Source: Rhabditoides inermis (Eukaryota > Nematoda > Chromadorea > Rhabditida > Rhabditidae). From it: a DNA stretch of 64,000 bases. Position numbers and translations under genes: made by a program. Below the pieces are notes generated by a model. The model made no database searches. It was not told the DNA's origin and saw only the letters and a program-made list of their open reading frames with translations. The stretch covers positions 1,568,501 to 1,632,500 of the forward strand of contig CAWZYM010000151.1 in NCBI GenBank assembly GCA_963966185.1, written 5' to 3'. Below, in pieces: positions 1-64,000 of the stretch. How positions within the stretch are numbered: position 1 is the stretch's first letter; the number at the start of each line of letters is the position of its first letter.

Positions 1-113
1 TTTGTGTTTTTATGGTGTCTGGTGTTTTGGCGCATTGCGTGTTTATGTAGCAGCTTTTTTGTTTGGATAACGTAGCTGTGGCCTGTGGATGAGAGTTGTT
101 TTGGATATTGTAG

Positions 114-1130
114 GTGTACCGTGATGCTCCGTGGTTCTGCACCGTCGAGTTTCTCAAGGAGCTCAAGGTGGGTCAACGGATTATTGATTTATTGATTATA
201 TAATTACCTTGTGTATTGATCAGTTGTCAGTTGTGGTTATATGTAACACTGCTGTGTCTGCAGGTTGACTTTATCGCGCACGACGCGATCCCGTACCTTG
301 CCCCGGGGGAGGAGGACCTGTACGAGAAGTTCCGTCGGGAGGGCATGTTCCTGGAGACACAGCGCACCGAGGGAGTCTCCACCAGCGACGTCGTCTGCAG
401 GATCATCCGCGACTATGACAAGTCAGTTTTACGGGAGCATGTATTTTCGATATTTTGGAATAGGAAAGTGGCTTGGTGTGCTGAATGAGTTTGTAAGGTT
501 TAGGTTTGGGAAGTCGATTGTGGGATTCGCAAGTTACTTTTCAAACGACTGTGATATTCTTCTAGGTACGTGCGCCGCAACCTGGCTCGCGGCTACTCGC
601 CAAAGGAGCTCAACGTCGGATTCCTCGCTGTGAGTTATTGATTGATTATCGATTTCTTGATTCATTGCGTATTTGGTAGTCTTCTCTCGACCCTTCCGCA
701 GAGTACTCATAAGTCTCGTGAATCAGGGTCTACCTTTACCTATTACATATTTCCTTATTATTGTTTTTTTAGGCGAGCAAGTACCAGATCCAGAACCAGG
801 TGGACACTCTGAAGCAGAAGGGACTGGAGTTCATCAACCAGTGGAAGAACAAGAGCGACGATTTCATCAAGGACTTCCTCGATACATTCCACAGGGACGG
901 CGGACTCAGCGTGAGTGGAGAGAGAGGGGAAGGAGAGGGGGAGGGATAGAGAGAGGGATAGAGAGGGAGAGGGATAGAGAGGAAGATAGAGATAAAGGGA
1001 AAGAGGGAGGGAGAGAGTGATGTCGTTTTTGCAGTTGGGTCGTCTGAAGATGATCATGTCCCGCAGCCCGTCCCCGGCCCCCGATGGCGACTCGGATTCC
1101 GACGAGCCGCACACGGCCAAGGCCCACTGA
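114..1130 (+). CDS. PCYT1: Choline-phosphate cytidylyltransferase, copy 1 (5' end outside window)
   Basis: This enzyme makes CDP-choline from CTP and phosphocholine, the rate-limiting step of phosphatidylcholine synthesis. Visible exons are 114-167, 264-421, 566-629, 773-910 and 1035-1130, joined in phase by GT-AG introns. The reading includes the conserved stretch [19 protein letters not shown] and then [19 protein letters not shown], typical of the C-terminal side of the catalytic domain. After it comes an amphipathic segment ([20 protein letters not shown]) like the lipid-binding M domain, then a short Ser/Pro-rich acidic tail (MSRSPSPAP) like the phosphorylated C-terminus. The nucleotide-binding HxGH part must lie left of the window. 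The intron at 911-1034 is GA-rich. A related gene follows in tandem at 2250, with the catalytic exons cut at equivalent places. Family call is firm; the upstream boundary is unknown. Confidence 0.9.
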
Positions 1131-2249
1131 TCCAGCCGTATCGAATATCGATTTATTGATTATCACAGTTTTCCTTATCAGGTAGCCATGTCCTCTTCCT
1201 CCTTTATTCGAGTCTTTGTCCGTTCATTTTACTCGCCGTTTTTGCATGCCTTATGTCTTGTGAGTGTGTGAGTCTTCCCTTCCTTCTCTTCCTTCCTATT
1301 CCTGTAGAATACGGTATGCCCTGACCGACAGACGAGTCTAGTCTTCCCGATGCATTCGCGCCTTTTGCCCCTTCTCCCTCCACTTCCACCTGACTGCTAT
1401 TGATAGAGTGTAGCATTACTGAGTATTCAAAGTATTAACTTGCTACTGTACATTGTGTTTCTGTGTGCTTCCCTTGGGAGTGTGGTTCTCTTTGTGAATT
1501 GACAAATATTTACTTATATTGCGCGCTTGAACAATGTCGCTTTGAAGATCGTGATAAATTGATGAGTATGTGTGATCTTGCTTTGCGAAGTGCAAGGGTC
1601 GTGATTCCCTGTCTGTTATCTGGAAGAAGTTTGATTGGATTGGTCTCGGAGAGAGTGCATATGGGTTGGTTGAAGGATGGCCGATGACGTGTGTCGTTGG
1701 AAGAAGAGACGCGGACGAGGACGTGGAGTTGTCATAGTGAGCCGCCGCCGTACGAGACGGAAATCGTGAGTTCTTCCGTTTTGCATATTCAAATCTTGTC
1801 ATTTTGCATATACGTAGGTTGTGATAAAACTATCCCTCTAAGCTCGATTCTTTTGGAAAGTTGTCATCATTTTCCCCATTTTGCTCGTCCGCTGCTGCTT
1901 GTTTCCGCATAATATAGGTGAATGTGAAAGGAATGTGAATGTCTACCTACGTGCTATCATGGCGTATAAGCTGTGGGGTTGAGTGATTAGTGAGCCCAGC
2001 CCCAGAGTGAGACATGAAACGGACACCCCGATGACTATTGCGGCCAGGTGATTGCGCGTTCAAGTCCGATAAAGCTGCGCTCGTTACTATCGGTCCATTG
2101 GCCAGATCGTTTGACTCCGTAATGTGCCCAAGTTGTTGCGCTGCTATTCATCAAATGCGCATAGCGCCGCGTTTGTATATGACTAATTTGTAAAGACATA
2201 AAGCGTTTTGTTCCTTGTACCACGGACTGTTTCCAGCTAGACGCCTACG
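1131..2249. other. Intergenic region between the two PCYT1 copies
   Basis: No convincing gene was found in this 1.1-kb stretch. A basic 30-codon reading starts with ATG near 1676 (MADDVCRWKKRRGRGRG...) and meets a GTGAGT donor-like site near 1769. I could not find a downstream exon in phase, so it is not annotated as a gene. The interval should contain the 3' UTR of copy 1 and the promoter of copy 2; no TATA box or clear element stands out. Confidence 0.4.
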
Positions 2250-3503
<1,254 letters not shown>

Positions 3504-3774
3504 TATGCTCTTTTTGATCCCGCCTCTTTTATCCGGGTGTCTCATCTGATTACATTAAATTCTTAACACTTAATCTATAACAAATGTTGATATGCACTGT
3601 ATTATTCGCTTGCCTCTTGTGATATGTAGCGGTTCTTAGATTTAATTGGGTTACATGTGGATAAATTGTTGTTTGAATGTTTTGATAGTGATTGCTTGTG
3701 AACGGGTTGGAGCACCCTGCGTATATCTCGCATTTGTATTTATAAGTACAGAGTACAGTAGTCCCTTCGTGTAG

Positions 3775-4605
3775 ATGACTGTGACGACGTCGAAGTCGTC
3801 TCGCGGTGGCTCCGCCAAAAAGGAGGCGCCGCCCGCGTGGAAGGTAAGCCCCGCCCCTGTGAGCCACGCCCACTCTGCCTAGGTGGTGCTGCGCCGTCTG
3901 CCGGCCGGAATGACGTGGCCGCAGCTGGAGGTGCAGCTCTCTCCCCTGCCCGACTCGCTCCACTGGAAGCAGTTCGTTCCCGCTGATCCCGAGTCAGTCT
4001 AGTTTTCCATATTTGTTTGTTTTGAATTATATCTGTTTGTTTGCAAACCCACTTGATCCAAATTCGCTTTTTCTTTGCGGTTACTCGATGTTTTACGTGG
4101 ATATAGTGCTACTGTTGTCAGGTATGTAGTTTGTTGTGGTCAGGCTGTCTCCGTACTCGTTTGCCCGCTGCTACCTGTCGTTCTCGTCGGAGGCGGACGT
4201 CCTCGCCTTCTCGGAACAGTTCAATCACTACGTATTCGTCGATGACAAGGGTCGGTGGGGTAGAGACAGTTCACAGAGCATTGCGGAATCAAGTAGATCC
4301 TATTTGTATTTAGTATGTGAAACATACTTTGGATTTTATTACGTATTATAAGTGATTAGTCTATTTATGTTTGTCAATGTAAGTTATTTAATAGTTTAAT
4401 CAAACATCAAATTAAACAATCCAATTCCAGGGGGTGAGTCGTGCGCGCAGGTGGAGCTGGCACCGTATGCAAGTGTGCCGATCGGAAAGAGGGACGATGT
4501 GGGCAAGGACAAAAAGTGCGGCATCATAGAGGGAGGTGAGAGAGAGAGGGGGGAGAGAGAGGGGGGAGAGAGGGAGAGAGAGGAGGGGAGAGGGAGGGAA
4601 GGAGG

Positions 4606-4641
<36 letters not shown>

Positions 4642-4675
4642 GGGGAGGGGGAGAGAGAGGAGGGAAGAGGGAGGA

Positions 4676-4709
<34 letters not shown>

Positions 4710-7700
4710 GTTGCAGAGCCCGAGTACGCGTCTTTCCTGGAGGAGTTCTCGTTTCGGTACGACGACGCCCGCCCTCGCACCACTCTCACCATCGAGCAGC
4801 AAGTGAAGGAGCTAGAGCTGCGCAGGAAGCAGGCCAAGGGTATGGTACATAGGGAGGGGGAGAAGGGAGGGATACTGTAGTTTACTTTTATTTTTGGTAA
4901 CTCACTCACTCACTCACTCCTCGGCCGATTCTCCGTAGATCATCTGGAGCATTGTCGCCCCTTAGCCGGCGAGCATCGCGTGAACCAGTTCTGACCACTT
5001 GACGCGGTCTTGTGCCATGTCCATAACAGCGTCCATCCACTGCCCGTTGCGAGTGTTCCAAGCTCTGCGGAACGAAGTGTCTCTCGAGGTAACCTTGGCG
5101 CGCACGGCAGGCGTGGGCCCGACATCCTCCTTCAGCTTCTCGTCCCATGTGGCGCGTTTCCTTCCTGGGCCTCGTCTCCACTCCGGCGGCGGTAGTGTGA
5201 GTGCAGCTTGCTTCACAACCCGATGGTCTTCTCGTCGCAGCACGTGTCCCAAGAGACGAACTCTCGTTGCCGCCACTTGCCGCGAGGGGGTGGGCAGCTT
5301 GGACTTTTTGCGCAGGAGACGGGAGTAGATGTTGTTTACATCCCGATACAACTGCGAGTTGTGGCGACGGTTTGGGTAGAAGTAGCCTAACATCCGGCGC
5401 AAGAATTTGCGTTCCGCCGTATCCAGCTTCTCCTCGAGCTTCTTATTGAGAGCCCAAGTACCGGATCCGTAGAGCATCGCAGGTCGGATGGCGGTGAGGT
5501 AGATCCGCAGCTTGACGTGATTGGCGACGCTCGATCTCCACAAAACCTTTTCCAGCGAATTGAACGCGGAGCAGGCTTGGGCGATTCGCGCCTCCACATC
5601 CTTAGTAAGGTCGGCGTCGCTGCTAATCCACGAACCGAGGTAGCGGAAGTTGGTGGTCTGCGCGATCTTCTCTCCATTGACAGTGAACTCCTCCTTTACT
5701 CCTCGCGGGATGGTCATCGACTCGCACTTGTCCGGCCTGAGGGTCAGACCGTACGAGGCAGCGAGGAGACTGAGACGGTCGACAGCTTTCTGCAGGTTAA
5801 CAGGGTCTTCTCCAAGCAGAGCGATGTCATCCGCGTAGTCGAGGTCGGTGACTTTCCGTCCTGTCGGGTGCAGCTCCACTCCTCCTCCACACTCCTCCAC
5901 AACACGTCGCATCACGTCGTCGATGACATAGTTGAACAGGAGCGGGCCGCAGACGGATCCTTGGCGCACTCCAGTCCGGACGGCGAACTGCTGCGTGATT
6001 CCGCAAGGAGTGCGGACAGCGGCAGTAGTACGGCTGTACAGGTCTCGTAGAAGGTCGACTAGCGTGGCTGGTACTCCGTCGGCGCGCACCGCATCGAAGA
6101 GGCGGTCTCGATCGGAATTTTTGGTAACACAGTAACATTGATCTTCCTCGAACTATAGGATACCGATATGTTGTGTTTTAGCGGGTAGTATTCGCGTGAC
6201 TCCCCTCACGGAGGCGATGCTCAAGAAGACTGGCGATCTGGACAGGAGGATGGAGGTGGGTGTGCAGTCTTGGCTTCCGATTCACCATATTTGTCCATTT
6301 TGAAATGTGGAGATTTTGTTGCGCTGGGTTGGTTTCATTGGTTGAATCCCCATTCAGGAGAAGCGCCGTTTGAAGAGGGAGAAGGTGCTGGCGAAGCTGG
6401 ATGAGAAGAAGGCACTGAAGAGGAAGGAGAAGGAGGAGAGGAAGAAGGAGAAGGAAGGAGGAGGAGAGGGTGAGTGGAGGAGAAGAGAGAGGAGGAGATA
6501 GAGAGATGTGTGTATGTGCGAGCGAGAAAGAGGGGAGAGACAGAGAGATGGGAAGGAGAGAGGGAGGGAGATAAAGTGAGAGAGATTTCAGGCTCTTCTA
6601 AAACTCCTGGAAGCATAGCTTATTTGGCGAGCAAGCTGGGAATGACCTGGTGAGAATGAAACATTTCACGCTCTTGCTATACGTTTCAAAAGAGCGGTTT
6701 ATTGTAAATTGCGTAAACAATCTTTTGCAAAGATGTGCCAAATTTAACTCTAGACGATTTCATTTCTGAAAAGCCCTAACGTTCACGACAGTATTGACTG
6801 GATGCCCGTTCGGCAGACCTGTTGTGTGGTTGATGCGTATCCGGTGCAGGTCAGACGGGGTGGATGGTCCCCGGACGGAGGAGGAACAGGCCGCCGCCGC
6901 CGCCTCCACCAAGGACAAGCCCCCCAGGGGATTTTTCACAAAGAAACCCAGGGGAGGAGGAGCTGGCGCCGGTGGGTCATGTTTGGCATGGTTTGGTTAA
7001 TGAATTTAAACGGTTTCAGTGTTTATGAATTCGAAGTATCTGGGGCAGCGTGAGTTGTGTTACATACTTCTGTTCTAAATAAATGTCTGTATTGAGTATT
7101 TAAGGGAAGAAGCCTGGCGACGTGGAGCGTCCGTTCGGGAAGGAGAAGGAGGAGAGACCGCCGCGACCGGAGAGGAGGGAGGGTGAGGAGAAGGAGAAGG
7201 AGAAGGAGGAGAGGATGGAGGAGCAGAGGAGCAGCTGGAACAAGTGGAGAGATGGGAGAGGGAGAGGGAGGGGTGGAGTGGAGTGGATGATTGCAGGAGA
7301 GAAGGAGGGCGGTGGACGTTTCCGCCCGCCCCGGGCGAAGAAGGAGGATGGACAGGGAGGGCAGAAGGGAGCAGGAGTAGGAGGAGGGGGGTTCAAGGGA
7401 GCAGGAGGAGGAGGAGGGGAGAAGCCGGCCCCGCGCGCGCCTCGACCCAGACCCGAGAGGGGAGACCGCGGAGACAAGGACAACAAGGGAGGCGCCAAGG
7501 TGAGAACAGTGTGATACGTTGAGAAAATGGGTAGATATTATATAGATCGCGTAGTTTTATTAACAAGGGAGGTTTTTTGTTTGTTGAGAATGTATAGATG
7601 TTCGATTTCAGCCGTCCCGTGAGCTCTACCGTCCCGGACAGCGACAGAAGACGGCTGGAGGAGGGGAGGGACGAGTGCCCAGTGACGTCATCACAAGAAC

Positions 7701-7713
7701 TTTGATATTCTGA
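3775..7713 (+). CDS. UPF3: UPF3, nonsense-mediated mRNA decay regulator
   Basis: UPF3 bridges the exon-junction complex to UPF2/UPF1 in mRNA surveillance. The ATG at 3775 begins a Ser/Lys-rich start, then KVVLRRLPAGMTWPQLEVQL (exon 2 from 3883), ARCYLSFSSEADVLAFSEQF and NHYVFVDDKG. This matches the RNP-like UPF2-binding domain of UPF3. VELAPYASVP and EPEYASFLEEF follow as in the human proteins. The middle is Lys/Glu-rich and then Arg/Gly-rich (about 6358-7499). The last exon (7612-7713) reads PSRELYRPGQRQK, corresponding to the exon-junction-binding motif (RPxxxLYxPGxR) near the C-terminus of UPF3B. Eleven exons were joined in phase: 3775-3843, 3883-3992, 4144-4250, 4431-4535, 4717-4839, 6182-6255, 6358-6469, 6592-6649, 6850-6971, 7105-7499 and 7612-7713. 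A LINE lies antisense in the 4840-6181 intron. A further intron inside the long Gly-rich exon is possible. Confidence 0.9.
4902..6116 (-). mobile_element. 5'-truncated RTE-like non-LTR retrotransposon in a UPF3 intron
   Basis: The minus strand carries one long open frame (about 4962-6110) for the C-terminal half of a LINE reverse transcriptase. It contains TGVRQGSVCGPLLFN, the catalytic DYADDIALLGED, a thumb region, and a C-terminal block GHVLRREDHRVVKQA...WRRGPGRKRATWDEKLKED typical of RTE-type elements. The 3' end is a four-base tandem tail (TCAC repeats on the plus strand, 4902-4919), and the 5' end is truncated at 6116. A perfect 12-bp target-site duplication, ATTTTTGGTAAC, lies at 4890-4901 and 6117-6128. 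The uninterrupted frame and perfect duplication suggest a recent insertion. The exact clade (RTE or a relative) is inferred from the C-terminus and tail. Confidence 0.9.
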
Positions 7714-9373
7714 TTCAATATGTCTACGTCTATCTGTATTCGGTGTTTCGTGTTAGGTTGATGTGTTTCTATAGTGTTGTGTTGCATAAATATTGTTTTT
7801 TCTTGTTTGGTTCAGAGTTTTGAGAATTTGAGGTGTAGAATGTTTCTATCAATAGTTTATGGTGTGATCATAACAGAGCCATGTATAGAATGTGAGAGGC
7901 GCATTCGATCAATGCTTTGCGCGAATTTTATTATATATCGTGTGGTTGTGGCTCGTTTTTGGCGTTTTCCCGCTTTCTCACCCATGGGAAAGGTCCGCGA
8001 TTCTCCGGCTATTTGAGTTGTAACTGAATACGCCGGCTATTGTCTGAGTGCGTATAGCTTGTGAGTGAGAGTAGATTCGAAGGAGGACATGCCCACAAAG
8101 CGGAGGCAATTGCGATGAGTTGCCAGCGAGGTGAGTCGCTTTTCTTTTCTTGTTTCCTTTTCCGCGCACGTGTTTGGTTTTGTTTTGGATTTATCATCTG
8201 TCGGGGATGAGTAAGGACTAGGTGGTGTCCAACTACTGTCGGAGAACAGATTCCGAGAAATCAAACTTGAAGATCCCTGAATACTTTGTTTATGGTTTTG
8301 ATGTTGATGTATCTAGTTCTAGTTTGTCTCTGATACCTGACCTCTCTCTCTCTCTCTTTCGGACCATCTCAAGAGGTGTCTGCATTGTTCCTCCCGATTG
8401 ACACCTAGTCGCATATGCAAAACAAGGCGAGAGTGTGTGTGATAGGAGAGAGCGCAGAGAAGAGTCGCAAGCTATCGAGTGACTGTCTGATCATCTTCCC
8501 TTCACACAAGTTGGGAGTGTCGGAATATGTTATTTGAACCGCAGAATGCTGACCTGGTTTTTGAGATGCTTATCTCGCGTTTTGGTTTTCAGTTAGCCGA
8601 ATACCGGAATAATCATATCCTTTAACCGGGTGTCATTTCCGTATTCAGTTTATCGATAGAGATTAGAGATAAAGTGAAATAATTAATTCACGGCAGGTGT
8701 CAAGCGAGAGAGAGGTGAGAAGAAAGAGAGGAGAGAGAGAGGAGAGAGAGGAGAGAGAGGAGAGAGGGGAGAGAGAGGAGAGAGAGAGATGTATGGCCGT
8801 CTTTGATTTGCTGGGTAGATCTGGCCGCTATCCGAGCCTAGATCTCGACAAGGTTACACCGGCTGGTATGACACCACCCATGTGTTAGTTATGTATTGTT
8901 TTCGTTTGTTTATTTGTTTACGTCTCATGCCCGCGCTGATCCCTCGGCTTATTTCACCGCACACGCGTTTTTTTGTTTGTCGCGGCGATTTGGAGATTTT
9001 GCGAGCGGCAGAAGCTGAGAGGTTTCACACGATCCATTGCACTGTGTGTGAATCAGAGAGCAACGAAAGAGGTGTTCCTTTCATTTACTTCGAAAGCTGT
9101 GACATCAACATTTCTACAGCTATGAGCTAACTGTTCACTGTTGCATTAGTTTTTTTTTACTGCTTTGCCGCTACTTCTTTTTTTATCAACAGTTTCTCTC
9201 ACTTTGTTCTCAAGTGCAGCAGCGGAGTCGCTTCGGTGCTCTTATTGACAGTTTTGCGGCTCTGTTTTTGAAAATCTTATTTTGTGGTTGCATATTATCT
9301 TATGTAGATTATATATCATGTTAGTATCAAACAATCAAACAATCCAACTTGATCAGGCCGTCTGCGCTCTCGG
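7714..9373. other. Intergenic region / 5' side of the AJM1-like gene
   Basis: Follows the UPF3 stop. No protein gene was recognised. There are possible untranslated exon fragments: an ATG followed by a GTGAGT donor at about 8113-8131, and an AG acceptor near 8696 followed by a GA-rich run to 8790. An acceptor at 9356 immediately precedes the exon holding the chosen start of the next gene, so its first exon or exons probably lie here. No TATA box is evident. Confidence 0.35.
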
Positions 9374-9483
9374 ATGGGCGTATCGTCGGCAGAGCAGCGT
9401 CCGCTCTGCGTCGGTCCAGCCAGCAACACACAAGCAGTGAGTCCGCTATTGAAGAGAGAGAAAAGAGAGAAGAGAGAGAGAGA

Positions 9484-9525
<42 letters not shown>

Positions 9526-9872
9526 CGTGGAGTTAGTGTAGTGCGGGCGTAAAACATGGTCCCATTGGTCCATTGAAATCGGTTCTGTCCTTTCACTTAT
9601 TAATAAAGTTCAATCAAAGATGATCGGCTATTGTGTTGTATTATGCAGGATGTGTTTTGTGTTGTTTCAGAGTCCGGTCGCAATCCCGATCGTTACAGTC
9701 CAACCGCAAAGACAACTGCAGAAACAAGCATCCACATTCGATCTATTCCTCAAAACTGCGCTATCGACTCTGATCGTGAGTACATTTTAATTTGATGTGG
9801 TTATGAATACAAGATACAAGATCGCTTTCTTCATCCATGTTTATCTCCTTCTCTCTCTCTCTCTCTCTCTCC

Positions 9873-9970
<98 letters not shown>

Positions 9971-10308
9971 TCTCGCGCACGCCATTCTGATTTATATTCT
10001 CCTTATTTTGGCGCGTCTGCTCCGATCGAGTTTTGTCATTGATTAGGAATAAGAGAATGTAGTTGTCGTCATTTCGCGCATCGTTTTGTTCGAACCGATG
10101 TTCGCTTTTTACAAAGAGCAAATATTGCGGCCATCCGATGATCCGATCTCGCCTATTGATTTCTTCCTAGTAATGCATTGCTGTCTGCATGTTAGCTTTG
10201 TACTTTCTATCATTGCAAGAATATCAATATGATCTCGAGATCAGCTCAATTTTTCTATTCTTTGTACAAAAAATAATGTTTTCGTGTTATTCTGCTCTTT
10301 CGCGCGAC

Positions 10309-10352
<44 letters not shown>

Positions 10353-11649
10353 TTGCTTGTGCGGCTCTTGAAATCTCGGAATTCCCCAAGTGGTGCCGAC
10401 ACCTTTCTCTTATGTCCTCTCGATCCCGCCTCTTGATCCAAAGAGCAATGCTCCCTTCATTGTACTATCGCGTCAATTTCCAATATGCTAATTGACGTTG
10501 TGATATGGTTTGATCAATGACCTTGATATGAAATATGGAACTTGAAATCCGTTGTTATGTGTGGGGGTAAGTCGCTTCCGCCGGAGGGGCATTTGATCCC
10601 CTCTCTTCCCTCTCTCAACCTGTTTGCACTCTCCCCTCTACTGCCGCAGTTGACCCCGACTCCCTTTGATTGCCTTCCCCTCTCCTATCTCGCGCAATTT
10701 GCATAAGCTGTCAGTAGCTGCTCCCCTCGCGTGTTGGCCGTATGCCCGTCTATCGGCCCTCTTGTTTGCACACTGTCTCTCGTCTCCCAGCTTCTCTCTG
10801 CTCTCTCCGATCTGCCTGCTCTCTCGTGTTGACACTGCGCGTTTGTTGTAGTAGCTGAACGGTGAAGCTGTTACTCCCCCGACTCCGCTCATATGCTAGT
10901 TTCATACTTTCACAAATTTTTATGTTTTATTATATATGTATTTGTGTGTTAATGCAAAACTATATATGTCTATTTAGGCGGTCGTACTTGCGTGGCGGCT
11001 TTTCGTGTTTGGAAAGAGGGAGGAGGACAAGGAGTCGGCCCCGCAGTCGGCCCCCGCACAGGCCCCCGTACAGGCGCCCGCACAGGCGCCCGGACCACAC
11101 CGAACAGGCCCCCGCGAGGTGGGTTATAAATCCGGGAATTATATGCGAGTGATGTGATTGGTTACGATTTCGCGCGGTTCTGACGTTTTCCTCAAGGCTG
11201 CTCTCCACGATTCGCGTGCACTCTCGCTTTCCTTTCCTGTCTGCGCGCTCTTTTATACGCATTGTCCATGCGTCTCTTTTTCTCGCATCTCGGGATCCTG
11301 TAATCTGTACTAATCGCTGTGGACACCTTCTGCATTCAATTATTATTCTCGAGAATGAAAGTCAGAGGTCGATTTTCGAAAACCACTTCTGCGTTTTTCT
11401 CTGTTTCTTGCTAGATCTCACCGCTTTTTATCCCAGCCCGTTTTTGTCTTATCTGATATCGCTCATTGACAAACTGTCACCCCCGGCGTCTATTTCTCAC
11501 ACATTTCTACTTCTGGTTTCACTTCCATGTTTTCACTTCGATTTTTGTGCGTTTCACTCATAGTTTCACTAGAAGAAAACGAGGTCAGCCTTCTTTTTCA
11601 CGTCATAGTACAACAAGTTCACAGAGAGTGCGCGCAGGTTTTTGCCCCC

Positions 11650-11685
<36 letters not shown>

Positions 11686-13138
11686 ACCGGCTGACGGCTG
11701 ACTTGTATTATTTTGTCGTCTCCTTGTCCTTGGCAGTTCATGAGAACCGCACTATGAATTGACTCTCGCCCATTTTTGCAGTCTCGATTGCTGAATTCAG
11801 CTGGTTTCTGCGATCTCATATAGGACACGCGCATATTTCGATTATGCTTTCTATCATGTCTCATCATCTGAATCACTACATTATTCATCTTCACAAGACC
11901 ACAGGAAGGCGGCTGGGCATTTGCATATTGTACTGCTTTCAGATGAGCGAATCTCACGAATCGAGGGAGCAGGAGAAGGAGAAGAGAGAGAAGGAGAAGG
12001 AGGAGGAGATGGAAGACGAGGAGCAAGAGGAGGTAAGAGGAGGTATTGCTGTATTTTCTCGATTTCACATATTCATTTTAAAAGTCCTATTGACATACAC
12101 GTGTTGTATAAAGGGAGTGTACACTCTGAACTTCGAGGTTGAGTTAGCACCGGGGCGTGAAAATATAAGGAGAATGATGCACTTTTGTCAATACTACTAT
12201 GTGTCGGAGGTACCTAAAAGTCGATGAAAAATTCTGTTGAACATTAAAAATTGGCACCAATTGGCACCAATTTCTGCATTTTGACACATTTTGCGCTCAA
12301 TTTTCATCTATTTGTAAGCATTTTCAGAAAATAGTTGTATTCACAAAAATACAGCGTTTTCATCATATTGGGCCTGTCCTAACATCGCGTTGCATTTGCA
12401 AGAAATCTTGCGTTTACAAGAATTCTTGCGATTGCCACATTGCAATTGCAAGACCTCTTGCAACTCTATAAAGAATCGCAAACGGAAGAACCTGATGGCA
12501 AAATAATGATTTTGCTTGATACATTCGAATGAGGGCTATCGAGAGACATCGTTCATCTATCGATAAGTCTATCAATATAGCAAACCCGTATGATCTCGCA
12601 TGCTGCGCGATGATATGTTAGACGCGCGTACACGCGCGACCGTGATGTGGACTCGGTTCAGTTACCCAAGTTTGAGGTTCATGCAATCCGTTGCATTTGC
12701 AGGAAATCTTGGCATGTCAAGTTGCAATGCAAGAATTCTTGCGTTTACAACGTTACATTGCAAGAATTCTTGTATTTGCAAGATTTCTTGCAATTGCAAT
12801 GCGATGTTAGGACCGGCCCATTGTCACATCCCGGTGCTAACTCAACTTCGAAATTCAGAGTGTACACTCCCTATAATCATTTTTCCTTGTAAACTTGGAT
12901 ACACAGTGTTGGTTTAGGATGATCGGCGCACGGCCCTTCCCGGCCCGTCTTCCCTGCTCGGTCTCCTACAGACTGACAGCATGCCGGAGGAGAGCGACAG
13001 TGGAGGTATCGATCTATCAATCGTTTTCTGTTTGACGATATGATCCGCACGCTTGTTCACAGCTCTTGTCTCGAGAGGGAGTGAGAGTTGCTTCGGTCGA
13101 GTGAGCATGCGAGTCTATGCGCTATGTGAGACTTTCGA

Positions 13139-13179
<41 letters not shown>

Positions 13180-13582
13180 GCTGCCATTCAACCACTCGAC
13201 GATGTTTGGTTACTGCCACGATATGTGGTTTTCCCGATCACTTACAACTGCAGCATAGTGATTATAGTGTGATATTTCGTTACTATGCAAGTTCTGATAC
13301 GATATCTCACTTTTCAGGAGAGGACCCGCTTCCTCTACCCGTGCCTTCTCTCATCCAACCACCGAGACTCTACCTGGACGCTATTGCTGAGGTATGGTTT
13401 TTTTTACCAGTTTACATACATTCTTGTAGTAGTTAAACCTGTCTATCGATCGACTCGTCTCCCTTGGGATGCGATTATCATTTATGGCGGGACGACCCCT
13501 TGTTGCGCAAGTCAATTACGGTCTCATATAGCGCGGCCAGTTACTCTAGATATAGCTACTGGTTATTCGAGGTTTATCGTGA

Positions 13583-13621
<39 letters not shown>

Positions 13622-16320
13622 ATGTCTTTCCGCTTCGCGCACCCGCAATCATGACGTCTCCATGCGAAAAGCTTAGTCCGGTGACCCCAACACCTGCCAG
13701 CTTGTTTTATCTGCTCACAAACATATTCAGCAACATTTTCATTCGTTCATGATACGGCCACGTCCATTAGTGAGTGTGCGGCTGAGCGCGGTCTTCCCTT
13801 GGATGACCCCTGATCCCCCGCTACAGTGGAATGGCAGGGTGACCTTCCGCCGGTGGTAATGACCCGTACCCGAAACACCTCAATCCATCTATGGCTGGCA
13901 CCAAACCACCACCGCGTTCTTTATGACAGTTCTTTCTTTGGTCGAGTGTTGTTGCGATTTGTGTATTTTTTGTTATGTCGGTTTCATAATCATGCCTTTG
14001 TTTTGTTCAGGAGGAGAGTGACGACCTCCGATCGATCTCGCAGGCGTCTGTGCTGTCTCCCCGCACTGTCGTCTCCGTGCCAGCCAGTCTGCGCGGCAGC
14101 GAGAGAAGGTGTTTGTGTTTACTTGTTGTTTACTTTTTGTTTACTTGTTCTCTTCAGTCTGAACGACGCGCGCTCCCGTCTCTCCGGGCGCTTCTCACAA
14201 GAGTCCATCTACACCACCCCGGACCCCGTCAGTCCACCCCGATCCGCCGATCAATCCATCGACACCGACGCGAATCGATCGATCGATACCGATCGGTCAG
14301 CTGATCAGTCGATCGATATCGAGGAGGCGGAGAAGGACGCTTTCGTGCCGAGGCACAGTATACTGCCCACTGAGCTGGAAGTGGCTTACGAAACAGGAGA
14401 GGTGACTACTTTTATCGATTTATTGATTTATTTTTCGTTCGGTATATTGGGTACAATTAGCTTGATCCAGTCTACCTTGATGCGATTAGGAGGCGGTGTT
14501 CGATCCCTATTGTGAATCATTCACCTGTCTGGACAATGATCGCGAAAAAGAATTTCTGGAACATGCGTTGCTTTTTACGCAAATCTCATATTGTCATTTT
14601 GATTGATTGTAATTTTGAATGTTTCCATAGACATTACATACTCCTTCATCCATAGTTATTTCATGCGAACACTAACATCCATGCATCTATGTAATTTTTT
14701 CACATCATTTCATTGTCTTACAATTGTCATAATTTTCTCCTTCCTCTACTGTATATTATCACTGCAATAATTGATGTGGTATGTTTCAGGACACTACTGC
14801 CTCCCACCTATCCTTCGATCCACTCAACGACTCTGGAAGACTGCCAGATCTCGCGGAGATGGACACGAGTCAGGATGAGGCTGTGAGAGAAGTGATCCGG
14901 GAGCAGGCTGCTCTCGAGGAGAAGGAGCAGGAGGAAAAAGAGCAGGAGGAGAAACAGGAGGAGAAGGAAAGGAAAGAAGAGATCGACGTTCCCCTCAATG
15001 CATCAGTGGAAGTCGAAGAGAGCATCGTCTCGCCGGCAGAAAGCGGTGAGACGGCCGTCTACGTGGCTCCTCCGAAGGAAGGAGGAGCGACGGAGAAGGA
15101 GAAGGATCAAGCTGAGGAGAAGGAGCAGGAGGAGAAGGAGCAGACTGGAGAGAAGGTGGAGCAAAAAGAGGAGCAGAAGCCCTTCAAGGATACCGTCGAG
15201 GAGGAGACGAGCGAATCGGTCAGTGGCTCGGAGCACACCAAAGAGATGCTCAAGAATCTCGCTCGGCTGGGAAAGGTGATTGATTGCTTTATCGATTGTT
15301 TTACCACCCCCTCCTATATCGGCGTCTTTCTCTGACGCATAGACAAACAAAAGCGGAGAAAGGAAACGCGTGGTGATAAGGCGTTATATGAAACCTTTTT
15401 GAAACAGGAAAGAGAGATTTCATTTTGAGTGATGCAGATTTTCCAGTGCACTCATGAGTGGAGTACAAGGGGACTGTCACTTTTTCGGGGGGGGGGGATG
15501 TCAACAATGCAATCGCAACGATAGCCATCGCAGCCGAGTCTGGTTTTTGTTGTATACGAATCGTCTGCGCGCATCTCTTCCTACCTGTACCACATGACTC
15601 ACCCCCTTCTCACGCGCGTCGGCCATCGAATCGATGACTCGACGCCACGATTGTCACTGTACGTTTCGCGCCACCCTGATTAGTACTAGTTTAGATACAT
15701 TTTGACAATTTACGGTGCTGTTTCTCAGAGTAAGATGTGAGTTAGACAGGTGATTAGCTGGTGATAAGCGGTGGGTAGTGCGGCGGTGGCCGTTTATGGA
15801 GGGGGCATGACCCCGTCGATTGATTGGTCTCCCACAAGGTGTGTGTATGCCATATGTGTACCGAGTGCAAACAAAACACCCCCAACCAGCCCGGCGCATC
15901 ACCACGTTTCCTCGTTGAATCTTTAGCAATTGATTAGCATTTCTCGATACTGACAGTCTCACTTCCCGTACTCTCTCTACCTATCATGTATCGCACTGTT
16001 ACCTCTTTTTTCTCGATTCACGACAATCATTAGTATAGTAAATAATATTTTGTCCGTATGTTTCCAGTCTCACTCACTCATTGTACTTTATGATCCTGTA
16101 TCCCACTTTTACTCCTTGCAATTTTCTCTAAATTCCCACGAGATTTAGTGTTTGGTTCCGCGAGACAGTCTCACTCTCACTTCCTCTGTTTTACCACTCT
16201 CTAGTGTATGTGTTGTGATCGGCGATCTCTCGAGATATTGATTGATTATATCGATTGATTTCAGTCGGACTCGATGTCGTCGACGTCGCACGTGCGACGC
16301 TCCATCGACGACGGACAGGT

Positions 16321-16369
<49 letters not shown>

Positions 16370-16718
16370 GAGGAGGAGGAGGGAGAGGGGGAGAGAGTAT
16401 TTTCCAGTCCGAAGCAGACCGGGACCAGCCGGAGGAGCTCGTCTACGAGGAACACGCGAGGGCCATCCCAGTCCCGGCCAAGAAGACGTCAGTTGTTTAC
16501 TACGTTGTTTACCGATGACTACCTGACTACCACAAAAACAATTCAACTCCCACGCGTTTGTTGCGCTTTTCCTTGGTGTCCCCATGGAAACGCGCCTCCC
16601 GCCAGGCTTATTAGACCAGCTATTCTTCTCCTCTCAATATTTGTTTACCTGCGCAACCCTATGATCGATGCGGAGATTCGAATTGGATTATGTATATCCG
16701 CGAGCGTATCCTGTCCAA

Positions 16719-16761
<43 letters not shown>

Positions 16762-17621
16762 GAATGTTTCATAGAGTCGTATTCAGTCTGTTCTAGCTTA
16801 TCTGCATGGGATCTATTGACAGTCTGCGTATAGGTGCGGCCCTCTCTTTGCGCGTCCCGTATTATCATATTCCGAGGACCACCCACTGTGATTGTCCCAT
16901 TATCCTTCTCTCGCAACATCCCCCCTTTCTATTTGCTCTCTTTCCTTATCAGCGTATTTGTCAGGTGATAGTCGGATTCTTTTGGAAGAAAAGCCCCTCT
17001 TTTCCCTTCTTCTCTCGCTTGTTTGAGCTGTGATATCGTATTCCACGCTCGTCGTTTCCACACTACAAACCAATCCGCGCTCGCATTTTTTTGTGCGACT
17101 TTCACATGGTTTCTCGAGGAATGTTGTTTACCTTTAGCCTCTTACCTTTGCAATTTGTCATTTGCATGGAAACCTGATCCATTTTTCTGGGCACGTTTTT
17201 TGGCGGGAATAGGAGAATTGTGAGACAAGGAAGGTGTGTAGGCGTTGTTTATTGGCATCGATTCTACCTGTGTAATTGTGCGCCTCTTTTTTGGCTATTC
17301 CTGCTACTTACTATCAGGAGATAAGGCGTTTGTGATTTTGGCTTACCACTCCACATTATTGCCTATTCAGATATTGATCGTATTCGCATTCATTTCTTGA
17401 TTATTTTTTTCCACAAAAATTTCTATTATAATTGAATAATCTATTCATATATTCTATGAAACGTATTCGAAGTAAGAATTTGGAACCGGGCCAGAACTAA
17501 TGTGACATGGTCTGAATTCCATTACGATTGAGATCTCTCATGTAGATTGTGTCTATTTTGTTTTATAGCTCAAAGTTTGGGCCACACCCAGGTTGCCAGT
17601 AGGTTTTATTGTCCCGGTTTG

Positions 17622-17662
<41 letters not shown>

Positions 17663-20600
17663 GCTGATTTTGTATGTTGTATGTGAGTGAGAGGAGAGGT
17701 AAGGTGACGAGGCTATAGTCACTCGTTTCCCCTTCAACGATCTCTCTTCCCATCGATTTCTAGCCGTGATTTGAGTCGCTTGAACGCACACTGTTGCATA
17801 CAGTCTTCAGACTAATAACATTTCAGTGTTTCTACTTATAACTTATATACCTATAATACTTTTTTCCAGCGAGGACATCCAGTCGCTTCTATCCGTGTCC
17901 CTTCCGCTGGACTCACTGGATAAGTCTTTCGCCGAACCACCAACTGACGAGAGCACCATCATGGAAAGGAGGTGAGGATCTCTCTCTTTCTCTCTCTCCT
18001 TCTCCCTCTCCCTTTCTCTCTCTCTCTCCCTCCCTCCTCTTTCTCTCCCTCTCTCTCACCCTCCCTCTCTTTCAGTCTCCGTGCCATGTCCCCTCCCCTG
18101 GACCTTCCACCCCCACCGCCCTTGCCCCCACCAGCCACACCCAGCAAGACTGCCGTGAGTGAAACAACATTTGGAGATTTTGAACAAGTAGAACACAAGA
18201 CTGTCTTCTGACGTGACGTGACGTGGGATTCTGACATGGGATGACAAAAAAGACCTGCCAATGAGGTGACGTGCTGTTTATAGACGCCCCCGAAGCTGTC
18301 TCCGATCCAGACATCTCTGGGTTCTGTAGGAGGATCCCTTGGAGGCAACGTGGTGCACTACGAACAGACCACCACCACGACTACATCCAGGAACGGAGAG
18401 GAGCCAGTCACCACTACGACTAGGGTGGTCAGGGAGGCGCCCGGAGCAAAGGTGGGGACAGAAAAAATAGTGATACTCATACTCATACTAAAACAAAAGC
18501 TGAACTTGGCGAATCGATCTCAGAATTCAGGAAACTATTTATGTGTTTACTTGGATGATAAATGATACATAAACAAGAAAAGTGGCATTCTTGCTTCAGG
18601 ACCTGGTCGATGTGGACTCATCCATGAAGCGTCTCTCGCACTACGGTCAAGTCTACGCCGACGCCCCCAGGAGTCAAGTCATCCGGAGCATTGAGACCAG
18701 GGGTTCGTCGTTGTTTTAATCATTTTACTTTTACAGTACTTAATGTTGTATTCGTCAAAAAAAACAAACGAGAATAGGAGATTTAATCTCGCAGATCGTT
18801 TGCTCTGTAAGGTGGTAATGACCGGTTAGACTCTCATTCGGCTGGCAAGTAGCCCCCACCTCTTGAGGTGAGGTTCCCAGGGAGGGACAGACTGCGAGAG
18901 TGACGAGAGAGTGTGTGCGCGGAGAGGGACAGAGGCGGTAGGGGGTGGTGAGAGAGTGAGTATCGCCGCTGACCATCTCTGTCCGACCTTGGCTGTGTGT
19001 ACACTCTCTGCGGATGCGGCAGATCTCGCATTGTTGTCCGTCTTAACACCTCTTCTATCGATTTATTGATCTCACTCAGATGAAAGATTGAGTTTCACTC
19101 GAGGGCTAGTCGTGCCTCGTTCCATTTCTCTATTATGTCCCACTCTAGTCTTGAGGTGCTTGCTAGAAGAAAAATCGAGAACGAGAGACGAGGGGGAAGA
19201 GTGAAATTCGATAAATCGCACTCACTCGCTGCTATTTGCGCATTGTCTTATTGCCGATGTCGCATTGCCGAACATTCCGGGATGTCACTCTCGTTCCATG
19301 TCAACTCTCCAACCGGTACTTGTCGGCTGTTGTTTTGTGCCAAGTGCTGATCGCAGGCGCGTGTATGCGTGTATTTCATTGATTTCTTCCAATGCCGAAG
19401 ACGATCACTTTTTATGGGCTCTGAGCCTAGGCTCGATACCGTCTATTTTATCTTTCTTTATCGTTCTTCCCGTCACGCGAACGGGCGTACGCTTATCTAC
19501 GCTTATCTAGCATTGTCCCCAGTGCTCGATTAGCACTTCCTTGGGAATTAATTGTGTTTCAAAGTTCTTAAAACGCTTTGATCTAGATAAGATGACGCGA
19601 TTTTCTATGCGCACTCACCAGACTCTCCGTTAGTTTTTCATCCCTGTCCCACCAAAACCAGTTTCACACCGCGCATTTCGCTTTTACCTCGAAAAAAGAG
19701 AGAGTGGCGGTGTTCCATGGGCCATCGCAATGCAATGTGACGTTTTTCAGTGTTCCGAATCCGAGTGATGGATTGTAGGGTAGAGGTCAGAACCCCCGTA
19801 CTTTTCTTGGTCGCAAGTCGCAACTGGTTTGACTTCTTTCACAGCACAGTGTCACACATTGATCGCTCGTTTTCCCTATCGGGATTGTTTGGTTATACGC
19901 ATGCGTGGTTGGTTGGTAGATCTGGATTACACTCGCAAACTGTCGAATTAGCACCATTTTATCGCGCGTCCCCTCCGGCCCATTCCTATTCCAAATGCAC
20001 CCAAACGCCCATTGAACACCGCGCGGTCTAACCATGAAATTATTCGCATTCAAAGGTACATTATTGATTAGACTTTTGATTGATGACATTGAATACTTAC
20101 ATGAATCGTTCATTATTGAAAAGTGCAATCGATGATTCATTGATATTGATTTCGACGAACTACTCGAATCTTTAATGGATAATGCAGTATTGCAGTATAG
20201 CAGTATTTCTGCAATACATTATGCTTACTATAACAGTTACTATAATAAATGCTTGCAGACATGCTGTCGTCTCCCCCGTCCGAGCCTCCGCCGCCGCCGC
20301 CGCCCCTTCTCACGACCACCTCCATCACTACCACACCCCTACCCAGCCATCCATTCATCACATCCGCCGCAGCATCACCCAACAGCGCCGCCGGAGGGGC
20401 CAGGGTGAGAACCACATTCCCCCTCCCCCCTATCTCTCTCTCTCTCTCTTTCTATCGTTCTCTCTCTCACACTTTTGAATTGTTTATATTATGATGATTT
20501 TGTTTCCAGCACACGTCTGCCTTCTCGTCTTCTGGCTATGGAGGCGACAGGGACATGCACAGGACAGTCACCACGACAACTCACACGATCGGCGGCGGAG

Positions 20601-23600
20601 GTGAGTAGCTCTCTCTCTCTCCCTCCCTCCCTCTCTCTCCTTCCCTCTCCCTCTCTCCCTCTTCCTCTATCTCTCCCTCTCTCTCTCCCAATCACCCTCT
20701 TCCAGACTCGCACCACAACGGCGTGAGTGGCCTCGGCGGCGTCGGAGGCTACGGCCACCAGTCCGCCACCCAGCCAGCGAGTATCAAGGTATTATACAAC
20801 TAACATTTGAAAATTTATCGGATTTTGCGAGTGGCCAAGTATAACGACTTCGTATATCCAATTCGAAATAACTACCTCGTACAACTAATAACTATAAACT
20901 ATCCCATTCACATAGACGATATGTCGAGTGCACCAGCAGATATGTCACGTCACTCATTCTCACAGCCTAGTTATGCGTGTTCTCATAGCCTCGAATCGAC
21001 TCCCCCCCCCTCCAACTCGCCTTCTCAGAGTCAACGACCATTGAGAGGGAGGGGAAAAACGGTCGTTTGGGCCGTGTCTTGAGGGCGGATTGCGAGAGAT
21101 TGAGGGCCACAACCACCCCCTATTCAAATCATTTCACGCCGCCGTCCCCCACTCCCCCAACCATACCGACAAGGTCGCCCTGCCGCACTCCTCTAATCAC
21201 ACGCTCTCTCGCGACTCTCCCTGTCTGCTCCTCTCCGATCGCGCAGTGTCTCGCGAGGAGGAGTGTGGAGGGATGGCCTCGGCGATATCTGTCTGTGAAT
21301 CGGGTGCAGATCGGCTGGTCCGATCCAGCCTCGTCTGTCGTACCTGTGTCCTCTTGACAACTGACCAGTTCGGTTGATTCGACTGACAGGATTGCCACTA
21401 GAGTTTCCCCCGTGCCGCATCGGCCACTCCCTATATGTTATCATGGATTGCGCGGGCGTCGCATGCCCAGTGATTCACAGCCGCATTGCTCATATTTGGA
21501 AATCGTCGACGATTGGAATGTATGCACAGATACATACGCGTTTCCCCCCTCTATACAACTCATCGATTCCGGTGTGGAGCGTATATCACATTGGCGAAGC
21601 AGGAGCAGTCATAATATACCTTTATTAACTGCTCCCGTCTCATTTCCCTCTATGGAGGGAGCGGGTGTTCTAATCTCTCTCTCTCTCTCCTCCCGCCCCG
21701 CGCACCTGTCCCCCCTCATATGGTGTGTTTCAGTCAGTGTTTGCGCGGTAGCCCCCGAGGGGTAGTAATTGTTGTTGTCGTGTCCCTATGGCCTTTGTCC
21801 CGCGACCGCCCCCGGACGCGACCTCGAAATTTGCATACCGCGCAATACCCACTGTTCCGTCAAGTTCAATCGTATCGATTTATCGATTTTCTTGTTATTG
21901 CCCCCGGGCTATAGGTTTCGGGTGTCAGCAGCAGCAGCAGCAGCAGTTGTTGACCGGTGTGGCACACCTTGTTTGTCGACACGCTACCTGCGCACTCTCC
22001 GATCCGCGCACTCTCTCGCCACCCCAACTTATCTGATTCTCCCCTGTTCGTGTACTCTCTCGCTTATCTGCCACGAGTGCCCATATAGGGTCATCGTCGC
22101 CGCAGCTTGTTTGTAGTTGCATATACTGTGTATGTCACCCCCTCTCGTCTCTGCTATGGGGTCCTTCTGTTTCCTGTATGTTTGCTCTCTCGCCCTCTCG
22201 TCTCTCTCTTGCTACCAGCCACCAGCGAACGGACCATTCCCACCATATTTGATCACGGTTTCGGTTTCGCCTCGGCGGCAGTTCCGCGTCCTTTGTTCGT
22301 CGGCTGTTTGATATTTCATCCCAAAATTCCTGGCGGCTCACGCACCCGTCCCGTTTCTTCGAAACACGTTCGCGCAATCTCATTAGCACCCCTTCTTCAT
22401 TTGCATATTTCTGTGACGTCGTCATAATCAAATTACGGAAGGTGGTTGTTTGCTCGTCAGTGTTTTGATGCGGCGCATTCCGGTAGAAGCTGCTCATTTG
22501 TGTGTTCCTTGGAGCTCAGGCGGAGCTCCGCCATTGTTCGGACAGGCTGCATTCCTCATTATCAATTCCTCGCTTTTCCTGACTCATGTTGTGGTACCAT
22601 GCAATGCAATGTTTTGGTACTTTTACCTTTTGCATTTCCTATCTTCCTGTCTAGGGATGTTTTGAAGAACTTCATGTAGCTATTCTTTAGCCGCTCCCTT
22701 TTTGCCCGCTAGTTGCCATAGTAGTGAATAATTCCGTGCAGGTATCTGTGTGTAGAAAGAGAGCGAAGGCAACTAGGGGAAGCCCCTGCGGGCTTAGGAG
22801 GTTGCATAAATGCATATCCTCATTCCCACCTCTCTCTATTCCAACTATGGCGCACCGCGAGATCCTCGCTTCCATGTCTATGCCCCTACAACTGCCCCCC
22901 TCACCAACTCTTGTCAATGAACCATACTATACGCTTCCCGAAGTGAGTATCGTGCCGCACTACATACCATACTCTTACCGTACCCCGTTGCAGAGCTACA
23001 GTACTCGTGCGTCCTCGCGGGAGGACCTTTTGTCAGGAGCCACGTCGCGGGCCACTGTTCGCGAGATTCCCGTGCAGCGGGGAGCCTCCACACAGCCCCT
23101 CGTGCCATACAACGCGGGAGGATCCAGCTATCAGGTACGGTATAACACATTTCGGTTACTGTACATGTGTGTACGGTACTTTGTAGATGACGTCATCTTA
23201 TCCGATCGGCTCGTCGTTCCCGCCTCTTGGAGGGGACGTGCAGGATGAGTACTACCGCAGAGAGGTGAGAGAGAGAGTTGGTAGACCATGTACTGGTATC
23301 GGGTGTTTTGCACGTTGCCATGTCATTTCCGCCGGAACTCTCGCCTCTCGCCTTTTGTCGCGTCGCGGCGTTTGCGAATTTGCTCATCTCCTCGACACAC
23401 AGCGAGAGACTGTGAAGATGTGAGAGAGGGCAGACATGCCAGAGAGTATGAGGTAGAATGTAGACAGAGTGTACACAAGTAAAGGGGTAGTAGGAGTTCC
23501 CGGCTCTGGTTACTCGGTGTCGCTAGTTCACATCCGTCTGTGGAATATCGCATGGCTTTTAGCGCGCAACGTCCATTGATCCGCCCGCCGGTTTTTGATT

Positions 23601-26600
23601 TACGACAGCTATCTGGGAAGCCAGTTTTTCAGGCATTCGTTGTGTGATCAGTTTGTTTACTTGTTTGTTTGCAGGTGATGACTCGCACTATCATCACCCG
23701 TTCCACCGAGGCTCTCTCGCAGCCACCACTTAGGAGCTCATCTCCCATTGAGAGGTGGGCAATGTGACACTTCCATAGTACAGTCGACTGGCTGATCTGT
23801 CTTATTCACTTTCTCTCACGCGCGCTCGCTGCCATCCCATATTGCAAATGTCACCGGCCAGTCACACTTCCGCTCAGCGTTACGAAACGTAATAGTATGT
23901 CTCTAAACGTATACGTTCTCCAGATACATCTCGTATCCGGATCCGAACACGAAGGAGACACGCGAAGTGGACTACAAGATCACCTACCAGAAGAACCTCG
24001 AGGAGGAGGAGAGGAGGCTGAGGGAGATCCAGGACAACCGCCGCAGGGTGAGTGGAGAGGGAGAAAGAGGGAGAGAGAGGAAGAGAGAGAGACGTCGGTC
24101 TTTCTAGGAGGAGGAGGATCGTCGTCGTCGCGAGGAGGAGCTTCGCCGCGAGTGGGAGCTGAAGGAACGCGACCACATCGAGCGCATCCGCCGCGAGAGA
24201 GAGAGGAAGGAGCGCGACCTGGAGGGACAGCGGCTAGAAAGGGAGCGGTCAGTTATACCAGTTTAGAAACAGTAGAAACTAAGTATTGTTCAGCACTGAG
24301 ATGGAGCGCATCGAGCGCGACCGCATCGAGAGGGAGCGTCTGGAGAAGATGAGGAGGGCGGAGTGGGAGAGGATGGAGGCGGAGAGGCGCGCACTCGAGG
24401 AGGCCGAGTTAGACAAGAAGAGGAGGCTCGAACAGGTATGTGCACCTGTCGTATCAATCGATAATCAATCCATCCAGGAGCGCCTTGAGATGGAGCGCCT
24501 GGAGGAGGAGCGTCGAGAGCGCGAGAGACTGGAGAGGGAGAGAGAGCGGCTAGAGAAGGAGAGGATCGAGAGGGAGAGAATCGAGATGGAGAGACTCGAA
24601 AGGGAGCGCATCGAGCGCGAGAGAATCGAACGGTCAGTACGCTCTGTAACACTAGTACAGTAATGGCATTAGCTTGCCCAACAAGTACATAAATTACACC
24701 AAACAGATAGAACCGTTCATTGTACATCATGTTTTGTTTGTTTGTTTATCAGCCTGATTCCGACATGTACATACAATGGTAGCATGATGGGTTATCTGGA
24801 AGCACACACAATCCTACAGTGGGGTATTGGGGCTCCTTGGCTGGAACAGTGCGGCGCGAGTCCTGACTGTTCATGGTAGATGGGCGTGAACATCGCGAAG
24901 TGACCAGTTCCGGATGCGAACATCATGTACATCACTCATGATTGAAATTCATCTAACCCTTTTCAGTGAGCGCATTGAAATCGAGCGCATCGAGCGCATC
25001 AAAAGAGAGCGCATCGAGAGGGAACGAGTGGAGAGGGAGAAGGAGCGACAGGTACGATATCAATCAATACCAATCGATATGCATGACCCGCTTACAGGAG
25101 GCCGAGCGTCTTGCGCGCGAGCGGGAAGAACTGGAGAGAATCGAGAGGGAGAGGCGGGAGCTGGAGAGGATCGAGCGAGAGACGCGCGAGAGGGAGAGGA
25201 GGGAGCACGAGCAGAGGGAGCGAGAGAGGCTGGAGGACGAGGAGAGGGAGAGACGCCGCAGGGAGGAGGAGGCCAGGGAGGCCGCCCTCCTCGCAGACAT
25301 CGAAAGGAAGGCGCAGGAGAGGGAGCATCTGAGGAGACTGCAGGAGAGGGAGGAGATGGAGAGGCTCGAGCAGCTGCGACTCGAGCAGAAGAGACTCGAG
25401 ATGGAGAGAGCAGAGTACGAGAGGAGGGAGAGGGAGAGGGCAGAGGAGGAGAGGAGGGAGCGCGAGCTGCTCGATGCACAGAGGAGGAAGAAGGAGCAGA
25501 GGGAGGCCGAGAGGATCGAGGTGAGTGAACAAGTAAACAACAAACAAACAACAAACCACCATTTGCAGGACGAGCGTCGCGAGCGCGAGCGTCAAGAGGA
25601 GGAGCGTAGGGAGCGCGAGAGGAGGGAGGCGGAGAGGAAGGCTATGCTAGACAGGGAGAGGAAGAGACAGGAGGAGGAGCAGAGGGAGCGACAGAGACTC
25701 GCCGACCTAGAGAGGGTCAGTGCCACATTCTCCATACGTTTCTCACAGCATACGTTTCAGGCGGCGGCGGAGCGCCGGGCGATGCGTCAGACGGAGGTGG
25801 ACCGGGAGAGAGAGAGAGCCGAGCTGGAGAAGCGCACACTGGAACTGAAGGAGATCGAGCGACGGGAGAACGAGAGGAGGGAGAGGGAGAGGCTGGACGA
25901 GGAGAGGAGCATCCTGGAGCTGCGCAACCGGGAGAGGCAGAACCAGGAGATCCGCGAGCAAGAGAGGCGGGACGCGGCCGAGAGGGAGCTGAACAGGCGG
26001 AGGGAGGACGCGCGGTCCAGGGACAGGCTGGACATACTCGTCCGGGAGAAGACCGAGAAGGAGCGATTCGAGGCCGAGAAGAGGCGGCTGCTACAGGAAC
26101 AGGTCAACGATACATGCTGTTTTAGCAAAATTAGTGCCTTATCACTCAATACATGGCATTCAAAACATCAAGACTACTCTGTTGACGTTGCTTCTTTCTA
26201 GGAGGCGCGCGGTCGCCGGCGCGGCGACATCTCGTCCTCCGATGTGATGGAGAAGCTGCTCCGCCAGCCCTACTTCAGCCGAGAGAACCTCTCCGAGCCA
26301 CAGTTCACCACCAAGGTCGAGCGACAGGTGAGCGTGGACCTGCTTGTTTCCTTGTTTACCGTGTTGTTTGTAGGTGATCGAGCGCGTGGACCGCAACGTG
26401 TGGGTGGACGACCGGATGGTGCCCGCCCACTCACTAGATATCACGGGGGATGACGCCGGAAGGGTGAGTGGGAGGAAGGAGAGTGAGAACAAAGGATTCA
26501 CCTGTCTGCGTTCAGGACCGCGGTTTCTCGCAGCGTGCGTCGGACGACTTCAACCGTGTCGGCTCGTCGCGTCAGTCCAAGATCCTGTCGATGAAGGAGA

Positions 26601-28221
26601 AGCGTCGCGAGTTCATCACTGGTCAGCCGTCGCAGGACCCCTCTGTTTCCATCGGTGGGCACTCTACTACACAACAACAACACCACACGCCGCGCTCCCA
26701 GTTTGTATGAGCAGTCCTGTCCACAGGCGTCGGCCGGACCGTTTTATTCTCTCCTTTACTATCACGGCTTTCGCTCACACAAACTGTGCCGCAGAAGCGT
26801 TTCTCTTTCTCTCTTCTCATTTGTTGTGTTGTTTATTTGTTCGAGTGCATGCGCCAACCACCGAGCATGCGAGTGTGTGTGTACAAACCCACCCTAGCAC
26901 ACCCACTGTATTCACCCCCGAAACGTATCCCCTCCGCATTGAAACGTACAATAACCCCGTGATTCTGATGATTCCCCAGACCCGCCCAGACTATACACAC
27001 ATATTACTGACCTCTCATCTCACTGCCTTATTGTCTAACTGCCCCACCCCTCATTGTTCCCTTAAAAGGGGCGGGGCGTCGCGGGGCGTGTCTCCTCTTT
27101 TTAGTGTCGTGCTCCGGCCGCGGCTGGAGTGCGGTGCGCAAGAAAAGAGGAACGCGTTCTCGCGGCGGGACCCTGCCCACATTTGAATCAGGATTACTCA
27201 CTCTCTCATATTGTATTCATCCCACAACACAGAGCGATAAACACTTTTATCCAGACCGGCCCTTGTCTTGTACACACACACGTGAAGCATGTATTGGTGG
27301 TCGGTGGTTGGTGGCATGGCATGAAAGAAGAAACAAAACACACAAAACAGTACTACATGGTGATGGCGTTAGATGTGTTAGATTACGGTAGCGTGTTCAG
27401 ACGAGCGGTTCCGCAAATCGACTGAAGACTTCACGGCGCGTGGGCGACCCGAAATGAGAGGACCTCTCCTGCAGAAGTTCAACACTGGAGAGTTCCAGCC
27501 GCTGCCGTACGGACGCGTTGGTCCCTCGGCCGCCAGCAAGGTACGGTAGCTCAAAAAGAGAGTACTGTAGAATGGTAACCGTGTGTGCTGTCGTTTCGTT
27601 TCGCGCTAATCACTCTCTGTCCACCTCCTCTCTAGTCAATGTGATCTAATCAGCCGGCGTGTCTCTCTTTGCTGTGTCCTAACCCCTCTATCCGCTTCGA
27701 ACCCCGCCCCTTATCGCCCCGCCCCTCGCAGGAGTTCGACCGGATCGCGTCGGAGCTGGAGAAGAAGTACTCGGACTACAACATGCGGGGTTCGCGTCCG
27801 TCGCTCCACTCTCGGCAGAGACACTGGAGCACGTCCTATCTGGAGACAGACGTCGACACTGGACGGAACGACCTCGCCCAGACCACCAGAGAGGTGAGAG
27901 GCCCGCTTCCAACCAGCACTCTGTTCGTGAACGTTTGTGGCATGTCCCAGCTTCTTGTGGTGTCTGGGTACGGGGTACTGTAGGCAAAGTGAGTACTGTA
28001 GGTGTATTAGGTATACGGTATTCAGGTGGAGGAGACGAACATGGATGAGGTGCACAAGAGGAGCGGCAGCGTGGTCGACTACCACAGGCAGAGCAGAAGG
28101 GATCAGGTAGATAATTTATTGATTAGTATTGATTGATATTGATTGATTAAGGTGGAGCACCCGCAGGAGACGGGAACCTCACACTCGCGCAGCAAGAGCG
28201 CCGACTATCTGATGGACAGAC

Positions 28222-28276
<55 letters not shown>

Positions 28277-29704
28277 ACCCACGTTTCAGCCTCCGCGAAG
28301 AAACGGCAGCCCCGGAGAACGAGTTGCAGAAGACGCAGGCGGGCTCTCCCCGCCACGCCTCCCCTCGCGTCTCCGAACACGAGCTGCGCTTCCGGAAGTC
28401 GACCGAGAAGTTGCTGGTTCCCGACTGGTACCGGGAGAACCGCCCCACCGGCAGGGCCACCGACCTTGACCAGGGAACCATGCCCAGGTACTGTACGGGT
28501 ACTGGAGATTACTATATTATACTGTGGTGCACAGAACACTGTAACAAAGAATACTGTAATGTCGATCAGTACTGTGTTCAGAGAGTACCAGCGTGACCGC
28601 TACACCTCGTCGTCTTCCCAGCAGCAGACTCAGTTCCGGCCCGCCTCTTCTGTCTCCTATAGACAACAACCGCAACAACAACCCCTAGGGGGAATGGACA
28701 TGCGCGGAATGTTCGACAAGTACAAGGTACCGTACTTTTACCTTACCGTATTTTTATTCAAAGTACCGTACTGTAGGACGAGGTGGAAGACTTCCGCCGC
28801 TCGCGCACCTCCCTGCATCAGCTTGGCATGAACACATCGCAGGACCCGAGTCAGCCGCAACGACAGGTAGTCGCGTTGTGAGGCGCCGCGCCGGTCGGGC
28901 CCCGTGTTTTGCGGGCGCCCCGAGGGGATCCCCTGCTTGTGCATTCTTCTTTCTCCTACCCTCTGTGCCACTACGCCCCTATCGCACCGCATGTTTCCTC
29001 CCTATTTTACCCTATGATATTATCATTTACAACAGCTCATCTACTTTGCAAGTGATTGTGATGCCGTTTTTATGGTTGTGTACAGCGAAGACTGCCGATC
29101 TAATATCGAAATCTATATACTGAATTATGCATTGTGTAATAAAGGAATTGATGATGACTGATCGCATGGTTGAATGGTTTCCGTTTCCGTTTTCCCCGTC
29201 GCACTGCTAGCCTCGCTACCCCTGGGCACTCCTTCCCCTCTCCTTCCCTACCTGCTTGCAAAGGTGTCGTTTCGCTGGTTTTGGTTTAATCTCCTTGATT
29301 TTATCACATTCATAGTGGTTACAGGAACAGGAGGAGCAACGCCCCATTCCCATTCCCGTCCAAAGAAGATCTCTGTCGACTGATGTGAGTGTATGAAATA
29401 AATAGGAAAGAAACACCCAAACACACTACATGTGTATGTGTGCGATATCCGGATGGGTGCAGGGCGGGAGTGACGATCTCGGTTGCAGCAGCTGTCGCCG
29501 CGCGCGCCGTCGGCCGAGCCAGGCAGGGCGCTGCCCGGGTACACGGTCAGCAAGGTGCCGAGTGCGTGGGACCTAGCACAGATGAGGCGAGTACTCCCTC
29601 CCTCCCTTCCTCCCCCATCCAACACATTCCAGCAAGTCGCGGCGAGTCGTCGAGGTCGCCGACACGTTTGCCGGATCCAAGAAGGTCACCGGATCGATGG
29701 GTGC

Positions 29705-29764
<60 letters not shown>

Positions 29765-30238
29765 TCTCCAACCCTCCCTCTCTTTAGGCGAGCTGGCGCA
29801 CCGCTACGGTGGTCGCGTGACTCTGGAGGAGGTGCTTGACAGTGTGTTCCGCAGCGTCCAACCGACGCAGCACAGACAGCAGGGGTGAGCGAATCGAATA
29901 GTAACTTGGTAGTGGTAGTGGTGTGTTGCGTGCGTCACAGCTCAAAACAAACGGGCGCCGAATTGTAAATTTACCGTTTACTATATATAAAAAATGTTCA
30001 TGTTAAAGGACTCATTAGAATTATAAAAAGCGTTTGTTATTCAAAACATATGTTCCAGTATGCCTCCGACTTCGCACTCTGGTGCCTCCATCTACACTCC
30101 CAATCCACAACTCATGGAGAGAGCAGCCAGGGAACCGGAGAGGGCGGCCGAACTACTGCAGGTAGAGAGAGAGGGAGAGAAAGAGGGAGAGAGAAAGAGA
30201 GAGAGGGAGAGAGAGGGGGGAGAGAGAAAGAGAAAGAG

Positions 30239-30269
<31 letters not shown>

Positions 30270-31260
30270 ATCCCCATTTCAGAACGAGACCCTCTACGTG
30301 CGGTGCTCGTGCTGCCAACGCACCGCAGAGCTCTCAGCAGCCAGACTGAACTATGTCTCCTGCAAGCACTGCTACACGTACTACTGCGGGCGGTGAGTGT
30401 CAATCGATAAATTGATCGATAATCAATCAATACTCAGTGAGTGCCGCCTGCGCGATTGGTCGCGACACGCCGGCCGATGCTCATTTGCCAGAATCAACAC
30501 ACTATGCAAAGATGTCATCATCAAGGTAGGAGAGAGAGAGGGGGGAGAGGGGGAGAGGGAGGGAGAGAGGGAGAGAGAGAGGGAGAAAGAGGGAGAGAGA
30601 GAGACTCATTCAGGTTCGCTCGGACCCTCAGGCGCAGTGGGCCATGTCTCGCGTGGCGCGAGAGGGCTACTCCAAGACCGGCAGAGGTGAGACATACAAA
30701 TCATTCCACTCTCTCTATCTCTCTCTTTCTCTCTCTCTCTCTCTCCTCTTATCTCTTGCTGTCTTTTTCGTATCTCTCACTCTAGCTCCTAGCGGCTTGT
30801 CATGTCATTTAAAACACAAACTTCTACTATATTCATTGAGGTTCGGTGAACGTCCGCCTGGGCTCTCCTCAACTGGCGCAGGCATATGTGAGCCATGGAT
30901 GGGCCGCCCTCGCACCCATTCCAACCAACAGGTGAGTGGGGGGAGAGGAGGAGGAGGAGGAGGAGGAGGAGGAGGAGGAGGAGGAGGAGGAGGAGGAGAA
31001 GTGTGCACCTTTGCAGACTTCTCTTCTACTACACAGTGGCTGCTCTGGTGGAGGAAAGGAAGGAGCCCTCTCTCATCGCTCTGTGCAGCAAGTATGATCC
31101 AAAGTGAGTGATAAATGAAGTTGGCATAAAGAAGTCACAATTTGCAGGGACAAGTTCATTCTGTCTGTCTCTATCATTGCTGATATTGAACAGTGCCCGC
31201 AGACGCCGCCGCCTGAGAGGGAGGAGTGGGTGCAGGTGGGTTGAGAGAGAGGGGGAGAGG

Positions 31261-31295
<35 letters not shown>

Positions 31296-31374
31296 CTTTT
31301 CGCAGGCGCCACAGCCCCAGCCGTCTGCCTACCAGCCGCAGGACCTTCGAACTCTCGTTCCCACCGACGTCTGA
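9374..31374 (+). CDS. AJM-1/AJM1-like apical junction coiled-coil protein with MYND-like zinc finger
   Basis: Fifty-one exons join in phase into roughly 2,100 residues. The ATG at 9374 lies in an exon preceded by an acceptor. N-terminus: a probable membrane helix ([18 protein letters not shown], joining exons 9671-9775 and 10978-11118), then an acidic, Ser/Pro-rich region with Pro runs. The middle (exons about 23924-26102) is a continuous Glu/Arg coiled coil of some 550 residues. The C-terminus (30283-31374) has a CxxC...CxxC...CxxxC...HxxxC pattern with [19 protein letters not shown], a MYND-like finger. It continues [34 protein letters not shown] and [17 protein letters not shown], which I associate from memory with nematode AJM-1 and vertebrate AJM1. 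These are epithelial junction proteins. The stop is at 31372-31374, with AATAAA at 31509. One intron (29587-29632) appears to be GC-AG. The N-terminal exons could belong to a separate gene, though phases agree throughout. The homology should be tested by profile search. Confidence 0.7.
9849..9968 (+). repeat. (CT)n microsatellite in an AJM1-like intron
   Basis: About 120 bp of nearly pure CT dinucleotides in the intron after exon 9671-9775. It is one of many CT/GA tracts in the window, and the repetitive frames inside it (SLSLSL or EREREREK) are not genes. Confidence 0.95.
12112..12872. mobile_element. MITE-like element with ~41-bp terminal inverted repeats
   Basis: Lies in the AJM1-like intron between exons 11943-12032 and 12972-13005. 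The ends are inverted copies of AGGGAGTGTACACTCTGAA continuing to ...GTTGAGTTAGCACCGGG (left to about 12154, right from about 12831), with only a few mismatches. The element is flanked by ATAA at 12108-12111 and 12873-12876, a likely 4-bp target duplication. It has no coding capacity. A second inverted-repeat element sits inside it (12370-12819). Confidence 0.8.
12370..12819. mobile_element. MITE nested inside the 12.1-kb element, rich in GCAAGAATTCTTGC palindromes
   Basis: A 450-bp unit with terminal inverted repeats GGGCCTGTCCTAACATCGC on the left and the complement of GGGCCGGTCCTAACATCGC on the right. It is flanked by ATT at 12367-12369 and 12820-12822, a 3-bp target duplication. The interior holds many imperfect copies of the palindrome GCAAGAnnTCTTGC, arranged near both ends like subterminal transposase-binding repeats. 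No open reading frame. Confidence 0.8.
22847..22942 (+). other. Possible alternative first coding exon of the AJM1-like gene
   Basis: A short reading starts with ATG at 22847 ([20 protein letters not shown]) and ends LPE at a consensus donor, GTGAGT, at 22943. Its end phase (0) matches the exon at 22994 just as the ordinary upstream exon (20706-20788) does. No acceptor is obvious directly upstream, so it may be a promoter-proximal exon. An isoform starting here would keep the coiled coil and zinc finger but lose the N-terminal membrane helix. This is inference from splice phase only; it could also be an ordinary internal exon or chance. Confidence 0.4.
30942..31000 (+). repeat. (GGA)n trinucleotide repeat in an AJM1-like intron
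   Basis: A run of GGA/GAG triplets fills most of the short intron between exons 30841-30931 and 31017-31103. It starts just after the GTGAGTGGGG donor. Confidence 0.9.
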
Positions 31375-31508
31375 TACTGCCATCAACATATCCTTATATC
31401 CAGCTCACTTACAAACACTGCTTATTAGTTTTCATTCTTATCTTATACTTCCTGCTAATTTGCAAATATGTTGTTGTGTCCATGATCATCAAGTGCCAAG
31501 AATGTTCT

Positions 31509-31514
31509 AATAAA
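31509..31514 (+). terminator. Polyadenylation signal AATAAA of the AJM1-like gene
   Basis: AATAAA lies 135 bp after the stop codon at 31372-31374 and is the first canonical signal downstream. It supports 31374 as the true 3' end of the coding region. Confidence 0.6.
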
Positions 31515-31858
31515 AACGTTTATAAAAATGTTGTCTCGTTCACTGATTCAACTTCAATTTTCGAAGAAATATGCGATCATACCATGTTTGTGATAGAACA
31601 ATTGTAAACTAAATTCACAATTTTGTTAGTTTTTTTTGGTCTGATTTCTCACGCACAAACGCGTCATGTAAACAATCGATTACCTTTTCTTTTTTATATG
31701 CGCATCGCAGTATAAAACTACATTGTGATCCTATGTGAACAAGATTCTTGAAACTGTTTATTTCTTCTTCGGTCTAATCTCTAACACACAAATGCGTTTT
31801 AACATGAACTCTTAAGTTGTAATTTTCAATCATCTTCTTTCTCGTTCTTGAATCGGCT

Positions 31859-32445
31859 TTACTGAGCGGGAGAAGGAGCAGAAGGAGAAGGAGCAGTCGG
31901 GGGAGCAGCCGGAGCAACGGCGTTCGTCACCTACAGTATGACCACAGTACAGTACCCCTACCGTATCCCTTATTCAGAGTACAGTACCCCTACCGTACCT
32001 GTTGTTGCGCCATCTGGATGAGAGGTGCGAGTTCTGGCTGTGTGGCTGCCCTCTCTAGGAGAGCCGCCCTGGCTGCCGGGCCAATGCCTCCCTTCGCAGC
32101 TGCCCGCATCACAGTACGCACGCTAGAAGGTATACGGTACTATATAGTAACCGCTAGATATATGGTAGAATACAGTACCATAGGCGAGTCTCCTCGCGAA
32201 GAGATTTGATGCGTTTCACCTCGCGAATGGTGAGAAGAACAATGAGTGCAGTGAAGAGATTGAGAGCAATCGGAACCCAAGCAGCGCCCATTGCCCACAC
32301 AGTCGCTGACACTGCTTCCTAGAAAGAGAGGGGGAGGGGGGGGGGGGGGAGATGGAGAGAGATGATGGCAGGAGAGGAGGGATACAGAGACAGACAGAGA
32401 GAGGGAGAGAGGGCGGAACGGAGGGAGAGGTGGAGAGGGGGAGGG

Positions 32446-32488
<43 letters not shown>

Positions 32489-33196
32489 CACAGTATGCGT
32501 ACCTTCTTGCATGTATCGAATCCGACGCCACTCATCTCTCCTTTTTTCCACTCGACTGTTCGGTGGAAGGCAGGCAACAACAAATGACAAAAACTAGACT
32601 GTTTCAGATTTCTGAATTTCAAACGCGTTTTCAGTTCGCACATATTTATAGTGTTCTGCCTTTCGTGTGAACAACAATTATAGCAATCGCCTCTCGCTGC
32701 CCCTGTCTTCTCAACTGCTTTCTCTCCTCTACAACACTCTTCAAGCATCTGTAAGGCAATGACGAAGTAGGCTCCCATAATGATGGTCATCAGAACAGCC
32801 AGATAGAAGGCAGACAGCAGCAGTAGAGAGACGACGAGCAGGGAAGGCGAGCACGCATACTGCAACACACATACACACATACACATGTCTCACGTGCATC
32901 CTTACGATCATGACATGTATATGTTGACTTGTACAGAGCTGACCAGGCAAAGCAATAGGAACGATTGACATGCTATCTCTGTAGATGTATTTACCGGGGC
33001 GAGATAGAGAGAGAGGGGGAGGGAGAGAGAGAGATCTCACGCTTGGATCGTCGAACATGCTCATTCTATAGTAGACTCCGCTGAGAACGCACACGAATCC
33101 GAAGCCGCTCCTGGAGAAATGCAATGACTTCCTCTTTTAGCATTTGTGTTTTGTGTGTCCGGAACTCAAAAATAGCCACACTCCTGCGCCAATCAC
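31859..33196 (-). CDS. Multi-pass membrane protein of unknown function, 5'-truncated
   Basis: Not recognised. Reading the minus strand from high to low coordinates, the exons encode VIGAGVWLFLSS (from about 33196), SGFGFVCVLSGVYYRMSMFDDPS, then YACSPSLLVVSLLLLSAFYL with a following membrane stretch. After these come EWKKGEMSGVGFDTCKK (low end at 32503), a further membrane helix (VWAMGAAWVPIALNLFTALIVLL) with IREVKRIKSLREETRL, an Ala-rich helix (VRTVMRAAAKGGIG...) and an Ala/Pro/Ser tail ending at the stop 31859-31861. Three or four membrane segments are visible. Upstream exons are absent: a LINE begins at about 33215, so the gene may be broken. Two exons resemble those of the small membrane protein at 36391-36921, suggesting an old local duplication. 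Some splice sites (after VIALQ and after the first exon) are uncertain. Confidence 0.5.
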
Positions 33197-33917
33197 CTAG
33201 TACGGAATCTGAATGAAATTATCAGCAGTGCTGGCATATGTAATTGAAATGATAGGAAATTTTCAGATCGTCAGCGTAAAGCGCATGATAAACATGTTCT
33301 GGACGGTTATCTGGAATGTTTTCAATGAAAACGTTAAACAGCAGGGGTCCAAGACATGACCTTTGTGGAACGCCACAATTAACAACACGCGGTGAAAAAC
33401 GTTTTGAGCCAATCATGATAGACTGTTTGCGATTTTTGAGAAATTCGATTATCCAGCCAAGTGCGTTTCCGCGAAAAACGATACATAGCGTAAGTTTGTC
33501 AAAAAGAAGATTGTGATTTATAGTATCAAATGCTTTCTTGAAATCAAAATAAATACAATCGATAACAAAATCGGATGATGTATGTTTGCACCAGTTCATA
33601 TGACATTCAATGAGCTGAGCATTAGTGGATCGATTTTGGCGAAAACCAAACTTTTTTTTCGAGAGTGAGCTGTGCTGTTCAAGTATTTTGTGATCTGCTG
33701 AACACAGATTCTTTCCATTACTTTGAAAATACTACATGTGAGAGAGATTGGTCTGTAGTTGGAGACAGATTCGCGTGATCTTTTCTTAAAAGAACAGTGG
33801 CGCATTATTTTCGACTTTGGATCATAACTTGAACCATTGAAATTCAAAACAAACAAAAAAATAACGATTCAAAGCTGTTACCGCGTTACCACACCAATTA
33901 CCACAGATCGTCCCGCT

Positions 33918-34048
33918 AAGCAGTTATTCAGTTAAAATTTTTGACCAAAAAATTTGACCTTCTCGAATGCTCTTCTAGATCGTCATTGGCCAGAGCCGAC
34001 TTGACGCCAAAAAAATTTGGTTTAATGTTTTCAACTGAATAACTGCTT
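33918..34048. mobile_element. Small inverted-repeat element with perfect 16-bp ends
   Basis: AAGCAGTTATTCAGTT at 33918-33933 is exactly complementary to AACTGAATAACTGCTT at 34033-34048. It encloses about 100 bp of non-coding sequence. It lies within the larger insertion (about 33895-34314) in the LINE. That insertion is flanked by TTACCACAC at 33886-33894 and 34315-34323, a likely 9-bp target duplication. Confidence 0.65.
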
Positions 34049-34169
34049 GACCACACGAAAATAGGCGTTCAAATGTGTGTTTTGGGGGGAAGCTCCATTG
34101 TCGCGGGGCCGATCGATATTGTGATCGCTTCAGTAAAGAAATCAGTTCTCGGGAAAGGCAGCGGTCTTT

Positions 34170-34255
34170 GCGCGTGATGATGCGTGGCGCAATGGAAAAG
34201 ACTGTGGGCTACCACGCTCGCAGCCACGAGTTGGTTCGATTTCTGTTTGCCACTT
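34170..34255 (+). mobile_element. tRNA-derived SINE head
   Basis: Has a box-A-like TGGCGCAATGG (34184-34194) and a box-B-like GGTTCGATTTC (from 34233) at tRNA-like spacing, but no complete cloverleaf with a matching acceptor stem. It is therefore read as the RNA-polymerase-III head of a SINE, not a functional tRNA gene. Confidence 0.55.
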
Positions 34256-35114
34256 TGCCTGAAACATGCATGCACGTCGGTGCGTGGTGATTTCGTGCGA
34301 ACTTGAAAATTTCATTACCACACGGTTCTGATTGTTCTGATATACGCCTCTGTTCCTTTAAACATCGGCTTTACCCAAGCTTTTTTCCAAATAGATGGGA
34401 TTTCTCGAACGGACATGGACATAGCGAAAAGATTCGTCAGTGGAACGGAGATGGAATTGGAATGAACTGTTTGTTTTAGAAACACATTATTTATGCCATC
34501 TGGAAAAGTGTTATACTTAAAATCAAATAATCAAGTTTGGAAACAATTTTATGAACTCCAATGAATGTAACTTCGATCGAGGTGAGTGCGAGAGTTTAGG
34601 CAAGTCAGTGCCAGGTGGCGATATTGCGATATACCGAATCAAAATAGTCAGCAAAGATTTCGCATTTATCGAGCGTGCCGTGGATGAATTCGCCATTTTG
34701 ACAAACTGCGCCGATGCCACCGTCGAGATTCGATTTATTTTGAACATCGCGATAGAAGGCTGATTTATTACCATTAAAAATTAGTTTAGCCTCTCGCTTG
34801 CAATTCCAAGTATGTATTGTTTTGCGTAGGCGATGCTGTGATCTATCAGATTGAATAGAGTGGGGTCTTGTTTTTGAAAGTTTAATCGCCTGTCGCTTCA
34901 GCTTTTGTAGATAAGGAGGCAATAAGCGGGGGACTTATATCAATCGATTTTCCTCTGGGCCTGTGTGCACATTAGTGTTGTGGCTAGGGATTGCGCCCGT
35001 TGAGATGATCTGTTCCGGGTGGTGGTGAAATGATTTTAAGAAAAAAACTGTTTGTTTTGATTTTTTCCTATCAGCATTACCTAAACTCTTTTTCATTTTC
35101 ACACGAGCAAAACG

Positions 35115-35195
35115 TTTGGCGGTGACCGGAATCGAACCCGCGAAGCTCGGAGGTCACAACGCAGCGCACATGTACTGAGCCATGAAGCACGTAGA
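35115..35195 (-). mobile_element. tRNA-derived SINE head
   Basis: On the minus strand, TGGCTCAGT (box A) and GGTTCGATTCC (perfect box B; plus coordinates 35128-35138) are spaced as in a tRNA. No intact acceptor stem was found. Present in duplicate copy A but absent from copy B. Confidence 0.6.
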
Positions 35196-35292
35196 GGACA
35201 TGTGTTAGGTTATTTGACTTTTAAAGGCACAGGGGCGTTTAGTGTTACCAAGGTTGATCGAAATTCACTTATGAGAACTTGGCAAAAATGAT

Positions 35293-35372
35293 TGCACGTA
35301 GCGGGAATCGAACCGGCGTAGCTTGGTCCGTGAAACGTGAGCGTTACCACAACAATACAACCACATGTGCTG
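35293..35372 (-). mobile_element. tRNA-derived SINE head
   Basis: On the minus strand, a perfect box B (GGTTCGATTCC; plus 35304-35314) follows a tRNA-like region with a weak box A. It sits about 180 bp from the previous head and, like it, is missing from duplicate copy B. Confidence 0.5.
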
Positions 35373-36390
35373 TCGAACTCATATCGACGTGATGCGCACA
35401 GAGCTCAACTTTTGGATAAGCATTTCGGCGCAAAGTTCGAATTCGCCTTACCAAGCTTCGCACGTGCAGATGTTGGTAAGCGTGTAGGTAACGCGGAAAC
35501 ACCGTTCTTTCACGTTTTCTTTGATTGTTTCGTGTATATATGGCTCAAGCAATGTTCCAAAGTCAAAACTAAGCGCCACTGTGCCTTTAATAATACTCTG
35601 AGTCAAAAAGTCGCCTGTAAAAAATATTTCTAAGTCCAATAAAAGTACATTCATTATCTTTTGAAGGACTTCCGCAAAAAAGAGTTCGTTTTATCCAACG
35701 TATTGCAACAAAAGCTCATGCATTTTTATCAACCGAAAAAGTAAACAAACCTGCTCCAACAGTTGATCGATCAGATACTAACGCCAACTTTTAGGACTTA
35801 TCGAATAGTTGTTTATTCGTTATCCTTTTTGTCAATCTACGAATAGTCGAATAGTTGTTTTATATTTATTCGTTATCCTTTTTGTCAATAAGCAGGATAA
35901 TGGCGCCGAAAGATGATAATGTTATGTCGGACAACAACGACTGTAACTCAAAGAATAGTATATTGTATTGATTTTGTGACGAATCAGAGAGAATTCCACG
36001 ACTTGTCAGGCCCTGTCAGCCAGAAACGACACGGCCGAAGCAAGCAAGCAGCAGGTAGGCGTTACTGATTTTATCCTGTGCTGTCTCTGCAGTAGGTGTC
36101 ATGAATGTCAATATAAATAATTTGTCACAGTTTACACTGTGCAACACATGAAGTACGAGAAAATTCATTCAACAAATCAGCGTATCAATATGTGAAACTA
36201 CCGGTGTCAACTAATATCGATTGATGTCCGGAAGAGGCGAGGGCGAGTCTGGGGAAGGCACTTGTTAACACAAATCCACGTTTCCTTGATAACTTTGAAA
36301 TCGAACATTCGTAATTGATAGTGAAAGTGATAGGACGTTTAAGTAAAACGACGGACTAGTCCCCTCTGAAATGAAAATTATGTTGTTTTT

Positions 36391-36921
36391 TTACTGAAAA
36401 CAAAAAAAATTGACTCCAATGAGCAGATAGAAAAAAGTTGCCACGCAGAGAAAGAAAGACGATGACGGGTTTGCAACCTGAAAACACTCATATTACAAAT
36501 ATTGCGAAATAGCTTTCGAAATCAAACTTACATTTGCACAGAGTTTCGCCAAGAAATCGTTACAAAGCCAGTAGCTGCCAAGAACTAGCCTAAAGTTATC
36601 AGTGATACTGCGAAAACTAACTACATTGAGGAATAATGAATAGACTGCTCACCACCCAAACCTTACGACGTGAAAAAGTTTGGAGCCCAGCCTGTTTCCA
36701 CCATAAAGATCATCTAATATCAGATAAGCTGGCGAGAACACCAACCATACTGTGAACTGAAACCTATTTAAATGGATACTAAATCAATCGATGTGAATCA
36801 CCATAGCGCTGGTTTGCCAATACCACTGCAGAAGACCATATATGGGAGAACCCAAGAAGAAGAAGAAAAAGAAAATTTCGATCCAAGTAGGTGGTGTGGA
36901 TATTTCCGGTTGTTGCGGCAT
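36391..36921 (-). CDS. Small four-helix membrane protein of unknown function
   Basis: Not recognised. Starting at ATG (36919-36921) four exons join in phase. The first is MPQQPEISTPPTWIEI followed by a Phe-rich helix and QWYWQTSAM. The second is FTVWLVFSPAYLILDDLYGG. The third is LVLGSYWLCNDFLAKLCAN. The fourth is VANPSSSFFLCVATFFYLLI, ending FFCFQ and a stop at 36391-36393. The product is about 120 residues with four hydrophobic segments. An AG acceptor lies just before the ATG, so an upstream untranslated exon is possible. Exons 3 and 4 resemble exons of the gene at 31859-33196 (compare YACSPSLLVV with VANPSSSFFL). A damaged copy lies at 46530-46885. It is within duplicate copy A. Confidence 0.5.
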
Positions 36922-37519
36922 CCTATTATGAAAATAACAAGGGACTTATGAATTAACAGAAAGAAAAGAAAACTGTAAAAGAATTGAGTGTGGCACTGAT
37001 ATGGATTATCTCAAACTTTTGATAAAGTTTCCCATTTCTCAATCGCAGATAAGAAAAAGCCGTGTGTTTATCTGGTAGTCACTCTCCTTTTTCAATATTG
37101 AAAAACACCACCTAATCTATTTCGCAATCACAAACGTCAAGAAAAAACATAACTATATATTTATTTCATACTTTGATCAAATCAACAACACTCGCAGACT
37201 AGCTGGGGGCAAAAGCAACAACCAACGAAAACACAACGATAGCAATTCCACTCACAACTGCGGCACCTGAACAAGAAGATTCGTGCGATATATGGTAAAC
37301 AGGGCCTACCGTACTCGACTCTAACATTCAAACATTCGCGGCGGGACCTAGTTGATGAACTGCAGGAGCTTGTCAGCCATCGCCCTCCCCGTCTCGGATG
37401 ACAAATGGATGCTCGCACTGCTTGTCGTCGATCACCACCTGACCCTTCGGAAGTCGTTCCACCATCTCCAGGCCTAGACGACGTGGGTGGGTCCTCATCC
37501 CTTCCTCCCTCTCCCTCTC

Positions 37520-37562
<43 letters not shown>

Positions 37563-38055
37563 ACCGTATTCCAGCGGGCACCATCCGTCCTCCGCGCCGT
37601 AGTAAAAGTGGACGAGGTCGCGGCACGAGATGAGAGACGTGTCCAGCTCACAAACCTGGAAGGGATATTTCAGAGAGGGGAGAGGAGAGGGGGAGAGAGA
37701 GAGAGGTAGGAGACAGAAGGAGATAGAGTAAGAGAGAGGAACAGCCACGTTGTTCGAGCTCGTCGTTGCTCATGTGGACAATGTTGCGGAATACGTGCAT
37801 GTGGGAGAAGCTGTGCAGCCGAATCCAGCACCTCCGGCGGCACGGACGGGCCTGCGACAGTATCAAAGCAACAGGATATGGTGCATTGTCGTCAGTGTTT
37901 CCCTTCTCTTCTGCCCTCTCTACCTCATCTCTCTTTTCTCCCAATTGCTCGCATTCTTCCCTTTTATCTCTTCACACTTTCCTTCAAAACGCTAGTGTAT
38001 CGGTAAAGAATTCTGAAGAGAGTTTTGCGTGACTGACCAGTGAGATTCCAGCTCA

Positions 38056-40106
38056 ATTCAATTCAATTCAATTGTTTATCATTGCGTATTCAGAAAACAT
38101 ATGGGGACAAAAATATGTGGCTGTAATAAGTGGTGCAAACGTATTTTGTGATTAAGATCAAATCAAAGAATGGTACTTAAAACAGATACAAATGCGTATG
38201 GGACAATACAACAGACATATGTATAATGAAATGAATGTGCTCTGTTGCATATACTGGGGAGCCCGTGCCCCGTAACGATCAGGAAGCGCGGATGCGAGAT
38301 GGTTCAATCATGCATTTTCTAACCTCCTCTTTGTAAGAAACCGGTTGTCTCTGATAGCTATAATGTTAGATGGTAAGGAATTCCATATTCGAATTTTGCG
38401 GTGAATGAATGTCTGTGTTCTAACGGACGGATCAAAAGAGGGTACGATTCGGTGGCAGTGAGAGTGTCTCGATGATGTGGATATGATATTATAGATGGCG
38501 GATGAGTCAAAGACGGTGCGACCGTGTACAATTTTATGTATGTAGGCAATATCATTGACTGCTCGTCGTGACTCGAGAGTCTCCAAGCCTAGCAGGCAGA
38601 GTCTGGCAGAGTATCCTAGATTGAAAATGCCATTTCTATGGCAGATTCGTCTGATGAAATACCGTTGAACGCACCCTCAATAAGATTCACTGAGCGCACA
38701 TCGGTGGGATTCCAGAGCTCAGTACAGTACTCCAGCTTACAGCGGTAATATGTCACAAATGCTTTGCAAAGAACGGCTAAGCTGCGGGTACGTATGCTCT
38801 TAGGAAGTCATTGATTCCCCAAAGTGTGCGATCGACAATGCGTTTAATGTAGTCATCGAAAGAAAGGCGAGTAGAGATATACACACCAAGATCTTTAACA
38901 CACTCTGGGGTTTCTAGAGTCACTGTGCCAAGGGAATATGCATACAGCGGATTTCGCTTGCCCAAGTGAAGAACCTGTGTTTTGCTAGCAGATATGGTGA
39001 GACCCCACTCAATCGACCACTCAGAAACACAGTCGACTGCTTGCTGAAACATAGTGCGCGCGGTGAGATCGAGGGGACAGAACGCGTAGGACACTTTTAA
39101 ATCGTCAGCATACAATGCGCAGCGAACATAGTCCGGCAAACAGTCGACAATGTTGTTAATAAATACATTGAAAAAGAAGAGGCCCGAGACAGCTCCCCTG
39201 AGGAACACCGCAATTCACAGTGCGTGGGGAGGATAGAACACTGACTGACAAGTACCACGCGTTGTTCTATCGCACAGAAAAGATTTGATCCACGCGAGTG
39301 CACTGCCGCGAACACCACGTGAGTGGAGCTTCTTGAACAACATGGAATGATTTATGCAATCAAACGCCTTTTTGTAATCTACATAAAGGCAGTCGACTAC
39401 TTGCCCGTCGGTGAGATCACGCGACACCACTGGGCATGACACTCGACGAAGCTGTGCGCATGTGGATCGGCCCGCGCGGAAACCGAATTGGCGAGAGGTG
39501 AGAAGGCAGTGTTTTTCAAAGTGCTCTGTCATCTGCGCCGCGCAAATCCTCTCCAGCAGTTTGGAAAGTGTGGCAGTGAGAGCAATGGGACGGTAGTTGA
39601 CTACCTCACTCTGGGACTCACCCTTGTGGATGGGTCTCAACATACCCTATCTTCCATATAGGAGGAACGACACACGCGGAAAGAGACTGCTGGAAGAGGA
39701 GAAAGATTGGAGTGACTACAGAGTCTACAGTGTGCTTCAAGAAAATATGCGTTATCCCATTTGGTGACGTATTGATTTTTGGCGCGAGTGAGCGTATTGT
39801 TTTGGCAATGAGAAATGTGGGTAATGTGAAATTGATTGATTGAATGGGAAGAATCAGTGAGTGGCGCACCAGACGGGATTGGTAGATTAGATTAGAATAC
39901 ACTGAGTCAAAAAACTCTGAAAAAGCCTCTGCCTTCTCACTCTCATCATGAATGTACACGCCATCAGCAGAGCTTATTGGGCCGATTCCATCTGCGGGGT
40001 TCAGCCTGGATCGAACGTGGTGAAAGAATTTTCTCTGTCCCTTAGAGAGCAGACTCGACTCAAGCTTGGTGTTCCATGCGTACAGCGCGCGTCTCAGATC
40101 TGCCTA
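38056..40106 (-). mobile_element. CR1-type LINE inserted in the LDAH pseudogene
   Basis: Absent from duplicate copy B, where the flanks AGCTCA and CCAGCC are directly joined, so the insertion limits are clear. The minus strand reads VVNYRPIALTATLSKLLERI, GFRAGRSTCAQL, VDYKKAFDCINHSMLF and YADDLKVSY. Downstream come ISASKTQVLHLGKRNP and a C-terminal RIWNSLPSNI block, as in CR1/Jockey-clade elements. Frames are broken in several places. The 3' end carries a five-base tandem tail (ATTCA repeats on the plus strand, 38056-38072). No clear target duplication. Confidence 0.85.
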
Positions 40107-40167
40107 CCAGCCACTTCTTGAGTGCTTGAGTCCAAAGGGCAGGTAGTCGACCCACCAGGTGAGCGAC

Positions 40168-40259
40168 TTGGACAGCCAGTCATTCGCGTCCAGCGTCTAC
40201 ATCAACACAGTCCTTGGACAGCCAGTCATTCGCGTCCAGCGTCTACATCAACACAGTCC
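40168..40259. repeat. 46-bp tandem duplication
   Basis: The unit beginning TTGGACAGCCAGTCATTCGC occurs at 40168-40213 and again at 40214-40259. It spans the edge of an LDAH exon and its intron. Copy B (48110-48155) has only one unit. Confidence 0.9.
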
Positions 40260-40829
40260 AGTCCAGACACGAATTACATTCAGCTTATATAATGAAATCT
40301 GTAGTGAATAGTGATATTTAATTTATACGAATCGCTGTATAATGCAGCCATGGTGAAGTTTGAATCTTGAATGAATGACTTCGATGATTCACCATCTCAT
40401 AAGCAAACAAATACTGCCCCCTTCTTTCTCTACACAGCGATACCTACACTTATATGTCTATTATTCGAGGGAATTTCTTCACTCTTAACACAGTAGACAT
40501 AAATCGATAACCGCTGATGAATGGGCAACCGACCGCAAGCAGTCTGCGCAGTCGGATTCCATTGGGGGAGGTGGCCATGCGTTCGACAGTGGGGAACAGA
40601 CCGACCGCCTTGCGCAGACCAAGGTCGTCCTTCACGTACGGCACGATCCTGCACGAAAGGCACGCGTCTCTTATCTGCTGGCGACACGGAGAGACGTGGA
40701 CAGTGAGTGTGTCTCACCTCAGCATCATGAAACTGCCGATCGAGTGTCCAAACATGTATACCCTGTGTCCCCGGGGCAGGTACTCCCTCACAAAGTCCAG
40801 CTTGTGCTACGTGATAAGGGATATTCAAG

Positions 40830-43800
40830 AGTGTATATTCTAGCTTCCTGGTTCCGATCAGCTCAAGGGCGACATCGATTCCATTCTCCCACGTAGCTAC
40901 CGCCTTCGAGTCGTTGTGGATCCGCACGGCCACCGAGAGGATCCTTGACGGACTCCTCCGTTTTAACGGCGGGCCGGAGCCCGACATCACATTCAACGAG
41001 GAGAACACATTTCCAGCGGACGAGCTCAAGCCGGACAGATTCGAGATGATCGGAATCAAGAACCCGTTCCGACTACACCCGGCGGGAGCGGTGCTAGGAA
41101 TTTGCATCGGCGCCAATGACAACAACATGATCGTCGAGCTGTGCGATTATGATCCCGGGCAAATTGAGGCAGGACTTGCGGTGAGTGGAGAAAGACGGTT
41201 CCGAATATAATTATATGATCAGATACATCTCCATCGATAACACGTCCATGGAGTGGTCGACAAGGAAACTGAGGATGAACAAGACGCCCTGGTCGGTTCC
41301 TAGGCACTTTGTCTGGGTGCTTGGATTGAGGCCCACTCTGGACGCCTTGAACAACACGGAAGTGACACTCGAGCTGTCCAGGAACCATACCAACCCAACC
41401 AGCATCGTCACGTTCTGGAGGGCAGACAGATTCGTGTATCTGCCGCCGATTGCGATGGAGAGGAAGCTGGCGCTCGTCCGAAACGCCTACACGCCCCATG
41501 GAAGGAGTGCAACAAGATGACGGTGTTCCAACCGGGCTGCCCGACGCCGGTGACAGCGGCGCTGTCGCTAACCAAGTACTTCATCGACAACACATCCGAG
41601 AAGAACCGCTGGACCGCCATTGTGGCTCGACCATTCCTCTACCCAGGCCGCTTCTTTGCGGGGAGCCTGGCCTGCAAGCAGGGAAGGGAGGATCTGAGGA
41701 ACGAACTGTCACTGCTCACACAAGGACAGCGAATGGAAGAGGTCTTCGCATTGGAAATTCACGCACTGACGCAGGACGAGACGCAGTGGCTGGAAGACAG
41801 ATGCGGCGCCTTCACCCGCTTCGACGAGGAGCTCTCCGGGCCGCGGATGCAGTGCGTGAGTTAGGGAAAATATTATCGGATATTAAAGGAACAGTGGCGA
41901 CTTAATCCTGCAACTAGCTCTCTTGAACGCGCATTACCACTCATGCAAAACATTTGCCGTAGACAGGACTCGAACCGGCGAGGTCTGTGCCACTACGGCG
42001 CACACACGCATTGAGCCACATAGTAAGTGATCGTGCTTCTTTCGTCTGGAATTATGTGGTTTTTTCCCATTTCTGCAGTATTGAAGAGTTCAACGGAATG
42101 GAAGTCGTGGTGGGACCAATTTTGAGTTTGAAATAAAATATTGCAACAGCGTGTTGCAACATTTGAAAGCAACGGGTACTCGTTGTTCTTTCTCAAAAAT
42201 CGATTAAGATTTTGATTTATATGATTCTTTTAAACATTCCGAATCAAAAATAAGTCGCCAGTGTACCTTTAAACGTGTGTTTTCAGACCTTCAGTGCAGC
42301 GCTGACGGCATTGCACATGTCGGAGCAGGAGCACGAGGACAACAAGACCCGAGCGATGAAGGTGGCCTGGACGAGGAACGACTCGCCCCTGCTCATGCCA
42401 GTGATCGAAGTGGATCAGACTCGGCAGGGATCTGGGTGGGAGCCGATGCGGAGACTCGTCGTGTACCCACCGGCGGGAAGAGGAGGACGTCCAATCATCC
42501 TGCGAATCGTGTCCGCTCACTACTCAATATCCGGCGCTATGAAGAAGGTCAAGATGGTCACCGTCTGCGAGCTGTGGAACAGTGGGCGATCTGCTGAGTG
42601 GAAAGATCTTCTACAGGATCTGCGCCTCTCCGTAAGCCATCAGTACGATGCTACATGAACTGTGTGCAGAAGAGAGATGCGATATGCAATGTCCGATGGA
42701 CAGGAGTTCCGTGAGTTGTGAGAAGTGGAGAGAGGAATTATTTAATGAATTTCAGCCAGACTCATTGAGGACAAGAAGGTGGCGCTGAAGAACGGCGCCA
42801 TGGGAGAGACGACCCTCATCGACATCACCTCAGTGATCGGGGAGATGCTCAACCGCGTGGAGGAGAAGCTCTCCGACGAGGAGCGAATCGCCGTCCGAGA
42901 ATACCTGGAAGGTAGTAGCATACAACAAGCATTATTATGTATACAACCACATTCTACCCATAATGTTTAGGCAGGGAGCGACGTCGAGAGGCGATTCGCA
43001 AACCGGAGGCTCTGCAGAACATGTCGAAGAAGGAGGCGGACGAGTACCGCATCAGTGAGCGGAAGTGCTCGAAGAAGTCAGGAGCGGTGATCCGACTGCT
43101 CATGGACCACTGCTTTCCCCCATCATGCTTTAGAGAGGAGTGGGAGACGAGCGGCAGCTGCCCCCGCACAACACATGCGGCAAGAAACATTCTCAAGCAC
43201 TGATGCACGGGAACACCGGAGTGCCGACGTTGCTGCTCTCGGGCGCGAATGTGTTTCTGGCAACACTCAAGTTCACCTTCCGCTCGCACCCTGCCATCAT
43301 CGAGGTGATCTCGAATCTATTCTACAACCAGAAACTCAAGCCCGGAACACTGTCGCGAGACAGGACCATGCTGCTCGATCTGCTGAACAAGAGACACGAC
43401 GAGCTCCCCATCGTGTTCATCCACAACCCGCATCCGGACAAGAAGGCGCAGGATAGCTTCTCGCGTTACAACGAGAAGGAGGAAGAGATCGCGGTGAACG
43501 TGATCTGCGACTTACACGGGAAAGGTGAGTCGAGAGACACTTGGGAATCTACTGTTCTGTTTGGGAGTCGACCCCGGGAACATCCTAGTGATTTCACTCT
43601 ACAAGGAGCAGAAGAGACGGCTGGAGGCCAGATTCTCGCCGAACACGGTCCGAGTCGAGACGGTGGACGGACGCCAGGAAGCGGAAGCAGAGATTGTGGT
43701 GCTTCTCACCACCCGAGGAGGCCCGGCCGAGGCCACCATCCCCTCCCGGCAGGACGCACAGGATGTCTCCGAAGACACATTCACTGGATCTCGCCAGGTG

Positions 43801-44005
43801 AGTAGAGATGAGGGAGAGATTCTAGTCTCATCTTCAGAGGACCACCGTCGCTCTCACACGAGCCCGCCAGGGTCTAGTGCTGATCGGCGACGTCGGCTTC
43901 CTGTCAACGAGAAACGGATGGAGGAACATCATCTGGGAGATCAAAGCGAGAGGAGTGATGGCGAACGAGGACAACTACAGGCGGCTGTTCGAGAACTCGT
44001 GGTAG
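40830..44005 (+). pseudogene. Decayed SF1 (UPF1-like) RNA helicase
   Basis: Long readable exons resemble a superfamily-1 helicase of the UPF1/SMUBP2 type. They include GDERQLPPHNTCGKK (motif III, about 43146), LKFTFRSHPAIIEVISNLFY (motif IV side), VRVETVDGRQEAEAEIVVLL (motif V) and VALTRARQGLVLIGD (motif VI). The end is WRNIIWEIKARG...NSW with a stop at 44003-44005. No GxxGxGKT (motif I) or DExx (motif II) was found. The reading jumps from an unrelated charged stretch (EYRISERKCSKKSGA) across a 48-bp intron to motif III. The frame does not continue across 41181-41222 and shifts again near 41500. The left end abuts the duplication junction at 40806 with no start codon. A tRNA-like head lies in its 41.85-42.28 kb intron. 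I read it as a 5'-truncated relic; assembly errors or a divergent functional protein remain possible. Confidence 0.65.
41951..42022 (-). mobile_element. tRNA-derived SINE head
   Basis: On the minus strand, TGGCTCAATGCG (box A) and GGTTCGAGTCC (perfect box B; plus 41966-41976) occur at tRNA spacing inside a helicase intron. The stem pairing needed for a functional tRNA was not seen. Confidence 0.55.
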
Positions 44006-45005
44006 ATTGGAGGGTAGTGTAGCAGGGGTGGCTACTACCTAGAAACAGATAGATTGTGTAGATATTCTATTCAGTTCTTTTGTACATAAGTCTCGAGCTT
44101 CATTTTTGAGAACCGGGTTGGAATCTGGGTGAGAAATGTAGCAAGTGAGCATTGGTTTTATGGTATGCTTGCAGTACTTTGAGTGTGAGCTTGTTTTATG
44201 GCATTACTTTCGTACTGTGAGGGAGTATCTGTTTTTTTTATGCCATTTCCGATGTAGTATGAGATCGGACAGTTACTTGTTGACTTTTGTTGCCTTACAA
44301 TCATTGTTTTGAGACACGGTCTCTAACGAGATAAAGCGGTTGCGCCGAATTAGTGGAATGTTGACTTACGGACTTACGGAAATGGCTTACACCGTTGGCA
44401 TGCTGCTTTCCTCCTCAGGAACAACAGAGGAAGCGAAGTGCAGCGGCGACTTCAGCTGCAGGCAACTTCAGCTGCAGGCGACTCCGGCAAGGAGGACAGC
44501 AGAGGGAGTATCGCCGAGCACGCCAAGGAGGACAGCAGAGGGAGTATCGCCGAGCACGGGCGAGACGGATCGAGGTATACGGTATTAGATAGGTGTACGG
44601 TAGTTACTGAAGATGGAAACTAACATCTTCCATTCAGGTGCTGGGAGTTCCAGTAACAGTCAGCGATGGAACCGAGACGCGCAGTCAAGTTGCGACTCTC
44701 AGCGATCTTCCAAGATCCACTAAGAACCAAGCCTCGTGGCGGAGGCGCCACATCAAGCACGCCAAGATCAAGCCGCTCAATCGGAGTCAGCTGTGGTCGG
44801 CGGAGAGTCGCCCGGCGACACACTCAAGATCAAGAACGGAGTCAGCGGGACTCGGCGCACCAACATGCCCTTCACCGGAGGTAACTGGTATGGGGTAGGC
44901 GGGAGTGTGTGTGTGTGTGTGTGAGAGAGTTGTATAGGAGGCTAGACTTTCGATGAACGGGTTCAAATCCAGTCCGTCGGGAGCCGGACTCATCAAAAGG
45001 GGAGG
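44006..45005. other. Unassigned stretch with a short tandem repeat and polypurine tract
   Basis: No gene was recognised. An exon-like GC-rich part (44420-44575) contains two copies of a unit with GGAGGACAGCAGAGGGAGTA in tandem, followed by a GTATAC donor-like site. A second GC-rich part runs from 44638 to about 44885, but no frame resembles a known protein. A GT microsatellite lies at about 44908-44922. Near 44960 GGGTTCAAATCC resembles a tRNA box B. The purine run AAAAGGGGAGG (44995-45005) directly precedes the LTR at 45006, as a polypurine tract would. The block may be the 3' internal end of an LTR retrotransposon. Confidence 0.4.
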
Positions 45006-45285
45006 TGTGACAGAGAGACACTCTCTGTCTGCCGCATCGCACTCTACGAGAGAGAGAGGCGGGTGATCTGCTGATACACCGGCGGGAAGCGCGGGACAAA
45101 CGTCGCTCGTCCATTGGCCGAGACGCCGGTTCCAGCCCCGCCCCCTTCCCTATATAAGCCACCTACACCACTTAGTCGGGGGTTCAGTACGGCGGTAGCT
45201 GATGCCCAGTAACTAGTCCTGAGACCTCCGGTCTCACCATAGACCACCTCTCTATTCCTTGAGGGGTGCCATCCCCGTGTTCACA
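45006..45285 (+). mobile_element. LTR-like sequence (3' LTR or solo LTR)
   Basis: A 280-bp unit begins TGTGACAGAG and ends GTGTTCACA, so its ends are the short inverted pair TGTGA/TCACA expected of an LTR. It contains a TATA-like CTATATAAG (about 45153) and is preceded at once by the purine tract AAAAGGGGAGG. No second LTR and no gag/pol domains were found, and the five flanking bases on each side do not match. It is therefore probably a rearranged remnant. Confidence 0.5.
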
Positions 45286-45360
45286 TTGGTCTTCCCATTA
45301 TCTATTCGGAGAAAGAGGGAGAGAGAGAAAAAAAATCATATGCCAAACACTTGTCACTAT

Positions 45361-48300
45361 TAGTTTAGCATCTCGCTTGCAATTCCAAGTATTTATTGCT
45401 TTGCGTAGGTGACGCTGTGATCTATCAGATTGAATAGAGTGTGGTCTGCTTTTGAAAGTTTAATCGCCTGTCGCTTCAGCTTTTGTAGATAACGAGGTAA
45501 AAAGCGGGGGGCTTTTATCTTTATCAATCAAATTTCTGGGCCATTGTGCACAGTAGTGTTGTGGCTAGGGATTGCGCCCGTTGAGATGATCTGTTCCGGG
45601 TGGTGGTGGAATGATTTTAAGAAAAAAACTGTTTGTTTTGACCTTTTTTCCTATCAGCATTACCTAAATTCTTTTTTTGCATACTTAACATTTGCAAATG
45701 TGTTAGGTTAATTTGATTTTACTAATACTCTGAGTCAAAAAAGTCGCCTGTAAAAATATTTCTATGAAGTTCAATAAAAGTACATTCATTATCTTTTAAA
45801 GGACTTCCGCAAAAAAAGAGTTCGTTTTACCTAGCGTAGTGCAACAAAAGCTCATGCATTTTTATCGATCGAAAAAGTAAACAAACCTGCTCCCACAGTT
45901 GATCGATCAGATACTAACGCCAACTTTTAGGACTTATCGAATAGTTGTTTTATTCGTTATCCTTTTTGTCAATCTACGAATAGTCGAATAGTTGTTTTAT
46001 ATTTATTCGTTATCCTTTTTGTCAATAAGCAGGATAATGGCGCCGAAAGATGATACTGTTATGTCGGACAACAACGACTGTAACTCAAAGAATAGTATAT
46101 TGTATTGATTTTGTGACGAATCAGAGAGAATTCCACGACTTGTCAGGCCCTGTCAGCCAGAAACGACACGGCCGAAGCAAGCAAGCAGCAGGTGGGCGTT
46201 ACTGATTTTATCCTGTGCTGTCTCTGCAGTAGGTGTCATAAATGTCAATATAAATAATTTGTCACAGTTTACACTGTGCAACACATGAAGTACGAGAAAA
46301 TTCATTCAACAAATCAGCGTATCAATATGTGAAACTACCGGTGTCAACTAATATCGACTGATGTCCGGAAGAGGCGAGGGCGAGTCTGGGGAAGGCACTT
46401 GTTAACACAAATCCACGTTTCCTTGATAACTTTGAAATCGAACATTCGTAATTGATAGTGAAAGTGATAGGACGTTTAAGTAAAACGACGGACTAGTCCC
46501 CTCTGAAATGAAAATTATGTTGTTTTTTTGCTGAAAACAAAAAAAAAATTGACTCCAATGAGCAGATAGAAAAAAGTTGCCACGCAGAGAAAGAAAGACG
46601 ATGACGGGTTTGCAACCTGAAAACACTCATATTACAAATATTGCGAAATAGCTTTCGAAATCAAACTTATATCAGATAAGCTGGCGAGAACACCAACCAT
46701 ACTGCTGAACCAAAACCTATTTCAGAAGGATAATATGGGAATCGATGTGAATCACCATAGCGCTGGTTTGCCAATACCACTGCAGAAGATATATGGGATA
46801 ACCCAAAATGAAGGTGATTAAGAGAATGTTGATCCAACTCGGTGGTGTGGATATTTCCGGTTGTTGCGGCATCCTATTATGAAAATAACAAGGGACTTAT
46901 GAATCAACAGAAGAAAAAGAAAACTGTAAAAGAATTGAGTGTGGCACTGATATGGATTATCTCAAACTTTTGATAAAGTTTTCCGTTTCTCAATCGCAGA
47001 TAAGAAAAGCCGTGTTTATCTGGTAGTAACTCTCCTTTTTCAATATTGAAAAACACCCTAATCTATTTCGCAATCACAAACGTCAAGAAAAAACATAAAT
47101 ATATATTTATTTCATACTTTGATCAAATCACAACACTCGCAGACTAGCTGGGGGCAAAAGCACGACCAACGAAAACACAACGATAGCAATTCCACTCACA
47201 ACTGCGGCACCTGAACAAGAAGATTTGTGCGATATATGGTAAACAGGGCCTACCGTACTCGACTCTAACATTCAAACATTCGCGGCGGGACCTAGTTGAT
47301 GAACTGTAGGAGCTTGTCAGCCATCGCCTCCCCGTCTCGGATGACAAATGCATGCTCGCACTGCTTGTCGTCGATCACCACCTGACCCTTCGGAAGTCGT
47401 TCCACCATCTCCAGGCCTAGACGACGTGGGTGGTCCTCTCCCTTCCTCCCTCCCTCTCCCCTCTCTCTCTCTCTCTCCCTCCCTCTCCCTCTCTCTCTCT
47501 CTCTCCTCCTCCTCCTCTCTCTCTCTCTCTCTAACCGTATTCCAGCGGGGCACCATCCGTCCTCCGTGCCGTAGTAAAAGTGGACGAGGTCGCGGCACGA
47601 GATGAGAGACGTGTCCAGCTCACAAACCTGGAAGGGATATTTCAGAGAGGAGAGAGAGAGGGGGAGAAAGATAGAGATGGAGAGGAGAGGGGGAAGAGAG
47701 AGGTAGGAGACAGAAGGAGATAAGAGAGAGGAACAGCCACGTTGTCGAGCTCGTCGTTGCTCATGTGGACAATGTTGCGGAATACGTGCATGTGGAGAAG
47801 CTCTGCAGCCGAATCCAGCACCTCCGGCGGCACAGACGCGCCTGCGACAGTATCAAAGCAACATGATATGGTGCATTGTCGTCAGTGTTTCCCTTCTCCC
47901 CTGCCCTCTCTATCTCATCTCTCTTTTCTCTCACACCATTCTTCCCTTAATCTCTTCACACTCATTCACTTCCTTCAAAAGGCTAGTGTATCGGTGAAGA
48001 ATTCTGAAGAGAGTTTTGCGTGACTGACCAGTGAGATTCCAGCTCACCAGCCACTTCTTGAGTCCGAAGGGCAGGTAGTCGACCCACCAGGTGAGCGACT
48101 TGGACAGCCAGTCATTCGCGTCCAGCGTCTACATCAACACAGTCCAGTCCAGACACGAATTACATTCAGCTTATATAATGAAATCTGTAGTGAATAGTGA
48201 TATTTAATTTATACGAATCGCTGTATAATGCAGCCATGGTGAAGTTTGAATCTTGAATGAATGACTTCGATGAATCACCATCTCATAAGCAAACAAATAC

Positions 48301-48696
48301 TGCCCTCTTCTTTCTCTACACAGCGATACCTACAATTCTATGTTTATCATTCGAGGGAATTTCTTCACTCTTAACACAGCAGACATGAATCGATAACCGC
48401 TGATGAATGGGCAACCGACCGCAAGCAGTCTGCGCAGTCGGATTCCATTGGGGGAGGTGGCCATGCGTTCGACAGTGGGGAACAGACCGACCGCCTTGCG
48501 CAGACCAAGGTCGTCCTTCACGTACGGCACGATCCTGCACGAAAGGCACGCGTCTCTTATCTGCTGGCGACACGGAGAGACGTGGACAGTGAGTGTGTCT
48601 CACCTCAGCATCATGAAACTGCCGATCGAGTGTCCAAACATGTATACCCTGTGTCCCCGGGGCAGGTACTCCCTCACAAAGTCCAGCTTGTGCTGC
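45361..48696. repeat. Segmental duplication, copy B
   Basis: Counterpart of 34783-40806 in the same orientation. It lacks the LINE, the 46-bp tandem duplication and two tRNA-like heads seen in copy A. It also lost about 180 bp within the small membrane gene. To the right, LDAH continues uninterrupted past 48696, so copy B retains the fuller gene context and copy A is the likelier derived copy. Confidence 0.9.
46530..46885 (-). pseudogene. Damaged copy of the small four-helix membrane protein
   Basis: Near-identical to 36391-36921 but missing the DNA that encodes the SYWLCND exon and part of the exon before it (about 180 bp lost around 46665). The first exon remains readable as MPQQPEISTPPSWINILLIT, with several substitutions relative to copy A. 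The terminal exon (VANPSSSFFL) is present. Without the missing exon no intact protein can be made. Confidence 0.65.
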
Positions 48697-49896
48697 ACTT
48701 GTTCGTCCAGCGAGAAACGCTCTGAAACACCGGAGAGATACAGTACCACAACTTCATCTACTGATGCAACGACTATCTCCTATACCGTTGTACTTCGGTC
48801 CGACTCCCTGGTGGCGCAGCTCGGTGGGCAGATTCACGTGGTTCAAGTGACAAACCGTGTAGAACAGGTACCTACAAGGAGTCTCTCTCTCTCTCTCTCT
48901 CTTTCTTTCCCTCCCTCTCCCCCCCCCCCCCCCTCTCTCTCGCCCCTCCTACTTACTCCACTCCCTTCTCTCCCGTTCGCTCATCCCGAGCCATCAGGTT
49001 CTTCAGCACTCTCTTCCCGAAATCCGTGTAGAACCCCTCGTTGCCCGGATTCCCTGAAAACACTCTCTGATTGACAGCTAGACAAAGAAACAGAAACAGA
49101 AATATAGACACGCCGTGCCGCTCACCAGGTATCATGAGTATGACGCATCGGTTGTCCTTGTCCCCGAGGCTGTCTCGAGTGAGCATGTGCGGGGAGAGGT
49201 CTGTGCCCATCACACTCATCTTCGTCCATCTACCGCCCACCAACTCAGAGAGCGGGGGCGAATTAGCAGCAAACTAACAGCGAGTTAGCAGCGAAGTTTC
49301 AAAAAGTTAGCTGTTCCCTAGCAGCTAATTCGCCGTTATCTAGCCATTGTTTCGCCACTAATTTGCTGCTAATTAGCGGCACCAGGATCCGATCAGCGTC
49401 CCCCTCGCTTTCTCGTTCGTTGTATTGATTTCCGTTGTTGCATTCAAAAACACTGATATGCATACACTTATTTATCTCAATTATGCATAAGGAATGAAAT
49501 TCACAATATTTTATCATAATTGACGTGTCGTCTTGGTTCTTGGTTCTTGATCTTGATATACATGATGACGATTGACGAATCTTGATAACCTTCAAGTAGC
49601 CGCGTTCTTTCTCGAGTACTGAACCGCCCGGATACAGTTTCTGAAAATAAATAGATTGAAGTAGTAATCACGAAACATACATGCATATGAGATATGTTCG
49701 CGACAACATGTTACATGTACATAATAATATGTATGGTAAACGAATAGCAAATAGTTCAAATAGTTCATGTACATTCACGGAAACAAAAACGAAGACGAAG
49801 AGGATGAGCAGGAGGAGGAGGAGGATGTGGATGAGAACGACGACAACGACTTCATCATAATCATCGTCATCGTCTTCGTCATCGTCATCGTCGTCC

Positions 49897-49954
<58 letters not shown>

Positions 49955-50369
49955 CCCCCTCATCCTCCTCTTCGTCATCGCCATGTACTACTTCATGTTT
50001 CAAACAACAATCATACAGCATAAGATATCGTAAACAAACAAATACAACAAAAACGGCAACAAATTTCGAAAAAAAAACACAAGTCCCCAGAAACTGGGCG
50101 GATGATGACGTTTCTATTTAGCCACAAATTAGCAGGTGCGCGGCTAACTAGCACATAACTAGCGGCTAACTATCGGCTAACTAGCGCGGCTAACCCAGCG
50201 ACTTTTTGCGCGAATTAGCACCAAAGTAGCATCTAATTTGTAATTCGCCATTAGTTCGCCATTAATTGGTAGTTCGCTGCTAATTCGCGAGACGCCTATT
50301 TTTCGCTGCTAGTTCGCCCCGGCTCTCTGAGAACACCCACTCCACCCGACGAGACAACTCCCGCAACAT
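47292..50369 (-). CDS. LDAH: Lipid-droplet-associated serine hydrolase (LDAH)
   Basis: An alpha/beta hydrolase of lipid droplets. Exons (high to low) are 50337-50369, 49126-49243, 48957-49053, 48786-48871, 48604-48721, 48378-48534 and 48029-48128, then exons down to 47292. Features in order are VILMIPGNPGNEGFY (oxyanion/NPG motif), VYMFGHSIGSFMML (GxSxG nucleophile elbow), LFPTVERMATSPNGIRL, FYYGTEDGWCP (acid residue) and CEHAFVIRD (catalytic His), ending LLQFIN. Length and motif spacing match the vertebrate protein. ATG at 50369 gives an N-terminus MLRELSRRVEW, followed after a 1.09-kb inverted-repeat element by LVGGRWTKM. One extra C in the DGWCP exon relative to copy A shifts the frame, so this copy is either lightly damaged or carries a base-call error. 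Confidence 0.82.
49244..50331. mobile_element. 1.09-kb terminal-inverted-repeat element in the first LDAH coding exon (introner candidate)
   Basis: The ends CTCAGAGAGCGGGGGCGAA (49244) and, inverted, CTCAGAGAGCCGGGGCGAA (to 50331) match at 25 of 27 bases and are flanked by AA on both sides. Near both ends are many variants of GCTAATTCGC / TTAGCAGC, like subterminal repeats. The centre holds a CAT microsatellite, and no transposase frame is seen. Removing the element plus one AA restores an open LDAH frame (EWVLVGG). On the LDAH strand, a GT donor in the target (TGG|GTGTTC) and the AG at the element end (CTCTCTGAG|TTG) would splice it out in phase. Confidence 0.8.
49897..49952 (+). repeat. (CAT)n / (ATG)n microsatellite
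   Basis: About 18 CAT triplets inside the inverted-repeat element. Flanking imperfect CAT/CGT triplets extend it, and the poly-Met/Asp/Ile frames are artefacts. Confidence 0.95.
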
Positions 50370-50678
50370 ACCTGCAACGTACCGTAACATGCAAACGTAT
50401 ACACAAATCTATCATGCAAACACACAGAGACACCGCTCGCACGGTTGGGAATATTCCTCATCATTCAAACCGCATGCAAAACTTGACAAAACAATTCGTA
50501 AAACGGTAATAATTTATCCATCCAAAACAGATCAGCGTACAACATATTACAACTTTTTCACCGTACACAGAGCATAACTACCGTATTATGGGAAAGAATA
50601 AGTTAGAGAGGGACAGTATGAACATAGCAATGCATCAATCGATGAATCGATCGATCAACCAACAAATCAATATTCAAA
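50370..50678. other. Spacer between LDAH start and PSMD14 stop
   Basis: About 300 bp without a gene. It should contain the LDAH promoter or an untranslated first exon (an acceptor-like GCAG precedes the ATG on the minus strand) and the 3' UTR of PSMD14. No TATA box or canonical AATAAA was noticed. Confidence 0.4.
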
Positions 50679-52998
<2,320 letters not shown>

Positions 52999-53851
52999 TT
53001 CTGAACTAAACAAACATCGAGTAAGGTATGAGAATATGAACACAACTTCCAAAACACATGAAAATTTGTGAAGATGAAACCAAAAACAAAAGAAAATTGG
53101 AAGCAAACGTTGTTTTTGAATTGTCATCACCGTTCCCCGCCCAGCGAAAAAGTGTCGTTCATCGGCGGGCGAGTGTGCACGCTTTGCGTATTTGAATTAC
53201 ACCGACTCCGCCCACAATTCGATCATCTGTTTGCTGCTGGTGGTTCGATTTCGATTCAATACTATTTCCAAACCAGTTTTCCCTCTAGTTTGTTCAATAT
53301 TCGAATACTATTACATTCGGTTTAGACATACCTTACTTAATGAATATGATATTTCCTCCATTAGTGTGATTACCTCGCCTGCTCTCCTCTCTTCGTCCGA
53401 CACACACTGATCGTCAACAAATAACAACCCCATATTGACCTAGTTTTTTATGTACGCTTCCTCCTCATCATGCGTGTCTTAACGGAGAATCTTCATATTC
53501 GCCAATACCACACCGCCTGTCTATTATATGTTTCTGCTGGTCAATTATATACAAGTTTGTTCAGAACTATGATTGAATCTTCTCGCGATGTGTGAAGAGC
53601 CAAGACCATTTCCCGTTTGTTTTACATATAATCGTCTGACGAATTGGGGCATGCGCATTACTCATTTCCATATCTAATGCATCAATCGGGCATGATGCTG
53701 CTTGGGCACGTCATTTCGTTGCATTGGTGGTTGCTGCGCGATCGTACGCAGTCAGCCAGCATTCACGTCCTTCTGCGCCGTTTTTGTTTGAAGTGGCTAG
53801 CGAGAGAGGGCATTGTATTCTCGCCCGCATATTGCCTCGTGGCTTGCGAAC
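52999..53851. promoter_or_regulatory. Divergent promoter region between PSMD14 and MGAT1
   Basis: An 850-bp gap separates the start codons of two genes on opposite strands and must contain both 5' UTRs and promoters, possibly shared. No TATA box or repeated operator-like motif was found. The inference comes only from gene orientation. Confidence 0.45.
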
Positions 53852-56800
53852 ATGTTCACTCCCGATCGGTGAGTCTGATATGGAATCTGGACTTGTATTG
53901 TTGTTGACCGATTGGCCCATTCAAAACCTCGACTTTTCCGTTCTTCCTATAATACTTTTCGGCTAGTATTGTATATTCAGTTTATCCTATGTTACGTGTT
54001 GTTCTAAATTCTATGATGTATTTCAGTGATGAGGTGATGTCTATCTGGCGGCACCCTCTCTGGCTGTGTGTCAGCCGCGGCCGGCGGCCCTTCGCTCTCG
54101 TCGTTCTCCTAGCTGGACTCCTCACCCTGTACTCCATCTCCAACCGCATACCAACAGCCACGCCCAATGGAGCGAATCGAGTACAGGTATGTAGGATCCA
54201 TCTCATCGCTGTCAAAGCGATGTGTCCGTGTTGTGTATGCATGCTTTGTCAGCTGTCATCCGCTAGTCCCTTTCTCCCTCCTCCCCCCCTCTCATTGAAT
54301 ATGTGATTGTAGGCAGGCGACGACCGCCGTCTCCTCAATTCCATTGCCGACCCGGATATCATAGACAAACAGGTACAGCCACGAATGATTAAAAAATGCC
54401 TCTATTTTATCAGGTGCTATCGGCGATGCTGCAGAAGGACCAGGACGCTGTGAAACAACACGAAGACGAGCCCAAGCTACTCGTATGTTTAACAATATGC
54501 TATTAGATCACAGTGTTGGTGTGTACACTGTTGTGATTGCAGTTTGGCGGCAGTTCGGAAGAGGTGGCGACAGTGCTGGTCTTCTGCGCAAATCGCGCCG
54601 GAGCCATACGAAACCACCTCGATCAGATCATACGGTACGTGGGAGTGGGACGGATTGTTGTTGTTGTTGTTGTTGTTGTTCTCTCTTTATGTGCGTTATA
54701 GTGGAGCTTTATATGTTGAGCTTCACCGTTTGAAAACACATTCTCGTTTCAGTCTGCGCCCGTCCGCCTCTCAGTTTCCTGTTGTCGTGAGCCAGGATGG
54801 AATGGATTCGAGTGTGAACAAGGCAGTGACGCAGTATGTCAACGAGACACAGAAGATACAGCACATACAGGTGGATATCGCTGTGATATTGTGATATTGA
54901 TTATCGATTGATTTGCAGCACACCCGCCCGGTTCTGGAGAAGGCTGCGTCCCGCGGCAGTCGCAACTACATGTTCATCGCCGCGCACTACAAGTGGGCGC
55001 TGGACAAGGTAGGTGTAGTTTGTAGTTTGATGCCTACACTTGATGGATACATTTGCATAAACCACATTACGACTTCAGGTGTTCGGCGAGATGGGCAAGA
55101 AACACGTCATTGTCACGGAGGGTGAGTGTTTTATTTGAATAGGAACTTTGTGAATAGAGGCACGTTTATTGAATCTATTCACCACTGTGTTTTTGCTCAT
55201 CCGCAATGCGAATGGTCTGTGAAACGCAAACAGCAAGAAGTGATGAGGAAGGAGGAAGATTGTGTTGAACGTGATGAAGATAGAGTATAGAGATATAGGG
55301 TAGGGAGACATGTAGGCGTGTGCTTTCAAGACGACCTGGACCTGGCGGCTGACTTCTTCTCGTACTTCTCGCAGCTGCGCGCGGTGCTGACCGCCGACCC
55401 CACTGTCTGGTGCATATCCGCATGGAACGATAACGGCGGAAAGGTTGGTCGAATTCAATTTTTGTTTGGGTAACACCTGCAAAGAATATCTCAAATCGCA
55501 GTACTGCGAATTGTTTTCGTTGTTAGTATGTACGACGTAGAAAAACTGGTTTGGTCGAACTGAATAATAACAGTTGCGAGTTTGGGTTTGGGGATATTCT
55601 CTTCACGCGTGCTAGTCAGTTTTTTTGTTGTGATTGTGAAACTGTTATGGGTTATGAGAAATACCACGCCTTGGTCGAAGGTCGAACGCTTTTTAGCCAC
55701 AATGAGCAAGTCCCAGACACAGACAGATGAGAACCATATAACAGTTAAAGAAGAACTCCGGGGAAAGAGTCACCCGGGCGAACAGGGGCCGCGCTCTATT
55801 CAATGTTTTGGCGCGAAAATCAGTGCACATAGATCTCAAGACAAGAGTGCGAGAAAAGGGAACGGCTAGTTCGCGCTGCCCTATGGAACACACGAAATGA
55901 CAATTCAAGTGAAACTTATGCATTCCATCGTATCATCCACAGCCTATTTAAACTACAACCATCTTTTCACATAGACATCTGTGTAACAATCCTATAAAAG
56001 TGAAACAAAGATTTCCAAATAGTTCGCAATTCATGTACACATATCATCGTTTATCACATATCAAACTTTAGTGTGCCTTCTGTTTCTTCTCTTCCCTCTC
56101 ACTTTCTTTTCTTCCTTCATTCTGCGTCCGCGTCGAGTTGAGGTCCGTCGAGATCTGCAACGCACTGCATCAACACCACCGACGACAATAACGGGCAAAT
56201 ATGACTTGTTAGGTGATTCGACAAACAGTGAAGTCATTAACCAGGTAACGATAACTCAATTGTATTTGTATTATGTAAGACTAAAAACACTCACCCACGG
56301 CGATTCACAATTCAAGAAAAACGCTAGCTCAAATCAGCCGCGACGGGCGTAGCCCCGCCCATTCAGTCTCGAAAAGCAGTGGGCGGAGCCTCGCTTGTAG
56401 CTACTGGTCCTGCCACGATCCCAGCAGAATCGGATGTGCTTTGTGTTTTGATAACACGCTCCGCGCGAGTCGCGCGTTTTTGTAGCGCAGCTCCGCCCAC
56501 CCACAAATTATCAACTGTGAATCGCCGTGTCACCTCACATCTCCTTGTCCATCTTTATTTCCATGCGCGCTTCCTCTCCTCGCCGTCTCTTCCCTTCCTT
56601 CCTATCGCATGGCCGCACTGCATGTCACGCTCGCCTTATCCACTCCATCCTACAAGACAACATGATTATGCATTTATAAAACGCTACAAAACAAGCTAAT
56701 CACTATGAAGCGATGCAAACGTTTCAGAAACGACATACTATTCTCGAACAGTTATTGACGAAAACTTGTAATACAATGAAGGTGATTCAGCTGACAATTA

Positions 56801-59030
56801 GGGTTTTATTTAATTAGCGTATCCTGACCTCTACGTGCACGAATCGATTGCAGAGGAAGCGCCCCGTTCAGTGCTTCTCCGCCCGCGCCGCGCTGAACAT
56901 GACGTACAGCAACGCAACGCGCATCACCTAAACACACGTCGTCAATACATTTCCATGCGTTGATACTCAAGACACATATTGCAGAAAACATAACATACAA
57001 AAGCAACGAAACTAAGGAGGCAAAACACAAATCGAAAAAAATCGAGACATTTCGAAACAGAATAACACCTAAAAAATTTATTTGTGTGATGAACATTTGT
57101 TTATAAAACCACACATAGTTGCATATACACTTGATGCATCGATTAAATACAAAAAAGAACCAATAAAATGACAAAAAATCAACTAAATCATCAAAAACAA
57201 ACAAACAGCTGATCGGCTGATTGCACAATGCAAAAGTGGGCGTGGCTATCAGGCCCCGCCCCCGTTTGAATATCATTGCCAAAAAGAAATCGGACTGAAT
57301 AATTCAATATGCAAATTTTTGTTTTTTCTCAAAACTTTGACTATCCGATTCGGAATCACAACCTATGATTTTCTCTGATCCCCCGGCAATCTACTTTTCC
57401 CCGGAGTTCTTCTTTAACAGAGGAAACGCCGCGTAAATGCTTTTATCCATTACTGGCTTTGTCTTGGCCCTATCCCGTGAGACTTTATCGGGAGCCATGT
57501 CCATGTTCATGATTCATTACAGGATCTGACTGAGCGCTCTCGGCCCGAGCTCCTCTGGCGCAGCGACTTCTTCCCGGGACTAGGTGAGTATTTCAATCCG
57601 TATTTCTCTTAGGTTTTTTTCCATTCTACCGTATCCCTACACGGATTACAACGTAGTACTGTGTCCATTTCAGGCTGGATGCTGTCTGCCGATACGTGGT
57701 TCGAGTTGTCGTCCAAGTGGCCTGCCGCCTACTGGGATGACTGGATGCGCACGTCGACTGTCAGAAAGTACGTTCAACATTTTTGCTGATTGCTCAGTAT
57801 ACATTTGGTACACTTAACTTATCGGTTGAATGGGTGGTGGTTTTTAGTGCAAGTTTGTAGCTTTTTCTGACTCAAAAGTAGGTGCGATTGTTAGTGAATT
57901 CCATCACTGAGACTGAGAGAGATATGTCCAGCAATACGTATTTCTTATCGAATTTGATCGAAATAACGTTTAGTGTTTTTGTAATGCAATGTTCTGTTCA
58001 GAGGCCGGGTGTGCATTCGACCAGAGGTGTCCCGTACCTCGCACAATATGAAGCTAGCCGGAAAGGGCACCAGCGGGTCAGTGGTCCCCTTCCGTTCCAT
58101 GATCGTTCATTTATCGATTATTCATGATTGTGATTTTTTTTGTGATTATTTTTTTCAGCGGCTTGTTCAAGTCGTATCTCTCCTCGATAACCCTCCCCGA
58201 TAAGCCCGTCGACTTTTCTCTCATCGACACGAGTGGACTCGTCAAGGAGAGCTATGACAAGAGGTGCGCTTGTTGTGGCGGATTTTCACAGCTACAGGCG
58301 TTTCCTTGTATCTCGAATTACACTAATTTTCAATTCAGTCCTAGATTTGGAACTTTGATTTATATGTAAATTGAATGAATGTGTGAGTGAGTGTTGCTTG
58401 TAGGTTTGGGAACACTCTGCGTGAGGCGAAGCTGATCAGCCTCGCTGACCTCGCTGCCGCCACCACACTCGATCCACAGTACAGCTATCGGTGAGTGGGG
58501 CATGGACGACTACGGGTATCCTTCGATGTGGCATGAGTGGAATAAGCGGCGTTATTTGTTCATTCGATGGTGGTTCTGTGGTCCTGACAATGTGTGTTTG
58601 AGTGTGTCGTTCTCTTCGGTGCGCGAGTGGCGCGACCTCGCTGACGCCCACAAGCTCATGACAGATCTGAGGGTAAGTTATTTTGTTTTGTTTATGCATT
58701 TGTTTTGGTTTTTCAACAGTTAAATTTAAAAACACCTGAATGGGTTGTTTGTTAGCATAGCTCTGATTAATTTCTGAGTGACATTTCGATGACGTTTTGA
58801 ATATTTTTTTTATATATTTTCTGACGTTTCTTTTGAATTCAGAAAAAAATGGTTGGCATACTTGAACTAATTTCAATTAATTCATTAAAAAATCATTTTA
58901 TCTCTTGATGTCAATCTTCATTCAGTCTGGTATCATGCGGACTGCGTACGAGGGAGTTGTGACGTTCTACGCGAAAGGAGTGCGGGTGTACGTCCACTGG
59001 GACACTCTGAATATCGGTGAGAGAGAGTGA

Positions 59031-59065
<35 letters not shown>

Positions 59066-59455
59066 TGGTTCCTGATTTCAGAGAAGTTTGGCCTCCCCGG
59101 CGCTGCTCCCTTCTTCTACGATCCCAAATGGGAGGCGCAGTCTCGGTTTTTTGACTTTGCTAAGATGTACTGCAAGCCCACTAGGTGAGTACTGAGTACA
59201 ATATCACGTGTCTTATCTATTTGTTCAATCAAATATTTTTAGACGAAGTACTGCTGATACAGATTTCAATGAACAATTCAATGAACAAATGTATTGAAAT
59301 TTTGTATTGATTGATTGTTGAGTTGAATGTACTGATTATGTGTGTTCAGGTTCACGGGCATGTGTGATCCGGCGAATCCCGAGCTGCGAGAATGGTTCAA
59401 GAAGAAGAACATGTTGAAGAAGCTGGAGGCGTGGGGAGAGATGATCAAGGTGTGA
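53852..59455 (+). CDS. MGAT1: Alpha-1,3-mannosyl-glycoprotein GlcNAc-transferase I
   Basis: Golgi enzyme that adds the first GlcNAc to Man5 N-glycans and opens hybrid/complex glycan synthesis. ATG at 53852 (MFTPDR) splices to a type II anchor: a basic segment and FALVVLLAGLLTLYSI. After a stem region come VLVFCANRAGAIRNHLDQII, PVVVSQDG, HYKWALDKVF and VIVTEDDLDLAADFF (the EDD metal/nucleotide motif). Then follow DPTVWCISAWNDNG, LLWRSDFFPGLGWMLSADTW, WPAAYWDDWMR (catalytic Asp region) and RVCIRPEVSRTSHNM. The C-terminal domain ends WGEMIKV with a stop at 59453-59455. About 17 exons, roughly 500 residues. The EDD exon uses an AAG acceptor near 55334. The intron 55.45-57.52 kb carries an inverted-repeat element. 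AATAAA is at 59752. Confidence 0.95.
55744..57418. mobile_element. 1.7-kb inverted-repeat DNA element in an MGAT1 intron
   Basis: The left end GTTAAAGAAGAACTCCGGGG (55744) is repeated exactly, inverted, at the right end (57396-57418), giving a perfect 23-bp terminal repeat. No transposase frame was found, so it is a non-autonomous element or a decayed one. No target duplication is evident. A short minus-strand exon-like reading near 56830-56940 (VMRVALLYVMFSAARAEKH, stop) may be captured gene sequence but cannot be supported further. Confidence 0.75.
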
Positions 59456-59990
59456 GAACAGAGCCCCCGCCCCTGCCGCCCACTTTTGTGTTGTCTAGTC
59501 TGTTACTAACATATCCCCGGTTTCCCATCCTGCTTGGTCTTCCCACATTTGCACGTCTTGCGAGAGTTCCATTGTGATGAGATTTATATAGATTCTTTGC
59601 ATATTGTATTGCTCACAGCTGCCGCCCGTTAGATTTTCTATTTGTATTTTTGTAGCCACAATGTGCTTTTACGGTTTTCCGCATCATATTAATTTTTATT
59701 AATACTTCGTTAGTGATCTCAGTGGATAATTTTGTTGGAAATATTAAATGTAATAAATGTTTTTTTTTACTTTTTATTGAAACAGCATAAGATCAACAGT
59801 GAAACAGAACAAAACAACTTCGAACATTTCAAAAAAGTAATTCGTTGGGGTGGTACAACAGTGGGTGGTGTGTCAAGAAGATAAAGTAGATAGTGTAGAT
59901 CAAAGGTAATAAAATGAGAACATGGTAGGTTATAGAATATATCAAAAGTAGTAAAAATAGAGTATGCTAAAACTGCATGATTGTATGAAG
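59456..59990. other. Convergent 3' flanks of MGAT1 and the next gene
   Basis: AT-rich spacer between two stop codons on opposite strands. It contains AATAAA for MGAT1 at 59752-59757 and must also hold the 3' UTR of the minus-strand gene. No coding sequence seen. Confidence 0.5.
59752..59757 (+). terminator. Polyadenylation signal AATAAA of MGAT1
   Basis: Canonical AATAAA about 300 bp after the MGAT1 stop codon, followed by a T-rich run at 59760-59775, as expected for a downstream element. Confidence 0.6.
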
Positions 59991-63637
<3,647 letters not shown>

Positions 63638-63790
63638 CGAGGAGGAACCTTGATAGAGAAGTTAGCTTGTGGATGAGAAACCACGGCCCGGCCGTAGTGT
63701 CACTCATTTGTTCACTGGCCGGTGAACTCAGACGCACGCTACGCATCAGTTCCGCGTCGCGGTTGGCTCAAGCAATTTAGCAAAACTTGT

Positions 63791-63860
63791 GCCAGTGAAA
63801 GGAATTGAACCCGCGGTGAACAGATCACTGGCCGCGCTCGCTAGCCACTAGGCTAAATTA
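63791..63860 (-). mobile_element. tRNA-derived SINE head
   Basis: On the minus strand, TAGCCTAGTGGCTAGCG (good box A) and GGTTCAATTCC (good box B) are at tRNA spacing. It lies upstream of the uncharacterised minus-strand gene. A full acceptor stem was not found, so SINE is preferred over a tRNA gene, though this is the best tRNA-like candidate in the window. Confidence 0.55.
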
Positions 63861-64000
63861 TCATGACAGAGGTCTAGCAGAAATCGACTATGACGATGAG
63901 CTTGATTTTCTGTAACATAGGAGACGCGTTGCGTGGTGGCGTCGCGTGCGTTTAAATTCACGCAAATCAGTGAACGCGCGCCGGCCGTGGAAACACAGAC

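Follow-up and report, generated by a model that had tools for sequence, protein, structure and literature searches.

Can a DNA transposon that lands in a coding exon be removed from the transcript as an intron, or does it simply break the gene? This question is raised by an element that interrupts coding exon 1 of the lipid-droplet gene LDAH in the nematode Rhabditoides inermis, within the 64,000-nucleotide stretch of DNA analyzed here (hereafter, the window). The initial annotation proposed that it is introner-like, i.e., that it can be spliced as an intron whose donor lies in the exon and whose acceptor is carried by the terminal inverted repeat (TIR). We find it very likely instead that a non-autonomous TIR DNA transposon of low copy number inserted here recently, probably in the heterozygous state. 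The coordinates of the relevant features are given in Table 1.

Table 1. Features of the LDAH locus and of the inserted element, in window coordinates.
Feature	Position	Strand	Remarks
LDAH coding exon 1, 5' part, from ATG to the insertion, one AA copy included	50332..50369	-	Conserved N-terminus
LDAH coding exon 1, 3' part, past the insertion, one AA copy included	49126..49243	-	
LDAH coding exons 2-9 and introns 2-8	47292..49053	-	Boundaries set by hand from homologues
Non-autonomous TIR transposon, 1,088 bp	49244..50331	.	
TIR, low-coordinate end, 27 bp	49244..49270	+	25/27 identical to the other end
TIR, high-coordinate end, 27 bp	50305..50331	-	Inverted-repeat pair
AA target site duplication, copy 1	49242..49243	.	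Single AA in the uninterrupted copy
AA target site duplication, copy 2	50332..50333	.	AA on each side of the element
Proposed donor GT, TGG|GTGTTC	50335..50336	-	3/6 match to GTRAGT
Better donor GGA|GTGGGT	50335..50340	-	5/6 match; frame shift with terminal AG
Internal acceptor TTTTCAG|A	49641..49647	-	Full match to the 3' splice-site octamer of C. elegans (consensus in PMC4889670)

The host gene, the element and its family

The LDAH protein retrieved 33 homologues, of which the best eight are nematode proteins with 60-70% identity (from Mesorhabditis, Caenorhabditis auriculariae, Auanema, Ancylostoma, Haemonchus, Necator and others), and no relatives in the prokaryote contig collection. The insertion falls within the block RRVEWVL-VGGRWTK. 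We regard this first exon as real, since the block is well aligned across nematode LDAH proteins. On the gene (minus) strand, the element lies 12 codons and 2 bases into MLRELSRRVEWV-L-VGGRWTK. The window also holds a partial second copy of LDAH at 37049-40808, which repeats 47000-48694 in pieces at 90.6%, 98.9%, and 98.7% identity (48400-48694 is 100% identical in another search). At E 1e-20, the exons upstream of 48694 had no counterpart at positions 35001-46000. This partial copy reflects either a recent local duplication or gene conversion.

The structure described in the initial annotation was confirmed in all its parts: the length of the element, its 27-bp inverted ends with 25 identical positions, the AA on both sides, and the location in LDAH exon 1. 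The count of identical positions comes from direct reading, and the repeats can be extended to 30 bp at 90% identity. The end sequence, inverted at both ends, is CTCAGAGAGC[G/C]GGGGCGAA... The longest ATG/GTG/TTG frame within the element encodes 117 residues of low complexity. A six-frame Pfam scan of the element gave seven matches, all below the cut-off, and found no transposase. The element would have moved by cut-and-paste, relying on a transposase from another source.

The family is multicopy, which the initial annotation had named as the condition for a route of intron birth. A search of the genome (172.6 Mb in 599 contigs) with the element returned at least 54 matches, at least 11 of them nearly full length, LDAH copy included, so that the family consists of these copies and of fragments. 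The ten other nearly full-length copies have 86-95% identity to the LDAH copy, and in an alignment of 12 copies the eleven others are 92.9-97.3% identical to it when gaps are ignored. Using the TIR as a pattern with up to two mismatches, we obtained 41 matches, against 6 for a reversed-pattern control; three of the 41 (C376, C402, and C525) lie at places without an element match.

Identical 2-bp flanks were found at 13 of the 16 sites examined, and were absent at C383, C406, and C16. They read AA (twice), TC, CA, GG (four times, three of them for copies in satellite repeat), GT (twice), TT, GA, and AG. For the C7 copy, whose right end is decayed, the edge was placed by hand, and the matching flanks of the C301 copy say little because this copy sits in a GA repeat. 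The target duplication thus spans 2 bp, varies in sequence, and gives no hint of a preference for GT.

Relative to genes, only one of the 16 sites could be placed in a coding exon, that of LDAH. Three copies lie in satellite repeat (C477a, C477b, and C340), and the others lie in repeats or are unassigned: by eye, one flanking repeat is common to C188 and C193 and another to C60 and C383, the C372 copy adjoins a dispersed repeat, and the C106 copy lies within a multicopy inverted repeat. At nine loci besides LDAH (C383, C406, C16, C477a, C477b, and C340 were left out), the longest frame crossing the joined site, one per locus, had no Pfam match above the cut-off, and two loci had matches near E 0.09, far below it; the test is weak, since the LDAH control itself scored 16.9 against a cut-off of 27. 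Its GT duplication and the open frame over the joined site made the C106 copy a candidate for a second exonic insertion. It was rejected because the region is multicopy, inverted, and repeat-like; it is related to C366 and C172 and has no Pfam match. On the open strand of C106, use of the nearest upstream GT would lose 10 bases (by eye).

The inverted ends, the short duplication, the multiple copies, the empty site described below, and the failure to find a transposase liken the element to non-autonomous TIR DNA transposons of the MITE type. Typical MITEs are shorter, and the element differs from them by its 1.09 kb and by a 2-bp duplication of varied sequence that is not TA. The length of the duplication hints at the EnSpm/CACTA (CMC) group, in which 2-bp target duplications and clusters of subterminal repeats are found. 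However, the termini of EnSpm/CACTA transposons start with CAC, whereas the ends of the element start with CTCAG (CTCAGAGAGC) and lack CAC. A candidate autonomous partner is an 8.3-kb relative on contig C406, whose ends match the element and whose minus strand holds several open frames in a row. Pfam gave only DUF6008 for this relative, below the cut-off, and no homologues of its pieces were found. TTAGC/GCTAA motifs are clustered at both of its ends (L045 1079-9373), and it contains a tandem array of 244-bp units.

Two other candidate partners were discarded. The 6.4 kb between TIRs on contig C16 is not one element but a near-perfect 3.8-kb inverted duplication that includes the flanks. Each arm of this duplication (C16:106300-114600, 99.4% identity) holds a shortened element piece; the duplication is either an assembly foldback or a real palindrome. 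The 3.8-kb candidate on C106 is a copy of the element interrupted by a stretch that has an 826-codon open frame resembling a LINE reverse transcriptase (by eye).

The internal acceptor motif and the possible fate of the transcript

The element would mainly disrupt the copy of LDAH that carries it, since unspliced read-through from the gene stops after 29 residues. Some of the transcripts may undergo cryptic splicing, with the internal TTTTCAG and the terminal AG as examples of sites that could be used.

The former site leads to an alternative in which the element is exonised: transcripts would be spliced into the internal TTTTCAG, with 49640 as the first exon base, from an LDAH donor or by spliced-leader trans-splicing, and yield a truncated or fused product. 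Such an outcome would be compatible with disruption of the gene by a transposon. In its favor, the perfect octamer is kept in all 12 copies examined, although its conservation need not mean selection because these copies are at least 92.9% identical (gaps ignored). Splicing from the GTGTTC donor would give an open fusion of 11 LDAH codons and 113 element codons, but the better donor, GTGGGT, would lead to a stop after 25 residues. Among the three frames, the one that directly follows the acceptor is longest in 9 of the 12 copies, yet the longest frame past the acceptor spans only 25-57 codons in the 11 copies other than that of LDAH. Exonisation seems unlikely. The frame directly after the internal acceptor (window 49640, minus strand) reads K-L-Y-P-x-G-S-V-L-E-K-E-R-G-Y-L-K, and is perhaps a remnant of the last exon of a transposase.

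The uninterrupted locus on contig C453

A search of the same genome with the flanks of the LDAH insertion identified contig C453, at 97% identity. A 7-kb portion of this contig is collinear with positions 45862-53752 of the window, in pieces at 96.5-98.6%, and the alignment has a gap precisely at the element and one other unaligned stretch, of 37 bases. The site reads through with a single AA, i.e., the element and one AA are absent, and a 180-bp query made of the joined flanks matches C453 at 99% over the junction. Deletion of the element with one AA had been noted to restore an open frame. It does so, and the resulting sequence occurs naturally on C453, which supplies within one assembly the kind of uninterrupted state that the initial annotation had suggested looking for in orthologues. 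The LDAH gene of C453 is complete, with 328 codons for amino acids and 8 introns (exon ends set by hand from homologues), and differs from the element-bearing copy by few coding changes. Relative to C453, the element-bearing copy carries one additional C in the C run of exon 8 (47542-47558); this shifts the reading frame, if it does not stem from an assembly error.

C453 is most simply explained as the other haplotype. Since it carries the uninterrupted locus, the insertion in LDAH is most simply recent and polymorphic, and the element most likely sits on just one of the two homologous chromosomes. Alternatively, C453 could be a recent segmental duplicate, with the insertion in one of two paralogues, which would also be compatible with the insertion of a transposon. 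The partial second copy of LDAH shows that duplication does happen in this window. However, collinearity over the entire aligned region, bar the element and the 37 bases, is what is expected of a haplotig, as is the renewed match of C453 to positions 60000-62000 of the window (91%). A duplicate is distinctly unlikely. We queried six sites of the family for an uninterrupted state: besides the empty LDAH copy on C453, C106 had two uninterrupted relatives at 95%, and there was no full uninterrupted match for C7, C74, C372, and C301 (40 of 1,723 candidates were scored). Hence, polymorphism is indicated for the LDAH site only.

Proposed splicing of the element as an intron

Under the introner hypothesis, LDAH would remove a phase-0 intron from 50336 to 49244, with the donor in the exon and the acceptor in the TIR, and the family would be a source of introns. 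The arithmetic behind this proposal is right: the GT at 50336 pairs in phase 0 with the AG that ends at 49244, and their use loses one Val codon. The arrangement is, however, no more than chance would give. If an element ending in AG is assumed to land at each of the 955 coding positions of LDAH, 11.5% of them provide an in-frame GT at a cost of no more than one codon, and 17.0% at a cost of no more than two, so that one in-frame case can be due to chance.

By nematode standards, the splice sites are poor. The proposed donor matches GTRAGT at half of its positions, and the stronger GTGGGT, 4 bases upstream, would shift the frame when joined to the terminal AG and lead to a stop after 18 residues. 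Weak donors are tolerated in this gene, where one of the donors, GTATAG, also has 3/6 matches. The proposed acceptor, CTCTCTGAG, has a G at -3 and a C at -5, against a C. elegans consensus given in PMC4889670 as UUUUCAG/R, with the U at -5 as the most conserved position. The eight introns of LDAH on C453 have acceptors in CAG (5/8) or TAG (3/8), and never in GAG (0/8). Other features of the TIR are more favorable. The sequence of the end that would serve as acceptor is GCTAATTCGCCCCCGCTCTCTGAG; its CTAAT, located some 20 bases ahead of the junction, is branch-point-like and might act as such, and the CTCTCT run before the AG is part of the repeat, as originally described. The opposite end has CTAGT in the LDAH copy and CTAAT in some other copies. 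In the improbable proto-introner reading considered below, the CTAAT, pyrimidine run, and AG of the end facing downstream would allow an insertion with an in-frame GT upstream to be spliced. A target duplication of GT would do little to help, since the element begins with CTCA and the donor would be just GTCTCA.

The layout is compatible with known introners. In the survey of PMC9860276, there are families with TIRs and target duplications for which the target provides one of the splice sites. Some families carry the 3' site and obtain the 5' site through the target duplication, others use sites of the adjoining exon, and in some cases codons are deleted or their number otherwise changes. The LDAH element resembles them as a TIR element in a coding exon with AG at its end and GT in the flank; it differs by its poor splice sites and by a single copy shown to be exonic. 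Families in that survey range from 5 to more than 2,000 copies, with median lengths of 30-654 nt, and the words "nematode" and "Caenorhabditis" are absent from its main text (PMC9860276). Among the titles listed in our literature search on introners and nematodes, none describes a nematode introner family. The family studied here is small, and a weak test showed no copy other than that of LDAH in a coding exon.

The introner-like status proposed for the element is not supported: a multicopy TIR family with an in-frame GT..AG pair, CTAAT, and CTCTCT is set against poor GT and AG sites, a better donor that breaks the frame, a better acceptor inside the element, and an arrangement at chance level. 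We consider regular removal as an intron very unlikely. We expect precise removal that keeps the frame to yield a minor product at most, the LDAH copy being spliced no more than leakily, and the element is probably an ordinary gene-disrupting insertion. Some points do count against an insertion that simply disrupts the gene, namely the CTAAT and short pyrimidine run before the terminal AG, the weak donors of LDAH, the chance that C453 is a duplicate rather than an allele, and the known splicing of transposons from exons in C. elegans. In that species, Rushforth and Anderson reportedly found in 1996 that Tc1 is spliced out of exons. The LDAH case is alike in being a TIR transposon in a nematode coding exon, possibly spliced out in part; it involves another transposon, and Tc1 has a TA target duplication. 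It is highly improbable that the element is a proto-introner, still polymorphic in a nematode, whose splicing keeps the LDAH copy functional.

The locus offers a clean natural test case, with and without the element, in a conserved exon and with copies that can be distinguished by exon SNPs. Transposon insertion with latent or carried splice sites is among the listed routes of intron gain (PMC3443670), and in Caenorhabditis a source was found for none of 168 gained introns (PMC9169325). If the element were spliced, this would be a case of intron birth for which one assembly holds the uninterrupted copy as well, and it would come from the phylum in which that survey failed to find a source of gained introns (PMC9169325). 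If it were truly a proto-introner, it would reveal a transposon source of introns in nematodes.
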